From the NCBI RefSeq assembly GCF_003111685.1, contig NZ_CP022189.1, positions 1,814,001-1,878,000 of the forward strand: 64,000 nt of DNA, read 5' to 3'. Each line of letters begins with the position of its first letter. The stretch's first letter is position 1. Below, in pieces: positions 1 through 64,000 of this stretch. Made by a program: the position numbers and the translations under genes. The DNA comes from Alloyangia pacifica. GTDB lineage: Bacteria; Pseudomonadota; Alphaproteobacteria; Rhodobacterales; Rhodobacteraceae. The notes under the pieces are model-generated. The model was not told the origin of the DNA. It worked only from the letters and a program-made list of their open reading frames with translations, and did not search any database.

Positions 1-1122
1 GAGGGCGACTACCACCAGGGCGAGTACAAGCGGCTCAGCAAGGAGGGTCGCGAAGTCTGGATCCAGGCCACCTACAACCCGATCCTCGATGCCTCCGGCC
101 ATCCGGTGAAGGTGGTAAAATTCGCCATGGATGTCACCGCGCGCAAGCGTCACGAACTGGACGCCCAGAACCAGCTGCGCGCCATCGACCGAAGCCAGGC
201 AATGATCCAGTTCGACATGGAAGGCCACGTGATCACCGCGAATGATACCTTCCTGCGGACAATGGGCTATTCGCTGCGCGAGGTGCAGCACCAGCATCAT
301 TCGATGTTTTGCGACCAGGACATGATCCGCTCCGAGGAATACCGCGACTTCTGGGCCGACCTGCGCTCGGGGAAATTCCAGACCGGCCGCTATAGGCGGC
401 TCGGGAAATTCGGCCGCGAGGTGTGGATCCTCGCGACCTATTCGCCCCTGCTCGACAGCCGCAATCGGCCGGTGGGCGTGGTGAAATGCGCCCAGGACAT
501 CACCCAGCAGGTGACGCTCGAGCAAGAGATCCAGAAGCAGGCTGACCGGATGAACGGCATCGTCGCCGAGCTCTCCGCCTCGATCAACAAGATCTCCGAG
601 GCCACCCGCGCCTCGCTCGACGCCTCCGATTCCACCACGCGGACCGCCAGCGATGGGCTGGAGTTCCTCAATGCGGCGATCGAAGCGATCGAGCTCATCG
701 AGAAATCCTCGTCCGAGATTGCCGAGATCACCCGGGTGATCTCGGAGATTGCCAACCAGACGAACCTTCTTGCCTTCAACGCCGCGATTGAGGCGGCGCG
801 CGCCGGCGAGCACGGCGTGGGCTTCTCGGTCGTGGCCGACGAAGTGCGCAAGCTGGCCGAGCGCAGTTCCAAGGCGGCCCAGGAGATCGGCAAGCTCATC
901 ATCATCTCGGGCGAGCGGGTCAACCAGGGCACGGCGCGCTCGCGCAGCGCCCTGCAGAGCTTCGAGCAGATCGTGAATTCCTTGGGCCACACCGCGGACT
1001 CGATCCGGACGATCGCGGACTGCGCAAGCTCTCAGGAAAACGTGTCGAGCGTTGTTGTTAGGATGATCGCGGATCTGAACAAGGCCGTGATCGCCAGATC
1101 GGGAAAATCCGATGGCGCGTGA
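1..1122 (+). CDS. Methyl-accepting chemotaxis protein with PAS domains, 5' end cut by window
   Basis: The reading frame is open from base 1, so the N-terminus lies outside the window. The visible part begins inside a PAS/PAC domain (a [22 protein letters not shown] strand followed by [11 protein letters not shown]), continues through a complete second PAS (about codons 55-170) and ends in a receptor signalling domain. The hairpin tip is recognisable ([22 protein letters not shown]), as is the [13 protein letters not shown] segment that contacts CheA/CheW. No membrane segment is seen in the visible part, so a soluble or peripheral energy/redox-type receptor is likely, though the missing N-terminus could change this. 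The C-terminus has no CheR/CheB docking pentapeptide. The family is certain; the ligand is unknown. Confidence 0.93.
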
Positions 1123-1543
1123 CGCTACCACGCGATTGGCAGGGCGCCGGATGCCCACCGCACTCGAGATACTCCCGAATGCGGCGGCGTCCGCAAATTC
1201 GGCAGGGACAGCGCTGGGCGCCGTCCGCCCAGATGTACCGCCCCCGCGCGCCCATTTGGCCGTTGCGAGCGGGGGGCGCCTGACCCGCGCCTGGGGCCGC
1301 CTGTTGTTCGATCTGGCGCAATCGCGCTCTACGCCCGTCCGACGTGCCGATCTACGCGGCGCTTGGCGCTCTCGCTGGCGGTGCCGCCGTGCTGGATCTC
1401 CTACGGAATGCGCTCCTTCTGGGCGCTGTGCTGGGAGAGAAGGGCGTGGTGATGAACATCTTCGTCGGGCTTGGCCTGCTGGCGGAACCGGTTCAGGTTC
1501 GACCGGAACCAGGCGGTCCTGGTCCCGAGACGAAGGCCGCCGC
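1123..1543. other. Degenerate stretch without a convincing gene
   Basis: About 420 bases between the chemoreceptor stop and the broken metallo-hydrolase. A short open frame at 1344-1547 (67 codons, hydrophobic, beginning MPIYAALGALAGGAAVLD) ends in an ATGA overlap with the start of the next, broken gene. It could be the tail of a decayed upstream partner, but I do not recognise it and see no clear ribosome-binding site. The other open frames here have arginine/alanine-rich compositions typical of unselected GC-rich DNA. Confidence 0.4.
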
Positions 1544-1911
1544 ATGACCCGCGCGCCACACCGCATCCCGCCCAAGGACGGGTACCGCCAACGCCCTGTC
1601 GGCAACGGCATTACCTGGATTGACGAGCGCTTCATCCAGGACTTCGACCGCTGCAACATCTGGCTCCTGCGCGGGCGGGAGCGGGATATCATGGTCGACA
1701 GCGGCATGGGCGTGCTGCTCTCGGGCGACATCGTCCATGACGGCCCGTTGACCGAAGCCCCCCTCACGCCAAGGCAGATGCCTACATCCGTTCGATGCAA
1801 CGCCGCGCGCGGCTGCCGGTGCGGATCGTGCACAGCGGGCATTTCCCGTCGGTCTCCGGCGAGCGGCTGACCGAGATCTTCCCCGACTGGCTCAGGGACA
1901 CGCGCGTCTAG
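1544..1911 (+). pseudogene. MBL-fold metallo-hydrolase remnant, internal deletion plus frameshift
   Basis: The frame starts MTRAPHRIPPKDGYRQRP and reads into IMVDSGMGV, the end of the first beta-sheet of metallo-beta-lactamase-fold hydrolases. It then passes directly into LLSGDIVHDGPL, which in this family lies more than 100 residues further on. The segment with the HxHxDH zinc ligands is therefore missing. After a run of six C at 1758-1763 the frame is lost. Adding one C restores APPHAKADAYIRSM and then LPVRIVHSGHFPSVSGERL, the normal C-terminus, ending at the TAG at 1909-1911. Both lesions abolish function. The frameshift alone could be a sequencing error, but the deletion could not. Confidence 0.8.
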
Positions 1912-1918
1912 AGGGCGT

Positions 1919-3187
1919 CTAGAGCGCCCCACCCGGATTGAGCGGCGGCAAGGCGGCCTGCCGCGCGCCGCGCGCTTCGCGGGGGCGGGCCGCCTCGAGT
2001 GCGCCGCGCAGGCCGGTCCAGGCCGTGTCCCCCGCCCCGGTCTCCTGCCCGCCGTAGCGCTGCGCCCCCAGCGCCAGCAGCGCCGCCTCGACCGGCGCGG
2101 CGCGGCGCGGGTCCGGCCCCTCCACGCGCCCGGCCCAGAGATCGAGCGCAGGGCGCAGCGCGACATGGTCGCGCGCCGCGATGACCCGCATCAACGCCCG
2201 CCAGGCATGGCCCTCGGAGGCCAGCACGCGCGCGCGCCGCTCGGCCCGCCGCCGCGACAAAGCCGGCAACAGGACGCGCAGCCCGAAACAGAGCAGCCCC
2301 AAGGCCAGCACGGCGGCCCCTGCCAGCAGTGCGAGGCGCGCCGGATCGAGCGGCGCGCTCCGCCCCGGCGGCGGCCCGTCGATCCGCAGCTCGATCCCGG
2401 GCGCAGAGGCGGTCTTCACCACCCCGTCGTCGGTATCATACCACTCGAGCCGCACCTCCGGCAGCGCCCCCCCGCCGCCCGCCTCGGCAAGATAGGTCAC
2501 GCTTTCGACCCGCGTGCCGCTGAGCGCGCCCCGGTCGTCACTCTCGGACAGCCGTGGCTCGTCCGGGTAGGCGGCGACCCCCGGCAGCTCCGCCGGCGCC
2601 AGCAGCTGCGGCAGGAACATCGGCGACACACCCGTCACCGCGACCGTCACTTGCCGCTTGAGGCTATCGCCGGGCACCATCGTGCCGGGCTCGCCTTCGA
2701 TCTGCTGCGTAAGCGACAGCTCAGAGGCGGCGATGAAGGGATCGAGCCCTTCGGCCCCGTCGGGCACCACCCCGGAAAAGGCAATCGGCCCGGTGGTCAG
2801 CGTCACCTGCCGCGCCTCGCCCGCGCCCACGTCCTGCCAGGTCACAAGCACCTCCTGCGGCGGCAGCACCACCTGCCCGGGCACCATCGGCGAGATGCGA
2901 TAGTGCCGCGAGATGCCCGCCCAGGTCTCGCCGCCGATCCGCTCCGACACCGGGTTGGTCGAACGGGACGGCAGGCGCACCAGCAGGTTCGGCGCTTCGA
3001 GGCTCGGCCAGACCGGCGGCCTTGGCATGAAGCTCGGGACCAGCACGGTCAGCCGCAGGCTGAGCGGCTGACCGGGGATCGCCTCGGTCTCGGGGAAGTC
3101 GACGATGAGCTGCGGCATGTCCTCGGGCTCCTGCGCCCTGAGCGGCAGCGGCAGAAGCAGGACGAGCACGCAGAGGATACGGATCAT
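1919..3187 (-). CDS. batD: BatD-like protein (oxygen tolerance / Bat system)
   Basis: A 422-residue exported protein. It has a signal peptide at about 1-19 (MIRILCVLVLLLPLPLRAQ), then beta-rich Ig-like segments starting with a PGQPLSLRLTV motif, a hydrophobic membrane anchor at about 283-310 and a basic alanine/arginine-rich cytoplasmic tail. This is the BatD layout. It is the last gene of the moxR-DUF58-DUF4381-batA-batB-batD operon, and its ATG overlaps the stop of batB by 4 nt (ATGA at 3184-3187). Bat proteins are proposed to form a periplasm-facing complex for envelope or oxidative-stress resistance. The exact biochemical role is not established. Confidence 0.85.
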   Translation of the reverse strand: MIRILCVLVLLLPLPLRAQEPEDMPQLIVDFPETEAIPGQPLSLRLTVLVPSFMPRPPVWPSLEAPNLLVRLPSRSTNPVSERIGGETWAGISRHYRISPMVPGQVVLPPQEVLVTWQDVGAGEARQVTLTTGPIAFSGVVPDGAEGLDPFIAASELSLTQQIEGEPGTMVPGDSLKRQVTVAVTGVSPMFLPQLLAPAELPGVAAYPDEPRLSESDDRGALSGTRVESVTYLAEAGGGGALPEVRLEWYDTDDGVVKTASAPGIELRIDGPPPGRSAPLDPARLALLAGAAVLALGLLCFGLRVLLPALSRRRAERRARVLASEGHAWRALMRVIAARDHVALRPALDLWAGRVEGPDPRRAAPVEAALLALGAQRYGGQETGAGDTAWTGLRGALEAARPREARGARQAALPPLNPGGAL

Positions 3188-4755
3188 TGTCCACCCTCCG
3201 AGGGCGCCGGAGCCGCAGGCTGTGCCGCCGCATCGCCATCTTGAGGCGGCTGTGCCGCCTCAAGCGCGAAGCGCATCCGCAGGAAGTCCTCGGTCCGCGT
3301 GTCGACGGTGTTCATCCATTGATCGGCGGTCAGCAACCCGCCGCCTCCCGCGTCCGCAGCCTCGCGCAGCGTCTCCTCGCCCTGCCCGCTCTCGTTGTCG
3401 TAAACCTCCTCATCGGCCCCGATCCCCTGGTCCTCGCCGGTGTCCGAGGCGAGCTGCGCTGCCTCGACATAGGCGACGATGCGCTGCGCAGTCTCGAGGT
3501 TCTCCGCCGCGCCGGGATAGTCCGGATCGCGCGCCAGCGCTGTCTCGAAGGCCCGCACGCCGTCCCGATAGTGCCGCCCCTTGATCTGCGCCACGCCCTG
3601 AAGGAAGGCCGCCTCGGCCGTCTCGACCCGGTCCAGCACCAGCACGGCATCCTCATATTGCCCGTCCCGGTAAAGCGCGTAACCGCGCCAGAGCGGATCG
3701 ACGAAAAGATCGGCCGCGCGGTCGTAGTGCTTGTTCTCAAAAGCGATGCGCCCCTGCTGGTCTGGCGTCAGGAACCAGTCGGCGATCCCTTCGGCCCGCG
3801 CGCCCTGCGGCGTGAGCAGCAGCGTCAGCCCGGCGATCGCCGCCCACCGCATCGTCCAGCCCCGACGGAAGCTCAGCAGCAGGATCAGCGCGGCGGGCCA
3901 GGCCAGCCAATGCGCCCCGTCCTCCCAGGGCTGGTCCACGTCATCGAGTTGCGCACGCCGGTAAGCCGCGTTGAGCAGCCCGTCGAGCCTGCGGATATCC
4001 GACGGATCGGGCGTGGCCTCGACCACCGGCGCCGAGAGCGCATCAAGCCCCCGGTCGCGGCTGCCCTCCGGGCGCATCGAGAGCACCGCGAGCGGTGCCA
4101 CGCTGGCATTGAGCGGCGCCACGTCGGCGGGGTCCAGACTGTCAGTGACAAAGAGGATGCCCCCCGGCGCGGTCTCCTCAGCCAGCATCGCGGCGGCCAA
4201 CGCCAGCGCCTCGCCCGCCACCGCGCCTTCGCGCGGCATGACCTCGGGGCTCAGCCCCTCGAGATAGGGCACCATGACCTGCGCGTCCTCGGTCATCGGA
4301 AGCACCACATGGGCCGTGCCCGCATAGGCGACCAGCGCGGTGCGCGCCCCGGCGCGCAGGTCGAGGAAGTCGCGGATCTTCTGCTTGCCGCGCTCGAGGC
4401 GCGACGGGGCGAGATCGGTCTGCTCCATGCCCGTCGTCACCGCGAGCACGATCACCGCGGGGGCCGATTGTGCCGCAAAGGGGTCAGGCTGGCGCGACCA
4501 GCTCGGCCCCGCGGCCCCGAGCGCGGCAAGGAGCAGGATCGCCGCGGTGCTGTCGATCGGCAGGACGCGCCGGCGCTGCGCCCGACCCACCGTCAGCGCC
4601 TCGCGCAGGTGCGGGGCGATGCCCTCGGCTAGAATCGCGCCGCGCTGGACCGGGCGGCGCACCCACCACCAGGCAAGCAGGATCAGCGGCACCAGCAGCA
4701 GCCAGAGCGGGCGCAGGAAGTGAAAGGCCTCGAGGAAGAGCGGCAGGTCGGTCAT
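3184..4755 (-). CDS. batB: BatB/BatC-type VWA and TPR membrane protein with degenerate MIDAS
   Basis: 523 residues. An N-terminal membrane segment (FLRPLWLLLVPLILLAWWW) is followed by a second one near residue 70, a von Willebrand A domain (about 95-265), another membrane span, and a TPR region (about 345-430: FENKHYDRAADLF, GYALYRDGQYEDAVLVLDRV, GVRAFETALARDPDYPGA). The tail is acidic. This combines BatB (VWA) with BatC (TPR). The metal-binding motif expected as DVSRSM-like reads AVTTGM here, so the Asp and both Ser of the DxSxS signature are lost, although the following DLAPSRLERGK context is intact. It overlaps batA and batD by ATGA at both ends. Confidence 0.87.
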   Translation of the reverse strand: MTDLPLFLEAFHFLRPLWLLLVPLILLAWWWVRRPVQRGAILAEGIAPHLREALTVGRAQRRRVLPIDSTAAILLLAALGAAGPSWSRQPDPFAAQSAPAVIVLAVTTGMEQTDLAPSRLERGKQKIRDFLDLRAGARTALVAYAGTAHVVLPMTEDAQVMVPYLEGLSPEVMPREGAVAGEALALAAAMLAEETAPGGILFVTDSLDPADVAPLNASVAPLAVLSMRPEGSRDRGLDALSAPVVEATPDPSDIRRLDGLLNAAYRRAQLDDVDQPWEDGAHWLAWPAALILLLSFRRGWTMRWAAIAGLTLLLTPQGARAEGIADWFLTPDQQGRIAFENKHYDRAADLFVDPLWRGYALYRDGQYEDAVLVLDRVETAEAAFLQGVAQIKGRHYRDGVRAFETALARDPDYPGAAENLETAQRIVAYVEAAQLASDTGEDQGIGADEEVYDNESGQGEETLREAADAGGGGLLTADQWMNTVDTRTEDFLRMRFALEAAQPPQDGDAAAQPAAPAPSEGGQ

Positions 4756-5762
4756 GCCGCCTCCTCCGCCTGTCGCGCCGCCCGTGCCTGTCTGCGGCGT
4801 CCGCGCAGCTGCAGCCAGAGGACCGCGCCCAGCCCGAGCAGCGCCGCCAGCCCCATGGGCACCCAGGACAGCGAGCGGCGCGGGCGGAAAGACAGCGTCT
4901 CGGTCTCGCGCGGGGCAAGCGCGTCGATGCGGGCATAGACCGCCTCCAGCGCGGCGGCGTCCTCGGCGAAGAAATACTGCCCCCCGGTGCGCGCGGCGAT
5001 GGTCTGCAGCGTGGCAAGGTCAACCCGGTTCTCGCCGGTGGCCTCGGGATCGCCGACGCCGATGGTAAATATCTCGACACCCCGATCGGCGGCGATCTCG
5101 GCGGCGTTGACCGGGCTCATCCGGCTGGCAGTGTCCGAACCGTCCGACAGCAGGATCAGCAGACGCTGGTCGATGTCGCTGGCCTCGAAGGTGCGGATCG
5201 AAAGGCCGATGGCATCGCCAAGCGCGGTGTGCGGCCCGGCCATGCCGACCTCGGTGGTGCCGAGCAGCTCGGTGATCGTGGCCAGATCATCGGTGAGCGG
5301 CGCCTGCAGGTAGGCCGCGGTGCCGAAGACGATCAGCGCCATGCGGTCGCCGTCGCGCCCGGCGACAAAATCCCCCACCACCTGCCGCACCCCGGCGAGG
5401 CGCTGGATCCGGGTGCCATCCGGCGTGGCGAAATCCTTGGCGTCCATCGACCCCGAAATGTCGATCGCCAGCACCACGTCGCGCGCCGCCTTTTCGATGG
5501 TGATCGGCGCGCCGACCCGCTCGGGCCGGGCCAGCGCCAGCACCAGCAGCGCCCAGCAGAGCCCAGCGGTGATCGCCGAGACCACCGGGCGCGACAGGAT
5601 CACCGCCCCGGCGCGCGGCTCGGCCCCCGCCGCCTCGGCCATGCGCCGGAAGAACGGGAAGCGCAGCGCGCTTTCGCGCTCGCGGTGCGGCGGGAGCAGC
5701 CAGCGCACGAGCAGCGGCAGCGGCAGCAAAAGCAGCATCCAGGGCGCGGCGAGCGAGATCAT
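4752..5762 (-). CDS. batA: BatA-like VWA domain membrane protein
   Basis: 336 residues when begun at the ATG at 5762 (MISLAAPWMLLLLPLPLLV), which overlaps the previous stop as ATGA. Two N-terminal hydrophobic segments are followed by a VWA domain with an intact metal-ion-dependent adhesion site (VLAIDISGSMDAKDF). The other conserved VWA elements follow (TALGDAIGLSI, LLILLSDGSDTASRM), and there is a C-terminal membrane span with a basic tail. The open frame extends upstream of 5762, but that sequence shadows the DUF4381 gene. With batB it gives the usual Bat VWA pair; here only BatA keeps the metal site. Confidence 0.9.
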   Translation of the reverse strand: MISLAAPWMLLLLPLPLLVRWLLPPHRERESALRFPFFRRMAEAAGAEPRAGAVILSRPVVSAITAGLCWALLVLALARPERVGAPITIEKAARDVVLAIDISGSMDAKDFATPDGTRIQRLAGVRQVVGDFVAGRDGDRMALIVFGTAAYLQAPLTDDLATITELLGTTEVGMAGPHTALGDAIGLSIRTFEASDIDQRLLILLSDGSDTASRMSPVNAAEIAADRGVEIFTIGVGDPEATGENRVDLATLQTIAARTGGQYFFAEDAAALEAVYARIDALAPRETETLSFRPRRSLSWVPMGLAALLGLGAVLWLQLRGRRRQARAARQAEEAA

Positions 5763-6256
5763 GCCGCCAGCTCCCGCGCGGGCGCGGCGGGTGCGGCGCG
5801 ATGGGTCTTCAGCCAGTGCTCGGCGGCGCGGCGCAGCTCGGGCGACGGGGCCGCCCCCGGGTCGCGGTAGGGCGCGCGGCGCAGCTCTTCGCCGGCGGTG
5901 TCGGGAAAGCGGCTCCTCGCGGTGCGCGACAGGAAATTCGTCCAGTCGGTGCCGGTGAGCGAGGCCACCTCGGCGCGCGGAAAGGCGGCGAGCGCGGCGC
6001 GGCGCAGGACAGCGGCGAGCTCGGCAGTGGTACCGGCCCGGTCCAGTTCGGCCAGCGCGGCGCGGCGATAGGCACTCGCCACGCGGCGGCGGTGGCCGAG
6101 CCCGAGCCCCCAGAGGGCGAGCGCCGCGAACAGCACCGCCAGCGCCACCCAGCCCCATGTCTGGGGCACCAGCGGCACCGGCGCGGGCGGAACCGGCTCG
6201 ATCAGCTGATCGATCAGGCCCACGAGGCTTTCGGCTTCCGCTCCCTCCTCGTTCAT
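5759..6256 (-). CDS. DUF4381 domain protein of Bat operon
   Basis: A 165-residue protein with one membrane span at about 33-52 (WGWVALAVLFAALALWGLGLG), a conserved R-R-x-A-x-A-Y-R-R-A-A-L-A-E-L segment just after it, and a helical cytoplasmic domain containing LRRAALAAFPRAEVASLTGTDW. This is the DUF4381 arrangement found between DUF58 and BatA genes in Bat operons. It overlaps both neighbours by 4 nt, which suggests coupled translation and membership of the same complex. No enzymatic motif is visible. Confidence 0.85.
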   Translation of the reverse strand: MNEEGAEAESLVGLIDQLIEPVPPAPVPLVPQTWGWVALAVLFAALALWGLGLGHRRRVASAYRRAALAELDRAGTTAELAAVLRRAALAAFPRAEVASLTGTDWTNFLSRTARSRFPDTAGEELRRAPYRDPGAAPSPELRRAAEHWLKTHRAAPAAPARELAA

Positions 6257-7230
6257 CGCGGCCCGAGCCCCAGCAGCCGTCGCATCTGCGGCAGCGTTTC
6301 CTCCCCGGCAGAGAGCGGCAGGATCGCGACGCCGAAGCGCCGCTGCCAGTCGAGCACATCCGCCAGCCGCCCCTTCGACATCTCGATGAGCCCCTTGCGG
6401 GTGCCGGGCGCGGCCGTGTCGATCTCGGCCTGCAGCGCGCCGTCGGTGACGATGAGCTTCAGACCCGCCGGGATCTCGCCCGCGCTGGGGTCGGTCACCG
6501 GCACGAGGATGAGATCGTTGTGCCGGGCCAACCCCGAGACGATGCGGTCGGTCTCGGCGTCGATGCCGTCGAAGTCGCTCAGCACGATGATGAGGTGATT
6601 GCGGCTGACAATTCGGGCGACCGCGCGCAGCACCTGCGTCAGGCCGATCGGCGCGACGTTGGGCGCCTCGGCATGCAGCAGGGTGTTGGCCTCGGCCAGC
6701 GCGGTGAGGAAGCGGTTGAGCGCGGCGCGGCTGCGCTGCGGGCGGATCTCGGCGATCATTTCGTCGCCAAAGACGATGCCTCCTACCCGGTCGCCCTGGT
6801 CGAGGATGCGGAAGGCGGTCATCGCGGCGGCCTCGGCGGCGGTGACCGATTTCATCGCGCGCCGGGTGCCGAAGAACATCGACATACGCTGGTCGACGAC
6901 GATCAGCGCCGGACGGTCGCGCTCCTCGGTCATCACCCGGACGTGCGGTTTGCCGGTGCGGGCGGTGACCTTCCAGTCGATGGCGCGGATGTCGTCGCCG
7001 GGCAGGTAGTCGCGCAGTTCCTCGAAGTTGAGCCCACGGCCGCGCAAGCGCGACGCGTGACGTCCGTTCAGCACCGACTGCGCCGGCTGGCGCGGCAGGA
7101 AGCTGAGGCCGCGCGCCGGACCTTCGAGGCTGCGCAGGTAGGCCAGATCGGTATGAATGCGCGGGTCATCCAAGACCTGCGGGGCCTTGCCCAGGGTGCC
7201 GGTGCGGATGCGGGCGGCGCGGTCCTTCAT
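6253..7230 (-). CDS. DUF58 domain-containing protein
   Basis: 325 residues. The DUF58 core motif is clear (RGRGLNFEELRDYLPGDDIR followed by AIDWKVTARTGKPHVRVMTEERDR), with a VWA-like fold after it (LIVVDQRMSMFFGT, LIIVLSDFDGIDAETDRI). DUF58 proteins are regular partners of MoxR AAA ATPases and VWA proteins. The gene lies 9 nt downstream of moxR and overlaps the DUF4381 gene by ATGA. It is cytoplasmic, with no signal peptide or membrane span. Family and context are certain; the molecular role is not. Confidence 0.92.
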   Translation of the reverse strand: MKDRAARIRTGTLGKAPQVLDDPRIHTDLAYLRSLEGPARGLSFLPRQPAQSVLNGRHASRLRGRGLNFEELRDYLPGDDIRAIDWKVTARTGKPHVRVMTEERDRPALIVVDQRMSMFFGTRRAMKSVTAAEAAAMTAFRILDQGDRVGGIVFGDEMIAEIRPQRSRAALNRFLTALAEANTLLHAEAPNVAPIGLTQVLRAVARIVSRNHLIIVLSDFDGIDAETDRIVSGLARHNDLILVPVTDPSAGEIPAGLKLIVTDGALQAEIDTAAPGTRKGLIEMSKGRLADVLDWQRRFGVAILPLSAGEETLPQMRRLLGLGPR

Positions 7231-7239
7231 CTTGCCTCC

Positions 7240-8244
7240 TCAGGGCAGCGCCACCTGCCGGACGATCTCGGCCACCACGGTATCGGGGCTGACGCCCTCG
7301 CCCTGCGCTTCGTACGACAGGCCCAGCCGGTGGCGCAGCACATCGGGCACCACGGCGCGGATGTCCTCGGGGTCGACATAGTCGCGCCCCGCGAGCCAGG
7401 CGTGGGTGCGCCCGCATTTGTCGAGCGCCAGCGAGGCGCGCGGGCTGGCCCCGACCTCGATCCAGCGCTTGAGGTCGTCACCGAACTCGGCGGGCACGCG
7501 GGTGGCGTTGACCAGGTCGGCGATGTAGCGCTCCATCTCGGGTGCCACGCGCAAAGCGGCGATCTCGCGGCGGGCGGCGAAGACCGCCTCCTGCGGGATC
7601 GGAAGCGGCGCGTCGGCAGCGCCTTTCCCGGCGCCACCCTGCGCGGCGATCTCCTCGCCGCGCACGAGGCGGATCACCTCGACCTCGTCCTCGACCGGCG
7701 GATAGGTGATGTTCACATGCATCAGGAACCGGTCCATCTGCGCCTCGGGCAGCGGATAGGTGCCTTCCTGCTCGATGGGGTTCTGCGTCGCCATGACCAT
7801 GAAGAGCGGCTCCATCTTGTGGGTGGTGCCCGCCACGGTCACCTGCCGCTCTTCCATCGCCTCGAGCAGCGCCGCCTGCACCTTGGCCGGGGCGCGGTTG
7901 ATCTCGTCGGCGAGCACGAGGTTGGCAAAGATCGGCCCCGCCTCGAAGCGGAACTCGCCGCCGCCCTCGCCCTGGTAGTAGACCTCGGTGCCGGTGACAT
8001 CCGAGGGCAGCAGGTCGGGGGTGAACTGGATGCGGCTGAAATCGCATTCGAGGTTGCGGGCAAGCGCCTTGATGGCGCGGGTCTTGGCGAGGCCCGGCAG
8101 CCCCTCGACCAGCAGGTTGCCATTGGCGAGAAGCCCGATGAGCAGCCGCTCGATCACCTCGCGCTGGCCAATGATCGCCTCGCCCATGCGGGCGCGCAGG
8201 CTGTCGATCTGCGCCCGCGTGCCGCTTTGGGTCATGCCTTCCAT
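7240..8244 (-). CDS. moxR: MoxR-family AAA+ ATPase
   Basis: 334 residues. The Walker A motif is at 48-55 (GLPGLAKT), Walker B is LVLADEINRAPAKVQAALLEAMEE, sensor 1 is VMATQNPIEQEGTYPLPEAQMDRF, and the helical lid follows at the C-terminus. MoxR ATPases are chaperone-like and act on VWA proteins, here presumably BatA and BatB. The start at 8244 is preceded by AAGGACGGT; a second ATG three codons in is also possible. It heads the Bat block and lies only 24 nt after the HAD hydrolase gene, so the two may share a transcript. Confidence 0.94.
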   Translation of the reverse strand: MEGMTQSGTRAQIDSLRARMGEAIIGQREVIERLLIGLLANGNLLVEGLPGLAKTRAIKALARNLECDFSRIQFTPDLLPSDVTGTEVYYQGEGGGEFRFEAGPIFANLVLADEINRAPAKVQAALLEAMEERQVTVAGTTHKMEPLFMVMATQNPIEQEGTYPLPEAQMDRFLMHVNITYPPVEDEVEVIRLVRGEEIAAQGGAGKGAADAPLPIPQEAVFAARREIAALRVAPEMERYIADLVNATRVPAEFGDDLKRWIEVGASPRASLALDKCGRTHAWLAGRDYVDPEDIRAVVPDVLRHRLGLSYEAQGEGVSPDTVVAEIVRQVALP

Positions 8245-8268
8245 ACCGTCCTTACCTTTCCACGCAAC

Positions 8269-9252
8269 TCAGTCGGTGGGGAACACCTTGGCCCAGTCCT
8301 GCGCCATGTCGACGATGGTCCAGCCAAAGCCCGGTCCCTCGTCGAGGCCGCGGTTCAGCGTGCCGATATGGCCGTCGCGGTCATAGGCAAACTCGCGCGC
8401 CGCGTCGGTGTGATGCACCAGCAGGCCAAAGCTCGGCCCCTCGCCCGAGGTGGTGTATTGCAGCATGGCGAAATCACCGTCGGAATTGCCCGCGGCAAAG
8501 ATCGGCTTGCGGCCGATGTGGCGGATGATGCCGACCGGCTTGCCCTCCTTGTCGTCGATGAAGGTGACGCCGCCGTTCTTGGTCAGCATCGGCAGCCCGT
8601 CGACCACCTCGAAGGAGGTGTTGCCCTCGGTGCCGACCACCTGCCACGGCGGGATGCCATAGGTTTCCTCGGAGAAGGCGCGGATGAAGTCGATGCCGCC
8701 GCCCGAGACGATATAGGTGGTGAACCCTTCGTCGCGCAGGTAGCTCAGAAGCTCGAGCATCGGCTGGTAAACCATTTCTATGTATGGTTTTTCCGTCGTT
8801 GGGTGGGTGTAGTTCATGAGCCAGTCGCGCGCATCGGCCTGAAACTCGTCCACGGTTAGCCCCGAATGCGAGACGTTGATCACCTCGAGCAGCCCGTCCA
8901 TGCCGGTGGCGAGAACGCCGCCGACGTCCCCCTGGGCGCCAGCCTTCAGCGCGTCGGTGGTGAGGATATCGGGATCGGCCTTGGCCTTTTCCTGCAGCAC
9001 GTCGAGCGCGTAGAGCGCCTGAAAATAGACCGGCTGCTCGGTCCAGAGCGTGCCATCATTGTCGAAGGCGGCGATGCGGTCCTCGGGGGTCACGTAGTCG
9101 TCCGAGGCTGGATCGGTCACCGCCTCGACAAATTCGATGATCGCAGACTTGGCGCCGGTGTCGTTCCACGAAGGCAGCGGATCGGCGAAGGCGGGGGCGG
9201 CAAGCCAGAGCGCGGCGAGAGCGGCGGCGCAGGGCGCGTGCGTGTGGGGCAT
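8269..9252 (-). CDS. Exported HAD-superfamily hydrolase (putative phosphatase)
   Basis: 327 residues. A signal peptide at about 1-23 (ALAALWLAAPAFA) is followed by HAD motif I at 64-68 (DNDGT), motif II in TTYIVSGGG, and motif IV near GNSDGDFAMLQ. It probably acts as a periplasmic phosphatase; the substrate is unknown. AAGGGA lies 7 nt before the ATG. It sits downstream of an arylsulfatase, with a terminator between them, and 24 nt upstream of moxR. Pairing with a sulfatase suggests scavenging of sulfate and phosphate esters, while the short gap suggests readthrough into the Bat operon. Confidence 0.85.
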   Translation of the reverse strand: MPHTHAPCAAALAALWLAAPAFADPLPSWNDTGAKSAIIEFVEAVTDPASDDYVTPEDRIAAFDNDGTLWTEQPVYFQALYALDVLQEKAKADPDILTTDALKAGAQGDVGGVLATGMDGLLEVINVSHSGLTVDEFQADARDWLMNYTHPTTEKPYIEMVYQPMLELLSYLRDEGFTTYIVSGGGIDFIRAFSEETYGIPPWQVVGTEGNTSFEVVDGLPMLTKNGGVTFIDDKEGKPVGIIRHIGRKPIFAAGNSDGDFAMLQYTTSGEGPSFGLLVHHTDAAREFAYDRDGHIGTLNRGLDEGPGFGWTIVDMAQDWAKVFPTD

Positions 9253-9311
9253 GGGTATATCCCTTCGAGGGCGGGCGTCTGCGCTCGTCAGCGCGCCGGT
9301 ATCAATCGGAA

Positions 9312-9351
9312 CATAGAAGAAAGGTCGGGCCGGCGGTCTGTGCCGGCCCGA
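9312..9351 (-). terminator. Rho-independent terminator after arylsulfatase
   Basis: A perfect 10-bp inverted repeat (TCGGGCCGGC at 9325-9334 and GCCGGCCCGA at 9342-9351) with a 7-nt loop, followed on the minus strand by a T-rich tail (CCTTTCTTCT). It lies 17 nt past the sulfatase stop. Confidence 0.8.
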
Positions 9352-9367
9352 GACAGGCGGAGCTGGA

Positions 9368-10936
9368 TCAGTTGCTGCCCATGTTTGCGAGGCTGGAGTT
9401 CAGTTCTTCCTGGATCTGGTCGATCGAGAAGCTGTCCGGCCGCTGCGAGGGCGGGAACTCCTTGAAGGTCTCGAAGAACTTCGCGACTTCCTGCGACGCC
9501 GGGGCGACGAGATAGGCGTGGTCGCTCACCCAGTCCCAATAGGTGTTCGAGGTGATGTCGGCCCGCTCGTAGGGGTCAGCCCGCAGATCGAACAGCTTGG
9601 GCACGCGCAGTTCCGTGAAGGGTTCAGCCCAGACCGCCATGGTGCCCGGCATCCGCTGCTCCTTGAAGACGACCTTCCAGTTCTCGTAGCGCAGGGCCAC
9701 GATCTCGCCGTCGTCGTTGATGTAGAAGAACTCGTTGCGGGCGCCCTCATCCGACGCCCCGGTGAGGTAGTCGAGCTGGTTATAGCCATCGAGGTAGTTG
9801 TTGTACTCCTTGCCGTTGATGGTCGTCCCGTCGAGCAGCCGCTGCTTGATGTCGGTTTCGCCGACAGCCGCCATCAGGGTCGGGAACCAGTCGAGGCCCG
9901 AGAACATCTCGGTATAGACGGTGCCGGGCTCGATGGTGCCGGGCCAGCGGATGAGCGCGGGGACGCGGTAGGCGCCTTCCCAGTTGGTGTTCTTTTCGGA
10001 ACGGAAAGGAGTGGTGCCGGCATCCGGCCAGGTGTTCTGGTGTGGCCCGTTGTCGGTGGTGTAGATGACGATGGTGTTGTCGGCGACGCCGAGTTCGTCG
10101 AGCGCGTCCAGAACCTCGCCGATCACGCCGTCATTCTCGATCATGCCGTCGGCATATTCGGTCCGTGCGGTCAGCCCCGGCTCGCTGCGGTTCTCTTCGC
10201 GCACGTGGGTTTTGTAGTGCATCCGCGTGGTGTTGTACCAAGTGAAGAACGGCGTGTTCGATTCCACCGCGCGCTTCATGAAGTCGATCGCCCCGGCGGC
10301 GGTCTCCTCGTCAACCGTTTCCATGCGCTTGCGGGTGAGCGGGCCGGTGTCCTCGATCTCGCCGTCGGCGTAGGAATGCAGCACCCCGCGCGGGCCGAAG
10401 CGTTCGCGGAATTCCGGGTCCTGGGGATAGTTGAACTGCTCGGGCTCTTCCTCGGCGTTGAGGTGGTAGAGGTTGCCGAAGAACTCGTCGAAGCCGTGCG
10501 CGGTGGGCAGGAATTCGTCCCGGTCGCCCATGTGGTTCTTGCCGAACTGGCCGGTGGCATAGCCCAGGTCCTTGAGCGCCGAGGCCAGCGTCACGTCCTT
10601 GTCCTGCAGGCCAGCGTTGGCGCCCGGAAGCCCCACCTTCGACAGGCCGGTGCGCAGTGTCGACTGGCCGGTGATGAAGGTCGAACGACCGGCGGTGCAG
10701 CTCTGCTCGGCATAGTAGTCGGTGAATTTCGCACCCTCGGACGCGATCCGGTCGATGTTCGGCGTGGTATAGCCCATCAGGCCGAAACTATAGGTCGAAA
10801 GGTTGGTCTGGCCGATGTCGTCGCCGAAGATCACGAGGATGTTCGGCTTGGCCGCAGCATCGTCTTGCGCCCAGGCCGCCGAGCCCAGAGCCATCGCGGA
10901 ACTGACGACGACGGCCGTCAACATTGTCCGTTTCAT
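9368..10936 (-). CDS. Exported arylsulfatase
   Basis: 522 residues with a signal peptide at about 1-23 (ending AAWA). The sulfatase metal ligands lie at 39-40 (FGDDIG). The formylglycine motif is at 80-84 (CTAGR, the C-x-A-x-R form), so Cys80 would be converted to formylglycine. Further family blocks are GKNHMGDRDEFLPTAHGFDEFFG and IVIYTTDNGPHQ. No formylglycine-generating enzyme gene is seen in the window, so maturation would depend on one elsewhere. AGGGAG lies before the ATG. The enzyme hydrolyses sulfate esters in the periplasm; the natural substrate cannot be told from sequence. Confidence 0.93.
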   Translation of the reverse strand: MKRTMLTAVVVSSAMALGSAAWAQDDAAAKPNILVIFGDDIGQTNLSTYSFGLMGYTTPNIDRIASEGAKFTDYYAEQSCTAGRSTFITGQSTLRTGLSKVGLPGANAGLQDKDVTLASALKDLGYATGQFGKNHMGDRDEFLPTAHGFDEFFGNLYHLNAEEEPEQFNYPQDPEFRERFGPRGVLHSYADGEIEDTGPLTRKRMETVDEETAAGAIDFMKRAVESNTPFFTWYNTTRMHYKTHVREENRSEPGLTARTEYADGMIENDGVIGEVLDALDELGVADNTIVIYTTDNGPHQNTWPDAGTTPFRSEKNTNWEGAYRVPALIRWPGTIEPGTVYTEMFSGLDWFPTLMAAVGETDIKQRLLDGTTINGKEYNNYLDGYNQLDYLTGASDEGARNEFFYINDDGEIVALRYENWKVVFKEQRMPGTMAVWAEPFTELRVPKLFDLRADPYERADITSNTYWDWVSDHAYLVAPASQEVAKFFETFKEFPPSQRPDSFSIDQIQEELNSSLANMGSN

Positions 10937-11014
10937 GTAAATCTCCCTAAAAATCAGTTAAAAAGCGAAACCACTTATATAACTCACTAGCTCCGGCTGA
11001 GCGGGTCACCGGTT

Positions 11015-11026
11015 GTCTCATGAGAC
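11015..11026. promoter_or_regulatory. 12-bp perfect palindrome upstream of arylsulfatase
   Basis: GTCTCATGAGAC, a perfect dyad, lies about 79 nt upstream of the sulfatase ATG. A TATAAG-like element lies between it and the gene. The position suits an operator, but no cognate regulator gene is adjacent. Confidence 0.3.
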
Positions 11027-12186
11027 TTACGCCGCCCCCCAAAAAAACGGGGCAACCGAGGTCCGGGTGTACAAATTTCCGTCGAAACCAGCCCCTCATC
11101 AGCGGCGACCTGCCTCATGCGGCCAGTATCATGTTGCCCTAACGTAAATGCAACCATTCCATTGTGATCTATCGGAATATTAGACTTCTCGGCGGCAATG
11201 CGCTGCCGAGACTGTGCATATTTACGTCCGCAATGCGGCGCGAGGCCGGCTCGGCGCCGCTCAAGGGCCACATGGCGCGCAATCAACCGCGTTGCTGCCA
11301 AATTGCAAATGGCTGCCCCGCAACGATTTTGCGGGGCTGCAGAACCAGTTTGAGGCAGGGCCACGCCTTGGGGCCGCTTCGATCCATCGCCCCGACGCAG
11401 ATCGCCTCGCCGGCGCCGCCGGGCGGCGGTTTGGCACCGATCCCGCCATGGCCACCGACGTCGGGGTACATTCATCTCGGGGACAAGTCGCGGCCCGGCC
11501 CGCGTCATCGCAACGTGCCCCTTGCGCGGGGCCCGTGATCGCGCCGCGATGACCAATCCATGGTGTGCCGTGTCAATCGGGCTGGCCGCGTCCGCCAGCG
11601 CCTCTGTTCGGCGCGCCACGACGCGAAACTTCAGGAAACATCGCAAAGACCTGCCCGAGACCCGACTCATGCCCGCCCGTCTTCCGTGACCCACAGCGCC
11701 CGGTCGCACCACCTAAAGCTGTCAAATAGCGCGGATTTCACACCTTTTGAGAGAGTTTGCCTGACAGAAGCGCCTCTGGACTTCACATCTCGGAAACACT
11801 GAGTTTGCACCAAGCGAGGCTTTGCCATCCTATCGGCAAGATTTAGCCCATGATTTCCGTACATTACCTTGCGGCAACGCAGAAAGGCCCCCAGTTACCG
11901 CGATGAAACACAGAAATTCCGGGATAGCCCAAGCGGACAAAGCCTGTATTCTGACCCTGTTACCAGTCTGACGTCATTTAGAATCATTTGTTTTTACGAG
12001 TCCCGCTAGGTCGACCAAGCGTCTTTGCGGCTCGGCGTTAAATTTTCCCTCAACGCCGGGCTTCCCCAGGAAAGGAGCCGCGTCCCAAGGCTCCAATCCT
12101 CAAGTCCCGAACCGACTCTGCCTGCCTCTGGCATCCTCGTCTCCCCAGCGATCATGGCCGGGGTGGAGGAGTCGCTCAAGGACCAA

Positions 12187-12214
12187 GAAGCCGCGCAGCT
12201 TTCTGCGCGGCTTC
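12187..12214 (-). terminator. Probable oxyR terminator
   Basis: A perfect 12-bp stem (GAAGCCGCGCAG / CTGCGCGGCTTC) with a 4-nt loop, 49 nt past the oxyR stop. On the minus strand it is followed by TTGGTCCTT, a weak T-rich tail, so it is a less than ideal intrinsic terminator. Confidence 0.55.
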
Positions 12215-12262
12215 ATACGCGTTCCCGACAGCGCGTTTCCTCAACTACGGCGTGGCGCATCC

Positions 12263-13204
12263 TCAGCGGTCCGCCGGAGCGATTTCTGGGCTCTTGCGCA
12301 CACCCTCCACCAGCCCGTCCCCCACGGTCTGCAGCACGTCCGCGAGCTCGGTGAACCAGCCCTCGCGGTGACTCGACGCGCGGCGCGCCAGCGCCACGAT
12401 TCGCGCCGGCTCCGGCGTCCCGAAGCGCCGCAGGTGCATGCCCGGCGACGCGCGCAGTTCGGTCAGCGCCGCAACCTCCGGCATCAGCGTCAGACCAAAG
12501 CCCGCCGCCACCAGCCGCGACAGCGTCGAGAGTGACGTCGCCCCCATGTTGATCCGCGCGTTGCCCCTGCCCCGGCCACAGACCGCCAGCGCCTGATCGG
12601 TCAGGCAGTGCCCGTCTTCAAGTAACAGAAGCTGGCTCTCCGCAAGGCCCTCGGGGCTGGGCACGCCGCCGATCGACGCAAGCCGCGCGGCGCTGCCGGC
12701 CAGCAGGAATCGGTCCTCGAAAAGCGGCAGCACTTCAATCCCCTCCTGCTCGATTGGCAGCGCCACCAGCGCCGCGTCGAGCGCGCCCTCGGCGAGCCGG
12801 GCAAGCAGCGTCTCGGTCTTGGTCTCGGTCACCTCGACGTCGAGCGAGATGTCTTCGGCCCGCAACGCGGCCAGCGCCTCGGGCAGAAAATAGGGGGCGA
12901 TGGTCGGGATGACGCCGAGCGAGAGCGTGCCGGTCAGCCCGCCGCGCCGCCGCGCCGCGTGCTCCAGCCCCGCGACCTCTGCGAGGATGCGCTCGGCGCT
13001 CGCCAGCACCTCGCGACCGAAGGGGGTCAGCAGAACGTCGCGCGCCTGCCGCTCGACCAGCGGGCCGTTCAGCGCCGCCTCGAGCTCGCGGATCTGCACC
13101 GACAGCGCGGGCTGCGAGACATTGCAGGAGTCCGCGGCGCGGCGGAAATTGCGCTGCGCGGCGAGGGCACGGAAATAGCTCAGCTGACGAAGGGTGACAG
13201 GCAT
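12263..13204 (-). CDS. oxyR: OxyR, peroxide-sensing LysR-type regulator
   Basis: 313 residues. An N-terminal LysR helix-turn-helix (about 1-60; [20 protein letters not shown], then [14 protein letters not shown]) precedes the LysR effector domain. The two redox cysteines are present at 200 and 209 in the context [16 protein letters not shown]. This matches the spacing of Cys199 and Cys208 of E. coli OxyR, which form the H2O2-induced disulfide. The gene is divergent from a catalase, its classical target, with a candidate operator overlapping its start codon. That arrangement fits autoregulation plus peroxide activation of the catalase. Confidence 0.95.
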
Positions 13205-13239
13205 AAGAAATTCCTATCACTCCGACAAGGATCCGCAAT
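13203..13239. promoter_or_regulatory. Candidate OxyR tetramer binding site
   Basis: Four tetranucleotides at exact 7-nt spacing: ATAA (13203), CTAT (13214), ACAA (13225), CAAT (13236). The E. coli-type consensus is ATAG-N7-CTAT-N7-ATAG-N7-CTAT, so 12 of 16 positions match with the spacing kept. The site overlaps the oxyR ATG and lies about 70 nt upstream of the catalase start. Confidence 0.5.
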
Positions 13240-13310
13240 TGGGAACTTACGTCCGCCCCTCTAGTTCATCGCACACAAGGGCACTCCCGCCTCATCTCCA
13301 TGGAGGACTC

Positions 13311-14825
13311 ATGAGCAAGCGACTGACCACATCCGCCGGCGCGCCGGTGCCGACAAACGAAACCTCGGCCACCGCCGGTCCGCGCGGTCCGGTGCTTCTG
13401 GAAGACTACCAGCTGATCGAGAAGCTCGCCCACCAGAACCGCGAGCGCATTCCCGAGCGGGTGGTGCACGCCAAGGGCTGGGGCGCGCAGGGCACCTTCA
13501 CCGTGACCCATGACATTTCCCAGTACACCTGCGCCAAGATTTTCTCGCAGGTCGGCAATACCTGCGACATCCTCTCGCGCTGGTCGACGGTCGCGGGCGA
13601 ACAGGGCGCGGCGGATGCCGAGCGTGACGTGCGCGGCTTCTCGCTGAAGTTCTACACCGAGGAAGGCAACTGGGACATGGTGGGCAACAACACCCCCATC
13701 TTCTTCATCCGCGACGCCTACAAGTTTCCCGACTTCATCCGCACGCAGAAGCGCCACCCCAAGACCAACATGCGCTCGCCCGAGGCCATGTTCGACTTCT
13801 GGGCCGGCCAGCCGGAGTCGGTGCATCAGGTGACGATCCTGATGTCGGACCGCGGCATTCCGAAGAACCCGATGCACATGCATGGCTACGGCTCGCACAC
13901 CTATTCGCTGTGGAACGCGCAGGGCGAGCGCTTCTGGGTGAAATTCCACTTCCGCTGCCAGCAGCCGATCGCAAACTACACCAACGAGCAGGCCGAGAAG
14001 ATCGTCGGCGAGACCCGCGAGAGCTTCCAGGAAGACCTGTACAATGCCATCGACAGCGGCAACTTCCCGAAGTGGGAGATGAACATCCAGGTGATGCCCG
14101 AAGCGCAGGCGGCCGAGCTCGACTTCAATCCGTTCGATCTGACCAAGGTCTGGTCGCACAAGGATTTTCCGCTGATCCCGGTGGGCATGCTCGAGTTCAA
14201 CAAGAACCCCGACAACTATTTCCAGATGGTCGAGAACGCCGCCTTCTCGCCGTCGAACAAGGTGCCCGGCATCGGCTATTCGCCCGACAAGATGCTGCAG
14301 GGCCGGCTCTTTGCCTATGCCGACGCGCACCGCTACCGGCTTGGCACCCACTACGAGGCGCTGCCGCCCAACGCGCCCAAAAGCCCCGTCCACACCTACC
14401 ACAAGGACGGCGCAATGCGGTTCTTCCCGCCGCAGACCGGACATATCGACGCCTATTACGAGCCGAACCAATACGAGGAGTCGGCCAAGGCGGACCCGTC
14501 GGTCATGGAGCCGCCGCTGAAAATCTCGGGCGACGCCGACCGCTACACGCAGGAGGACAAGGATGCCGACTACGTCCAGCCCCGCGCCCTCTACAAGGAG
14601 GTGTTGGGCGATGACGAGCGCGCGCGTCTGCATCTCAACATGGCCCGGGCCATGGCGCCGGTCTCGGACGGCGTGCGCGAGCGCTGGTACGCGGTGCTGG
14701 AGCGGGTGCACCCGGACTACCTTGCCGGAGTGAAGAAGGCCGCGGCGGACCTCGAGAGCGGCAATATCGACGACTACCCGGGGATCCCGGTCACCGGCGA
14801 CACGCCGGTGCGCGCGGCAGAGTAA
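13311..14825 (+). CDS. katA: Monofunctional heme catalase
   Basis: 504 residues, a small-subunit (clade 3-like) catalase that converts H2O2 to water and oxygen. The catalytic His is at 53 ([11 protein letters not shown]), the distal Asn pair is at 126-127 ([11 protein letters not shown]), and the proximal heme ligand Tyr337 lies in [21 protein letters not shown] precedes the ATG at 13311; an earlier in-frame extension has no such site. It is divergently transcribed from oxyR and closed by a strong terminator, so it is monocistronic. The standard clade 3 name katA is used; katE-type C-terminal domains are absent. Confidence 0.95.
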
Positions 14826-14847
14826 GCCCGCCGCGACCCAAGACACT

Positions 14848-14878
14848 GGGGGCGAAGCTGGCAGCTTCGCCCCCTTTT
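14848..14878 (+). terminator. Rho-independent terminator after catalase
   Basis: A 12-bp perfect stem (GGGGGCGAAGCT / AGCTTCGCCCCC), 3-nt loop and TTTT, 22 nt past the stop. Confidence 0.9.
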
Positions 14879-14903
14879 CATGCCCGAAGCGGTGGTCAGG
14901 TGC

Positions 14904-16046
14904 TCAGCCGATCAGCCCACCGCCCGACGAGTCCAGCGCCTCGTAGTGCCGCCGCAGTCGCTGCAGGGCGATGCGCAGCACCACCTTGCCCGAGCGCGCC
15001 GCCCACCCCAGGGTGCGTTCGGTTTCTTCGAGGCCCTCGAGATAGCAGCAGCACCGCAGCGCGACATCGCCGAGCCCCGGCCCGAGGTCGCGCAACGCCC
15101 CGGTAAAGCGCACCCGCGCCGCCTCGGAGCCCTGCGGGAGCCGCGTGGCAGACCCGGGCTTCACACCCGCCGTCAGGAAGTGATCCCAGTTCTGGGTCGT
15201 CCGTGGCCCCATCTGCGCCAGCTCGAAATCCTCGCGCAGCCGCTCGCCGGCGCGCACCAGCGCCTCGTCGAGAAAGGGCTTGCCGTCCCGGTCGCGACGG
15301 CGTCCGAGCGAGGCCAGCGGGCTTTCGGTCGCCGCGTAGCGCCGGCGGCCGCGCGGGTCGGCCTCTTCCTCGGCCATGGCCGCCTCGGCCGCGCGGCCGC
15401 TTTCGAAGCCGGCCTGCGCCTCGGCAAATCCGCGCAACCGGCTCTCCTGTTCGGCCATCAACTGCCCGAGCGCCCCGCGTCCCGCCGCGGTGATGCGGTA
15501 GCGCGAGATCCGCCCCGGCGCGTCGCAGCGGATCCAGCCCTTGAGCGCCATGGCCTCGGCCACCGGCGCATCGACCACCGCGGTGCGCGCAGAACCACCC
15601 CCTCCGGTGTCGCGAACGACCACGGCCTTGTCCATCTCGGTGGCCACCGCCAGCACCGCGCCGCTCTCGCAAAGCCGCCGCAGCACCCGCCGCGCCTCGC
15701 GCGAGAGCGTTGCCGCATCCAGGGTCGGAGCGCCGCTGCCGGCCTCTTCGCGATCTTCCTCGGGCTGCGTCATGCACGCCACCTCCTTTGCTGGCGCGGC
15801 GCAGGCGGCGCGCGCCGCCCCGAGCCGGCGCAGGGCCTCGTCCACCAGCGGGTCGTCCCGCAGCGTCTCCATCCGCCGCACCTGGCGCAGCACGGTCGAG
15901 GCATGGCATCCCGCCGATCGCGCCAGCGCTCGGATCCCCGCACCATCCTCGGTATGGGCCAGGTAGTGGCGGGCCATCTCGGGCACCCAGGCAGGAAGAC
16001 CGGGTACCTTGTTGAAGTCCTTGGAAAAATCACTGTATCGCATCAT
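14904..16046 (-). CDS. DUF6456-type helix-turn-helix protein
   Basis: 380 residues. An N-terminal helix-turn-helix-like segment (about 38-60; GIRALARSAGCHASTVLRQVRRME) is followed by a winged-helix-like middle with a basic patch (about 165-195). The conserved C-terminal domain (about 240-375) contains RTTQNWDHFLTAGV, LGPGLGDVALRCCCYLEGLEETERTLGW and SGKVVLRIALQRLRRHYE, which I recognise as the DUF6456 signature of alphaproteobacteria. The two DNA-binding-like parts suggest a transcription factor. It is divergent from a small DUF6477-like gene across an AT-rich gap. The family name comes from memory; no target is known. Confidence 0.8.
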   Translation of the reverse strand: MMRYSDFSKDFNKVPGLPAWVPEMARHYLAHTEDGAGIRALARSAGCHASTVLRQVRRMETLRDDPLVDEALRRLGAARAACAAPAKEVACMTQPEEDREEAGSGAPTLDAATLSREARRVLRRLCESGAVLAVATEMDKAVVVRDTGGGGSARTAVVDAPVAEAMALKGWIRCDAPGRISRYRITAAGRGALGQLMAEQESRLRGFAEAQAGFESGRAAEAAMAEEEADPRGRRRYAATESPLASLGRRRDRDGKPFLDEALVRAGERLREDFELAQMGPRTTQNWDHFLTAGVKPGSATRLPQGSEAARVRFTGALRDLGPGLGDVALRCCCYLEGLEETERTLGWAARSGKVVLRIALQRLRRHYEALDSSGGGLIG

Positions 16047-16274
16047 TGCAGATGTCCCCTAGGTTGCACCCCGCCGACGCAGGGCTTGCGGAAGTGAACC
16101 TGAAAACTGCTCGCCTCAAAGTTATCTAAAAGTTAATGATTTTAGACATTTAACAGACTTCTCTACAAATTATAAACATCGGTAAACGCCGCGCGCGCAG
16201 CGCCACGCGCCGGGGCAACATCGCTGCCCCCCGTGTCACTCTCCGGGCCTATCCACCAAATGGGAGACGACCCG

Positions 16275-16571
16275 ATGCAGGACCTCCAGAGCCTTCTTTG
16301 CGCCTTGCGCCGCCCGCGACTTCTCGTGCGCGCCGCGCGCTATGGTGCCGCCGACTACCAGCGCGAGGCGCATCTGCCACGGCTGCTCGGCACGCCCTAT
16401 CCCGAGCGCCACGGAGCGGCGCTTCTGCGTCTGATGGAAATGGAAGACGGGATCGATGGCAGCCGCCGCGCCCGCGCTTCGAGCTACTCGGCGACGCGTC
16501 ACGTGGAGGTGCTGGCGGCGATTATTGCGGAGGACCGCCTGCGCGAAGCCCAGCGCCACACCTCCGCTTGA
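16275..16571 (+). CDS. DUF6477-like small protein
   Basis: 98 residues from the ATG at 16275, chosen because GGGAGA lies 7 nt upstream; an earlier in-frame ATG at 16233 lacks a site. The sequence MQDLQSLLCALRRPRLLVRAARYG with a later SYSATRHVEVLAAIIAE helix matches the small DUF6477 family of Rhodobacterales as I recall it. It is all-helical, basic and cytoplasmic. It diverges from the DUF6456 gene over about 230 nt of AT-rich sequence holding candidate -35 (TTAACA) and -10 (TATAAA) elements. Function unknown. Confidence 0.7.
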   Translation: MQDLQSLLCALRRPRLLVRAARYGAADYQREAHLPRLLGTPYPERHGAALLRLMEMEDGIDGSRRARASSYSATRHVEVLAAIIAEDRLREAQRHTSA

Positions 16572-16583
16572 AGCGGCGATCCG

Positions 16584-18128
16584 TCACAGAAATGCGTCGG
16601 GCATGGCGGCCTTGCGGCGCGCCACGAAATCGCCCAGCGCCTCGCTCGTGGCGGGATCCATCGCCGGCTGCTCGTAGCTTTCCAGCAAGGCTTTCACCCG
16701 CGCCGAGGCCAGCTGCATCGTGTCGCGCCCGCCCTCTTCGGACCATGTCTCGAAGGGCTTGTAGTCGAAGAGCTCGGAGCGCCAGAAGGCGGTCTTGAAG
16801 TTCTCCTGGGTGTGGGCGCAGCCAAGGTAGTGCCCGCCCGGCCCGACCTCGCGGATCGCGTCCAGCGCCTGCGTCGTCTCGTCGACGGTCACCCCCTGCG
16901 CGAACTTGTGCAGCGCGCCCAGCTGATCGGCATCCATCACGAATTTCTCATAGGAGGCGACCAGCCCGCCTTCGAGCCAGCCGCAGGCGTGCAACATGAA
17001 GTTGACCCCCGACTGCAGACCCATGCTGAGCGAGTTGGCGCTCTCGTAGGCCGCCTGGGCGTCGGGCAACTTGGAGCCGCAGAAAGCTCCCGCCGAGCGA
17101 TAGGGCAGCCCTAGCCGCCGCGCCAACTGGCCGACGCCGTAGCTGATCTGCGAGGCCTCGGGCGTGCCAAAGGTGGGCGCCCCTGAATTCATGTCGATCG
17201 AGGTGACGAAGGCGCCGAAGATCACCGGCGCGCCTTTGCGTACCAGCTGCGCGTAGGCGATGCCCGCCATGCCCTCGGCCAGCACCTGCGTCAGCGTGCC
17301 CGCCACCGAGACCGGCGCCATCGCCCCGCCGACGATGAAGGGCGAGACGATGCAGGCCTGATTGTTGCGCGCGTAGACCTCGAGCGCGCCCATCATCGTG
17401 TCGTCGAAGGTCAGCGGCGAGTTGATGTTGATCAGCGAGGTCATCACGGTGTTGTGCTGCACGAAGTCCTCACCGAACAGGATGCCGCACATGTCGACGC
17501 TGTCCTGCGCCCGGCTCGGCTCGGTCACCGAGCCCATGAACGGCTTGTCCGAGAGGGTCATATGGGCGTGCAGCATGTCGAGGTGGCGCTTGTTCACCGG
17601 CACGTCGGTGGGCTCGCAGAGCGTGCCGCCCGAATGGTGCAGCCAGCGCGACATCTGCCCCAGCTTCACGAAATTGCGGAAATCCTCGATCGTGCCGTAG
17701 CGCCGCCCCTTCTCGGCGTCATGCACGAAGGGCGGGCCGTAGACCGGCGCCAGCACCAGCGAGCGGCCGCCGATTTCGACCGACCGCGCGGGATTTCGGG
17801 CGTGCTGGGTGATCCGCGAGGGCGCATGGCCGCACAGCTGCCGCGCCAGCCCGCGCGGGATGCGCACCCGTTCCCCCTCAATCTCGGCGCCAGCGTCCTT
17901 CCACAGCGTCAGCGCACCGGGGTTGTTGACGAAATTGACGCCGATCTCCGCCAGCACCGTCTCGGCACCGGCCTCGATCATCTCCAGCGCCTCTGCGGAG
18001 AGAATCTCGAAGTTGGGGATGTTGCGCTCGATGAAGCGCGCCGTCTCGACCTGGGCAGAGCCCCACGCCGCCCGACGGGCCGCGCCGCCGCCGCTGCGTG
18101 TCCGTTTCCGCGTTTCTGTCTCCGACAT
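16584..18128 (-). CDS. MttB-family (trimethylamine methyltransferase-like) protein, non-pyrrolysine
   Basis: 514 residues, with a basic N-terminal tail and the full MttB-fold barrel (IERNIPNFEILSAEALEMIE, LCEPTDVPVNKRHLDMLHAH, ININSPLTFDDTMMGALEVY, GPGGHYLGCAHTQENF). Authentic MttB carries pyrrolysine at an in-frame UAG; here the whole frame is read with ordinary codons, so this belongs to the non-Pyl subgroup. Characterised members demethylate quaternary amines such as glycine betaine and pass the methyl to a corrinoid protein. No corrinoid protein or reactivase is next to it, so the acceptor would be encoded elsewhere. Substrate unknown. Confidence 0.87.
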   Translation of the reverse strand: MSETETRKRTRSGGGAARRAAWGSAQVETARFIERNIPNFEILSAEALEMIEAGAETVLAEIGVNFVNNPGALTLWKDAGAEIEGERVRIPRGLARQLCGHAPSRITQHARNPARSVEIGGRSLVLAPVYGPPFVHDAEKGRRYGTIEDFRNFVKLGQMSRWLHHSGGTLCEPTDVPVNKRHLDMLHAHMTLSDKPFMGSVTEPSRAQDSVDMCGILFGEDFVQHNTVMTSLININSPLTFDDTMMGALEVYARNNQACIVSPFIVGGAMAPVSVAGTLTQVLAEGMAGIAYAQLVRKGAPVIFGAFVTSIDMNSGAPTFGTPEASQISYGVGQLARRLGLPYRSAGAFCGSKLPDAQAAYESANSLSMGLQSGVNFMLHACGWLEGGLVASYEKFVMDADQLGALHKFAQGVTVDETTQALDAIREVGPGGHYLGCAHTQENFKTAFWRSELFDYKPFETWSEEGGRDTMQLASARVKALLESYEQPAMDPATSEALGDFVARRKAAMPDAFL

Positions 18129-18355
18129 GGCGCCTCTCCCGTTCCGTCACACCCCCGACAAGTAGTAGCCGAGCCGCCCGAGGACCAGCGACGAGTTTGC
18201 GCCCCCTGACGGATAAATACGACATCCGCGCGGGCCCGCGGCGGCTGAAAGGGCATCTTAAGGTGTCTCTGCGCAGAATGTTTCACGGGGGTACTGCGCT
18301 TCGACCGGCCAAGGCTTCGACTGGCCAGGCTTCGATGGACAACTCGGGGGAGCAG

Positions 18356-19039
18356 ATGAAAGACGTGCAACTCGAAATCGGCGGGCGGCCGCTCGACGGG
18401 GCAGAGCTCGGCGCGCTGGCGCATCTCTACCGCGGCGAGGTCTACCGCTGCAGCGTCTGGCGCACGCGGCTCGACACCACCACCAACTGGGCCGTCGTCA
18501 CGCTGGGCGTGGCCCTGTCGATCGCCTATGCAGCGCCCGATGCGTCGCCGCTGCCGCTGGTGCTGGTGGGCATCTCCAACCTTTTCTTCCTGACGCTCGA
18601 AGCGCGGCGCTACCGCTATTGCGACCTCTGGCGCCGCCGCTTCCGCAGCATGGAGATGAACCTCTACGGACCAATCCTCAGCGGCACCGCCGCACCGGAC
18701 GCCTCCTGGGCAAGGGACCTGCGCGACGGCTACGTGCGGCCCGAGTTCGGCATCACCTACCTGCACGCGATGGGGCGGCGCATCCGGCGAAGCTATTTCT
18801 GGATCATGCTCATCCAGCTCCTCGCTTTTCTCGGCAAGATCACCGTGCATCCCAGCCCCGTCGAGAACTTTGAGCAGGCCATGCAGCGCGCCTCCGTAGG
18901 GGTGATCCCCGGCGAAGCCATGGCCTTGGGCGGGCTGATTTATGCCTTAGTCTTGACCACACTCGCGCTCTGGTCGCTGCTGGCCGACAGAAGGACTCGA
19001 ATCGCGGAGGACCTCTCCGCGCCCGACGCCACCTACTGA
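18356..19039 (+). CDS. DUF2270-like membrane protein
   Basis: 227 residues from the ATG at 18356, which has GGGGGAG just upstream; an ATG at 18335 would add 7 residues. It begins with a soluble helix containing LYRGEVYRCSVWRTRLDTTTNWA. Two spans follow (about 46-62 and 65-82), then a loop with ARRYRYCDLWRRRFRSMEMNLYG and two more spans (about 148-165 and 190-210). This pattern of W-R-x-R-L-D-x-T-T-N-W followed by R-R-F-R-x-x-E is that of DUF2270 membrane proteins. Function unknown. It is divergent from the MttB-like gene. Confidence 0.8.
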   Translation: MKDVQLEIGGRPLDGAELGALAHLYRGEVYRCSVWRTRLDTTTNWAVVTLGVALSIAYAAPDASPLPLVLVGISNLFFLTLEARRYRYCDLWRRRFRSMEMNLYGPILSGTAAPDASWARDLRDGYVRPEFGITYLHAMGRRIRRSYFWIMLIQLLAFLGKITVHPSPVENFEQAMQRASVGVIPGEAMALGGLIYALVLTTLALWSLLADRRTRIAEDLSAPDATY

Positions 19040-19213
19040 GCTGCGTTAAGCAATGCGTCAGCTCTTTGCGTCAGGGTCAGGTGGAGACGGGTCTCGGGAT
19101 GGGGCGGCGAATCCCCAGGGCCGAGGCGCGGGCCGCCATACCCTGCCCCAGTGAATGCCAACCCACTGCCACGGCCACTGCCACGGTCGCCGGAGAGTCC
19201 ACAGGAGGTTCCC

Positions 19214-20182
19214 ATGACGCCCCCCCACGTCCTTCTTGCCCTGACGGTTTGCACGGTGCTGGTCCTGTCCTCGGCCGCAGGGGCCGACAACAAGATCACC
19301 TACCCGCCCACGGGCCATGACACGGCGCCCTCCCACGGCAGCGCCCCGCCCGGCGCGCCCGGCGCCCCCCCTGCGGCGGATCATGGTGCCGGACACGCTG
19401 CCCAGACCGCCAGCGCGCATGACGCCGATCCCGGGGGCGAACACGGCTCTGCCGACGGCCCGCTCTGCACAGGCTTCGGCCCGCAGACCCCGCGGGATAT
19501 CGGCAATCCCTATGGCCGGAACACCGTTTCCTTCGGCCTTGCCCCGCCGCCGGAAGAGTTGACCCTGTGCAACATCCACACCCACACCAATGCCGAGCAT
19601 CTCGGACCAGGCTTTTCCATCTACGCGGGCCCGGGCGAGCACGGCGGTTTCAAATGCGCGGGCTCGGCCAATCTCAGCGCCGCCGAACTCTCCCGCCCCG
19701 GCAACGGCCCCGCCCGCTTCGAAGGAGTCGAGCCCGGCGACACGATCGAGGTCCATTGGGTCTATTCCTCTTGCGACGTGGCGCCGGGCCCGGGTCTCGG
19801 CGCCTGCCTCTCGGCGTCCTGCTCGAACCCCGAGTTGCGGGTCGAGTCGCAGGTCTTTCTGGTGGTCAACGACCCCAATGCGCTCGACTTTCGCGATTTC
19901 ATCTACCTCGGAACCATGCGCAACGGTCGCCACCAGGCCCGCGCTCTGCCCAGCGGCACCGGCGCGCCGGTGGTGTTCCGCGGCTCGACCACCGGGCCCA
20001 GCTACTCCCAGCAGGTCTGCTCGCCGCTGCAGGTCACCTGGTCGGTCCGCCCGCGCTGCGCCCGGCTCGACATTGCTACGCTCGACGCCTGGGCGGGCAT
20101 GGGCAACGTTTTCGAGGAAACCCACAGCCACGGCGTGCGCCGGCTGGTCACGGCACCGGCACTGCTCAGCCAGATCGAATGA
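19214..20182 (+). CDS. Exported delta-class carbonic anhydrase family protein
   Basis: 322 residues from the ATG at 19214 (AGGAGG upstream). A signal peptide at about 1-24 (ending AAGA) and a His/Pro/Ala-rich linker (about 30-80) precede the enzyme domain. The domain has LCNIHTHTNAEH at 118-129, EVHWVYSSCD at 179-188, conserved Cys residues and a closing NVFEETHSHGVRRLV. I recognise this as the delta-class carbonic anhydrase family, in which three His bind zinc; His122, His124 and His181 are the likely ligands. It would interconvert CO2 and bicarbonate in the periplasm. The linker may bind extra metal. Confidence 0.8.
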   Translation: MTPPHVLLALTVCTVLVLSSAAGADNKITYPPTGHDTAPSHGSAPPGAPGAPPAADHGAGHAAQTASAHDADPGGEHGSADGPLCTGFGPQTPRDIGNPYGRNTVSFGLAPPPEELTLCNIHTHTNAEHLGPGFSIYAGPGEHGGFKCAGSANLSAAELSRPGNGPARFEGVEPGDTIEVHWVYSSCDVAPGPGLGACLSASCSNPELRVESQVFLVVNDPNALDFRDFIYLGTMRNGRHQARALPSGTGAPVVFRGSTTGPSYSQQVCSPLQVTWSVRPRCARLDIATLDAWAGMGNVFEETHSHGVRRLVTAPALLSQIE

Positions 20183-20276
20183 ACGCGCGCCCGCCGATCC
20201 CCCGGCGCCGCGCCATTTCCCTCTGCGCGGCACCCAGCCTCTTGCGCGCCGGGCGCGGCCCGCCTAAAGCAGCCGC

Positions 20277-21842
20277 ATGACCCAGCATGATCGCCTCCTT
20301 ATCATCGACTTCGGAAGCCAGGTGACGCAGCTCATCGCCCGTCGCCTGCGCGAGCTGAATGTCTACTGCGAAATCCACCCCTATCAGAACGTCACCGATG
20401 CGTTCCTGAAGGAGTTCGCCCCCAAGGCCATCGTCTTCTCCGGTGGCCCCGACAGCGTGACGCGCGAGGGCTCTCCTCGCCCGCCCAAATCCGCCTACGA
20501 GCTCGGCGTGCCGATCCTCGGGATCTGCTACGGCCAGCAGGTCATGATGCACGACCTCGGCGGCAAGGTCGAAGCCGGCCAGAGCCACACCGCCGAATTC
20601 GGCCGTGCCTACGTGACGCCCAAGGAAGACCGCCTCGACCTGCTGTCGGGCTGGTTCCTCGATGGCTCGGGCCGCGAGCAGGTGTGGATGAGCCACGGCG
20701 ACCACGTCTCGGAAATCGCCCCCGGCTTCGAGGTCTACGCGACCTCCCCCGGTGCGCCCTTCGCGATCACCGCCGACGTGACCCGCAAGTTCTACGCGGT
20801 GCAGTTCCACCCCGAGGTGCATCACACCCCGAACGGCAAGACGCTCTACGAGAACTTCGTCCGCGAAGCCGGTTTCACCGGCGACTGGACGATGGATGCC
20901 TACCGCGAGGAAGCGGTGCGCAAGATCCGCGAGCAGGTCGGCGCGTCCAAGGTGATCTGCGCGCTTTCGGGCGGCGTCGACAGCTCGGTCACCGCGGCGC
21001 TGCTGCACGAGGCGATCGGCGAGCAACTGACCTGCGTTTTCGTCGACCACGGGCTGCTGCGCCTCAACGAGGCCGACGAAGTCGTCGCGATGTTCCGCGA
21101 CCACATGAACCTCTCGGTGATCCACGCGCAGGAACAGGACCTGTTCCTCGGCGAGCTCGAGGGCGTGTCCGACCCCGAAACCAAGCGCAAGATCATCGGC
21201 AAGCTCTTCATCGACGTGTTCCAGAAATACGCCGACCAGATCGAGGATGCGACCTTCCTCGCGCAGGGCACGCTCTACCCCGACGTGATCGAGAGCGTCA
21301 GCTTCTCTGGCGGCCCCTCGGTGACCATCAAGTCGCACCATAATGTGGGCGGCCTGCCGGAGAAGATGGGCCTCAAGCTGGTCGAGCCACTGCGCGAACT
21401 CTTCAAGGACGAGGTGCGCGCGCTGGGTCACGAGCTTGGCCTGCCGGCCAGCTTCATCGGCCGCCACCCCTTCCCCGGCCCGGGTCTGGCGATCCGCTGC
21501 CCCGGCGAGATCACCCGCGAGAAACTCGATATCCTGCGCAAGGCGGATGCGGTCTATATCGACCAGATCCGCAAGCACGGTCTCTACGACGAGATCTGGC
21601 AGGCCTTCGTGGCGATCCTGCCGGTGCGCACCGTGGGCGTGATGGGCGACGGCCGCACCTACGACTACGCCTGCGCCCTGCGGGCGGTGACCTCGGTCGA
21701 CGGCATGACGGCGGATTACTACCCGTTCAGCCACGAGTTCCTCGGCGAGACCGCGACACGGATCATCAACGAGGTGAAGGGCATCAACCGCTGCACCTAC
21801 GACATCACCTCGAAGCCTCCGGGCACGATCGAATGGGAATGA
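20277..21842 (+). CDS. guaA: GMP synthase (glutamine-hydrolysing)
   Basis: 521 residues, close to the E. coli length. A class I glutamine amidotransferase domain (nucleophile Cys in [11 protein letters not shown], catalytic His/Glu in VQFHPEVHH) is followed by the ATP pyrophosphatase domain ([11 protein letters not shown]-loop) and the dimerisation domain ending [14 protein letters not shown]. It converts XMP to GMP in purine synthesis. It begins 94 nt after the carbonic anhydrase gene and is closed by its own terminator. Confidence 0.98.
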
Positions 21843-21870
21843 TCAGCCAGTGATCGGGCAGTGATCATGA

Positions 21871-21896
21871 AGGCCGGGGAAACCCGGCCTCCTTTT
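21871..21896 (+). terminator. Rho-independent terminator after guaA
   Basis: Stem AGGCCGGG / CCCGGCCT with a GAAA tetraloop, then CCTTTT. Confidence 0.85.
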
Positions 21897-22080
21897 GCGT
21901 TCGGGCCACGCATCAAGATCACACCCCGCCGCCAACCGCGGAGGGGCGGCCCGATTGCCTCTTGCCCCTTGCCGTGCCGCGCGCCAGTGTCCGCAGCGAG
22001 AGGACCCCCATGACGACCAGAGTTTTCGCGCAGCCGCGCCCCGCCGCCTTCCCGCACAGCCAGCCAACCCGGAGCGCGAC

Positions 22081-22353
22081 ATGAGCGCCGTGCAGCTGAC
22101 CGGCCGCATGACCGCGCCGCCCGAGCGCTGCCCCAACGTGCGCGCTGCCATGGCCGACCACATCCGCCTGACGCGCGCTGAGCCCGGCTGCCTCTACTTC
22201 GATCTGCGCGAGAGCGAAGACGGGGTCTTCGAGGTCTCGGAACTGTTCCAGAGTCGCGACGCCTTCGAGGCGCATCAGCACCGCACCCGCGGCAGCGCGT
22301 GGTTCCGCATCACCGGCGATCTGCCGCGCGACTACGAGGTGGCAGAGCTGTGA
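22081..22353 (+). CDS. Antibiotic biosynthesis monooxygenase (ABM) domain protein
   Basis: 90 residues, a single ferredoxin-like ABM domain: QLTGRMTAPPERCPNVRAAM, then TRAEPGCLYFDLRESEDGVFEVSELFQSRDAFEAHQ. The E-P-G-C-L-x-F core and the final E-x-F/Y-x-D-x-x-A-F-x-x-H block are typical of small quinol-monooxygenase or heme-degrading-type proteins of this family. Its stop overlaps the GTG start of the transporter downstream (GTGA at 22350-22353), so the two are coupled. The substrate is unknown. Confidence 0.85.
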   Translation: MSAVQLTGRMTAPPERCPNVRAAMADHIRLTRAEPGCLYFDLRESEDGVFEVSELFQSRDAFEAHQHRTRGSAWFRITGDLPRDYEVAEL

Positions 22354-23249
22354 GCACGCGCCCCCTTGCCGCTCCGAGCCTGGGCGCTGTGCCGAAGGCC
22401 GCGCTCTGGATGCTCGGCTCGATCGTCTCTTTCAGCGCCATGGCGGTGGCCGGGCGCTATGTCAGCTCCGGTCTCGACACCTTCGAGATCATGCTCTACC
22501 GCTCGCTGCTCGGGGTGGCGATCATCAGCAGCATCGTGATGCTGACCGGCAAGCGCCGGACCGTCGCAACACGCCATATCGGCACCCATATCATCCGCAA
22601 TATCAGCCATTTCACCGGGCAGAACCTTTGGTTCTACGCGATCACGGTGATCCCGCTGGCGCAGGTCTTCGCGCTGGAATTCACCGGCCCGATCTGGGCC
22701 ATGCTGCTGGCGACGCTGGTGCTGGGCGAGCGGCTGACCTGGCCGCGCAGCCTGGCAGCGCTGGTCGGCTTCCTCGGCATCCTGATCGTCACCCGCCCCT
22801 CGCCCGAGACGCTCTCACCCGGCCTCTTCGCCGCCGCGGGCGCGGCCATCGGTTTTGCCGGCTCGGCGATCTTCACCCGCAAGCTCACCCGCACCGACAG
22901 CACCCTGTGCATTCTTTTCTGGCTGACGCTGACCCAGGCGATCATGGGACTGGTCTGCGCCGGCTTCGACGGCGACATCGCCGTGCCCTCGGCCGAGGCC
23001 GTCCCAGGGGTGATCGTCATCGGCCTCGCCGGGCTTTGCGCCCACTATTGCCTGACCACGGCGCTCAGCCTCGCGCCCGCCTCGGTGGTCATGCCGATCG
23101 ACTTCACCCGCCTGCCGGTCATCGCCATCGTCGGCATGCTGCTCTACGCAGAGCCGCTTGACCCCTGGGTGCTGCTTGGCGCGGCGATCATCTTCGCCGC
23201 CAATTACGCCAATATCCTGCGCGAGACCCGCGCCGCGCGCCGGGCCTAA
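22350..23249 (+). CDS. EamA/DMT-family transporter
   Basis: 299 residues, starting at a GTG coupled by a 4-nt overlap to the upstream monooxygenase. About ten membrane spans are arranged as two EamA repeats (first ending in ATLVLGERLTWPRSLAALVGFLGILIV, second ending in MLLYAEPLDPWVLLGAAIIFAANY), the drug/metabolite transporter signature. It probably exports a metabolite or amino acid. The direct coupling to an ABM protein suggests a shared, unknown compound. Confidence 0.9.
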   Translation: MSTRPLAAPSLGAVPKAALWMLGSIVSFSAMAVAGRYVSSGLDTFEIMLYRSLLGVAIISSIVMLTGKRRTVATRHIGTHIIRNISHFTGQNLWFYAITVIPLAQVFALEFTGPIWAMLLATLVLGERLTWPRSLAALVGFLGILIVTRPSPETLSPGLFAAAGAAIGFAGSAIFTRKLTRTDSTLCILFWLTLTQAIMGLVCAGFDGDIAVPSAEAVPGVIVIGLAGLCAHYCLTTALSLAPASVVMPIDFTRLPVIAIVGMLLYAEPLDPWVLLGAAIIFAANYANILRETRAARRA

Positions 23250-23321
23250 GGATGAGGGCGGTGTTTGACGCGGCGCACGGGCGCAACTACCTGTCGGCGC
23301 AGACGACACAGGAGCCCTTTG

Positions 23322-24185
23322 ATGCTGTATGAAACCGCCGCCGACTGGCAGGATGCCGCGCGCAAGCACGTCGTGCTCTTTGCCATGTCGGGGCTTGGCA
23401 AGACCCATGTGTCCTCGATGCTGCGGCAGTCCGGGGACTGGTTCCATTACTCGATCGATTACCGCATCGGCACGCGCTACATGGGCGAATACATCGCCGA
23501 CAACGCCAAGGCCGAGGCGATGAAGAACCCCTTCCTGCGCGAGCTGCTGCTGTCGGACTCGATCTATATCGGCTCGAACATCACCTTCGAGAACCTGACC
23601 CCGGTCTCGACCTACCTTGGCAAGCCGGGCGATCCGGCACGGGGCGGTCTGCCGATGGACAGCTACCGCATGCGGCAGGATCAGTTCCGCCGCGCCGAGG
23701 AGCAGGCGCTGCTGGACACCGGCTATTTCATCGAGCGCGCCCAGCAGCTCTACGGCTACCCACATTTTGTCTGCGACACCGGCGGTTCGATCTGCGAATG
23801 GGTGGATGCCGCGAACCCGCGCGATCCGATCCTGTCGGAGCTTTCGCGCCAGGCGCTGATGGTCTGGATCCGCGGCAGCGAGGCGCACACCGAGGAGCTG
23901 ATCCGGAGGTTCGATCGCGCCCCCAAACCCATGGCCTACCAACCCGAGTTCCTCGAGGCGGCCTGGAGGCGCTACCTCGACGAAAAGGGCGTGTCGGAAA
24001 CGGTGGTGGATCCTGACGCCTTCATCCGCTGGACCTACGCGCAGGCGCTGGCACACCGGCAGCCGCGCTACCAGGAGATGGCGCGCAACTGGGGTGTGAC
24101 CGTTGAGGCATCCGATATGGCCACGGTGCGAGACGAGGCGGACTTCGTGGCGGTGATTGCTGCGGCCATCAGCGCCAAGGAGTGA
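23322..24185 (+). CDS. P-loop ATPase of unknown function
   Basis: 287 residues, ATG preceded by AGGAG. A short N-terminal helix leads into a Walker A-like P-loop (FAMSGLGKTHVSSML, about 20-34). The next strand, DWFHYSIDYRIGTRYM, resembles a kinase/chaperone LID or substrate region. A Walker B-like FVCDTGGSICEW lies near 150. The rest is helical. The fold looks like a nucleotide kinase or ATPase, but I cannot assign a substrate. It lies 72 nt after the EamA gene and could share its transcript. It ends convergently with the chemoreceptor gene, 7 nt away. Confidence 0.8.
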   Translation: MLYETAADWQDAARKHVVLFAMSGLGKTHVSSMLRQSGDWFHYSIDYRIGTRYMGEYIADNAKAEAMKNPFLRELLLSDSIYIGSNITFENLTPVSTYLGKPGDPARGGLPMDSYRMRQDQFRRAEEQALLDTGYFIERAQQLYGYPHFVCDTGGSICEWVDAANPRDPILSELSRQALMVWIRGSEAHTEELIRRFDRAPKPMAYQPEFLEAAWRRYLDEKGVSETVVDPDAFIRWTYAQALAHRQPRYQEMARNWGVTVEASDMATVRDEADFVAVIAAAISAKE

Positions 24186-24192
24186 GCGCAGC

Positions 24193-26040
24193 TCAGGCCG
24201 CAACGCTTGCCCTTTCCAAAGCCACGGGTCCATTTTCGGCGACATTGAAGCCGCGCATCAGGTCAGACAGACGGCCCGCGTCGCCACGCAACATATGCGC
24301 CGCAGCGGTGCTTTCCTCGACCATGGCCGCGTTCTGCTGGGTGACCCGGTCGAGGTTGCTCACGCCCACGTTGATCTCGTTGAGTCCCTGTGCCTGTTCG
24401 GCGGCCACCCCCGCGATATTGCTGACCAGGGTCGAGATCTGGTTCACCTGCGCGACCACCTCGCCAAGCGCTTGACCCGAGCGCTCGACCAATTCGACGC
24501 CATCTCGGACCCGGTCCGCCGATCCGCTGATCAGCGTCTTGATCTGCTGCGCCGCGTCCGAGCTGCGCTGCGCCAGCGCCCGCACTTCTGAGGCCACCAC
24601 CGCGAACCCCTTGCCCGACGCTCCCGCGCGCGCGGCCTCGACGCCGGCGTTGAGGGCGAGCAGGTTTGTCTGGAACGCGATGTCGTCGATCACACCGATG
24701 ATCTCGTTGATCTGCTGAGAGCTGCGTTCGATGCCCGCCATGGCTTCGATTGCCGAGCGCATGACCTCGCCGTTCTGTTCGGCGAGCTTCGATGCGGTTT
24801 CAACACTGGTCTCCGCATCCTTTGCAGATTGCGCCGCTTCGCGCACCCGCGACAACATTTCGTCCAGTGCAGCGGCCGTCTGTTCGAGCGTAGCCGCCTG
24901 GGTTTCCGTTCGGCGCGACAGGTCATCCGAGGCGCGCGCGATCTCTTCGGCGCTGCTGTGTATGTTGAGCGCACCGGAATTGACCTCTGTCATCGTGGCC
25001 CGAAGGCTCTCGACCGCCCGGTGATAATTGCCGCGCAGCTCTTCGTATTCGCCGGGGAACTCCTCGACGATGCTGTGCCGCAGCGAGCCTGCTGCGAGTG
25101 CGTCCAGCGCATCGCTCAGGTGACGCACGACGAGGTTCTGCGCCTCATGGGCGCGGCCCCGTGCCTCTTGCGCCTCTCGTCCGCCCGCAAGTGTCTTAGT
25201 GAGATCTGCCAGATTGCGGGCCAATTCGCCGAATTCGTCGCGGCGCCGCTCGGCACGGAGCGTGACGTTGTAATCCCCCGCCGCCACCCGCGACATGCCC
25301 CTGCGCAGCGCGCTGAGGGGCGCGAGCACGATACGGCGCAGAAGCACCAGGGAGACGACCAGCATCAAGCAGAGGCTTCCTGCCGCTATGGCAAGCATGA
25401 TCTTCTTCTCGCGCAGGATCGAGGCGCGCATGGCATTGTCGGTCCAGGCCATCGCCAGCGCGCCGAGCGGCGCCTCGCCCCCCGGCAGCGCGACGGCTTC
25501 GGTCGCGACGAAGTTACCCAGCACGCCTTGACGCTTCCCCTCTGTCAGGGCCTTGCGCGCCAACGCGACGAGCTCGGCCTCGCGGTTGCCTAGATCGCCC
25601 GTTTTCCCGAGCACCTCGCCCTCCGCGCCCAGCACCAGCGCACCGAGAAGATCACCTCCGGCGCCTTGAAACTTCTCCGTCAGGAGTTGCGTCAGACGGT
25701 TTTCATCGCGGAACCGCACCGAGGGTAACAGGCCTGCGGCCGTTGCTTCGGCTGAATGCTGCGCCATGCCGGCGATCCCTGCCACGGTCACCCTGTCGCT
25801 GAGACGCCACACCTGCACCGCGAGAACCGTGGCGACAACGAGGCTCGACAAGACTACGAGCCCCGCCACTTGCGCAAACACCGATCCCACGACCCGCCGG
25901 ATTCCTGTCGCTGGCTCCCCCGGGATCCAGACTTGGTCTGCCGGTCTGCCCGCGTTCGCATTGCCTGCCTCCGCCCCGCCGGCAGACGTGCCCCCCGACC
26001 CGCCCCCTGACCCGAACAACCGGAACACCCGCAGCTTCAC
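24193..26040 (-). CDS. Transmembrane methyl-accepting chemotaxis protein
   Basis: 615 residues starting at a GTG. A Gly/Ala-rich cytoplasmic head is followed by TM1 (about 55-77), a periplasmic sensor domain (about 80-212), TM2 (about 214-234), HAMP (about 236-290), a helical linker, and the signalling domain (about 360-590). The tip reads DIAFQTNLLALNAGVEAARAGASGKGF, with VVASEVRALAQRSSDAA after it. There is no CheR docking pentapeptide at the end. The GTG overlaps the stop of the upstream secreted sensor-like gene (GTGA), implying that the two are made together. Confidence 0.95.
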   Translation of the reverse strand: MKLRVFRLFGSGGGSGGTSAGGAEAGNANAGRPADQVWIPGEPATGIRRVVGSVFAQVAGLVVLSSLVVATVLAVQVWRLSDRVTVAGIAGMAQHSAEATAAGLLPSVRFRDENRLTQLLTEKFQGAGGDLLGALVLGAEGEVLGKTGDLGNREAELVALARKALTEGKRQGVLGNFVATEAVALPGGEAPLGALAMAWTDNAMRASILREKKIMLAIAAGSLCLMLVVSLVLLRRIVLAPLSALRRGMSRVAAGDYNVTLRAERRRDEFGELARNLADLTKTLAGGREAQEARGRAHEAQNLVVRHLSDALDALAAGSLRHSIVEEFPGEYEELRGNYHRAVESLRATMTEVNSGALNIHSSAEEIARASDDLSRRTETQAATLEQTAAALDEMLSRVREAAQSAKDAETSVETASKLAEQNGEVMRSAIEAMAGIERSSQQINEIIGVIDDIAFQTNLLALNAGVEAARAGASGKGFAVVASEVRALAQRSSDAAQQIKTLISGSADRVRDGVELVERSGQALGEVVAQVNQISTLVSNIAGVAAEQAQGLNEINVGVSNLDRVTQQNAAMVEESTAAAHMLRGDAGRLSDLMRGFNVAENGPVALERASVAA

Positions 26041-26654
26041 GGCAGCATCTCCGCATCGAGCCCGAGGGTCAGCGCGCCGAGCGGCTCGCCCGACTGGGGG
26101 TCACTGACGGTCAGCGAGAGTTGCTGCGTGTAGACCTGGGTCGATTCGTCGAACTCGATGGCGCCGACGTGGATTGCTCCGGCACCGCGTGGGAAGGTCT
26201 CGAGATACTTCTCCTCGTCCCCCTGCCAATAGTCCGAGGTCAGATGCGAGACCGCGACGTTGAGCCCACGGGCATCCATCACGAACATCTCCTTGATCAG
26301 CCCGCCGGACATGTCGACCTGCGCGCGCAGCGCGTCGGAAACCGGGTTGTCCCAGACAGGGGTGATGGTGGGAATCATGGTGGAACCGATCTCCGCCTGC
26401 CACTTCGAGTCGAGTTCGCCGATCTTTGCATCGTCGTAGCCGGCGGTGACCGCGTTCTGCGCCTTCATCGCCGCGATCAGCTGGGGATCCTCGAGGATCG
26501 GCTGCACGTATTGCGCGATTACCGCCTGAAGCGGCGCGTCGATCTCGGCCGCAGGGGCGGCCGGCGCGAGAAAAAACAGCGCGCCGACGGCAAGCGCCGT
26601 CCATTCGGAAACGATCAGGCAGCGGGACGAGGCTGGCGAGCGACGGGTAGACAT
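26037..26654 (-). CDS. Secreted PDC/Cache-like sensor protein coupled to chemoreceptor
   Basis: 205 residues from the ATG at 26654 (GGAGG six nt upstream). A signal peptide runs to about residue 36 (FLAPAAPAAE). The mature part resembles a PDC/Cache ligand-binding domain: VIAQYVQPILEDPQLIAAMKAQN, then FVMDARGLNVAVSHLTSDYWQGDEEKYLETFP, and a final VYTQQLSLTVSDPQSGEPLGALTLGLD. Such domains usually sit inside a receptor; here the domain is a separate periplasmic protein with no membrane anchor or kinase/MCP part. The stop overlaps the GTG of the receptor gene. It probably presents a ligand to that receptor. Confidence 0.8.
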   Translation of the reverse strand: MSTRRSPASSRCLIVSEWTALAVGALFFLAPAAPAAEIDAPLQAVIAQYVQPILEDPQLIAAMKAQNAVTAGYDDAKIGELDSKWQAEIGSTMIPTITPVWDNPVSDALRAQVDMSGGLIKEMFVMDARGLNVAVSHLTSDYWQGDEEKYLETFPRGAGAIHVGAIEFDESTQVYTQQLSLTVSDPQSGEPLGALTLGLDAEMLP

Positions 26655-26833
26655 GGAACACCTCCGCAACAGGAATTTCCGCCCCGGTCTAACCGTGATT
26701 TCCTCACACCAAGTTAAGACAGGCAGATTTTTGACACCCTGCGCCACCACACCCGTCCGTCCCCTTGGCGCCTCCCGGCTTGCAGCGCCGCGCGGCCCGG
26801 GCCAGAACGGCGCCAGCCTCAGCGGAGTTCGCA

Positions 26834-27163
26834 ATGCCCTACATTACCCTCGCCCTTGCCGTCCTCGCCGAGACCATCGGCACCGCCGCGCTGCAGGCCA
26901 GCCAGCAGTTCACCCGGCCGCTGCCCTCGGCGATCGTGGTGGTCGCCTATGCCGCCGCCTTCTACCTTCTGTCGGTTGTGCTGCGCAGCATGCCGGTGGG
27001 GCTGGCCTACGCCATGTGGTCGGGGCTGGGGATCGTCTTCATCTCGGTGATCGGGCTCTTCGCCTTCGGGCAGAAGCTGGACCTTGCCGCGGTCGTCGGA
27101 ATGGGGCTTATTGTGGCCGGAATACTCGTGATTCACCTGTTTTCCGGGGCCTCGCCGCATTAA
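26834..27163 (+). CDS. Small multidrug resistance (SMR) family transporter
   Basis: 109 residues with four membrane helices. The first holds the essential SMR glutamate (ALAVLAETIGTAAL, Glu13). The GLAYAMWSGLGIVFI helix and final LIVAGILVIHLFS are typical of EmrE/QacE proteins, which exchange lipophilic cations for protons as dimers. The sequence fits the drug-exporting subgroup better than the guanidinium exporters. It precedes typA by 63 nt. Confidence 0.93.
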   Translation: MPYITLALAVLAETIGTAALQASQQFTRPLPSAIVVVAYAAAFYLLSVVLRSMPVGLAYAMWSGLGIVFISVIGLFAFGQKLDLAAVVGMGLIVAGILVIHLFSGASPH

Positions 27164-27226
27164 GGGCTGGCAATTTCCCCCTTCCCCAGCTAACCCGCGC
27201 GCAAACCTCCCTTCAAAGGCATTCCT

Positions 27227-29044
27227 ATGGACCTGCGCAATATCGCGATCATCGCACACGTTGACCATGGCAAGACCACCCTGGTGGACGAGCTGCTCAA
27301 ACAGTCCGGCGCGTTCCGCGAGAACCAGGCCGTGGCCGAGCGCGCCATGGACAGCAACGATCTCGAGCGCGAGCGCGGCATCACCATCTTTGCCAAGCCG
27401 ACCTCGGTCGAGTGGAAGAACACCCGCATCAACATCGTCGACACCCCCGGCCACGCCGATTTCGGCGGCGAGGTCGAGCGCATCCTGAGCATGGTCGACG
27501 GCGTCGTGCTGCTGGTGGACGCGGCCGAAGGCCCGATGCCGCAAACGAAGTTCGTGACCTCCAAGGCGCTGGCCCTCGGCCTGCGGCCGATCGTGGTGCT
27601 GAACAAGGTCGACAAGCCCGACGCCGAGCCCGACCGCGCGCTCGACGAGTGCTTCGACCTCTTCGCCTCGCTCGGCGCCGACGAAGACCAGCTCGACTTC
27701 CCGCACATGTACGCCTCGGGCCGCAACGGCTGGGCCGATGCCGAGCTCGACGGGCCGCGCAAGAACCTCGATGCGCTGTTCCGCCTGATCGTCGACCACG
27801 TTCCCGCGCCGAAGCAGATCAAGCACCAGGACGACGACTTCCGCATGCTGGCGACGACGCTGGGCAGCGATCCCTTCGTGGGCCGCCTGCTCACCGGCCG
27901 CATCGAGACCGGCCGCGTCAAGGTTGGCCAGACGGTGCAGGCGATCAGCCGCATCGGCCAGAAGATCGAGCAGTTCCGCGTCACCCGCGTGCAGGCCTTC
28001 CGCGGCCTCGCGCAGGCCGACATCGAAGAGGGACTCGCAGGTGACATCGTCAGCCTCGCCGGCATGACCAAGGCGACCGTCGCGGACACCATCTGCGCGC
28101 TGGCCGTGGACGAGCCGCTCGACGCGCAGCCGATCGATCCGCCGACCATCACCGTGACCTTCGGCATCAACGACAGCCCGCTCGCAGGGCGTGACGGCAA
28201 GAAGGTGCAGTCGCGCGTGATCCGCGAGCGCCTGATGAAGGAAGCCGAGGGCAACGTCGCGATCAAGATCGCCGACACCCCGGGCGGCGAGGCCTTCGAG
28301 GTTTCCGGCCGGGGCGAACTGCAGATGGGCGTTCTCATCGAGAACATGCGCCGCGAGGGCTTCGAGCTCAGCATCTCGCGCCCTCAGGTTATCATGAAGG
28401 AAGAAGACGGCCAGCGCATGGAGCCGGTCGAGGAAGTCACCATCGATGTGGATGACGATTACACCGGCGCGGTGATCGAGAAGATCACCGGCCCGCGCAA
28501 GGGCGAGCTCGTCGAGATGAAGCCCGCCGGCGCCGGCAAGACCCGCATCGTGGCCCATGTGCCCTCGCGCGGGCTGATCGGCTACCACGGCGAATTCCTC
28601 ACCGACACGCGCGGCACCGGCGTTCTGAACCGCGTGTTCCACGGCTGGACGGCGCACAAGGGCGCGATCGAAGGCCGCCGTGCGGGCGTGCTGATCTCGA
28701 TGGAGAACGGCGAGGCCGTGGCTTACGCGCTGTGGAACCTCGAGGATCGCGGCAAGATGTTCCTCGGCGCCCAGGCCCCGGTCTACACCGGCATGATCAT
28801 CGGCGAGCACAGCCGTGACAACGACCTGGAAGTGAACCCGCTGAAGGGCAAGAAGCTGACCAACGTCCGCGCCTCGGGCACCGACGAAGCCGTCCGCCTG
28901 ACCACGCCGATCACCCTGTCGCTGGAAGAGGCCATCGCCTACATCAACGACGACGAGCTGGTGGAAGTCACCCCGACCGCGATCCGCCTGCGCAAGCGCT
29001 ACCTCGACCCGCACGAGCGCAAGCGCCAGTCGCGCAGCCAGTAA
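27227..29044 (+). CDS. typA: Ribosome-associated GTPase TypA/BipA
   Basis: 605 residues. The GTPase domain shows G1 AHVDHGKTTLVDEL, G2/switch in ERGITIFAK, G3 DTPGHADFGGEVER and G4 NKVDKPD. EF-G-like domains II, III and V follow, then the TypA-specific C-terminus with GTDEAVRLTTP. TypA binds ribosomes at the EF-G site and supports assembly and stress or cold adaptation. It is closed by a strong terminator. Confidence 0.97.
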   Translation: MDLRNIAIIAHVDHGKTTLVDELLKQSGAFRENQAVAERAMDSNDLERERGITIFAKPTSVEWKNTRINIVDTPGHADFGGEVERILSMVDGVVLLVDAAEGPMPQTKFVTSKALALGLRPIVVLNKVDKPDAEPDRALDECFDLFASLGADEDQLDFPHMYASGRNGWADAELDGPRKNLDALFRLIVDHVPAPKQIKHQDDDFRMLATTLGSDPFVGRLLTGRIETGRVKVGQTVQAISRIGQKIEQFRVTRVQAFRGLAQADIEEGLAGDIVSLAGMTKATVADTICALAVDEPLDAQPIDPPTITVTFGINDSPLAGRDGKKVQSRVIRERLMKEAEGNVAIKIADTPGGEAFEVSGRGELQMGVLIENMRREGFELSISRPQVIMKEEDGQRMEPVEEVTIDVDDDYTGAVIEKITGPRKGELVEMKPAGAGKTRIVAHVPSRGLIGYHGEFLTDTRGTGVLNRVFHGWTAHKGAIEGRRAGVLISMENGEAVAYALWNLEDRGKMFLGAQAPVYTGMIIGEHSRDNDLEVNPLKGKKLTNVRASGTDEAVRLTTPITLSLEEAIAYINDDELVEVTPTAIRLRKRYLDPHERKRQSRSQ

Positions 29045-29112
29045 ACCCGGCGCGCGGGCTTCGGGGGCTCTGCCCCCGGCCCCCCGGGCGTAGTTGCCAA
29101 GAAGAGAAGATG

Positions 29113-29144
29113 AAAGCGCGGTCCCACTGGGACCGCGCTTTTTT
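29113..29144 (+). terminator. Rho-independent terminator after typA
   Basis: Stem AAAGCGCGGTCC / GGACCGCGCTTT, short loop, continuing into a run of six T. Confidence 0.92.
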
Positions 29145-29164
29145 CATGCCCCGGTACAGCGGGA

Positions 29165-29515
29165 TCAGCCGAAGGGGCCGCGGAAGATGAAGAAGGCGCC
29201 GAGCGCGATGAAGCCAAAGCCGACGGCGTGGTTGAGCGTCAGCGGCTCCTTCAGCCAGAAGGCAGAGAAGCCGGCGAAGACGATCAGCGTGATGACTTCC
29301 TGCAAGGTCTTCAGCTCGGCGGCCGAATAGACCCGGTGGCCGAGCCGGTTGGCCGGCACCGCGAGCCAGTATTCGACCAGGGCAATGCCCCAGCTGATAA
29401 AGACCACGGCCCAGAGCGGCGCGCCGGGAAAGCGCAGGTGCCCGTACCAGGCCATGGTCATGAAGAGATTTGAGGCCACCAGCAGCAGGACCGGCAGCAG
29501 ATGCGCGAAGCTCAA
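29165..29515 (-). CDS. DMT-family membrane protein (DUF486)
   Basis: 116 residues with four membrane helices. The family core is FISWGIALVEYWLAVPANRLGH, then SAAELKTLQEVITLIVFAGFSAFWLKEPL and a final NHAVGFGFIALGAFFIFRG. This is the DUF486 subgroup of small DMT-like proteins. Substrate unknown. It is the last of a minus-strand set after two DUF1330 genes, with a 10-nt gap. Confidence 0.9.
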   Translation of the reverse strand: MSFAHLLPVLLLVASNLFMTMAWYGHLRFPGAPLWAVVFISWGIALVEYWLAVPANRLGHRVYSAAELKTLQEVITLIVFAGFSAFWLKEPLTLNHAVGFGFIALGAFFIFRGPFG

Positions 29516-29525
29516 TCGCGGGCGC

Positions 29526-29813
29526 TCACTCGCTGGTTTCGACGATCAGCAACTCGCGCTCCGATGCGCCACGCGCGTGGCCCAGGGCCTCCTGGTACTC
29601 GGGCGAGTGGTAGCAGGCCTCTGCAGCCTCGACCGAGGGGAATTTCGCCACGACATTGCGTGGCCGCTCCTTGCCCTCGAGCTGCACGTAACGACCGCCG
29701 CGGGCGACGAATTCCCCGCCGTGCTTGGCGATCGCGGGACCGGCGAGCTTGGCGTACTTGCCGTAGGCCTCCTCGTCGGTGACGGTGACATGGGCGATCC
29801 AGAGAGCGGGCAT
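29526..29813 (-). CDS. DUF1330 domain protein, second copy
   Basis: 95 residues forming one ferredoxin-like DUF1330 domain: WIAHVTVTDEEAYGKYAKLAG, GGEFVARGGRYVQLEG, then VVAKFPSVEAAEACYHSPEYQEAL. The start forms TAATG with the stop of the upstream paralogue, so translation is coupled. It shares the order of conserved blocks with its neighbour but has clearly diverged, so the duplication is old. Function unknown; dimeric alpha+beta barrels of this type often bind small molecules. Confidence 0.9.
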   Translation of the reverse strand: MPALWIAHVTVTDEEAYGKYAKLAGPAIAKHGGEFVARGGRYVQLEGKERPRNVVAKFPSVEAAEACYHSPEYQEALGHARGASERELLIVETSE

Positions 29814-30097
29814 TAGAGTCCTTCCACGATGACGAGATCGCGCGTCGAGGCGCGCAGGGCGATGGGCAGGATGCGCTGGTATTCGGGTGAGTTGTACCAG
29901 CGTTCGGCGGCGATGCGGCTGGGGAATTCCACCACCACGTGACGGCCCGGCCCCTCGCCTTCGACAAAGGCCTGCGGCCCGCCTTTCACAAGGAAGCGCC
30001 CGCCGAATTTCTCGGCGAGCGCAACGGTTTGCCCAGCATAGACGGCATAGTCCTCGGGGTCTGTGACCTCGATGCGGGCGATCATGTAAGCAGTCAT
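29813..30097 (-). CDS. DUF1330 domain protein, first copy
   Basis: 94 residues, paralogous to the next gene: MIARIEVTDPEDYAVYAGQTV, GGRFLVKGGPQAFVEGEGPG, then VVEFPSRIAAERWYNSPEYQRIL. AGGGAG lies before the ATG at 30097. The two adjoining domains could form a heterodimer. It lies 22 nt downstream of alaS on the same strand and may be read through from it. Confidence 0.9.
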   Translation of the reverse strand: MTAYMIARIEVTDPEDYAVYAGQTVALAEKFGGRFLVKGGPQAFVEGEGPGRHVVVEFPSRIAAERWYNSPEYQRILPIALRASTRDLVIVEGL

Positions 30098-30119
30098 AAG
30101 CTCCTCCCTAAGCGATTGA

Positions 30120-32780
<2,661 letters not shown>

Positions 32781-32930
32781 GGGTGTTCTCTTGCGCCTCG
32801 TCTGCGGGTTCCGGACGGGTGTATCTCCCCATCCCGCGCCTGTCCATAAGCCGCCCGCGAAAAGCGCGATCGGCGTGAGGAGCTGCGTTCTGTCCCGATC
32901 AGATGTGGCACCGACGCGGCGACGTCTGGT

Positions 32931-33809
32931 CTAGAGCCGCAGTCGCCGCCGTGCCGGCAGGGCCTCGTCGGCCACCAGCCAGAGACCCGAGCCGATCACC
33001 AGCGCCGCGCCGAGACTGGCGCCGACGCCGGGCATCTCGCCAAAGCCGAAAACCCCGATGCCCACCATCCAGACGAACTGCAGGTTCATCAGCGGTGTCG
33101 CCACATAGGCCGGGAGCAGCCGCAACGCCTCGACCGAGACGAAACGCGCACCGAAAAGGAAGAGCGCGTAGCCCGCGACCCAGAGCCAGTCGGCCAGCGG
33201 CATTGGCTGCCAGACGAAAGGGAGCGCCACGCCCATGACCAGCGCCAGCGCGAGGTTGGGCCAGAAGACCTGTGCCAGCGGCTTGCGCTCGCGCCGCGCA
33301 ATGGCGCGGGCGGCGACCATCGACGCGGTTCCGGAAACGGCCCCCAGCAGCGCCCAGACATGCCCCGCATCCACCCCTGCCCGGCCCTCGGGCACAAGGG
33401 CGAGAAGGCCCGACGCACCGAGCGCCAGCGCCAGCCAGGCAGCGGGGCGCACCGGCTCGTCGAGAGCCACGCCCGAGAGCGCGGCGGCGATGAGCGGCAT
33501 CAGCCCGATGAAAAGGAAGACGTCGGCGAAGGGCAGAAGGCGAAACGCCTGGAAAAAGCCGATCGCCGCAAGCACGGTCAGCAGCGATCGCAGCGCCATG
33601 GTGCCCCGGCTCTGCACCCCCAGCGCCGCGCGCAGCGACCCCTGCCGCCGCGCCGCACAGAGCGCGAAGAGCAGCACCAGCGCCGAGGAGACGGCCAGGA
33701 ATTGCGGCGCCGCGTAGCTTCCCGCGATCAGCTTGGTGATCCCGTCAGCAGCGGCGATGAGCGCGGTGTAGAGCGCGACCAGCGCGGCGCCGGCGAGCGC
33801 GGCCCTCAT
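32931..33809 (-). CDS. EamA/DMT-family transporter, coupled to DUF6902-like gene
   Basis: 292 residues with about ten membrane helices in two EamA repeats (AALVALYTALIAAADGITKLIAG at the start; WMVGIGVFGFGEMPGVGASLGAALVIGSGL at the end). Its ATG overlaps the stop of the upstream helical protein as ATGA (33806-33809). That coupling places it in one operon with the FTSGA-repeat gene further upstream. Such transporters export small metabolites or amino acids. Here it could export a product of the two upstream genes, which is inference from position only. Confidence 0.88.
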   Translation of the reverse strand: MRAALAGAALVALYTALIAAADGITKLIAGSYAAPQFLAVSSALVLLFALCAARRQGSLRAALGVQSRGTMALRSLLTVLAAIGFFQAFRLLPFADVFLFIGLMPLIAAALSGVALDEPVRPAAWLALALGASGLLALVPEGRAGVDAGHVWALLGAVSGTASMVAARAIARRERKPLAQVFWPNLALALVMGVALPFVWQPMPLADWLWVAGYALFLFGARFVSVEALRLLPAYVATPLMNLQFVWMVGIGVFGFGEMPGVGASLGAALVIGSGLWLVADEALPARRRLRL

Positions 33810-34879
33810 GCCCGGCCCGCCCGGGCGAAGCCCTCGAAGAAGGCGTCGAAATGCGCCGTCTCGCGGGCCATGAGGTCGAGCAGGTCGATCACCCCGGGCG
33901 GCAGCGCCCCCTCCATGCGGCGGCGCATCACCGTCCAGTCGGCGCTGCGCCGCCCCTTCATCGCAAAGAGCGCCCGCGACAGCTCGCGCAGCGGCGCCAT
34001 CCGCCGGGGCGCCCGATCGAAGTGCATCCGCCCCGGCTCCAGTGGCTTGCGAAAGGGCTCCTCTCCTGCCAAGGCCAGCTGCCAGTTGCAGACGAGGAAA
34101 TCGTGGTAGCCGTCCTGCAGCGGGCCCTGCGGGTCCGTGTCGACATGGAAAAGCTGCGTCTCGCGGCTCAGCCAGCCGGTCCAGAGCGGCGGCGGCAGCT
34201 CCCCAGCGTAGCGCAGCGCAATGCAGACCTCGGCCAGCAGGTCGGAGTTCTGCTCGAGAAAGGCAAGGTTGCCCGCGAAGTGCAGGCTGGTCAGTGCCTC
34301 GGACTCCAGCCGCGGATCGCGGCGCCCGTATTCGCTGAGGTAGAACACGATATGGGTAAGCTCGTAGGCGGCCTTCTTATTCGGCAGCGCAAAGATACCG
34401 GGCCGGGCGCAGAAGCCGCGCAGCCGGTCCTCGAGGCCCAGATCGGCCGGACCGGAGACCCCCCGCCGCGCCAGCAGCCGCCGCGCTTCCATGCGCTGCA
34501 GATCCGACAGCTCTGCGCCGGGCGCAGCGGACGCGGCTATGCTCTGCGCCATGCGCGCCCCGGTCTCGCCCGGCATGCCGAGGTCTTCGAGATCGAGCAC
34601 CATGGACAGCAGGAAGCGGTAGTATTGCGGGAAGAAGGCCAGCCGCGCCTCTGCGCTGGCATAAAACTCGACATGCGGCAGCAGCGCCCGGGGGCCGATC
34701 CCGGCCCATGTCGCCGCGCCGGTGCAGTCGAGGATGTTGAGCAGCTCGGCGTTCTCCTTGAGCCAGAACACATCCTCCTCGCTGCGCCGATGCTGCGCGA
34801 AACAGGCGATCAGCGCCGCGATGCGCGTGTCCGGGTCGGCGATGCGCGGCACCGGGTGGAGGGCGATGACATTGGACAT
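33806..34879 (-). CDS. All-helical protein of unknown function (DUF6902-like)
   Basis: 357 residues, predicted soluble and almost all helical, with no signal peptide. Notable conserved-looking segments are EEDVFWLKENAELLNIL (34-50), AYELTHIVFYLSEYGRRDP (171-189), LHFAGNLAFLEQNSDLLAEVC (199-219) and DGYHDFLVCNWQLAL (256-270), with several His/Asp/Glu in the middle of helices. I believe it belongs to a Rhodobacterales family named DUF6902, but that is recall. The clustered His and acidic residues could bind a metal. It lies 85 nt after the FTSGA-repeat gene, across a hairpin, and is translationally coupled to an exporter. Confidence 0.65.
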   Translation of the reverse strand: MSNVIALHPVPRIADPDTRIAALIACFAQHRRSEEDVFWLKENAELLNILDCTGAATWAGIGPRALLPHVEFYASAEARLAFFPQYYRFLLSMVLDLEDLGMPGETGARMAQSIAASAAPGAELSDLQRMEARRLLARRGVSGPADLGLEDRLRGFCARPGIFALPNKKAAYELTHIVFYLSEYGRRDPRLESEALTSLHFAGNLAFLEQNSDLLAEVCIALRYAGELPPPLWTGWLSRETQLFHVDTDPQGPLQDGYHDFLVCNWQLALAGEEPFRKPLEPGRMHFDRAPRRMAPLRELSRALFAMKGRRSADWTVMRRRMEGALPPGVIDLLDLMARETAHFDAFFEGFARAGRA

Positions 34880-34925
34880 GCGGAGGGCCTTTCTGCGCGG
34901 GCGTGCGGGAAACAGGCAAGGGACA

Positions 34926-34950
34926 GGCGGGCACCAAGACGGTGCCCGCC
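34926..34950 (-). promoter_or_regulatory. Intergenic hairpin without T-tract between repeat gene and DUF6902-like gene
   Basis: A perfect 10-bp stem (GGCGGGCACC / GGTGCCCGCC) with a 5-nt loop, 15 nt past the stop of the repeat gene and before the next start. No T-run follows on either strand. It is therefore more likely an mRNA-stabilising or partial-termination element than a full terminator. Confidence 0.6.
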
Positions 34951-34964
34951 CGTGCGCGACGGGC

Positions 34965-35300
34965 TCAGGCGCCCGATGTGAAGAGCGCCGTGGCGTCGCC
35001 GGCGCCGAGCTCCGAGCGCAGCGGCGCAGCGCCGGAGGTGAAGAGACCGACCGCCTCGCCCGCGGCGGTCACCGGCCCGGCGCCCGAAGTAAAGAGCGCC
35101 GCACCCTCTCCCGAGGCGATCTCGACGCCGGCAGGTGCTGCCCCGGAGGTGAACATCTCGATCCCGCCGCCGAGCAGCGTTTCGGCCTCGGCAGGCGCCG
35201 CGCCCGAGGTGAACATGGCGCAGCCCTCGCCGCCGAACATATCGGCCTCGACACGGTGCTGCGCTTCTGCGGTCACGAATTGCTTGAGTTGAGCAGTCAT
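34965..35300 (-). CDS. Small protein with five FTSGA repeats, candidate multi-copy peptide precursor
   Basis: 111 residues from the ATG at 35300 (AGGGAG upstream); an upstream in-frame start at 35327 lacks one. An N-terminal segment without repeats (MTAQLKQFVTAEAQHRVEAD) is followed by FTSGA at residues 30, 50, 70, 87 and 107, with spacings 20, 20, 17 and 20. Each is preceded by Met or Leu and, except the last, followed by Ala/Gly-Pro. The protein ends exactly on the fifth FTSGA. There is one Cys (27), no signal peptide and no membrane span. I may be recalling a related Rhodobacterales DUF (DUF6749), unverified. The layout suggests a leader plus repeated cores, but a structural or binding repeat is also possible. 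Confidence 0.75.
   Translation of the reverse strand: MTAQLKQFVTAEAQHRVEADMFGGEGCAMFTSGAAPAEAETLLGGGIEMFTSGAAPAGVEIASGEGAALFTSGAGPVTAAGEAVGLFTSGAAPLRSELGAGDATALFTSGA
34968..35213 (-). repeat. Five-copy FTSGA-coding tandem repeat
   Basis: Five copies of the FTSGA codons at about 60-nt period (one interval is 51 nt). The five 15-mers are all different in DNA: Phe uses TTC or TTT, Thr ACA, ACC or ACT, Ser TCG or TCC, Gly GGC or GGG, and Ala GCC, GCT, GCA or GCG. The peptide is nevertheless identical. Confidence 0.9.
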
Positions 35301-35335
35301 GGAAGTTCTCCCTGGTTGGATTGACACGAGAAACG

Positions 35336-35383
35336 TGCTTCAGGGTTTCTTGCGATGATTGCTTCAGGCAATATGGTTTCTTG
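35336..35383. promoter_or_regulatory. Direct repeat and dyad upstream of the FTSGA gene
   Basis: TGCTTCAGG and GGTTTCTTG occur together twice, once fused (35336-35352) and once separated by six bases (35360-35383). The second copy also holds the dyad ATTGC-N5-GCAAT (35358-35372). Both lie 36-83 nt upstream of the repeat-gene ATG, a position suited to an operator or activator site. Confidence 0.45.
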
Positions 35384-35629
35384 TTAAGGTAGATTAATAC
35401 AGGAGTTCTTCACAGAAACAATGACTTACAATTTCGTCGCTTCGCGCGACAATCTCTCTTCCCCACAGAAGATTCTTTTCTGGGGATAGTTTCCGCTGCG
35501 TCATTCAAATCACAGAATTGGCGACGAATCGTCGGTGCCGGCCGCCGAATCACCCGCGAATCCGGCCCGCCGCACTTGTCCCTCAGCCGGCTTTGCGCGA
35601 TAGCTGGCGCAACTTCCGGAGGGCTCCAG

Positions 35630-36439
35630 ATGAAGATCGCCACCTTCAACATCAACGGCATCAAGGCGCGCGTCGGTGCGCTGACGGACTGGCTCGACGA
35701 AGCGCAGCCCGATGTCGCGCTCTTGCAGGAGATCAAGTCGGTCGACGAGGCCTTCCCGCACGAGCTTTTCGAGGAGCGCGGCTACAACGTCGAGACCCAC
35801 GGCATGAAGAGCTTCAACGGCGTGGCGATCCTGTCCAAGCACCCGCTCGAGGACGTGAGCCGCGGCCTGCCCGGCGACGACAGCGACGAGCAGGCGCGCT
35901 GGATCGAGGCGACCGTGGTGGGAGAGAAGGAGGCCCTGCGCCTCTGCGGGCTCTACCTGCCGAACGGCAACCCGGTGGAGTTCGACGCCGATGGTCAGCC
36001 GATCCGGGACGGCAAGTATGGCTACAAGCTGGACTGGATGGACCGGCTGCACGCGCGCGCGCAGCAGCTTCTGGCCGACGAGACCCCCGCCCTCATGGCC
36101 GGCGACTACAACATCATTCCTCAGGCCGAGGATGCCGCCAAGCCGCAGGCCTGGGAGAACGACGCGCTCTACCTCCAGCAGAGCCGCGACGCCTTCCGCC
36201 GCATCCTCAACCTCGGCTACACCGAGGCCTTCCGCGCCCGAGTGCAGGGGCCGGGGCATTATTCGTTCTGGGATTATCAGGCCGGGGCCTGGCAGCGGAA
36301 CAACGGCATCCGCATCGACCACGTGCTGATGACGCCGTCCTGCGCCGACCTGATGACCGACTGCGGCATCGACCGCGACATCCGCGGCCGCGACAAGCCG
36401 TCGGACCACGTGCCGGTCTGGGTCGAGCTGGATCTCTGA
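35630..36439 (+). CDS. xth: Exodeoxyribonuclease III
   Basis: 269 residues with GGAGGG before the ATG. The endonuclease/exonuclease/phosphatase fold has all motifs: MKIATFNINGIKARV, LLQEIKS (metal Glu), LYLPNG, AGDYNIIP (Asp/Asn), and the final RIDHVLMT and KPSDHVPVWVEL with the catalytic His. It acts on abasic sites in base-excision repair and removes 3' blocking groups. It is divergent from the FTSGA gene across about 330 nt, in which I see no other gene. Confidence 0.95.
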   Translation: MKIATFNINGIKARVGALTDWLDEAQPDVALLQEIKSVDEAFPHELFEERGYNVETHGMKSFNGVAILSKHPLEDVSRGLPGDDSDEQARWIEATVVGEKEALRLCGLYLPNGNPVEFDADGQPIRDGKYGYKLDWMDRLHARAQQLLADETPALMAGDYNIIPQAEDAAKPQAWENDALYLQQSRDAFRRILNLGYTEAFRARVQGPGHYSFWDYQAGAWQRNNGIRIDHVLMTPSCADLMTDCGIDRDIRGRDKPSDHVPVWVELDL

Positions 36440-36563
36440 GCCCCGCCCCCTCGTCCGTCCCGGTTCCGCCCCCGAACCAAGCCAAGAAAATGGCCCGCGC
36501 TTGCACCCGCGCGGCGCCCGTCTTACATCTGAGTAGAACAGTCTGACAGCGGAGTCCGCCCAC

Positions 36564-36806
36564 ATGGCAATAGAAGCGACGGAGATCGAACAGCTCATCC
36601 GCGCCGCCTTCCCCGAGGCCAAGATCACCATCACCGACCTCGCCGGAGACGGCAATCACTATGCCGCGGAGGTCATCGACGAAAGCTTCCGCGGCCAGAA
36701 CCGTGTCCAGCAGCAGCGCGCCGTCTACGCCGCGCTGAAGGGCAAGATGGACGGCAATCATGGCGAGCTGCACGCGCTGGCGCTCACCACCAAGGCCCCC
36801 GAGTAA
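36564..36806 (+). CDS. bolA: BolA-family protein
   Basis: 80 residues: one BolA domain with IEQLIRAAFPEAKITITDLAGDGNHYAAEVID, then FRGQNRVQQQRAVYAAL and GELHALALTT, including the conserved C-terminal His. It lies 70 nt upstream of the CGFS glutaredoxin gene. BolA and monothiol glutaredoxins form [2Fe-2S]-bridged heterodimers, so this pair probably works together in Fe-S trafficking. Confidence 0.93.
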   Translation: MAIEATEIEQLIRAAFPEAKITITDLAGDGNHYAAEVIDESFRGQNRVQQQRAVYAALKGKMDGNHGELHALALTTKAPE

Positions 36807-36876
36807 GACACACACAGCAAGATTAGACATCCACGCCGCGCCCCTGCCGGGCGGCGCGCGCAGACAGGAGACAGAG

Positions 36877-37242
36877 ATGACGACCGACGCAACCACCCGT
36901 ATCGAAGAAACGGTGAAGGCGAACGACGTGGTGCTCTTCATGAAGGGCACCAAGACCATGCCGCAATGTGGCTTCTCCAGCCGCGTCGCAGGCGTGCTCA
37001 ACTACATGGGCGTCGACTACCTCGACGTGAACGTGCTGGCCGATGACGCCATCCGCCAGGGCATCAAGGATTACTCGGACTGGCCGACGATCCCGCAGCT
37101 CTACATCAAGGGCGAATTTGTCGGCGGCTGCGACATCATCACCGAGATGACCCTCTCGGGCGAGCTCGACACGCTGTTCGAGACCAGCGGCGTGACCTAC
37201 GACAAGGATGCCGCCGAAAAGATCCGCGAAGCCAACGCCTGA
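36877..37242 (+). CDS. grxD: Monothiol CGFS glutaredoxin (Grx4 type)
   Basis: 121 residues with AGGAG before the ATG. The active site is PQCGFSS with Cys31, and the glutathione-binding TVP-like loop reads WPTIPQLYIKGEFVGGCDI. CGFS glutaredoxins bind and transfer [2Fe-2S] clusters rather than act as general reductants. It forms an apparent operon with bolA upstream and a GNAT gene 21 nt downstream. Confidence 0.96.
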   Translation: MTTDATTRIEETVKANDVVLFMKGTKTMPQCGFSSRVAGVLNYMGVDYLDVNVLADDAIRQGIKDYSDWPTIPQLYIKGEFVGGCDIITEMTLSGELDTLFETSGVTYDKDAAEKIREANA

Positions 37243-37263
37243 TCCGCGTCCGGATCTGCAAAC

Positions 37264-37764
37264 GTGACCCAGATCACCCTCCGCACGGCGGCGAGTCCCG
37301 AGGATTTCGCCGCCGTGCGTGCGCTCTGCCTCGCCTACCGCGAGGACCTGCGCGCCCACCATCCCGCCGCCCCGGCGCTGGTTGCGCTTTTCTATCCCGA
37401 CCCCGCATACAACGAGCTGCTGGATGCCCTGCCCGGCAAGCATGACGCCGTTCTGCTGGCCGAGCGCCAGGGCGCCCCGGTCGGCTGCGCCATGTCGCAG
37501 CGGCTGCCCGACGGCAGCACCGAGATCAAGCGGGTCTACGTCGCCCCCGAGGCGCGCGGCCAAGGGCTCGCGGCTCAGCTGGTGGAAGAGTTGGCCACCC
37601 GCGCCCGCGCCGCCGGTGCGCCGCTTCTGCGGCTCGACACGATGAAGACGCTGGCTGCCGCCTGCCACCTCTACGCCAAGCTGGGCTTTGTCGAGCGCGG
37701 CCCCTACCAGCCCATCCCGGACGTGGCGCTGCCGCACCTGCGCTTTTTCGAACGAACGCCTTGA
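37264..37764 (+). CDS. GNAT-family N-acetyltransferase
   Basis: 166 residues from a GTG start. A single GNAT fold: ITLRTAASPEDFAAVRALC, EIKRVYVAPEARGQGLAAQLVEEL (acetyl-CoA binding loop), LDTMKTLAAACHLYAKLGF. Substrate unknown. It lies 21 nt after grxD and probably shares its transcript. It converges with map. Confidence 0.9.
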   Translation: MTQITLRTAASPEDFAAVRALCLAYREDLRAHHPAAPALVALFYPDPAYNELLDALPGKHDAVLLAERQGAPVGCAMSQRLPDGSTEIKRVYVAPEARGQGLAAQLVEELATRARAAGAPLLRLDTMKTLAAACHLYAKLGFVERGPYQPIPDVALPHLRFFERTP

Positions 37765-37771
37765 ACACGGG

Positions 37772-38527
37772 TCATCCCGGCTGGGTGACCACCAGCGCGC
37801 CGGTTTCGGTCGCGACCACCGTGTGCTCGTATTGCACGACCGGCGCGCAGGGCTCGCTGTAGAGCGTCCAGCCGTCCTCGCCCTCGCTGGCCCACTGCCC
37901 TCCCATCGACAAAAACGGCTCGACGGTGAGCACCAGCCCCTTGGTGATCCGCCGCCGCTCGCCGCGCACGGGCCAGGTAGGGATCTCTTCGGGGTATTCA
38001 TGCAGGGAATGGCCGACACCGTGGCTGGCGAGATTGCGGATCAGCGTGTAGCCCTTGCTGCCGGCAAACCGCCCGATGGCCGCGCCGATCCCCGCGAGAG
38101 GCCGATCCGCGCCAACCTGTGCAATGCCGATCTGCATGGCTTTCTTGCCATCGCGGCACAGCCGGTCGAGTGGCGCTTTCACCGGCGCCACCCGAAAGGT
38201 CGCGCCGGTGTCGGCAAAGATCCCGGCCTTCGAGGCCGAGACGTCGATGTTCACCAGATCGCCGCGCTGGATCACCCGCGGACCGGGGATGCCGTGGGCG
38301 ATCTCCTCGTTGATGCTGATGCAGGTGGCGCCGGGGAAGTTGTAGCTCGTCTCGGGAGCCGATTGCGCACCCTCGGCTTCGAGCATCGCGCGGCCGATCT
38401 CGTCGAGCTCCAGCGTCGTCATGCCCGGCTCGATCGCCTTCGCCATGCCCTGCAGGGCGTTCGCGACGATCCGGCCGATGTCCTTCAGCCCGGCAAGGTC
38501 GTCCATGTCGTTGATCGTCATCTGCAA
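37772..38527 (-). CDS. map: Type I methionine aminopeptidase
   Basis: 251 residues with the pita-bread fold metal ligands visible: Asp in LVNIDVSASKAGIFADTGATF, His in HGVGHSLHE, Glu in TVEPFLS and Glu in VVQYEHTVVATETG. It removes the initiator Met from new proteins. The start MQMTINDMDDL could also be the third codon. The extended Cys-rich N-terminus of some type I enzymes is absent. Confidence 0.95.
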   Translation of the reverse strand: MQMTINDMDDLAGLKDIGRIVANALQGMAKAIEPGMTTLELDEIGRAMLEAEGAQSAPETSYNFPGATCISINEEIAHGIPGPRVIQRGDLVNIDVSASKAGIFADTGATFRVAPVKAPLDRLCRDGKKAMQIGIAQVGADRPLAGIGAAIGRFAGSKGYTLIRNLASHGVGHSLHEYPEEIPTWPVRGERRRITKGLVLTVEPFLSMGGQWASEGEDGWTLYSEPCAPVVQYEHTVVATETGALVVTQPG

Positions 38528-38647
38528 ATCCCACGTTGCGAGGGCGCAGACTAGCCGGAAGCGGCGGCAATGTCTTCCGTCACAAGCGGGCAGCCCGCTT
38601 GCACCAGCTGCAATCCGCAGCCGATACGCCTAAGCGCCAAGGCAGTG

Positions 38648-39103
38648 TCAGCTCCCGGCGTTGGGATCCTCGTAGACGCCCTGTTCCTTCAGCGCGTCGA
38701 TCACCTCTTTGGGCATGTAGGTTTCGTCGTGCTTGGCGAGGATCTCGCTCGCCCGGAACACGCCATCGACATAGCGCCCGGTGCCGACCATGCCCTGGTT
38801 CTCGTCGAAGAGGTCCGGCAGCACGCCCTCGAAGACCACCGGCACCGAGGCGCCGCCATCGGTCACCGAGAAGCTGATCTCATGCCCCTGGCCGCGCACG
38901 AGCGAGCCTTCCTCGACCAGCCCGCCAATGCGGAAGGTCTCGTTCGGCGAGGGCGGTGCCTCGACCACCTGGCTCGGCGAGCGGAAGAAGTTGATCCCGT
39001 CGCGCATCGCATAGCCGATCAGCGCGGTCGAGACGACCAGCGCCACCGCGGCCAGCGCCACGACCTGGATGCGCCGCTGCTTCTTCAGCGATTTGAGACC
39101 CAT
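38648..39103 (-). CDS. ccmE: Cytochrome c maturation heme chaperone CcmE
   Basis: 151 residues from the ATG at 39103. A membrane anchor lies at about 13-32 and the periplasmic OB fold holds the heme-binding H125-x-x-x-Y129 in ILAKHDETYMP. It covalently holds heme for transfer to apocytochrome c. The other ccm genes are not in this window, so ccmE is separate from them here. Confidence 0.95.
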   Translation of the reverse strand: MGLKSLKKQRRIQVVALAAVALVVSTALIGYAMRDGINFFRSPSQVVEAPPSPNETFRIGGLVEEGSLVRGQGHEISFSVTDGGASVPVVFEGVLPDLFDENQGMVGTGRYVDGVFRASEILAKHDETYMPKEVIDALKEQGVYEDPNAGS

Positions 39104-39308
39104 TGCCTTCCCCCCGACATGCATGCGGTTCTCTCTATATGGCACCTTAAGGCGCCGAGAGCACCGCTCCAAATCAAATTGCGTCACCGCGCCGCGGCCC
39201 GCCCGCTCTTCGAGACGGAACTATCCCCGAGGTGTGGGGCCTGCGCGCCCGCTTTGTCCTGCCCGCGAGCAGCACGCCCCGCCCTGTCGTGCCCGTCGGG
39301 GGCGGGCG

Positions 39309-40121
39309 CTAGGCAGCCTCGAAGCTCAAAGGCCGCTTGAGGAACTGGGTCGCATGCACCGAGACCTTGCGCGGATCGCCGGTGGTCAGGAAACGGCTCT
39401 CGGTCCCGCTGCCGTACATGTCTGGATGGCGCTGGAGGTAGTCGGCAAGCGACTCTGCCACGAGGTTCGCCTGCGAATAGACCGCGACTCCCTCTCCCAG
39501 AGCCTCCTGGAAGACCTCGAGCATCAGCGGATAGTGGGTACAGCCAAGGATCGCCGCCTGCGGCTCGGGCATCTTGCGTTTCAGCGCCTCGACGTGGCTG
39601 CGCACCAGCGCCTCGGCGAGGATCATGTCACCCTCTTCGATGGCATCGACGAGACCGCCACAGGCCTGCGCCTCGACGTCGACGCCGATGGCACGGAAGG
39701 CCAGCTCGCGCTGGAAGGCACGCGAGCGCACCGTGGCCGGCGTGGCAAAGAGCGCGACGTGCTGCACCGCGACCTCGCGCGGCGGCGAGTTGTCGCCCCA
39801 TTGCCGCTCGGTCAGCGCCTCGATCAGCGGCACGAAGACCCCCAGGACGCGCTTGCCCTTGGGCAGGCCGCCCTCCTGCATCCGGCGCAGCGCCGCCGCC
39901 GAGGCGGTGTTGCAGGCGAGGATCACCAGATCGCAGCCCGCGTCCCAGAGGCGGTGCACCGCATCGACGGTCAGTTTATAGATGTCATCCGCGTCGCGCA
40001 CGCCATAGGGCGCGTGCCGGTTGTCGCCATAGTAGACCAGCGGCACCTCGGGCAGCCGCTTTGCGACCGCGTCGAGAACCGTGAGCCCGCCAAGCCCGGA
40101 ATCAAACACACCAACCGCCAT
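39309..40121 (-). CDS. murI: Glutamate racemase
   Basis: 270 residues from the ATG at 40121 (AGGAGGG upstream). The two catalytic cysteines are seen at 70 (VILACNTAS) and 194 (AILGCTHYP), with the N-terminal [14 protein letters not shown] loop. It makes D-glutamate for peptidoglycan. The 200 nt downstream toward ccmE hold nothing recognisable. Confidence 0.96.
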
Positions 40122-40344
40122 TCTCTGCCCTCCTTGCCGGGACGCACACCCGGCCTGCCTCACGTGACGCTGCGCCGACTCACGTGGCGCAAGCCCCGAA
40201 GACCGGTCTTACGGCGCTTTGGGATGGAGATCCATTGCGCCCTGTGGCGACGCCCGCGCCCCCGGGAGGGCGCGGGACGCGGGGGCACTGACCCGGGACT
40301 CCGGGGGTATCTTGCCCTGCAAGAAAGGCGCGAGACCTCTGCGC

Positions 40345-43300
40345 CTATTCGGCAGCCCTGACCATGGAGCTGCCGCCGGCGTGTATGGCGGCAAGCAGCT
40401 CTTCGCGACGCTTGGCGGCAGCGCGTTCGGCCTTTTCCTTCACCGGGCCGTAGCCGCGGATCTGCAGCGGCAGTTCGGCGAGCGCGACCGTGGCGTCGAG
40501 CGTCTCGGGCCTCACCTTGGGCAGCACCTCGGCCATGTCGCGCTCGTATTGCGCGATGAGGGCGCGCTCCATCTTCCGCTCCGCCGTGCGGCCAAAGGGG
40601 TCGAGCGCAGTGCCGCGCAGCCACTTCAGCTTTGCCAGCAAGCCGAAGGCCTTCAGCATGCCCTCGCCATAGGTCTTCTTCTGCGGACGGCCGTCGGAGC
40701 CTTCCTTGGAGAGCATCGGCGGGGCAAGGTGGAAGCTCATCTCGAAGCCGGGCTCGAAGGTCTGTTCGGCCTTCTTGCGGGTCTCGAGATGCATGCGGGC
40801 CACCTCGTACTCGTCCTTGTAGGCGAGCAGCTTGTGGTAGCCCTTGGCCACCGCCTCGCGCAGGCGCTTGTCGGGTATGCCGTCGAGCAGGGCGCGGTAT
40901 TTCTTCGCCAGCCGCCTGTTCTGGTAGACCGCAAGATGCGCTTCACGGAAGGCGATCTTCTCGTCCAGCGACTTCGGCTTCTCCACCACCTTGGGGGTGA
41001 TCAACGCCGCGGCCTCGGCAGGGTGGACCACCGCCCAACGGCCGATCTCGAAGGCGCGCAGGTTGCGCTCCACCGCCGCGCCGTTGAGGCGGATCGCCTC
41101 CTCGATGGCATCATGCGGCAGCGGCAGGAGCCCCTGCTGCCAGGCGGCGCCGAGGATCATCATGTTCGAGAAGATCGAGTCGCCCATGGCGATCCGTGCC
41201 AGCTCGGTCGCGTCGAAGATCGCCAGCCGGTCCTGCATTCGCGCCTCGAGCGCCACGCGGAGCTGGTCGAATGGAAGCTGGAACTCGGTGTCGCGGGTGA
41301 ACTCGCCGGTGATGATCTCGTGTCCGTTGACCACCGCCCCGGTGCGGCCGCGTTTCGTCAGCCCCAGCGTCTTGGCCCCGGCGCTGACCACGAGGTCGCC
41401 GCCGATCAGCGCGTCGGCCTCACCGGTCGCCACGCGCACCGCCGAGATGTCCTCGGGGCGCTTTGCAAGCCGCAGGTGGATGTGCACCGCGCCGCCCTTC
41501 TGGGCGAGGCCCGCCATCTCCATCATGCCCGCACCCATGCCGGCGATCTGCGCCGCCTGCGCCAGCACCGCGCCCACGGTCACCACGCCGGTGCCGCCGA
41601 CGCCGGTGATCACCACGTTGTGGGTCTTGTCGATCTGCGGCAGTTGCGGCTGCGGCAGATGCGGCAGGTCGATCTCGGCGGTCTCGCCCTTGCGCATCTT
41701 CGCGCCCTTGAGGGTGACGAAGGAGGGACAAAAGCCCTTGAGGCAGGAATAGTCCTTGTTGCAGCTCGACTGGTCAATGGCCCGCTTGCGACCCAGCTCC
41801 GTTCCGGCGGGGACGATCGAGACGCAGTTCGATTGCACGCCGCAATCGCCGCAGCCCTCGCAGACATCGGTGTTGATGAAGACCCGCTTGTCAGGGTCGG
41901 GGAAGGTGCCCTTCTTGCGGCGGCGGCGCTTCTCGGCAGCGCAGGTCTGGATATAGAGGATGACCGAAACGCCGCCGATCTTCTCAAAGCGCTTCTGCAC
42001 GGCGTCCATCTCGGCGCGCTCGAATTTCTCGATGCCGCGGGGGAAGAGGTCGAAGTTCACCTCCTCCTTCTCGTCGTAGACCACCGCGAGATGCTCGACG
42101 CCCATGGCCTTCAGCTCGCGGGCGATGCGGTCTGCCGTCAGCCCGCCCTCGTTGGGCTGGCCGCCAGTCATGGCGACGGCGTCATTGTAGAGGATCTTGT
42201 AGGTGATGTTGGTGCCCGCGGCGAGCGCGGCACGGATCGCCAGCGAACCGGAGTGGTTGTAGGTGCCGTCGCCGAGGTTCTGGAAGACATGGCTGCGCTT
42301 GGAGAAGGGCGCCTCGCCGACCCAGTTCACCCCTTCGCCGCCCATGTGGGTGAAGCCGGTGGTCTCGCGGTCCATCCATTGCACCATGTAGTGGCAGCCG
42401 ATCCCGGCATAGGCGCGCGCGCCCTCGGGCAGCTTGGTCGAGGTGTTGTGCGGACAGCCCGAGCAGAAATACGGCAGCCGTGCCGCGAGGTCGGGGGCGT
42501 TGTCGGCCTTGCGCGCCTCGTCGAGCGCCGAAAGCCCGGCCTTGATGCCCTCGGTGCCGCGGCCCTCCTCGACGAAGATCTCGCCGAGCTTCTGCGCGAT
42601 CCACACCGGATCGAGCGCGCCGCGGGTGGGGAAGAGCTCTTCGCGGTGCATGCCGCCTGCCCCGCCCTTGTACCAGCCATAGACCCGGCGGCCGCGACGG
42701 TCGTCGAAGATCGCTTCCTTGACCTGCACCTCGATCAGCTTGCGCTTTTCCTCGACGATGACGATCAGCTCGAGCCCCTCGGCCCAGTCGTGGAAGCCCT
42801 TCATGTCGAGCGGGAAGGTCTGGCCCACCTTGTAGGTGGTGAGGCCAAGACGCTCGGCCTCGGCCTCGTCGATGTTCAGCAGCGACATGGCGTGCTGCAG
42901 GTCGAGCCAGTTCTTGCCCGCGGCGACGAGGCCAATCTTGGCGCCGGGCTTGCCCCAGACGCGCTTGTCCATGCCGTTCGCGCGCGAGAACGCTTCGGCC
43001 GCGAAGCGCTTGTAGTCGATCATCCGCGCTTCCTGCGCGTGCGGCGTGTCGCCGAGGCGGATGTTCAGCCCGCCTTCGGGCAATTGGAACTCGGGTGTCA
43101 CCAGCGACATGCGGTCCGGGCGACCGTCAACCACCGCGGTGGCCTCGACCGTGTCCTTCATCGTCTTCAGGCCGACCCATAGGCCCGAGAACCGCGACAG
43201 CGCGAAGCCGTAGATGCCGAAGTCCAGCACTTCCTGAACGCCAGCGGGCGAGACCACGGGCATGTAGGCATCGACCAGCGCCCATTCGGACTGGTGCAGC

Positions 43301-43764
43301 ACCGTCGAGCTCTCGCCGGTGTGGTCGTCGCCCATGGCCATGAGGACGCCGCCATGTTTCGACGTGCCCGCCATGTTGGCGTGGCGCATGACGTCGCCCG
43401 AGCGGTCGACGCCGGGGCCCTTGCCATACCAAAGGCCGAAGACACCGTCGTACTTGCCCTCGCCGCGCAGCTCGGCCTGTTGCGAGCCCCAGAGCGCCGT
43501 GGCCGCGAGATCCTCGTTCAGCCCTTCCTGGAAGAGCACGTCATTCTCGGACAGCAGCTTTCCGGCGCGCTTCATCTGGATGTCGACGGCCCCCAGCGGC
43601 GAGCCGCGATAGCCCGTCACGTAGCCCGCCGTATGCAGCCCGGCGGCGCGATCGCGCTCTTTTTGCATCAGCATCAGGCGAACCAACGCCTGCGTGCCAT
43701 TCAAAAGTACCGGACTCTTGCTTAAGTCGAACCTGTCCTGCAGGGAAATTGCTTGCTTGCTCAT
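40345..43764 (-). CDS. Fused indolepyruvate ferredoxin oxidoreductase
   Basis: 1139 residues from the ATG at 43764 (GGGAGG upstream). The alpha-subunit part has a pyruvate:ferredoxin-like N-terminus (GYVTGYRGSPLGAVD) and a thiamine-diphosphate domain (about 440-590; GIGCHYMVQWM, LGDGTYNHSGSLA). An iron-sulfur segment follows near 670 (CEGCGDCGVQSNC). The beta-subunit gamma domain begins at about 730 (VVITGVGGTGVVTVGAVLAQAA), so IorA and IorB are fused. It oxidatively decarboxylates arylpyruvates from aromatic amino-acid breakdown to acyl-CoA. It is divergent from a LysR regulator across a perfect inverted repeat. Confidence 0.93.
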   Translation of the reverse strand: MSKQAISLQDRFDLSKSPVLLNGTQALVRLMLMQKERDRAAGLHTAGYVTGYRGSPLGAVDIQMKRAGKLLSENDVLFQEGLNEDLAATALWGSQQAELRGEGKYDGVFGLWYGKGPGVDRSGDVMRHANMAGTSKHGGVLMAMGDDHTGESSTVLHQSEWALVDAYMPVVSPAGVQEVLDFGIYGFALSRFSGLWVGLKTMKDTVEATAVVDGRPDRMSLVTPEFQLPEGGLNIRLGDTPHAQEARMIDYKRFAAEAFSRANGMDKRVWGKPGAKIGLVAAGKNWLDLQHAMSLLNIDEAEAERLGLTTYKVGQTFPLDMKGFHDWAEGLELIVIVEEKRKLIEVQVKEAIFDDRRGRRVYGWYKGGAGGMHREELFPTRGALDPVWIAQKLGEIFVEEGRGTEGIKAGLSALDEARKADNAPDLAARLPYFCSGCPHNTSTKLPEGARAYAGIGCHYMVQWMDRETTGFTHMGGEGVNWVGEAPFSKRSHVFQNLGDGTYNHSGSLAIRAALAAGTNITYKILYNDAVAMTGGQPNEGGLTADRIARELKAMGVEHLAVVYDEKEEVNFDLFPRGIEKFERAEMDAVQKRFEKIGGVSVILYIQTCAAEKRRRRKKGTFPDPDKRVFINTDVCEGCGDCGVQSNCVSIVPAGTELGRKRAIDQSSCNKDYSCLKGFCPSFVTLKGAKMRKGETAEIDLPHLPQPQLPQIDKTHNVVITGVGGTGVVTVGAVLAQAAQIAGMGAGMMEMAGLAQKGGAVHIHLRLAKRPEDISAVRVATGEADALIGGDLVVSAGAKTLGLTKRGRTGAVVNGHEIITGEFTRDTEFQLPFDQLRVALEARMQDRLAIFDATELARIAMGDSIFSNMMILGAAWQQGLLPLPHDAIEEAIRLNGAAVERNLRAFEIGRWAVVHPAEAAALITPKVVEKPKSLDEKIAFREAHLAVYQNRRLAKKYRALLDGIPDKRLREAVAKGYHKLLAYKDEYEVARMHLETRKKAEQTFEPGFEMSFHLAPPMLSKEGSDGRPQKKTYGEGMLKAFGLLAKLKWLRGTALDPFGRTAERKMERALIAQYERDMAEVLPKVRPETLDATVALAELPLQIRGYGPVKEKAERAAAKRREELLAAIHAGGSSMVRAAE

Positions 43765-43833
43765 GCGCGCCTCCCATCGCTCATAGTGCTTGCAGCTCCG
43801 CACCATGATAGGTCACACATGCTGACCCGGATA

Positions 43834-43855
43834 GGGAAATTTTCGTGAATTTCCC
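43834..43855. promoter_or_regulatory. Candidate LysR operator between ior and lysR
   Basis: Perfect 8-bp arms GGGAAATT (43834) and AATTTCCC (43848) around six bases. The dyad is 69 nt from the ior start and 74 nt from the divergent lysR start. This is where LysR regulators bind to control themselves and the divergent gene. Confidence 0.6.
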
Positions 43856-43929
43856 ACACTCGGCGAAGATGTGTTCCCGTTAACCGTTCCTGTCGTATAC
43901 AGGGCGCCAAAGTTGAATAAGATGCCGCC

Positions 43930-44835
43930 ATGGATTGGGATAAGCTCAGGATCTTTCACGCTGTCGCTGACGCAGGCAGCCTGACACATGCGGGAGATGC
44001 GCTGCATCTGTCGCAATCCGCCGTGTCGCGCCAAATCCGGGCGCTCGAAGAGGCACTGGATACCACCCTTTTCCACCGTCATGCCCGGGGACTGATTCTC
44101 ACCGAGCAGGGCGAATTGCTGTTCGACGCGACAGCCGCCATGGTGAAACGCATCGACAGCGCCACCGCGCGCATCCGCGACAGCGAGGAAGAGGTCTTCG
44201 GCGAACTCAAGGTCACCACGACCCACGGCTTCGGCGTGCTCTGGCTGGCCCCGCGCCTGACCAAGCTTTACGAAAAGTTTCCCGACCTGAAGATCGACCT
44301 GATGCTCGAGGAGCGCGTGCTCGACCTGCCGATGCGCGAGGCCGACGTGGCGATCCGCATGAAAGAGCCCAGCCAGGCGGACCTGATCCGCAAGCGGCTG
44401 ATGTCGATCCGCATGCGCATGTATGCCTCGCCTGCATACCTCGAGGCGAACGGCCTGCCCGAGTCGCTCGAGGATCTCTCGTCGCACCGGCTTATCTGCC
44501 AAAATCCCAACTCGGCGCAGGTGCTTTCCGGCAAGGCGCTGGTGCAGAAGCTGCTCACCTATGACATTCGGACGGGTCTCACGGTGAACAACTACTTCGG
44601 GGTGCTGCAGGCGGTGATCGCCAACCTCGGCATCGGCGTGCTGCCCGACTACATCATCGAGGATTTCCCGCACGTGGTGCGGGTGCTGCCCGACGTCGAG
44701 AGCAACGAGGTGCCCGTGTTCCTCGCCTACCCGGAAGAATTGCGTCATTCCAAGCGGGTAACCGCCTTCCGCGACTTCGTGCAGGACGAAATCTTCGCGC
44801 ATCGGCGGCAACTCAAGGCGATGGGCGCCGACTGA
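43930..44835 (+). CDS. LysR-type transcriptional regulator, divergent from ior
   Basis: 301 residues. The N-terminal winged helix-turn-helix (about 1-60; DKLRIFHAVADAGSLTHAGDALHLSQSAVSRQIRALE) is followed by the effector domain, with GFGVLWLAPRLTKLYEKFPDLKIDL and a PxxxI loop near VLQAVIANLGIGVLPDYII. The position opposite the oxidoreductase gene and the shared dyad suggest that it controls that gene, perhaps in response to an arylpyruvate. It has no OxyR-type Cys pair. Confidence 0.93.
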   Translation: MDWDKLRIFHAVADAGSLTHAGDALHLSQSAVSRQIRALEEALDTTLFHRHARGLILTEQGELLFDATAAMVKRIDSATARIRDSEEEVFGELKVTTTHGFGVLWLAPRLTKLYEKFPDLKIDLMLEERVLDLPMREADVAIRMKEPSQADLIRKRLMSIRMRMYASPAYLEANGLPESLEDLSSHRLICQNPNSAQVLSGKALVQKLLTYDIRTGLTVNNYFGVLQAVIANLGIGVLPDYIIEDFPHVVRVLPDVESNEVPVFLAYPEELRHSKRVTAFRDFVQDEIFAHRRQLKAMGAD

Positions 44836-44854
44836 CGGCGCCCAATAAACAGGC

Positions 44855-44875
44855 GCCATGCAAACAGTGCATGGC
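44855..44875. repeat. Small hairpin after lysR
   Basis: Arms GCCATGC / GCATGGC with a 7-nt loop, 19 nt past the lysR stop and just after two GGCGCC copies. No T-run follows, so it may be an mRNA 3' end rather than an intrinsic terminator. Confidence 0.4.
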
Positions 44876-44915
44876 AGCAATGTCCGATTGAGACCGTTTC
44901 TTCCCTTGATCGACT

Positions 44916-45022
44916 CAAGACTGATCACATATTCAGCACACGAAGCTTGAAGCGCCCTAGTGCGCGTCATCTTCAACCTCCCTGTTGGACTTCGGCCGAG
45001 CTTTGTGCTCGGCCTTTTTTTT
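44916..45022 (+). ncRNA. Candidate small RNA with own promoter and terminator
   Basis: TTGATC at 44916 and CATATT at 44938 (16-nt spacer) look like a promoter. A transcript would start near 44950. It would form a first stem (TTGAA...TTCAA with inner GCGC/GCGC), then a single-stranded stretch holding ACCTCCCTG, which is complementary to ribosome-binding sites. It would end in a strong terminator (GGCCGAGC / GCTCGGCC, 5-nt loop, eight T). Length is about 70 nt. No protein frame in it is credible. It could instead be only the lysR 3' UTR and terminator. Confidence 0.45.
44994..45022 (+). terminator. Strong rho-independent terminator
   Basis: 8-bp stem GGCCGAGC / GCTCGGCC, loop TTTGT, then TTTTTTTT. 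It lies 159 nt past the lysR stop. The 165 nt from here to purL hold no other recognised element. Confidence 0.92.
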
Positions 45023-45187
45023 GCGGCTGGCCCCGCAGCCCCGCCGCGAGGCGCGCCGCGACCCTCTGCCCTGCCGGCGCAAAGGCGGGAAAGATTGCAA
45101 CGCGCCGGGGCGCTCGGGCCCTGACCCCTCTTCCCCCTTTGCCGCCCTTGCCTTAAAGAGCCCCCAACCACGCTAAGGGGAGCAAGG

Positions 45188-47347
45188 ATGCAGGAACCGT
45201 CCATCACCGAAGAGCTCATCGCCGCACACGGGATCAAACCCGACGAATACGAGCGGATCCTGCAGATCATCGGCCGCGAGCCGACGTTCACCGAGTTGGG
45301 GATCTTCTCGGCCATGTGGAACGAGCACTGCTCCTACAAGAGCTCGAAGATCCACCTGCGCAAGCTGCCGACCAAGGGCCCGCAGGTCATCTGCGGCCCG
45401 GGCGAGAACGCCGGCGTCGTCGACATCGGCGACGGCCAGGCGGTCATCTTCAAGATGGAAAGCCACAACCACCCCTCCTACATCGAGCCCTACCAGGGCG
45501 CGGCGACGGGCGTGGGCGGCATCCTGCGGGACGTGTTCACCATGGGCGCCCGCCCGATCGCGGCGATGAACGCGCTCAGCTTCGGTGAAAAGGACCACCC
45601 CAAGACCCGCCAGCTCGTGCACGGCGTCGTCGAGGGCGTCGGCGGCTACGGCAACTGCTTCGGCGTGCCGACGGTGGGCGGCGAAGTGCGCTTCCACCCG
45701 GCCTACAATGGCAACTGCCTGGTCAACGCCTTCGCGGCGGGCCTCGCGGACACCGACAGCATCTTCTACTCCGCCGCCTCGGGCGTCGGCCGCCCGGTCG
45801 TGTACCTCGGCGCGAAGACCGGCCGTGACGGTGTCGGTGGCGCGACCATGGCCTCGGCCGAGTTCGACGAGACCATCGAGGAAAAGCGCCCCACTGTGCA
45901 GGTCGGCGATCCCTTCACCGAAAAGCGCCTGATGGAAGCCACGCTCGAGCTGATGCAGACCGGCGCGGTGATCTCGATCCAGGACATGGGCGCGGCGGGC
46001 CTGACCTGCTCGGCCGTTGAAATGGGTGACAAGGGCAACCTCGGCGTGCGCCTCGACCTCGAGAAGGTACCGGTGCGCGAAAAGAACATGACCGCCTACG
46101 AGATGATGCTCTCGGAGAGCCAGGAGCGCATGCTCATGGTGCTCGACCCCGCCAAGGAGGCCGAAGCCAAGGCCGTCTTCGACAAGTGGGACCTCGACTT
46201 CGCCATCGTGGGCGAGACCATCGCCGAGGACCGCTTCCTCATCGTGCTGAACGGCGAGGTGAAGGCCGACCTGCCGCTCAAGGCGCTCTCAGGCACCGCG
46301 CCCGAGTACGACCGCCCCTGGGTCCCCACCCCCGCCGCTGAACCGCTCGCCGACGTGCCCGGCATCGATCCGATCGACGGGCTGAAGGCGCTTATCTCCT
46401 CGCCGAACTACTGCTCGCGCGAATGGGTCTACGAGCAGTACGACAGCCAGGTCATGGCCGACACCGTGCGCATCCCTGGTTTCGGCGCCGGCGTGATCCG
46501 CGTGCATGGCACCGACAAGAAGCTGGCCTTCACCTCGGATGTGACGCCGCGCTACGTGCGCGCCAACCCGGTCGAAGGCGGCAAGCAGGCGGTGGCGGAA
46601 GCTTATCGCAACCTCGTCTCCGTGGGCGCCCGCCCGCTGGCGACCACCGACAACATGAACTTCGGCAACCCCGAGAAGCCCGAGATCATGGGCCAGTTCG
46701 TCGGCGCTATCGACGGCATCGGCGCGGCCTGTCTTGCGCTCGACACGCCCATCGTCTCGGGCAACGTCTCGCTCTACAACGAGACCGACGGCGAGCCGAT
46801 CCTGCCGACGCCGACCATCGGCGCGGTTGGGCTGATCGCCGCCGGCGAAGAGCCGATCCTCGGCTATGCGCGCGACGGCCATGTGGCGCTGCTGGTCGGC
46901 GACACCGCCGGCCACCTCGGCCAGTCCGCCCTGCTTGCAGAGGTGTTCAATCGCGAGGAAGGCGACGCGCCCGCGGTCGATCTCGAGGCCGAGCGCCGCA
47001 ACGGCGAGTTCATCCTCGCCAACCGCGACTGGATCCGCAGCTGCTGCGACCTGTCGGACGGTGGCCTCGCCATGGCGGCCTTCGAGATGGCAGAAGCCTC
47101 GGGCGTCGGCGTGCAGATCGACGCGGCGGATACCCCTACCCTCTTCGGTGAGGACCAGGGCCGCTACCTCATCGCCTGCAGCTTCGACGCCGCCGAAGCG
47201 CTGATGAGCGCGGCCTCGGCAGCGGGCGTCACGCTGGCGACTGTCGGCAAGTTCACCGGCGACACGGTCCGCTTCGGAAGCAGCGAAGCCCCGCTCTCGG
47301 AACTGGCGGCCGCCTACCGCGGCAGCTTCGGCGGCTACTTCGGCTGA
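45188..47347 (+). CDS. purL: Phosphoribosylformylglycinamidine synthase subunit PurL
   Basis: 719 residues, the small PurL type that works with separate PurS and PurQ. It has the AIR-synthase-like ATP-binding repeats ([61 protein letters not shown], and the second repeat [31 protein letters not shown]). It makes FGAM in purine synthesis. AAGGGG lies just upstream. purS and purQ are not in the window. Confidence 0.97.
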
Positions 47348-47416
47348 TTCGCACCGGCGCGCATCGCGCGCGCCGGGCTCCGCCGCAGCACTAAAAACGG
47401 CGGTTCTCCGCCCATG

Positions 47417-47451
47417 AAAACGCCGCGTCCCGTCCCGGACGCGGCGTTTTT
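47417..47451 (+). terminator. Rho-independent terminator after purL
   Basis: 14-bp perfect stem AAAACGCCGCGTCC / GGACGCGGCGTTTT with a 6-nt loop and a T-run. Confidence 0.93.
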
Positions 47452-47474
47452 CCTTCCCCAGCGTCAATCTGATA

Positions 47475-47492
47475 CAAATTGTCACCAATTTG
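47475..47492. promoter_or_regulatory. Candidate operator upstream of second lysR
   Basis: Perfect inverted repeat CAAATTG-N4-CAATTTG, 156 nt upstream of the LysR-type gene at 47648. It contains the T-N11-A pattern of LysR sites. The remaining 155 nt to the gene hold no frame that looks coding. Confidence 0.45.
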
Positions 47493-47647
47493 GGATCACC
47501 CCCTGCTTGCTTGCCCAGAGCAACGTCCTAAATTAATCGGTAACTCATCCGTTAAGAGCGCGCGCCGAACCTTACACAACCGACGAGGGAAAAGCGCGCG
47601 GCCGACCGCCGATCTAGGCGACCCAAAAGCCCGAGCAGAAAAAGACC

Positions 47648-48508
47648 ATGAACAATTGGGACGACCTTCGGTTCCTCGTAGCACTTTCCAAGACCGGCAC
47701 GATGACCGCAGCGGCGAAGCTGCTGGGCACCAATACCGCGACCGTATCGCGCCGGATCGAACGCCTTTCCGAAACGCTCGGTGTGCCCGCCTTCGTCAAG
47801 ACGGCCGATGGATGGCGCCCCTCCGAGGCGGTGCGCGAGTTGATCAACGTCGCGCAGAACTTTGACGGTCAGCTCAAGTCGACGCTCAACAACCAGGGCG
47901 CGGGGCTCGACATCGACTCCGTCTCTCTGAGCCTCGGCGCCTCGCCGATCATCGCCTCGCTGGTTCTGTTTCCCGGGCTCGGCCCGCAGGCCGACCTACT
48001 GGCCAATGTGCAACTGACGGTCACCGAGCGTCGCGAGCGCGAGGGCCTGGGCGAGAATGACCTCGTGGTGCAGTTCGGACGCCCCGACCAGGGCCGCATC
48101 GTTGCCCGCAAGGCCGGCGAAATGAGCTTCCGCCCCTATCGGTTCCGCGACAGCGATGCAGAGGGCGGCTGGGTCGGGCTGAACACCAGCACGAGCCGCT
48201 CGCGCATCTTGCGGCAGGCCTATGATGTCTTCGGCAAGGAGCCGAAGATCACTGTCGACAACTTCATCGCCCTGCACCGGCTCATGCAGATCACGCGGAT
48301 GGCAGGCCCCTTGCCCGATCTTTTGGCATGCCAGACACCGGATCTCGTACCCGCTGCACCCGAGGCGGCGCCAGAAAAGCTGGAATGTTGGCTCTTCTAT
48401 CATGAGAGCCGCAGGACGGACTCTGGCATGCGCCGCGCCGTGGACTGGATTATTCAATGTTTCGAGGCGTCTGACGCCCTAGCCGCGACAGCTGCGGCGC
48501 GTGACTAA
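47648..48508 (+). CDS. LysR-family transcriptional regulator
   Basis: 286 residues. The N-terminal helix-turn-helix is clear (WDDLRFLVALSKTGTMTAAAKLLGTNTATVSRRIERLSETLG). The effector half is more divergent but has LysR-like strands (VSLSLGASPIIASLVLF, GGWVGLNTSTSRSRILRQAYDVFG, ALHRLMQITRMAGPLPDLLA). It is shorter than usual at the C-terminus. No divergent target gene is present; the nearest downstream gene is the small membrane protein 119 nt away. Effector unknown. Confidence 0.88.
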   Translation: MNNWDDLRFLVALSKTGTMTAAAKLLGTNTATVSRRIERLSETLGVPAFVKTADGWRPSEAVRELINVAQNFDGQLKSTLNNQGAGLDIDSVSLSLGASPIIASLVLFPGLGPQADLLANVQLTVTERREREGLGENDLVVQFGRPDQGRIVARKAGEMSFRPYRFRDSDAEGGWVGLNTSTSRSRILRQAYDVFGKEPKITVDNFIALHRLMQITRMAGPLPDLLACQTPDLVPAAPEAAPEKLECWLFYHESRRTDSGMRRAVDWIIQCFEASDALAATAAARD

Positions 48509-48627
48509 CAATGTTTACGCAAAGGCAAACTTGAAAAGTTCCCGGTTGATTTGTGCTGGTCAAGTGTAACAATGGCGACATGTAACCGGCCGGGCCATTC
48601 GATTCCGGATTAACGAGCAGGACGATT

Positions 48628-49014
48628 GTGAACTTTTTTTCGACTTTTCAATGCGCGCTGCGAATTCTTCTCGCCTTGTTGCTGGGCTATACGGTCGCGC
48701 TGGAAATCTTTACCAATGATCCGGTGTTCACGGGCACCCTCGATGTACGCATCCCCGAGCCGTTGGTCGCGCTGACCTGTGCAATCCTGGCGTCGATCAG
48801 CATTTGGCTGATCCTCGGTGTCGCGACCCGCACCGTCGCCCTCATCGGCTTTGTCATCTACCTCTGGCACGAGCTTTTGCTGCCCGACTTCGCGGTCCTG
48901 GACCTCGAGGTAACGCAGCGGTTGGTCGTCGTTGCGCTGCTGGCGCTGCCGCTGGTCATCTTCGGTGGAGGCCGCTTCAGCGTGATATCTCCGCACATCC
49001 CCGAAACAGTTTAA
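48628..49014 (+). CDS. Small four-helix membrane protein (possibly DoxX-like)
   Basis: 128 residues from a GTG start. Four hydrophobic helices are visible: ILLALLLGYTVALEIF, LVALTCAILASISIWLILGV, TVALIGFVIYLWHELLL, VVVALLALPLVIFGGGRF. The length, the G-x-A-T-R after helix 2 and the GGGRFS end are reminiscent of DoxX-like proteins, but the match is weak. It is transcribed alone and closed by a strong terminator. Confidence 0.65.
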   Translation: MNFFSTFQCALRILLALLLGYTVALEIFTNDPVFTGTLDVRIPEPLVALTCAILASISIWLILGVATRTVALIGFVIYLWHELLLPDFAVLDLEVTQRLVVVALLALPLVIFGGGRFSVISPHIPETV

Positions 49015-49046
49015 GTCCGGTCCACCACTCACGCACCCGGATACCA

Positions 49047-49079
49047 GAAGCGGCCCCTCGGGGCCGCTTCATTGTTTTT
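49047..49079 (+). terminator. Rho-independent terminator after small membrane protein
   Basis: 11-bp perfect stem GAAGCGGCCCC / GGGGCCGCTTC, 2-nt apex, then ATTGTTTTT. It lies between convergent genes. Confidence 0.88.
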
Positions 49080-49089
49080 GGCCGGTGCC

Positions 49090-50562
49090 TCAGAGATCGT
49101 ATAGAGCCCCGAATTTGGCCTCGAGATACTCGAGCAGCGGCACCTCCGAGGGGGCCGTGCCGCAGGCGCGCTCGATGACGTCGCGCGGGTGATAAAGCCC
49201 GCCGTGACGCTGCACGGTCTCACGCAGCCAGCCGGTGGCGGCGGAAAGATCACCCTCGGCCATCTGTGCGTCAAGGTCGGGCACCGCCTGCCGCAGCGCC
49301 TTGTGCAGGCAGCCGGCATAGACATTACCAAGGCTGTAGGTCGGGAAGTAGCCGAAGAGCCCAGCCGACCAGTGCACGTCCTGCAGAACCCCGTCCGAGG
49401 GCTTATCGACGGCAAAGCCGAAGTCCGCGGCGAAGCGCTCGTTCCAGGCGGCCTCGAGATCGTCCACGGAAAGATCGCCCGAGATCAGCGCCTGCTCGAG
49501 ATCGAAGCGCAGCAGCACATGAAGGTTGTACTGCACCTCGTCGGATTCGGTGCGGATGTAGTTGTTCTGCACCGCGTTGACACTGGCGTAGAACGCCTCG
49601 GCGCTCAGCCCCAGATCGCCGAACTGCGCCTGCATCTGACGGTGGAGCCATCCGGTGAAGGCCCGGGAGCGGCCCAGCTGGTTCTCGTAGATGCGGCTCT
49701 GGCTCTCGTGCACGCCCATCGACACACCCTCGCCCAGCGGGGTGAAGCGATACCCCGGCGCGATGGCCTGCTCGTAGGCGGCATGGCCGGTCTCGTGTAT
49801 GGTCGAGTAGATGCAGTTGAACGGGTCGAGCGGGTTGGTCCGCGTGGTGATCCGCACGTCATCGCCGCTGCCCGAGCTGAAGGGGTGAACCGCCTTGTCG
49901 ACCCGGCCCCGCGCCATGTCGTAACCGAAGACCTCGGCCAACTTGCGCGCCAGAGCCATCTGCCCCGCGTCATCGAAGGTGCCCGAGAGCGCCTTGGGTG
50001 CGGGTTTCTCGAGGATCGCCTGCCGCAGCGCCACCAGACGCGGCCGCAGCGCGCCGAACATCTCGGAAAGCTGCTGCGCCGTGGCGCCGGGCTCGTAGTC
50101 ATCAAGCAGCGCGTCGTAGACGTCTCCACCGTCCGCCAGCGCCGCGCCCTCCTCGCGCTTCAGCGCGACGACATCCTTCAGGATCGGCGCAAAGGCCGCG
50201 AAGTTGTCGTCGGCCCGCGCCTCGGCCCAGATGCGGTGCGCCCGGCTGGTGATCCGGGCGAGATCCGCTGCCAGCTTGCCCGAAACGCGACCGGCGCGGG
50301 TGAAGCTGCGCTGGATGTGCCGCAGCTGCGCCTGCCCGACCTCGTCCAGCGCCGCGGCATCAATGGCCGCCAGCCATTCGCCGACGCGCGGATCGGTGCG
50401 CCGGGCGTGCAGCACGCTTTCCAGCGCCGCCATCTCCTCGGCGCGCTGGTCGGCAGCGCCATGCGGCATGGTGGTTTCCTGGTCCCAGCCAAGGCGGCCC
50501 GCCACCTGCGCCAGCGCGCCGGTGTCACGCTGGAACGTCATCAACTCGTCAAATGCACTCAT
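49090..50562 (-). CDS. M32-family metallocarboxypeptidase
   Basis: 490 residues, the usual size for the Taq carboxypeptidase family. The zinc motif HETGH is at 256-260 in FNCIYSTIHETGHAAYEQ, with the downstream MGVHESQSRIYENQLGRS block holding the third ligand Glu. It removes C-terminal residues from peptides in the cytoplasm. It starts one base after the ctaA stop and so shares its transcript, although the functions are unrelated. Confidence 0.95.
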   Translation of the reverse strand: MSAFDELMTFQRDTGALAQVAGRLGWDQETTMPHGAADQRAEEMAALESVLHARRTDPRVGEWLAAIDAAALDEVGQAQLRHIQRSFTRAGRVSGKLAADLARITSRAHRIWAEARADDNFAAFAPILKDVVALKREEGAALADGGDVYDALLDDYEPGATAQQLSEMFGALRPRLVALRQAILEKPAPKALSGTFDDAGQMALARKLAEVFGYDMARGRVDKAVHPFSSGSGDDVRITTRTNPLDPFNCIYSTIHETGHAAYEQAIAPGYRFTPLGEGVSMGVHESQSRIYENQLGRSRAFTGWLHRQMQAQFGDLGLSAEAFYASVNAVQNNYIRTESDEVQYNLHVLLRFDLEQALISGDLSVDDLEAAWNERFAADFGFAVDKPSDGVLQDVHWSAGLFGYFPTYSLGNVYAGCLHKALRQAVPDLDAQMAEGDLSAATGWLRETVQRHGGLYHPRDVIERACGTAPSEVPLLEYLEAKFGALYDL

Positions 50563-50563
50563 C

Positions 50564-51706
50564 TCAGCGGGCCTCGCGGATCGATTGGGTTTTGGGGAAC
50601 TGCGCCCCGAAGCGGGCGCGCAGGATCAGCACCCAGAGCACCACGGCCCCGAGCTGGTGGGTGATGGCAATGTGCCAGGGCGCGACGTAAAGCACCGTGG
50701 CGATGCCCAGCACGACCTGCACGCAGAGCATGGCCAGCACCGCGTTGTAGCGGAAGCGGGTGTCCGCATTGGCGGACTTGCGACCGCGCAGCCAGACCAC
50801 CACGCCGAAGACGAAGAGCAGATATCCGACGATCCGGTGCATGAACTGCACGAGGCCCGGGTCCTCGAAGAAGTTGCGCCAGACCGGCACCAAGTCGAAC
50901 GGCTGCGGCGGGAAGAAGCCGCCCGCCATCAGCGGCCAGTCGGTGAAGGAGCGGCCCGCGTCGATCCCCGCCACCAGCGCGCCCAGCAGGATCTGCAGGA
51001 AGGCGGCGTGCAGCAGGCCGGTGGACATGGAGAAGAGCTTCGGCTCGCGCAGGCGCCGGGCCTGCATCAGCTCGCGTTCCTGCCGTCCAAGCAAGAAGAT
51101 GTCCCAGGCAATGAACCCCAGGATGATGAAGGCAAGCCCGAGGTGGATGGCGAGCCGATAGGAGGCCACGGCGATCATCTCGCCGACGAGTCCCGACGAG
51201 ACCATCCACCAGCCCACGGCCCCCTGCAGCCCGCCAAGCCCGCCAAGAAGCAAGAGCCGCCCGGTCCAACCGGTTGGGATCTGCCGCGCCACGAGGAAGA
51301 CGAGGAATCCAAGCGCCCAGACGAGGCCGATCACCCGGCCCAGTTGCCGGTGCCCCCATTCCCACCAGTAGATGCCCTTGAACTCCGACAGGGTCATGCC
51401 CTTGTTGAGCAGCTCGTATTGCGGGATCTGCTGGTAGAGGGTGAATTCTTCCTGCCACTCGGCCTCGCTGAGCGGCGGGACGGCGCCATGCAGCGGTTTC
51501 CATTCGGTGATCGACAGGCCGCTGTCGGTCAGCCGGGTCAGCCCGCCGACGCAGATCATCGCCATCACCAGCACAAAAAGCAGCATTAGCCAGACCCGGA
51601 TCGCCCCCCGCGCGCCGGTGCGCCCCCTGTCGATCATGCCGCCCGTGGGGGCGGCCTTCGGGGTCTCCGCCCCAACCTCCTCAAAGAGCTTGCGGTTTCC
51701 GGCCAT
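50564..51706 (-). CDS. ctaA: Heme A synthase (CtaA/COX15)
   Basis: 380 residues, a type-2 (proteobacterial/mitochondrial) COX15 with eight membrane helices. Conserved parts are GGLTRLTDSGLSITEWKPLHG, the helix with WEWGHRQLGRVIG (heme His), YRLAIHLGLAF, VQFMHRIVGY and HIAITHQLGAV. It oxidises the heme O methyl group to make heme A for cytochrome aa3 oxidase. A Pro/Gly-rich soluble head of about 35 residues precedes helix 1. Confidence 0.96.
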   Translation of the reverse strand: MAGNRKLFEEVGAETPKAAPTGGMIDRGRTGARGAIRVWLMLLFVLVMAMICVGGLTRLTDSGLSITEWKPLHGAVPPLSEAEWQEEFTLYQQIPQYELLNKGMTLSEFKGIYWWEWGHRQLGRVIGLVWALGFLVFLVARQIPTGWTGRLLLLGGLGGLQGAVGWWMVSSGLVGEMIAVASYRLAIHLGLAFIILGFIAWDIFLLGRQERELMQARRLREPKLFSMSTGLLHAAFLQILLGALVAGIDAGRSFTDWPLMAGGFFPPQPFDLVPVWRNFFEDPGLVQFMHRIVGYLLFVFGVVVWLRGRKSANADTRFRYNAVLAMLCVQVVLGIATVLYVAPWHIAITHQLGAVVLWVLILRARFGAQFPKTQSIREAR

Positions 51707-51788
51707 GATCTTCTCCTACATCCGTCGCGGCGACGATAGGGGCGCACCCCGCCCCCTTCAAGCCGCCATCAACCAAGCAAGGCGCGGC

Positions 51789-52532
51789 TCAGCCGCGCTC
51801 TTTCCAGCGCACCATCTGGCGCATCACCCCATGCAGGGTCTTCACGTCCTCGCGGGTCAGCGGCATGCGGCTCCAGAGGTTGCGCAAGGTGAGCTTCATG
51901 CTCTCCGCCTTGTGCTCGGGGAAGAAGAACCCCGCCTCGGTCAACCGCTCCTCGTAATGCTCGGCCAGCTTCTCGACCTCGATGCCGCTGGCCCATTCGG
52001 CGCCCGCCATCTCGACCCGCAACGCCGCGATCTCCGACGAGGCCCGCTGCCATTCGTAGGCGCAGAGCAGCACGCATTGCGCGAGGTTGAGCGAGGGGAA
52101 CTCGGGGTTCACCGGCACGTTGATCAGCGCATTGGCCAGCGCCACGTCGGAGTTTTCCAGCCCGGCACGCTCGGGGCCGAACATCACCGCGACCTTGCCG
52201 CCCTGGGCGATGCGCTGGCTGGCTTCCTTCATCGCCTGCTCGGGCGAATAGACGGGCTTGGTGAGCCCGCGCATCCGCGCCGTGGTGGCAAAGACCAGAT
52301 CGCAATCCTCGACCGCCTGAGCGGTGGTCTCGACCAGCTGCGCCTCGTCGAGCAGCCGCCCGGCGCCCGAGGCCATGGCGGTGGCCGAGGGGTTCGGCCA
52401 GCCGTCGCGCGGGCTGACCAGACGCATCCGGTCCAACCCGAAATTCCACATGGCCCGCGATGCGGCCCCGATATTCTCACCCATCTGCGGCCGCACCAGC
52501 ACGAATGCGGGCTGCCTCGTCTCGCTCGGCAT
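51789..52532 (-). CDS. TrmJ-like SpoU/TrmH-family RNA methyltransferase
   Basis: 247 residues from the ATG at 52532, chosen because GGAG lies 9 nt upstream; the frame is open further up without a site. The SPOUT knot motifs are seen: FVLVRPQMGENIGAASRAMWNFG (motif 1), VMFGPERAGLENSDV (motif 2), INVPVNPEFPSLNLAQCVLLCAYE (motif 3). Length and order match TrmJ, which 2'-O-methylates tRNA position 32. Exact target not shown by sequence. Confidence 0.88.
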   Translation of the reverse strand: MPSETRQPAFVLVRPQMGENIGAASRAMWNFGLDRMRLVSPRDGWPNPSATAMASGAGRLLDEAQLVETTAQAVEDCDLVFATTARMRGLTKPVYSPEQAMKEASQRIAQGGKVAVMFGPERAGLENSDVALANALINVPVNPEFPSLNLAQCVLLCAYEWQRASSEIAALRVEMAGAEWASGIEVEKLAEHYEERLTEAGFFFPEHKAESMKLTLRNLWSRMPLTREDVKTLHGVMRQMVRWKERG

Positions 52533-52686
52533 GACAAACTCCGTAAATCCGGCTCCCGCATAGTCCCGCGCGGGCCGAAGAGCAAGAAAGCGACACCTCG
52601 GGGCCCGGATTTCTCGGGCCCATTCCCATCCTTGCCGCTCCCGTCCCGGGCTGCCAAAAGGGGCGCAGCCTGACAGCGGAGCCCGC

Positions 52687-53202
52687 ATGACCCTCAGAGA
52701 TGCCAGACCCGACGACGCCTCCGCCCTCGCCGCCCTGTCGATCGAGGTCTGGCTCGGCACCTACATCCGCCGCGGCGTGACCGCCGAATTCGCAGACTAC
52801 GCGCTCGAGACCTTCACGAAGGCGCAGTTCGAGCGCGGGCTGGCCGATGCTTCGCAGCGTTTCATCGTGTCCCAGAACGAAGAGGGCATCGACGGCTTCC
52901 TGCGTCTTTCCCAAGGCGCCCCCGGGCCGCTCCCGGGCTGCTCGGACACCGAGATTGCCACGCTCTACGTCCAGCCCCGTCACAAGGGCCACGGCATCGG
53001 GCGCGACCTTCTGCAGGCGGGCCTCGGCGCGGCCCTCGCGCTGGACGCTCCCTCCGTCTGGCTGGCCACCAATTCCGAGAACACCCCCGGCATCGCCTTC
53101 TACAGGGCGCAGGGTTTCGAGCGGATCGGTCGGACCTATTTCCGCTTGGGCGAAGAGGCCTACCCCAACGAGGTCTTCCGCTTCACCTTCCCCCGGCACT
53201 GA
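52687..53202 (+). CDS. GNAT-family N-acetyltransferase
   Basis: 171 residues: LRDARPDDASALAALSIEVW, then DTEIATLYVQPRHKGHGIGRDLLQAGL (acetyl-CoA loop) and WLATNSENTPGIAFYRAQGFERIG. A typical single-domain GNAT of unknown substrate. It is divergent from the TrmJ-like gene. Confidence 0.9.
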   Translation: MTLRDARPDDASALAALSIEVWLGTYIRRGVTAEFADYALETFTKAQFERGLADASQRFIVSQNEEGIDGFLRLSQGAPGPLPGCSDTEIATLYVQPRHKGHGIGRDLLQAGLGAALALDAPSVWLATNSENTPGIAFYRAQGFERIGRTYFRLGEEAYPNEVFRFTFPRH

Positions 53203-53290
53203 GCGCTGCGCTTTCTTCCGGGCAGAAATATCCCCGCGCGGGGGTCTCCGAAGGATATGCTGCACGCATTCCCCGCAAGGAGCGCAGCGC

Positions 53291-53620
53291 ATGAGCTTTG
53301 ACGAAGGCCTCGCCGAAACCGTCCGCGACGACATCGGCCCTCTGCCCGGTCTGACCGAGAAACGCATGTTTGGCGCGCTGTGCTTCCTGCTCGACGGCAA
53401 CATGATCTGCGGAGTGCGGGCCGACGGCGGGCTTTACCGCGTCGGCAAAGAGGCGCAGGCGATGGCCACCGCGCTCGACGACGTCGGCCCCGCCATCATG
53501 GGCGGGCGCCGCATGGGCGGCTATATCGAGGCCGCGCCCGAGGCCATGGCGGACGATGCCACCCGCGCCCGCCTGACCACGCTGGCGATCGAGTTTGTCC
53601 GCAGCCTGCCGCCGAAATGA
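53291..53620 (+). CDS. TfoX N-terminal domain protein
   Basis: 109 residues with AAGGAG upstream. A single TfoX-N domain: LTEKRMFGALCFLLDGNMICGVRADGGLYRVG, then GPAIMGGRRMGGYIEAAPEAM. The C-terminal TfoX domain is absent, as in many stand-alone proteins of this family. TfoX relates to competence regulation in gammaproteobacteria, but that does not carry over to this short form. Function unknown. Confidence 0.9.
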   Translation: MSFDEGLAETVRDDIGPLPGLTEKRMFGALCFLLDGNMICGVRADGGLYRVGKEAQAMATALDDVGPAIMGGRRMGGYIEAAPEAMADDATRARLTTLAIEFVRSLPPK

Positions 53621-53688
53621 CGCTGCCCCCTTCCTTGTATCCTAAAGCCGCGATATAGGAGCGCAATTCGCAAGTCAGGAGCCGCGCC

Positions 53689-54309
53689 ATGGCCGAAGCA
53701 GACCAGCCTCAGCTCTATCTCGTCACCCCGCCGGAATTCGACCTTTCGGTCTTTCCGGACAAGCTTTCCTCGGTGCTCGATGCCGCCGAGATCGCCTGCA
53801 TGCGTCTGTCGCTCGCCACGCGCGACGAGGACCGGCTGCTGCGCGCCGCCGACGCGGTGCGCGAGGTGGCGCATCGCTACGACATCGCGCTGGTGATCGA
53901 CACCCACGTGGTGCTGGCTCAGCGCCTCGGGCTCGACGGGGTCCACCTCACCGACGGGTCGCGCTCGGTCCGTGCCGCGCGCAAGGACCTTGGCCCGGAC
54001 GCCATCGTCGGCGCCTTCTGCGGCAGCTTCCGGCATGACGGCATGGTCGCTGGCGAGGCCGGAGCGGATTACGTTTCTTTCGGCCCGCTCAGCGGCGAGG
54101 TGCTCGGCGACGGGACTCTGGCGGACTTCGAGATCTTCGAGTGGTGGTCGCAGATGATCGAGGTGCCGGTGGTGGCCGAGGGCGGGCTGACCCCCGAGCT
54201 GGTGGCCAAGCTGGCGCCGGTGACCGACTTCCTCAGCATCGGCGAGGAGATCTGGAGCGCCGAGGACCCAGCCGCCGCGCTGAAGGCCCTTATCGCCGCG
54301 ATGCGCTGA
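53689..54309 (+). CDS. Divergent thiamine-phosphate synthase (ThiE) homologue
   Basis: 206 residues of TIM-barrel type: QLYLVTPPEFDLSVFPDKL, DIALVIDTHVVLAQRLGLDGVHLTDG, EAGADYVSFGPLSGEV, VPVVAEGGLTPELVAKL. The backbone matches ThiE/TenI. However, the substrate motif usually written N-D-R reads D-T-H, the G-V-H-L-G-Q loop reads GVHLTDG, and the I-G-x-S-x-H step reads IVGAFCGSFRH. It may therefore have another substrate or be regulatory. It lies 68 nt after the TfoX-N gene and is not near other thiamine genes. Confidence 0.75.
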   Translation: MAEADQPQLYLVTPPEFDLSVFPDKLSSVLDAAEIACMRLSLATRDEDRLLRAADAVREVAHRYDIALVIDTHVVLAQRLGLDGVHLTDGSRSVRAARKDLGPDAIVGAFCGSFRHDGMVAGEAGADYVSFGPLSGEVLGDGTLADFEIFEWWSQMIEVPVVAEGGLTPELVAKLAPVTDFLSIGEEIWSAEDPAAALKALIAAMR

Positions 54310-54335
54310 CTTTTCAGCGCGTTACAGGATATTTC

Positions 54336-55184
54336 TCACGCGATGCCTTCGGAGGGATGCGCGGATCGAAGCCGCGCTTCCGCCGCCCGCGCCAGACCCT
54401 TGCGATGGGCGAAATCGGCGACCCTAAGCGGCTCGTGGTAGACCACCTCCACGTGCCCCTGGCAACGCGCTCCCAGCACGTGCAGCAGATGCGGCCCCAG
54501 AGCCATGTCCCCCCACCAACCGTAGAAGGCGGGATCAGCGCCCGGCGGCGCATGATAGACCACCGTGACTGGCTGGACCTGCAGATGGGACTTCAACTCC
54601 TCTGACAAAAACGCCTCAAAAAGCGTTGTTTTGAAAGGCAGAATTCGCCGGCCATCGGTCGAGGTCCCCTCCGGGAAGAAGAGCAACCTGTCGCCTGCCA
54701 GAAGCCGCGCCTCGATCAGCTTGGGCTGTGCCTTGGCCGCGCGCCGGTCGCGATTGATGAAGACCGTGCCGGTGAGCTTCGCAAGCACCCCGATTCCCGG
54801 CCAGTTGGCCACCTCGGCTTTCGACACGAAGAGCACGTTGCGCCTTGCGTTCAGCGCGAAGATGTCGAGCCAGGACGAGTGGTTGGCGACATAGGCTCCC
54901 GGGCCGGTCATGCGCGCGCCCCGCGCCTCGAGGCGCAGGCCGAGAATGACGAAGACCAGACGGCAGACCCCCTGTGTGACGACCGGCGACCAGACCCGCC
55001 GCCCGCCCCGGACCAGCCGCTCGACCAGCAGCACTGCCAGCTTCACCGTGATCCCGCAGATCAGCAGCAGCACGACCAGAAGCCCGCGCAGCGTCGCCCG
55101 CGCGTAGTCGGCCCAGCCAAGCGCGATTTCCGGGGGTTCTGCCCCGCGCCAGGTCGGGTCCGACGGCCCCGAAGGACCGCTCAT
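54336..55184 (-). CDS. olsA: Lyso-ornithine lipid O-acyltransferase (PlsC family)
   Basis: 282 residues from the ATG at 55184, which overlaps the olsB stop (ATGA). One membrane helix (about 31-50) is followed by the 1-acylglycerol-phosphate acyltransferase-type domain with NHSSWLD (the HX4D motif) and FFPEGTSTDG. Following olsB in a coupled pair identifies it as the second step of ornithine-lipid synthesis rather than phosphatidic acid synthesis. These lipids are outer-membrane components often used under phosphate shortage. Confidence 0.88.
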   Translation of the reverse strand: MSGPSGPSDPTWRGAEPPEIALGWADYARATLRGLLVVLLLICGITVKLAVLLVERLVRGGRRVWSPVVTQGVCRLVFVILGLRLEARGARMTGPGAYVANHSSWLDIFALNARRNVLFVSKAEVANWPGIGVLAKLTGTVFINRDRRAAKAQPKLIEARLLAGDRLLFFPEGTSTDGRRILPFKTTLFEAFLSEELKSHLQVQPVTVVYHAPPGADPAFYGWWGDMALGPHLLHVLGARCQGHVEVVYHEPLRVADFAHRKGLARAAEARLRSAHPSEGIA

Positions 55185-55939
55185 CCGCGCCCCCGCCGGA
55201 CCCGCGCCGCCGCCTGCGCGTTGAGCCTCTGCGTGTCCATCACCAGGCAGACATCCGTGGTGTTGAAGGCGTGGTCGACGAAAGCACCCTCGCCCACCAT
55301 GCCACCGAGCCGCAGGTAACCCTTGATCAGCGCCGGCGTCTCGACCATGGCGCGGCGGCGGTCGATCTCCGCCTCTGGCAGCAGGTCCATCGGCTGGAAC
55401 ACCCGGCTGCGCACGCGCAGCTCTTCGGGCGCAAGATGGCGCGTGTGCAACAGCGACAGCGGATGCGCAAGGCGCTGCACGTCGGTGCCGTGGAAAGAGG
55501 CGGTGCCGAAAAGGATCTCGATCCCGTGCTCGGCCACGTAGTCCGACAGCGCCTGCCACATCAGCATGACGCCCGGCCCGCCGCGATAGTCGGGATCCAG
55601 GCAGGATCGGCCGAGCTCCAGCAGCCTCCGCCCGCTCGCGCGCAGCAGCGAGAGGTCATATTCATCCTCGGAATAGAATTGTCCCGCCGCCTCGGCCTGG
55701 TCATCGCGCAGCAGCCGGTAAACGCCCACCACCGCGCCTTCCTTGCGGGCATCGGTCAGCAGCAGGTGATCGAAGAACGGGTCGAACCGATCCCGCTCGA
55801 GCCGGTTTTCGTGATCCACCAGAGTCCCGCCCCCGCCCAGTTCGGCGACGAACACATCGTAGCGCAGGCGCTGCGCCGCCGCGATTTCGTCTTCCGTGCG
55901 CGCCAGCCGCACCGTCAGGTTCCTGTCGTCCAGCGCCAT
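55181..55939 (-). CDS. olsB: Ornithine acyl-ACP N-acyltransferase
   Basis: 252 residues. The OlsB-type GNAT fold reads LTVRLARTEDEIAAAQRLRYDVFVAELGG, then VGVYRLLRDDQAE, LLELGRSCLDPDYRGGPGVMLMW, FGTASFHGTD and PALIKGYLRLGGMVGEGAFVDHAFNTTDVCLVMD. It transfers a 3-hydroxyacyl group from ACP to ornithine to make lyso-ornithine lipid. It forms a two-gene operon with olsA. A CtrA-like box lies 126 nt upstream. Confidence 0.92.
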   Translation of the reverse strand: MALDDRNLTVRLARTEDEIAAAQRLRYDVFVAELGGGGTLVDHENRLERDRFDPFFDHLLLTDARKEGAVVGVYRLLRDDQAEAAGQFYSEDEYDLSLLRASGRRLLELGRSCLDPDYRGGPGVMLMWQALSDYVAEHGIEILFGTASFHGTDVQRLAHPLSLLHTRHLAPEELRVRSRVFQPMDLLPEAEIDRRRAMVETPALIKGYLRLGGMVGEGAFVDHAFNTTDVCLVMDTQRLNAQAAARVRRGRG

Positions 55940-56064
55940 GGCCGTCCTCTGCTTGTTGGCGCGGTTCTAAAGCGGAAGAGCGCAAAGGAAAACAGATTTT
56001 CCGCGGCCCGCCCCGAGCTGTCCGACGCGACCGATCAGCCACGGGCGAGGCTTCGGCGAGCTTG

Positions 56065-56080
56065 GTTAACTATTCGTAAA
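56065..56080 (-). promoter_or_regulatory. CtrA-like box upstream of olsB
   Basis: On the minus strand TTTA-N7-TTAAC, eight of nine bases matching the CtrA site TTAA-N7-TTAAC with correct spacing. It lies between the DUF3553 stop and the olsB start. Confidence 0.4.
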
Positions 56081-56096
56081 CGACTGCGCCCTAAGC

Positions 56097-56279
56097 CTAG
56101 ACGTCGAACACCGGCAGGAGGGTCACACGCTCGCCGTCGAGCACGACCTTGCCCTGCTCCCGAAAGTTGACAGTCACACGGCCGCCGATATTGGATTGCA
56201 CCTGCCCCAGCCCCCAATCCGGTCTGTCGGGATGCTGTACCAGCATGCCCGGCTCCAGCAATGCGTTGAGATCGTTCAT
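56097..56279 (-). CDS. DUF3553 domain protein
   Basis: 60 residues from the ATG at 56279, which has AAGGGG at good spacing; another ATG lies two codons earlier. The sequence LEPGMLVQHPDRPDWGLGQVQSNIGGRVTVNFREQGKVVL is an SH3-like beta barrel of the DUF3553 family, related to the CarD/UvrD-tail type. It may bind a protein partner. It is divergent from chpT with only 26 nt between starts, so the promoters must overlap the coding ends. Confidence 0.85.
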   Translation of the reverse strand: MNDLNALLEPGMLVQHPDRPDWGLGQVQSNIGGRVTVNFREQGKVVLDGERVTLLPVFDV

Positions 56280-56305
56280 ACCCATCCCCTTTCCACGAGG
56301 CCTTG

Positions 56306-56911
56306 ATGCAACAGCATAACGCCAAACTCGCGACGCTGGTAGCCTCGCGGCTCTGCCACGACCTGATCAGCCCTGTCGGGGCCATTGCAAACGGGCTCGA
56401 GCTTCTGGCGCTCTCGGGCACGCCGCTCGACACGCCGGAACTGGCGCTGGTGGACGACAGCTGCCGCGCCGCCCGCGCGAGGATCAGCCTGTTCCGCGTT
56501 GCCTTTGGCCATGCCGAAGGCGAGCAGATGATTGGCCCGCCGGAAGCCTCGCGCCTGCTTCGCGACTATTGCAAAGGCGGGCGGCTCAGCTGCGACTGGC
56601 GCCGCCAGAGCGCCGCGCCGCGCCCCGAGGTTCAGCTCGCCTTGCTGGCGGTGCTCTGCTGCGAAAGCGCCTTGCCCCTGGGCGGGCAGATCGAGGTGGA
56701 AGAGTTGAACCAGGGCTGGCGGATCACCGGAACCGGCAAGCGGATCGCCCATGATGCGGCGCTCTGGAGCCTGCTCGCCCACCCCGGGAAGCTGCCCGCC
56801 CTGTCGAGCGCGCAGGTGCATTTCCCGGTCTTGGCCGCCCTCGCCGAGGAGCGCGGTCGCAGCATCGAAGTGACCGCCGGTGACGCGGCGGTCACGATCG
56901 AGATCAGCTAA
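56306..56911 (+). CDS. chpT: Histidine phosphotransferase ChpT
   Basis: 201 residues from the ATG at 56306. The phosphorylated His18 lies in ASRLCHDLISPVGAIANGLEL. A degenerate ATPase-like C-terminal domain without nucleotide-binding boxes follows, as in Caulobacter ChpT. It relays phosphate from CckA to CtrA and CpdR, controlling motility and cell-cycle genes in alphaproteobacteria. It converges with proA. Confidence 0.93.
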   Translation: MQQHNAKLATLVASRLCHDLISPVGAIANGLELLALSGTPLDTPELALVDDSCRAARARISLFRVAFGHAEGEQMIGPPEASRLLRDYCKGGRLSCDWRRQSAAPRPEVQLALLAVLCCESALPLGGQIEVEELNQGWRITGTGKRIAHDAALWSLLAHPGKLPALSSAQVHFPVLAALAEERGRSIEVTAGDAAVTIEIS

Positions 56912-56913
56912 AC

Positions 56914-58179
56914 TCAGCCGCGCACCGCGCCATCCGAGCGCACGACGTATTTGAAACTGGTCAGCTGCTCGGCACCCACCGGGCCGCGGGCGTGCATCTT
57001 GCCGGTGGCGATGCCGATCTCGGCCCCCATGCCGAATTCGCCGCCGTCGGCGAACTGGGTCGAGGAGTTGACCATGACGATGGCGCTGTCCACGCGCTGG
57101 ATGAATTTCTCGACCGCCGCCTCATCCTGCGACAGGATGCAGTCGGTGTGCTGCGAGCCGTAGCGACGGATGTGGGCGATGGCGTCGTCCTCGTCGGCGA
57201 CCACTTTTGCAGCAATGATCTTGTCGAGATACTCGCGGCCCCAGTCGCCCTCGGTGGCCGGGGTCACCCCCTCGACCTGCTGCACGCCCGCGTCGCCGCG
57301 CACCTCGACGCCGGCGTCGAGCAGCGCGCGAACCACGCCCTGGCCGATGGTGTCCATCGCCTCGCGGTGGATCAGCAGGCATTCTGCGGCGCCGCAGATG
57401 CCGGTGCGCCGGGTCTTGGCGTTGAGCACCACCTTGAGCGCGGTCACCGGATCCGCGGCGCGGTCGATGTAGATGTGCACGATGCCCTCGAGATGGGCAA
57501 ACACCGGAACCCGCGCCTCGCGCTGCACGAGGCCGACAAGCCCCTTGCCACCGCGCGGCACGATGACGTCGACATAGTCGGTCATGGTCAGCAGCTCTTG
57601 CACCGCGGCGCGCTCGCGCGTCGGCACCAGTTGGATCGCGTCCTCGGGCAGGCCCGCCTTGCGCAGGCCGTCAACGAGGCAGGCGTGGATCGCCGAAGAG
57701 CTGTGGAAGCTCTCGGACCCCCCGCGCAGGATCACGGCATTGCCGGACTTGAGGCACAGGGCCCCGGCGTCGGCGGTGACGTTCGGCCGGGATTCGTAGA
57801 TCACCCCGATGACACCGAGCGGCGTACGCACGCGCTTTATCTGCAGCCCGCTGGGGCGGTCCCACTCGGTGATCACCTCGCCCACGGGATCGCGCTGCGC
57901 GGCTATGGCACGCAGCCCGTCGACGACGCCCTGCAGGCGCTCCTCGGTGAGCAACAGCCGGTCCATCATCGCCTCGCTGAGCCCCTTGTCGCGGCCGAAC
58001 TGCATGTCCTTTTCATTGGCGGCGAGAATCTCGGCGCGGCGGGCCCAGACCGCATCCGCCGCGGCCTCCAGCGCCTCGGTCTTGCGCTCTGGCGGGGTAA
58101 AGGCGAGCTCCGCGGCGGCGGCCTTGGCGCGTTTGCCGAGGTCGATCATGGTCGCGTGGATGTCTGTCAGGTCTTTCAT
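56914..58179 (-). CDS. proA: Gamma-glutamyl phosphate reductase
   Basis: 421 residues of aldehyde-dehydrogenase fold. The catalytic Cys lies in [18 protein letters not shown], with [29 protein letters not shown] and [13 protein letters not shown] before it. It reduces glutamyl-5-phosphate to the semialdehyde in proline synthesis. It is the third gene of obgE-proB-proA, with a 198-nt gap after proB in which I see no terminator or gene. Confidence 0.97.
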
Positions 58180-58377
58180 CGCTCTTTACCCTAGGTTTGG
58201 GGTTTGGAGCTTTCTTATAGCGCCGTGACCCCGGGGGATACAGAGCGGATTGCGCGCCGTCCGCGCGCCGCTCCGGACGACCAGGGCCCGGTCAGCGCGT
58301 CCTTGGAAAGAGGAAGAGTCCATGCCCTTCTTCTCTGCGCAACCACGCCTCATTTCCCGTGCCATCGGCGCGACGGA

Positions 58378-60584
<2,207 letters not shown>

Positions 60585-60726
60585 TCAAGTTACTGGCGGA
60601 GCGTCATGGGGGCGCCGCCCCCGCCGCGCTGCGCGCGACTCCCCCGCGATAATTCTGCCCAGAAGAAACGGCGGTCTGCTCCGCGCTTCCGGTCCGGGCG
60701 ACCGAAATCGGAGGCCCCAAAAGCAG

Positions 60727-60758
60727 AAACGCCGCGCGGCCCGAAGGCTGCGAGGCGT
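60727..60758 (-). terminator. Probable terminator of tRNA-Asp transcript
   Basis: On the minus strand, 18 nt after the second tRNA, an imperfect GC stem ending in the arms CGCC / GGCG with a TTCG tetraloop, followed by TTTCTGCTTTT. Confidence 0.6.
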
Positions 60759-60775
60759 CTGCGTTCCGAAGAAAG

Positions 60776-60852
60776 TGGCGCGGTTGACGGGGCTCGAACC
60801 CGCGACCCCCGGCGTGACAGGCCGGTACTCTAACCAACTGAGCTACAACCGC
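60776..60852 (-). tRNA. tRNA-Asp (GTC), second copy in transcript
   Basis: 77 nt including an encoded CCA. Acceptor arms GCGGTTG / CAACCGC, T-loop TTCGAGC, anticodon loop CTGTCAC giving GTC, discriminator G. All four arms pair. It is identical to the copy upstream. Confidence 0.96.
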
Positions 60853-60885
60853 GCTTTTCTGCCGGTCATCAATCCAAGGTAGCGG

Positions 60886-60962
60886 TGGCGCGGTTGACGG
60901 GGCTCGAACCCGCGACCCCCGGCGTGACAGGCCGGTACTCTAACCAACTGAGCTACAACCGC
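60886..60962 (-). tRNA. tRNA-Asp (GTC), first copy in transcript
   Basis: 77 nt, base-for-base identical to the second copy, with CCA encoded. The spacer between them is 33 nt. The pair is probably one transcript. The 215 nt upstream toward the small unknown gene hold no other gene. Confidence 0.96.
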
Positions 60963-61177
60963 TCGCTACCGTCTGGACTGTGTCCCGAACGTGGGGCGCT
61001 TTTAGGCGGGGGGCCGGACCCCGTCAAGCGCTTTCCTAGGGGCAGTTGCGGATTTTTCTGCCGAGCCCGAAAAAACCCGCCGGACCGGCTGCCCGCGCGG
61101 GCAGACTGGCGGGATGTTTTCCAGATTACGTCGCTATTCCAGACGCTTACGCCTGGTAACCCCGGGCACGACAAAGC

Positions 61178-61414
61178 TCACTGCGCCGCGGCCTCGCGCG
61201 CCATGCGTTCCAGTTCCGCCGAAATGAGGATGATCCGCGACACCTGTCCGCGGCCGTCGTTGCGCGCCATCTCATAGGCGCAATGTTCCAGCAACGCCGC
61301 CGAGAGGCGCAGCAGTTCCGAGACCGCGCGATTGCCCTGCATTTCATGCGCCATGGCAATCACGTCTTCGAACGCGGCATTTTCGGCCGTGGATTCCCTT
61401 ACCGAGTGAAGCAT
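61178..61414 (-). CDS. Small helical protein of unknown function
   Basis: 78 residues, soluble, predicted as three or four helices: FEDVIAMAHEMQGNRAVSELLRLSAALLEHCAYEMARNDG, then SRIILISAELERMAREAAAQ. GGGACTGGGA lies before the ATG. There is no signal peptide or known motif. The regular hydrophobic spacing and lack of arginine bias suggest a real gene. It is divergent from sufT. Confidence 0.6.
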   Translation of the reverse strand: MLHSVRESTAENAAFEDVIAMAHEMQGNRAVSELLRLSAALLEHCAYEMARNDGRGQVSRIILISAELERMAREAAAQ

Positions 61415-61804
61415 TCCCAGTCCCTTCCCCGTTCCCCCGTTTCCTTCCCAGACGCCCAGGCTTCGTCAGCACCCTGATGCGCCCACCCCCACCCGACTCC
61501 CCCGTCTGGCGCGATGCAATCCCCAAGCGCGGCGCATGCAATCCCCTTGTGTCGCCCCGCTGTTCGAGGACCATGGTGCGTGTCTGGCGGCCCCTTGCGC
61601 CGCGCGCCCCGCGAAGGGGATGCAAAAGCTCTTGACGCCGAACAGCATCCGGATAACACAGTCGGCGCCCACAAAAAGCCATTTTTTATACGAACGGATA
61701 TGTACGGGCGGGGCTGCTCCGCCTCGACAGCCCGGCGGGCACCCTTTACCCCGGCGCGCGCTTTTCCTATATCTTCGGTCAGGAACCCCGAGGAAGGACC
61801 CGCC
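61415..61804. other. 390-bp stretch with no gene, between the small helical gene and sufT
   Basis: It holds two close direct copies of ATGCAATCCCC (near 61514 and 61535) and an inverted GGGGATGCA (near 61617). A promoter-like pair follows: TTGACG, then TAACAC with 16-nt spacing, near 61635-61660. The AT-rich run near 61685 and the CTATAT just before sufT may be promoter elements. Confidence 0.4.
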
Positions 61805-62161
61805 ATGACCGACGCACCGCTCGAAGGCGCCCCGCTGATCGCGCCCTCCAGCACTGATCACCCGTTGTACGATTCGGTCGTCGAAGCGTGCCGCACCGTG
61901 TTCGACCCGGAAATTCCGGTGAACATCTACGACCTCGGCCTGATCTACACGATCGAGATCGCCGGCGAGGGCGACGTGAAGGTGATCATGACGCTGACCG
62001 CACCGGGTTGTCCGGTCGCGGGCGAGATGCCAGGCTGGGTGCAGGACGCCGTCGCCTCGGTCCCGGGGGTCAAGGATGTGGATGTAGACATGGTCTTCGA
62101 TCCTCCCTGGGGCATGGACATGATGTCCGACGAGGCGCGGCTGGAGCTGGGCTTCATGTAA
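61805..62161 (+). CDS. sufT: SufT-like (MIP18/DUF59) iron-sulfur assembly protein
   Basis: 118 residues with GAGGAAGGA upstream. The DUF59 domain reads VFDPEIPVNIYDLGLIYTIEI, then IMTLTAPGCPVAGEMPGWV with the conserved Cys, and VDMVFDPPWGMDMMSDEARLELG. Proteins of this type help mature Fe-S proteins. It is alone here rather than in a suf operon, and is closed by a terminator. Confidence 0.9.
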   Translation: MTDAPLEGAPLIAPSSTDHPLYDSVVEACRTVFDPEIPVNIYDLGLIYTIEIAGEGDVKVIMTLTAPGCPVAGEMPGWVQDAVASVPGVKDVDVDMVFDPPWGMDMMSDEARLELGFM

Positions 62162-62189
62162 GCCTCCGCCGCCGCGGACCAGAAATGCC

Positions 62190-62215
62190 AAGCGCGCCCC
62201 GGTGGCGCGCTTTTT
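62190..62215 (+). terminator. Rho-independent terminator after sufT
   Basis: 9-bp stem AAGCGCGCC / GGCGCGCTT, 5-nt loop, then TTTCTTT. Confidence 0.88.
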
Positions 62216-62294
62216 CTTTGGCGCTCTGCCATCTCTGCCACGCCCCGCGACTGCAGGGGCGGAACCAACGGGGCGCGCCTGCCGTTGATCTGCG

Positions 62295-63956
62295 ATGACC
62301 CTGCTCGCCCGCCTCCTTTCGCTTGCGCTGCTGACGCTGCTTCTGGCCCTGACTGGCCCCGGCCGCGCGCAGCAGGGCGAACTCGACCGCTGGTACGAGG
62401 TCGAGATGGTCAACCCCGGCCTCGGCAACGCCCCGCAGAACATCGACAGGTCCACCCCGCGCGCCGCGCTCGAGAGCTTCCTCTTCCGTGCCGATGCCGA
62501 GGACTGGGAAGGCGCGGCGCACCTGCTCGATCTTTCGCCCATCGAGCCTGGCGAGCAGGCAGAGCTCGGGCCCGAGCGCGCCCGCCAGTTCGCCACGCTC
62601 ATGGATCGCAAGATCATGATCGATTGGTACGACCTGCGCGATCGGCCCGACGGCGTCGATGCCCGCACCAAGGATGCCCCCATGGCGGGCGAGCCGCGCC
62701 GCTCGCTGCTGCTGTGGTATGTCAAGCTCGGCGACCGCCCGGTGCCGATCCGGATCAACCGCGTGAAGCCCGAAACCGGAGATCCGGTTTGGCTTGTCTC
62801 GCGCCAGACGGTGCAGGCGCTGCCAGCGCTGGCCGAGGCCTTCGGCCCCACGGAGCTGGAAATCGTGCTTCCGGCGCCGCTGCGCGAGCGGGCCTTTTGG
62901 GGCCTGCGCTGGTGGGAGGTCATCGCGCTACCACTGGTGCTGATGGCCACCGGCTTCATCGGCTTGCTGGTGAACAGGCTCATGTCGCGAGGGCTGAACC
63001 GCACGCTGCGCGATGCGCCCTACTCGACGCTCGTGGCCCTGCGCGGCCCGACCACGCTGGCCGTCGTCACCCTGACCATGTCCCTGCTCACCCGGCACGT
63101 GCTGGTGTTCTCGGGGCGAATCGACACGATTCTCTCGCCGCTGCTCATCCTCGGCTTCGTCTCCACCGTGCTCTGGCTGGTGATCAACGTGGCGGACGTG
63201 ATTCTCAACCGACTGGTGAAATTCGACGGCGACGAGCTGGCCGAGATGGGAGACGGCCAGGAACAGCGCCGCAATATCGCGACGCGCGTCTCCGCCGCCC
63301 GCCGCGCAGTGATCGTCCTTGTGGCGCTGGTGGGCGCTGGCATCGTCATCTCCGAAGCCAGCGTCATGCGCTCGCTGGGCATTTCGCTGCTCGCCTCCGC
63401 GGGTACGGCAACGATTATCCTCGCATACGCCGGCCGCAACGTGCTGACCAATATCATGGCCTCGATGCAGATCGCGCTGAACCAATCGGCGCGCATTGGT
63501 GACAAAGTGCTGTTCAAGGGCCATCTGTGCTCGGTCGAGCGCATCCATTTCACCTATGTGCAGCTGCGCGTCTGGACCGGGCAGCGGCTGGTGGTGCCGG
63601 TGGTCGACTTCGTCGCCGAGCCCTTCGAGAACTGGACCATGCAGGAGCACTTCCTTATCCGGGAAGTGGTGCTGCGCCTGTCCCATAGCGCCGACGTGGA
63701 GGCGCTGCGCCAGCGCTACGAACAGATTCTCGATGATATGGAAGGGCTCGCTGACCGTCCCGAATCGCGCGGCGTCTATGTCTCCGGTCACGATGTTTTC
63801 GGCAAGGAAGTGCTCTTCCTGATCCCCTGCCCCGATCCCAACATCGCCTGGTCGCTCGAATGCGAGGCCCGCGAGCAGCTTCTGGTCGCGGCTCAGGAAC
63901 TCGACAGCACGGCGCAGCCGATCTTCCCCGACGCGCGTCCCGCCGAGGCAGCCTGA
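62295..63956 (+). CDS. MscS-family mechanosensitive ion channel
   Basis: 553 residues. A signal peptide (about 1-25) and a periplasmic domain of about 175 residues precede five membrane helices (about 204-390). The pore helix and beta domain show SLGISLLASAGTATIILAYAGRNVLTNIMASMQIALNQSARIGDKVLF. The MscS cytoplasmic cage follows, with FVAEPFENWTMQEHFLIREV. The large periplasmic domain puts it among the bigger, YbdG/MscK-like members. It opens on membrane tension to release solutes after osmotic downshock. The final 44 bases of the window hold nothing. Confidence 0.9.
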   Translation: MTLLARLLSLALLTLLLALTGPGRAQQGELDRWYEVEMVNPGLGNAPQNIDRSTPRAALESFLFRADAEDWEGAAHLLDLSPIEPGEQAELGPERARQFATLMDRKIMIDWYDLRDRPDGVDARTKDAPMAGEPRRSLLLWYVKLGDRPVPIRINRVKPETGDPVWLVSRQTVQALPALAEAFGPTELEIVLPAPLRERAFWGLRWWEVIALPLVLMATGFIGLLVNRLMSRGLNRTLRDAPYSTLVALRGPTTLAVVTLTMSLLTRHVLVFSGRIDTILSPLLILGFVSTVLWLVINVADVILNRLVKFDGDELAEMGDGQEQRRNIATRVSAARRAVIVLVALVGAGIVISEASVMRSLGISLLASAGTATIILAYAGRNVLTNIMASMQIALNQSARIGDKVLFKGHLCSVERIHFTYVQLRVWTGQRLVVPVVDFVAEPFENWTMQEHFLIREVVLRLSHSADVEALRQRYEQILDDMEGLADRPESRGVYVSGHDVFGKEVLFLIPCPDPNIAWSLECEAREQLLVAAQELDSTAQPIFPDARPAEAA

Positions 63957-64000
63957 CCCTCCGCCCCTTGTTTCCCCGGCCGCAGGGGCTTAAATTCCTG

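Follow-up and report, generated by a model that had tools for sequence, protein, structure and literature searches.

Results

Organization of the locus

The window, by which we mean the whole 64-kb stretch of Alloyangia pacifica DNA that was analyzed, carries on its minus strand a short gene with a regular internal repeat, a gene of the DUF6902 family, and a gene for an EamA-family membrane protein. The features discussed below are as follows, with positions counted from the first letter of the window:

32931..33809, minus strand: EamA-family membrane protein, candidate exporter and optional component (PF00892, E 2e-13)
33806..34879, minus strand: 357-aa protein of the DUF6902 family, all-helical by prediction and proposed to modify the cores (PF21843, E 8.8e-154)
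34103..34105, minus strand: His259 codon (residue kept in 119/120 DUF6902 and 3/3 DUF6895 proteins)
34229..34231, minus strand: Glu217 codon (kept in 119/120 and 3/3)
34241..34243, minus strand: Asp213 codon (kept in 118/120 and 3/3)
34352..34354, minus strand: His176 codon (kept in 118/120 and 3/3)
34923..34953, minus strand: hairpin between the precursor and enzyme genes, arms GGCGGGCACC / GGTGCCCGCC (intergenic MFE -41.5 kcal/mol)
34965..35300, minus strand: putative multicore precursor, an ORF of 111 aa with five FTSGA cores (ORF reading and pentamer count)
34968..34982, minus strand: core 5, FTSGA, residues 107-111, followed directly by the stop codon
35028..35042, minus strand: core 4, FTSGA, residues 87-91
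35079..35093, minus strand: core 3, FTSGA, residues 70-74
35139..35153, minus strand: core 2, FTSGA, residues 50-54
35199..35213, minus strand: core 1, FTSGA, residues 30-34
35214..35300, minus strand: head of 29 residues, leader-like and core-free, with GGAGAACTTCC just before the start
35340..35383, minus strand: conserved upstream block AAGAAAC-ATATTG-..-AAGAAACCCTGA (alignment of 13 upstream regions)

An earlier sequence-only reading had described the repeat gene as a 29-residue head with five FTSGA units, ending on the last of them, and reading of the ORF confirmed this anatomy. The units start at residues 30, 50, 70, 87, and 107, giving spacings of 20, 20, 17, and 20, and their synonymous codon choice differs among the five copies, which rules out a fresh DNA duplication. 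Any pentamer reached five or more copies in 2 of 20,000 residue shuffles of the protein, and among the open frames of the window this is the sole one in which a pentamer is present at least four times. The protein had no match in Pfam or NCBIfam at E 0.1. As a protein-search query it yielded 9 of 95 candidates (61 to 150 aa), and genome scans were therefore used instead.

The adjacent helical DUF6902-like protein and its ATGA overlap with the EamA exporter, at 33806-33809, were likewise as first described. Nine neighboring proteins were scanned as well and comprised alaS, xth, BolA, glutaredoxin, two DUF1330 proteins, DMT_6, GNAT, and an M24 peptidase, the last being of housekeeping type and the only peptidase nearby in the window. 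A lasso cluster at the locus was rejected, as the EamA protein, the DUF6902 protein, and the nine neighbors include neither a B1/B2 protease nor an Asn-synthetase-like cyclase.

Two noncoding elements flank the repeat gene. The hairpin downstream of it, strong and GC-rich, may serve in mRNA processing or in setting stoichiometry; values of -10 kcal/mol or below were obtained for 105 of 117 scored intergenic regions, these being raw MFE values without a shuffled baseline, from GC-rich DNA of unequal lengths. For the upstream side, 14 of the 18 DUF6902 loci of the genus were given to the alignment and one was dropped with its start masked, leaving 13. Judged by its conservation among these, the block at 35340..35383 is probably a promoter or operator.

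Pairing of the repeat gene and DUF6902

PF21843 was found in 22 of 61 relatives, with one match (G039/L022) weak and below the cut-off. Among 394 genomes of the family, DUF6902 was present in 108 and the repeat unit, represented by a profile (A3) built from 26 two-unit pieces, in 98. Both occurred in 96 genomes, the unit only in 2, and DUF6902 only in 12 (Fisher p 2.5e-75, on the assumption that both draws of 394 comprise the same genomes, given the same request and matching handles where listed). The two unit-only genomes, G089 and G414, had single weak matches (3.7e-4 and 8e-4 per genome), weak enough for chance among the 286 DUF6902-free genomes. Nine of the 12 DUF6902-only genomes carry an array with a divergent core at the locus (L104, L107, L116-L122); in G181 the gene lies at a contig end, and G330 (L103) and G082 (L123) are without an array. 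The sequence-only reading had proposed a leader with multiple cores and a dedicated partner, and the partner was indeed constant: homologs of the repeat, far from occurring mostly without the helical gene, came with DUF6902 in 96 of the 98 unit-positive genomes.

We then considered the arrangement at 122 DUF6902 loci (L001-L124 without the weak partial matches L022 and L023; contig-end fragments G181 and G412 and the second fragments of G223 and G363 were left out before counting). For each locus, the array was defined as the most repetitive upstream frame and the core as its most frequent pentamer. A same-strand tandem array ORF lies upstream of DUF6902 at 119 of the 122 loci, with a gap of 10-342 bp (median 67 bp). 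All but two of the 119 arrays, i.e., 117, beat the best of 50 shuffles. At L057 (G232) the array is partly masked, and the unit profile matches just upstream of DUF6902; L103 and L123 have no array upstream of the gene.

The third gene was less regular. Searching with the EamA protein of the window (phmmer, E 1e-4), we found that 94 of the 122 loci have a same-strand relative downstream, overlapping by ATGA in 86 of the 94. None was found at 26 of the 120 loci with enough flank, where a very distant exporter could be missed. EamA was therefore dropped as an essential part, and with it the exporter as a fixed component of the earlier proposal; the core of the system consists of the precursor and DUF6902.

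Concerted variation of the core

Core statistics cover 119 arrays, leaving out L057 (masked), L103, and L123; the spacing counts also omit L099 and L106, and the pentamer register was set by hand in 24 rows. The arrays contain 2 to 20 copies, so that repeat number varies as the sequence-only reading had asked to be checked, and use 49 core pentamers, headed by FSSGS (21 arrays), FTSGA (14), and FTSWS (13), with single cases such as FTNWC, MMCCS, LSPSC, and YIAGL. The spacing is 20 or 21 residues in 637 of 703 cases. Spacings of 8, 13, and 17 are also seen, the first of these indicating that a minimal unit of eight residues is tolerated. Among the 702 units with automatic register, G stands six residues ahead of the core in 676, F is the first core residue in 663, and P is second after the core in 552. 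At least 70 of the 119 arrays terminate exactly on a core. The linkers are of low complexity.

Within arrays, identity averaged 0.98 for the core, 0.61 for the six residues before it, and 0.33 for the linker (87 arrays; 32 were left out for a hand-set register or too few usable copies), while core identity between arrays was 60%. Synonymous variants made up 39.8% of identical core codon pairs versus 35.3% in the linkers. This variation among identical core codons indicates that the cores are kept alike at the level of the protein rather than by recent copying of DNA. A FastTree tree built from DUF6902, with 117 labeled rows, requires at least 63 core changes, a number to be read against a floor of nearly 48 for so many core types, many weak branches, and the lack of a shuffled baseline. 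By eye, L051 and L076 are exceptions that mix two cores.

A lack of conservation of FTSGA had been named in advance as evidence against a peptide system, and the pentamer does vary. All copies of an array change together, however, and this concerted change favors a peptide product. It is also unexpected, next to drifting linkers, if the array were a structural repeat of the beta-solenoid type with a period of 20-21 residues, for which DUF6902 would be a chaperone or binding partner that modifies nothing. The dominant period would suit such a coil, and an AF2 model of the precursor shows short strands over most of the repeats; yet the mean pLDDT of that model, 44.7, supports no fold and cannot decide on a solenoid, and spacings of 8, 13, and 17 as well as two-copy arrays fit a solenoid coil poorly. 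We regard the structural repeat as improbable.

The DUF6902 protein and its conserved residues

The DUF6902 protein matched PF21843 with 512.1 bits (cut-off 27), its closest named relatives coming from Alloyangia and Salipiger. It also matched PF21836 (DUF6895) over residues 29-232 (E 2.6e-22, 80 bits, cut-off 23.8). With both curated cut-offs exceeded, DUF6902 is, by profile comparison, homologous to DUF6895. Its structure model has a mean pLDDT of 91.3 and is predicted to be nearly all helical. A sequence search of the PDB with A1 gave no match at E 1, and Foldseek against the PDB none at E 0.001. The folds ranked by VIA-align include protein prenyltransferase beta, a metal enzyme; this is an (alpha/alpha) toroid, a fold also seen in class II terpene cyclases and C3d, and a candidate fold for DUF6902.

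An alignment with three DUF6895 proteins identified Y172, H176, G185, D213, E217, Y258, and H259 as common to the two families. In the 120-row DUF6902 alignment, which like the tree leaves out the truncated L121 and L124, only two proteins lack both H176 and D213: L103, with R and S, and L123, with Q and L. These are also the only two without an array, a coincidence of 1 in 7140 by chance, computed post hoc. The site residues have been lost together with the precursor.

This co-loss bears on a further alternative, in which the pentamer would be a short linear motif, the array a decoy or scaffold that captures DUF6902 or a third protein by means of it, and DUF6902 a noncatalytic regulator. The tight gene pairing and the low-complexity linkers would be as expected of such a scaffold, but the same four residues (H176, D213, E217, and H259) are common to two DUF families and disappear along with the array, and as many as 49 forms are not expected of a motif that binds a single receptor, short of co-evolution between the two. 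We consider this alternative quite improbable, and the protein-binding repeat with a partner, which the sequence-only reading had left as its other option, is less likely than a leader followed by cores.

DUF6895 relatives

PF21836 was found in 13 of 398 genomes of the phylum, eight of these within Rhodobacteraceae. Six PF21836 loci were read. In three (L125, L126, and L128) the gene is accompanied by small ORFs that are duplicated or repeated; such ORFs are missing at L135 and at the subcut-off matches L136 and L137. A scan of genome contigs with the proteins of L125, L126, and L128 gave 35 DUF6895 loci, among them Rhizobium (the same protein as L125), Streptomyces, Dictyobacter, Acidobacteria, a cyanobacterium, Gilvimarinus, and Bordetella ansorpii. 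By eye, a small precursor-like ORF, mostly of 60-115 aa, lies directly upstream at 20 of the 35. These ORFs often end in motifs like GYVLAWERYVLVVA, and that of Gilvimarinus contains a duplicated unit, ELAGPWYIYKE/ELVGPWFVLKE. Eight of the small ORFs scanned against Pfam and three against NCBIfam gave no match.

The locus L162, from a Streptosporangiales MAG, has a DUF6895 gene that follows three others. One encodes a Transglut_core3 protein (41.6 bits, cut-off 26), which scores 32.5 against the lasso B2 model, just below its cut-off of 33. The second encodes an Asn_synthase protein (47.4 bits against a cut-off of 21, with lasso cyclase models far below theirs), and the third a small RRE-like protein that hits actinodefensin-associated protein B (47.7 bits against a cut-off of 45). 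Judged by these matches, L162 is a lasso-like cluster. This fits the title of a paper by Shi et al. (ACS Catal. 2026, cited in PMC13352647), which names a DUF6895 protein as a lasso-peptide epimerase. The statement that no known RiPP enzyme is recognizable at the Alloyangia locus is then no longer quite true, to the extent that this published title identifies the function of the homologous family.

Discussion

We interpret the repeat protein as a multicore RiPP-type precursor matured by DUF6902, a reading to which we give a probability of about 72%. It has the parts of a gene-encoded precursor, with a putative leader and core regions, and a candidate modifying enzyme that is tied to it genetically across genomes and loci. 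DUF6902 in turn shares with the three aligned DUF6895 proteins the family-conserved residues H176, D213, E217, and H259, for which a catalytic role is putative.

Under this interpretation, a leader of about 29 residues would precede 2 to 20 short cores in a ribosomal precursor, and each core would be immediately preceded by a local recognition element, the segment G-[DE]-x-[VT]-x-[MLA], and is usually followed by [AG]-P. DUF6902, a protein of the DUF6895 superfamily that is predicted to be helical and may be toroid-like, would bind the units and modify the core at a site including His176, Asp213, Glu217, and His259. The pattern of the unit requires an enzyme that recognizes the precore segment and is indifferent to the side chains of the core on which it acts. 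Proteases of the general cellular pool may then release many copies of one identical short peptide, to be exported by EamA in most lineages.

The likeliest single reaction of DUF6902 is C-alpha epimerization, an assignment that we make tentatively and at somewhat less than even odds. It draws on the reported activity of a DUF6895 relative and on the absence of an invariant core side chain: no core position is invariant across the 119 arrays, as expected for a backbone reaction blind to side chains. The lasso epimerase MslH performs acid/base epimerization with two His/Asp pairs and Ca(II) (PMC10406935) and makes the His/Asp/Glu/His set of DUF6902 chemically reasonable. The mechanism type is the kind proposed here, although the folds differ, that of MslH being calcineurin-like and that of DUF6902 predicted nearly all helical.

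Other chemistry on the same kind of precursor is a serious rival, given that 115 of the 119 arrays have one of S, T, and C at core position 3. DUF6902 could catalyze a metal-dependent reaction of Ser, Thr, or Cys (dehydration or the formation of heterocycles or thioethers); alternatively, the mature peptide could be a metal ligand. Cys appears in the cores of several lineages (FTCGA, FTSCA, MMCCS, and FTTSC), the conserved two His, Asp, and Glu could bind metal, and a metal enzyme is among the folds ranked for the model. Against this, the YIAGL core of L120 has no S, T, or C, and the superfamily link points to an epimerase, as reported in a title. We judge such side-chain chemistry possible but on the unlikely side.

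Several known systems resemble parts of this one. The DUF6895 family shares with DUF6902 the conserved pairs Y172/H176, D213/E217, and Y258/H259 within the homologous region, and its frequent adjoining of small precursor-like ORFs. DUF6902 nevertheless stands apart as a Pfam family, has a C-terminal part of its own and a tandem pentamer precursor as neighbor, and unlike lasso systems its locus has no lasso B1/B2/C genes among the scanned neighbors. Dikaritins, cyanobactins, and orbitides have tandem cores in variable copy number, a producer-specific core, and conserved local elements. The array shares tandem cores, variable copy number, a variable core, and conserved local elements with them, but no enzyme of these pathways turned up in the present gene table, and the taxa differ. 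The yeast alpha-factor precursor consists of tandem identical short peptides with spacers, of species-specific sequence. The array resembles it in the tandem identical peptides and spacers. Among the literature matches listed, titles and abstract openings gave no description of the array and DUF6902 as a system.

Beyond the sequence-only reading, the analysis adds that the core diversifies in concert, that DUF6902 is linked to the DUF6895 epimerase family, that natural mutants have lost the site, and that the exporter is optional. The array and DUF6902, recurring as a pair with many peptide "words," look like an undescribed system of small-peptide production. In its most specific form the proposal is a new RiPP class, in which a toroid-like enzyme would epimerize 2-20 copied pentapeptide cores and each lineage would make a homogeneous D-residue peptide as a strain-specific signal. 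We hold that form to be unlikely; if true, the array would be a bacterial counterpart of the yeast alpha-factor precursor, with rapid switching of the "word" between lineages and drifting spacers.

The results provide a functional hypothesis for two uncharacterized Pfam families, and DUF6895 was found in several phyla. The natural mutants L103 and L123, together with the cross-family residues, point to four candidate site positions, H176, D213, E217, and H259. The repeating core makes prediction of the product easy, as every genome spells out its pentapeptide over and over. The family is an abundant marine group, and an undescribed multicore peptide system would be present in about a quarter of its sampled genera (107/393).

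Variation among DUF6902 Loci

Outside the precursor, DUF6902, and EamA genes, two features of the window were recorded:

29165–30097, minus strand: tandem DUF1330 gene pair plus one DMT_6 (DUF486) gene, beside alaS
35340–35383: conserved DNA block upstream of the precursor gene, with repeated AAGAAAC elements

The block is strongly conserved at the equivalent position across the genus. Two arrays at the loci of relatives were exceptions to core identity within one array, mixing FCSWS with FSSLS (L051) and STSC with FSSGS (L076).

Where EamA is missing (e.g., loci L094, L098, and L114), a large frame resembling a dGTPase-like protein lies downstream; it was seen at no fewer than 12 of 26 such loci inspected, which suggests a conserved chromosomal site. 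At two loci (L103 and L123), found without precursor and without exporter, both H176 and D213 of DUF6902 are substituted; these proteins are putative natural loss-of-function copies or repurposed ones.

Small ORFs beside DUF6895

The homologous family DUF6895 was represented by 35 loci from several phyla (L138–L172), three of which contributed the following features:

L146:2458–2577: 39-aa acidic peptide upstream of DUF6895, Streptomyces; C-terminal end AGCIVNNSSDLS
L152:2284–2403: 39-aa acidic peptide upstream of DUF6895, second Streptomyces; C-terminal end AGCIINNSSDIS
L162:983–4606: lasso-like cluster, Streptosporangiales MAG; Transglut_core3, Asn_synthase, RRE-like small protein, and DUF6895

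The two Streptomyces peptides are near-identical to each other and are a putative precursor type differing from the other DUF6895-linked small ORFs. Judged by eye, a small ORF lies directly upstream of DUF6895 at 20 of the 35 loci. These ORFs often share a head that looks helical and a tail of the kind GYVLAWERYVLVVA, and the eight that were scanned matched no Pfam model. They have the look of precursors belonging to a broader family of peptides that is as yet undescribed.
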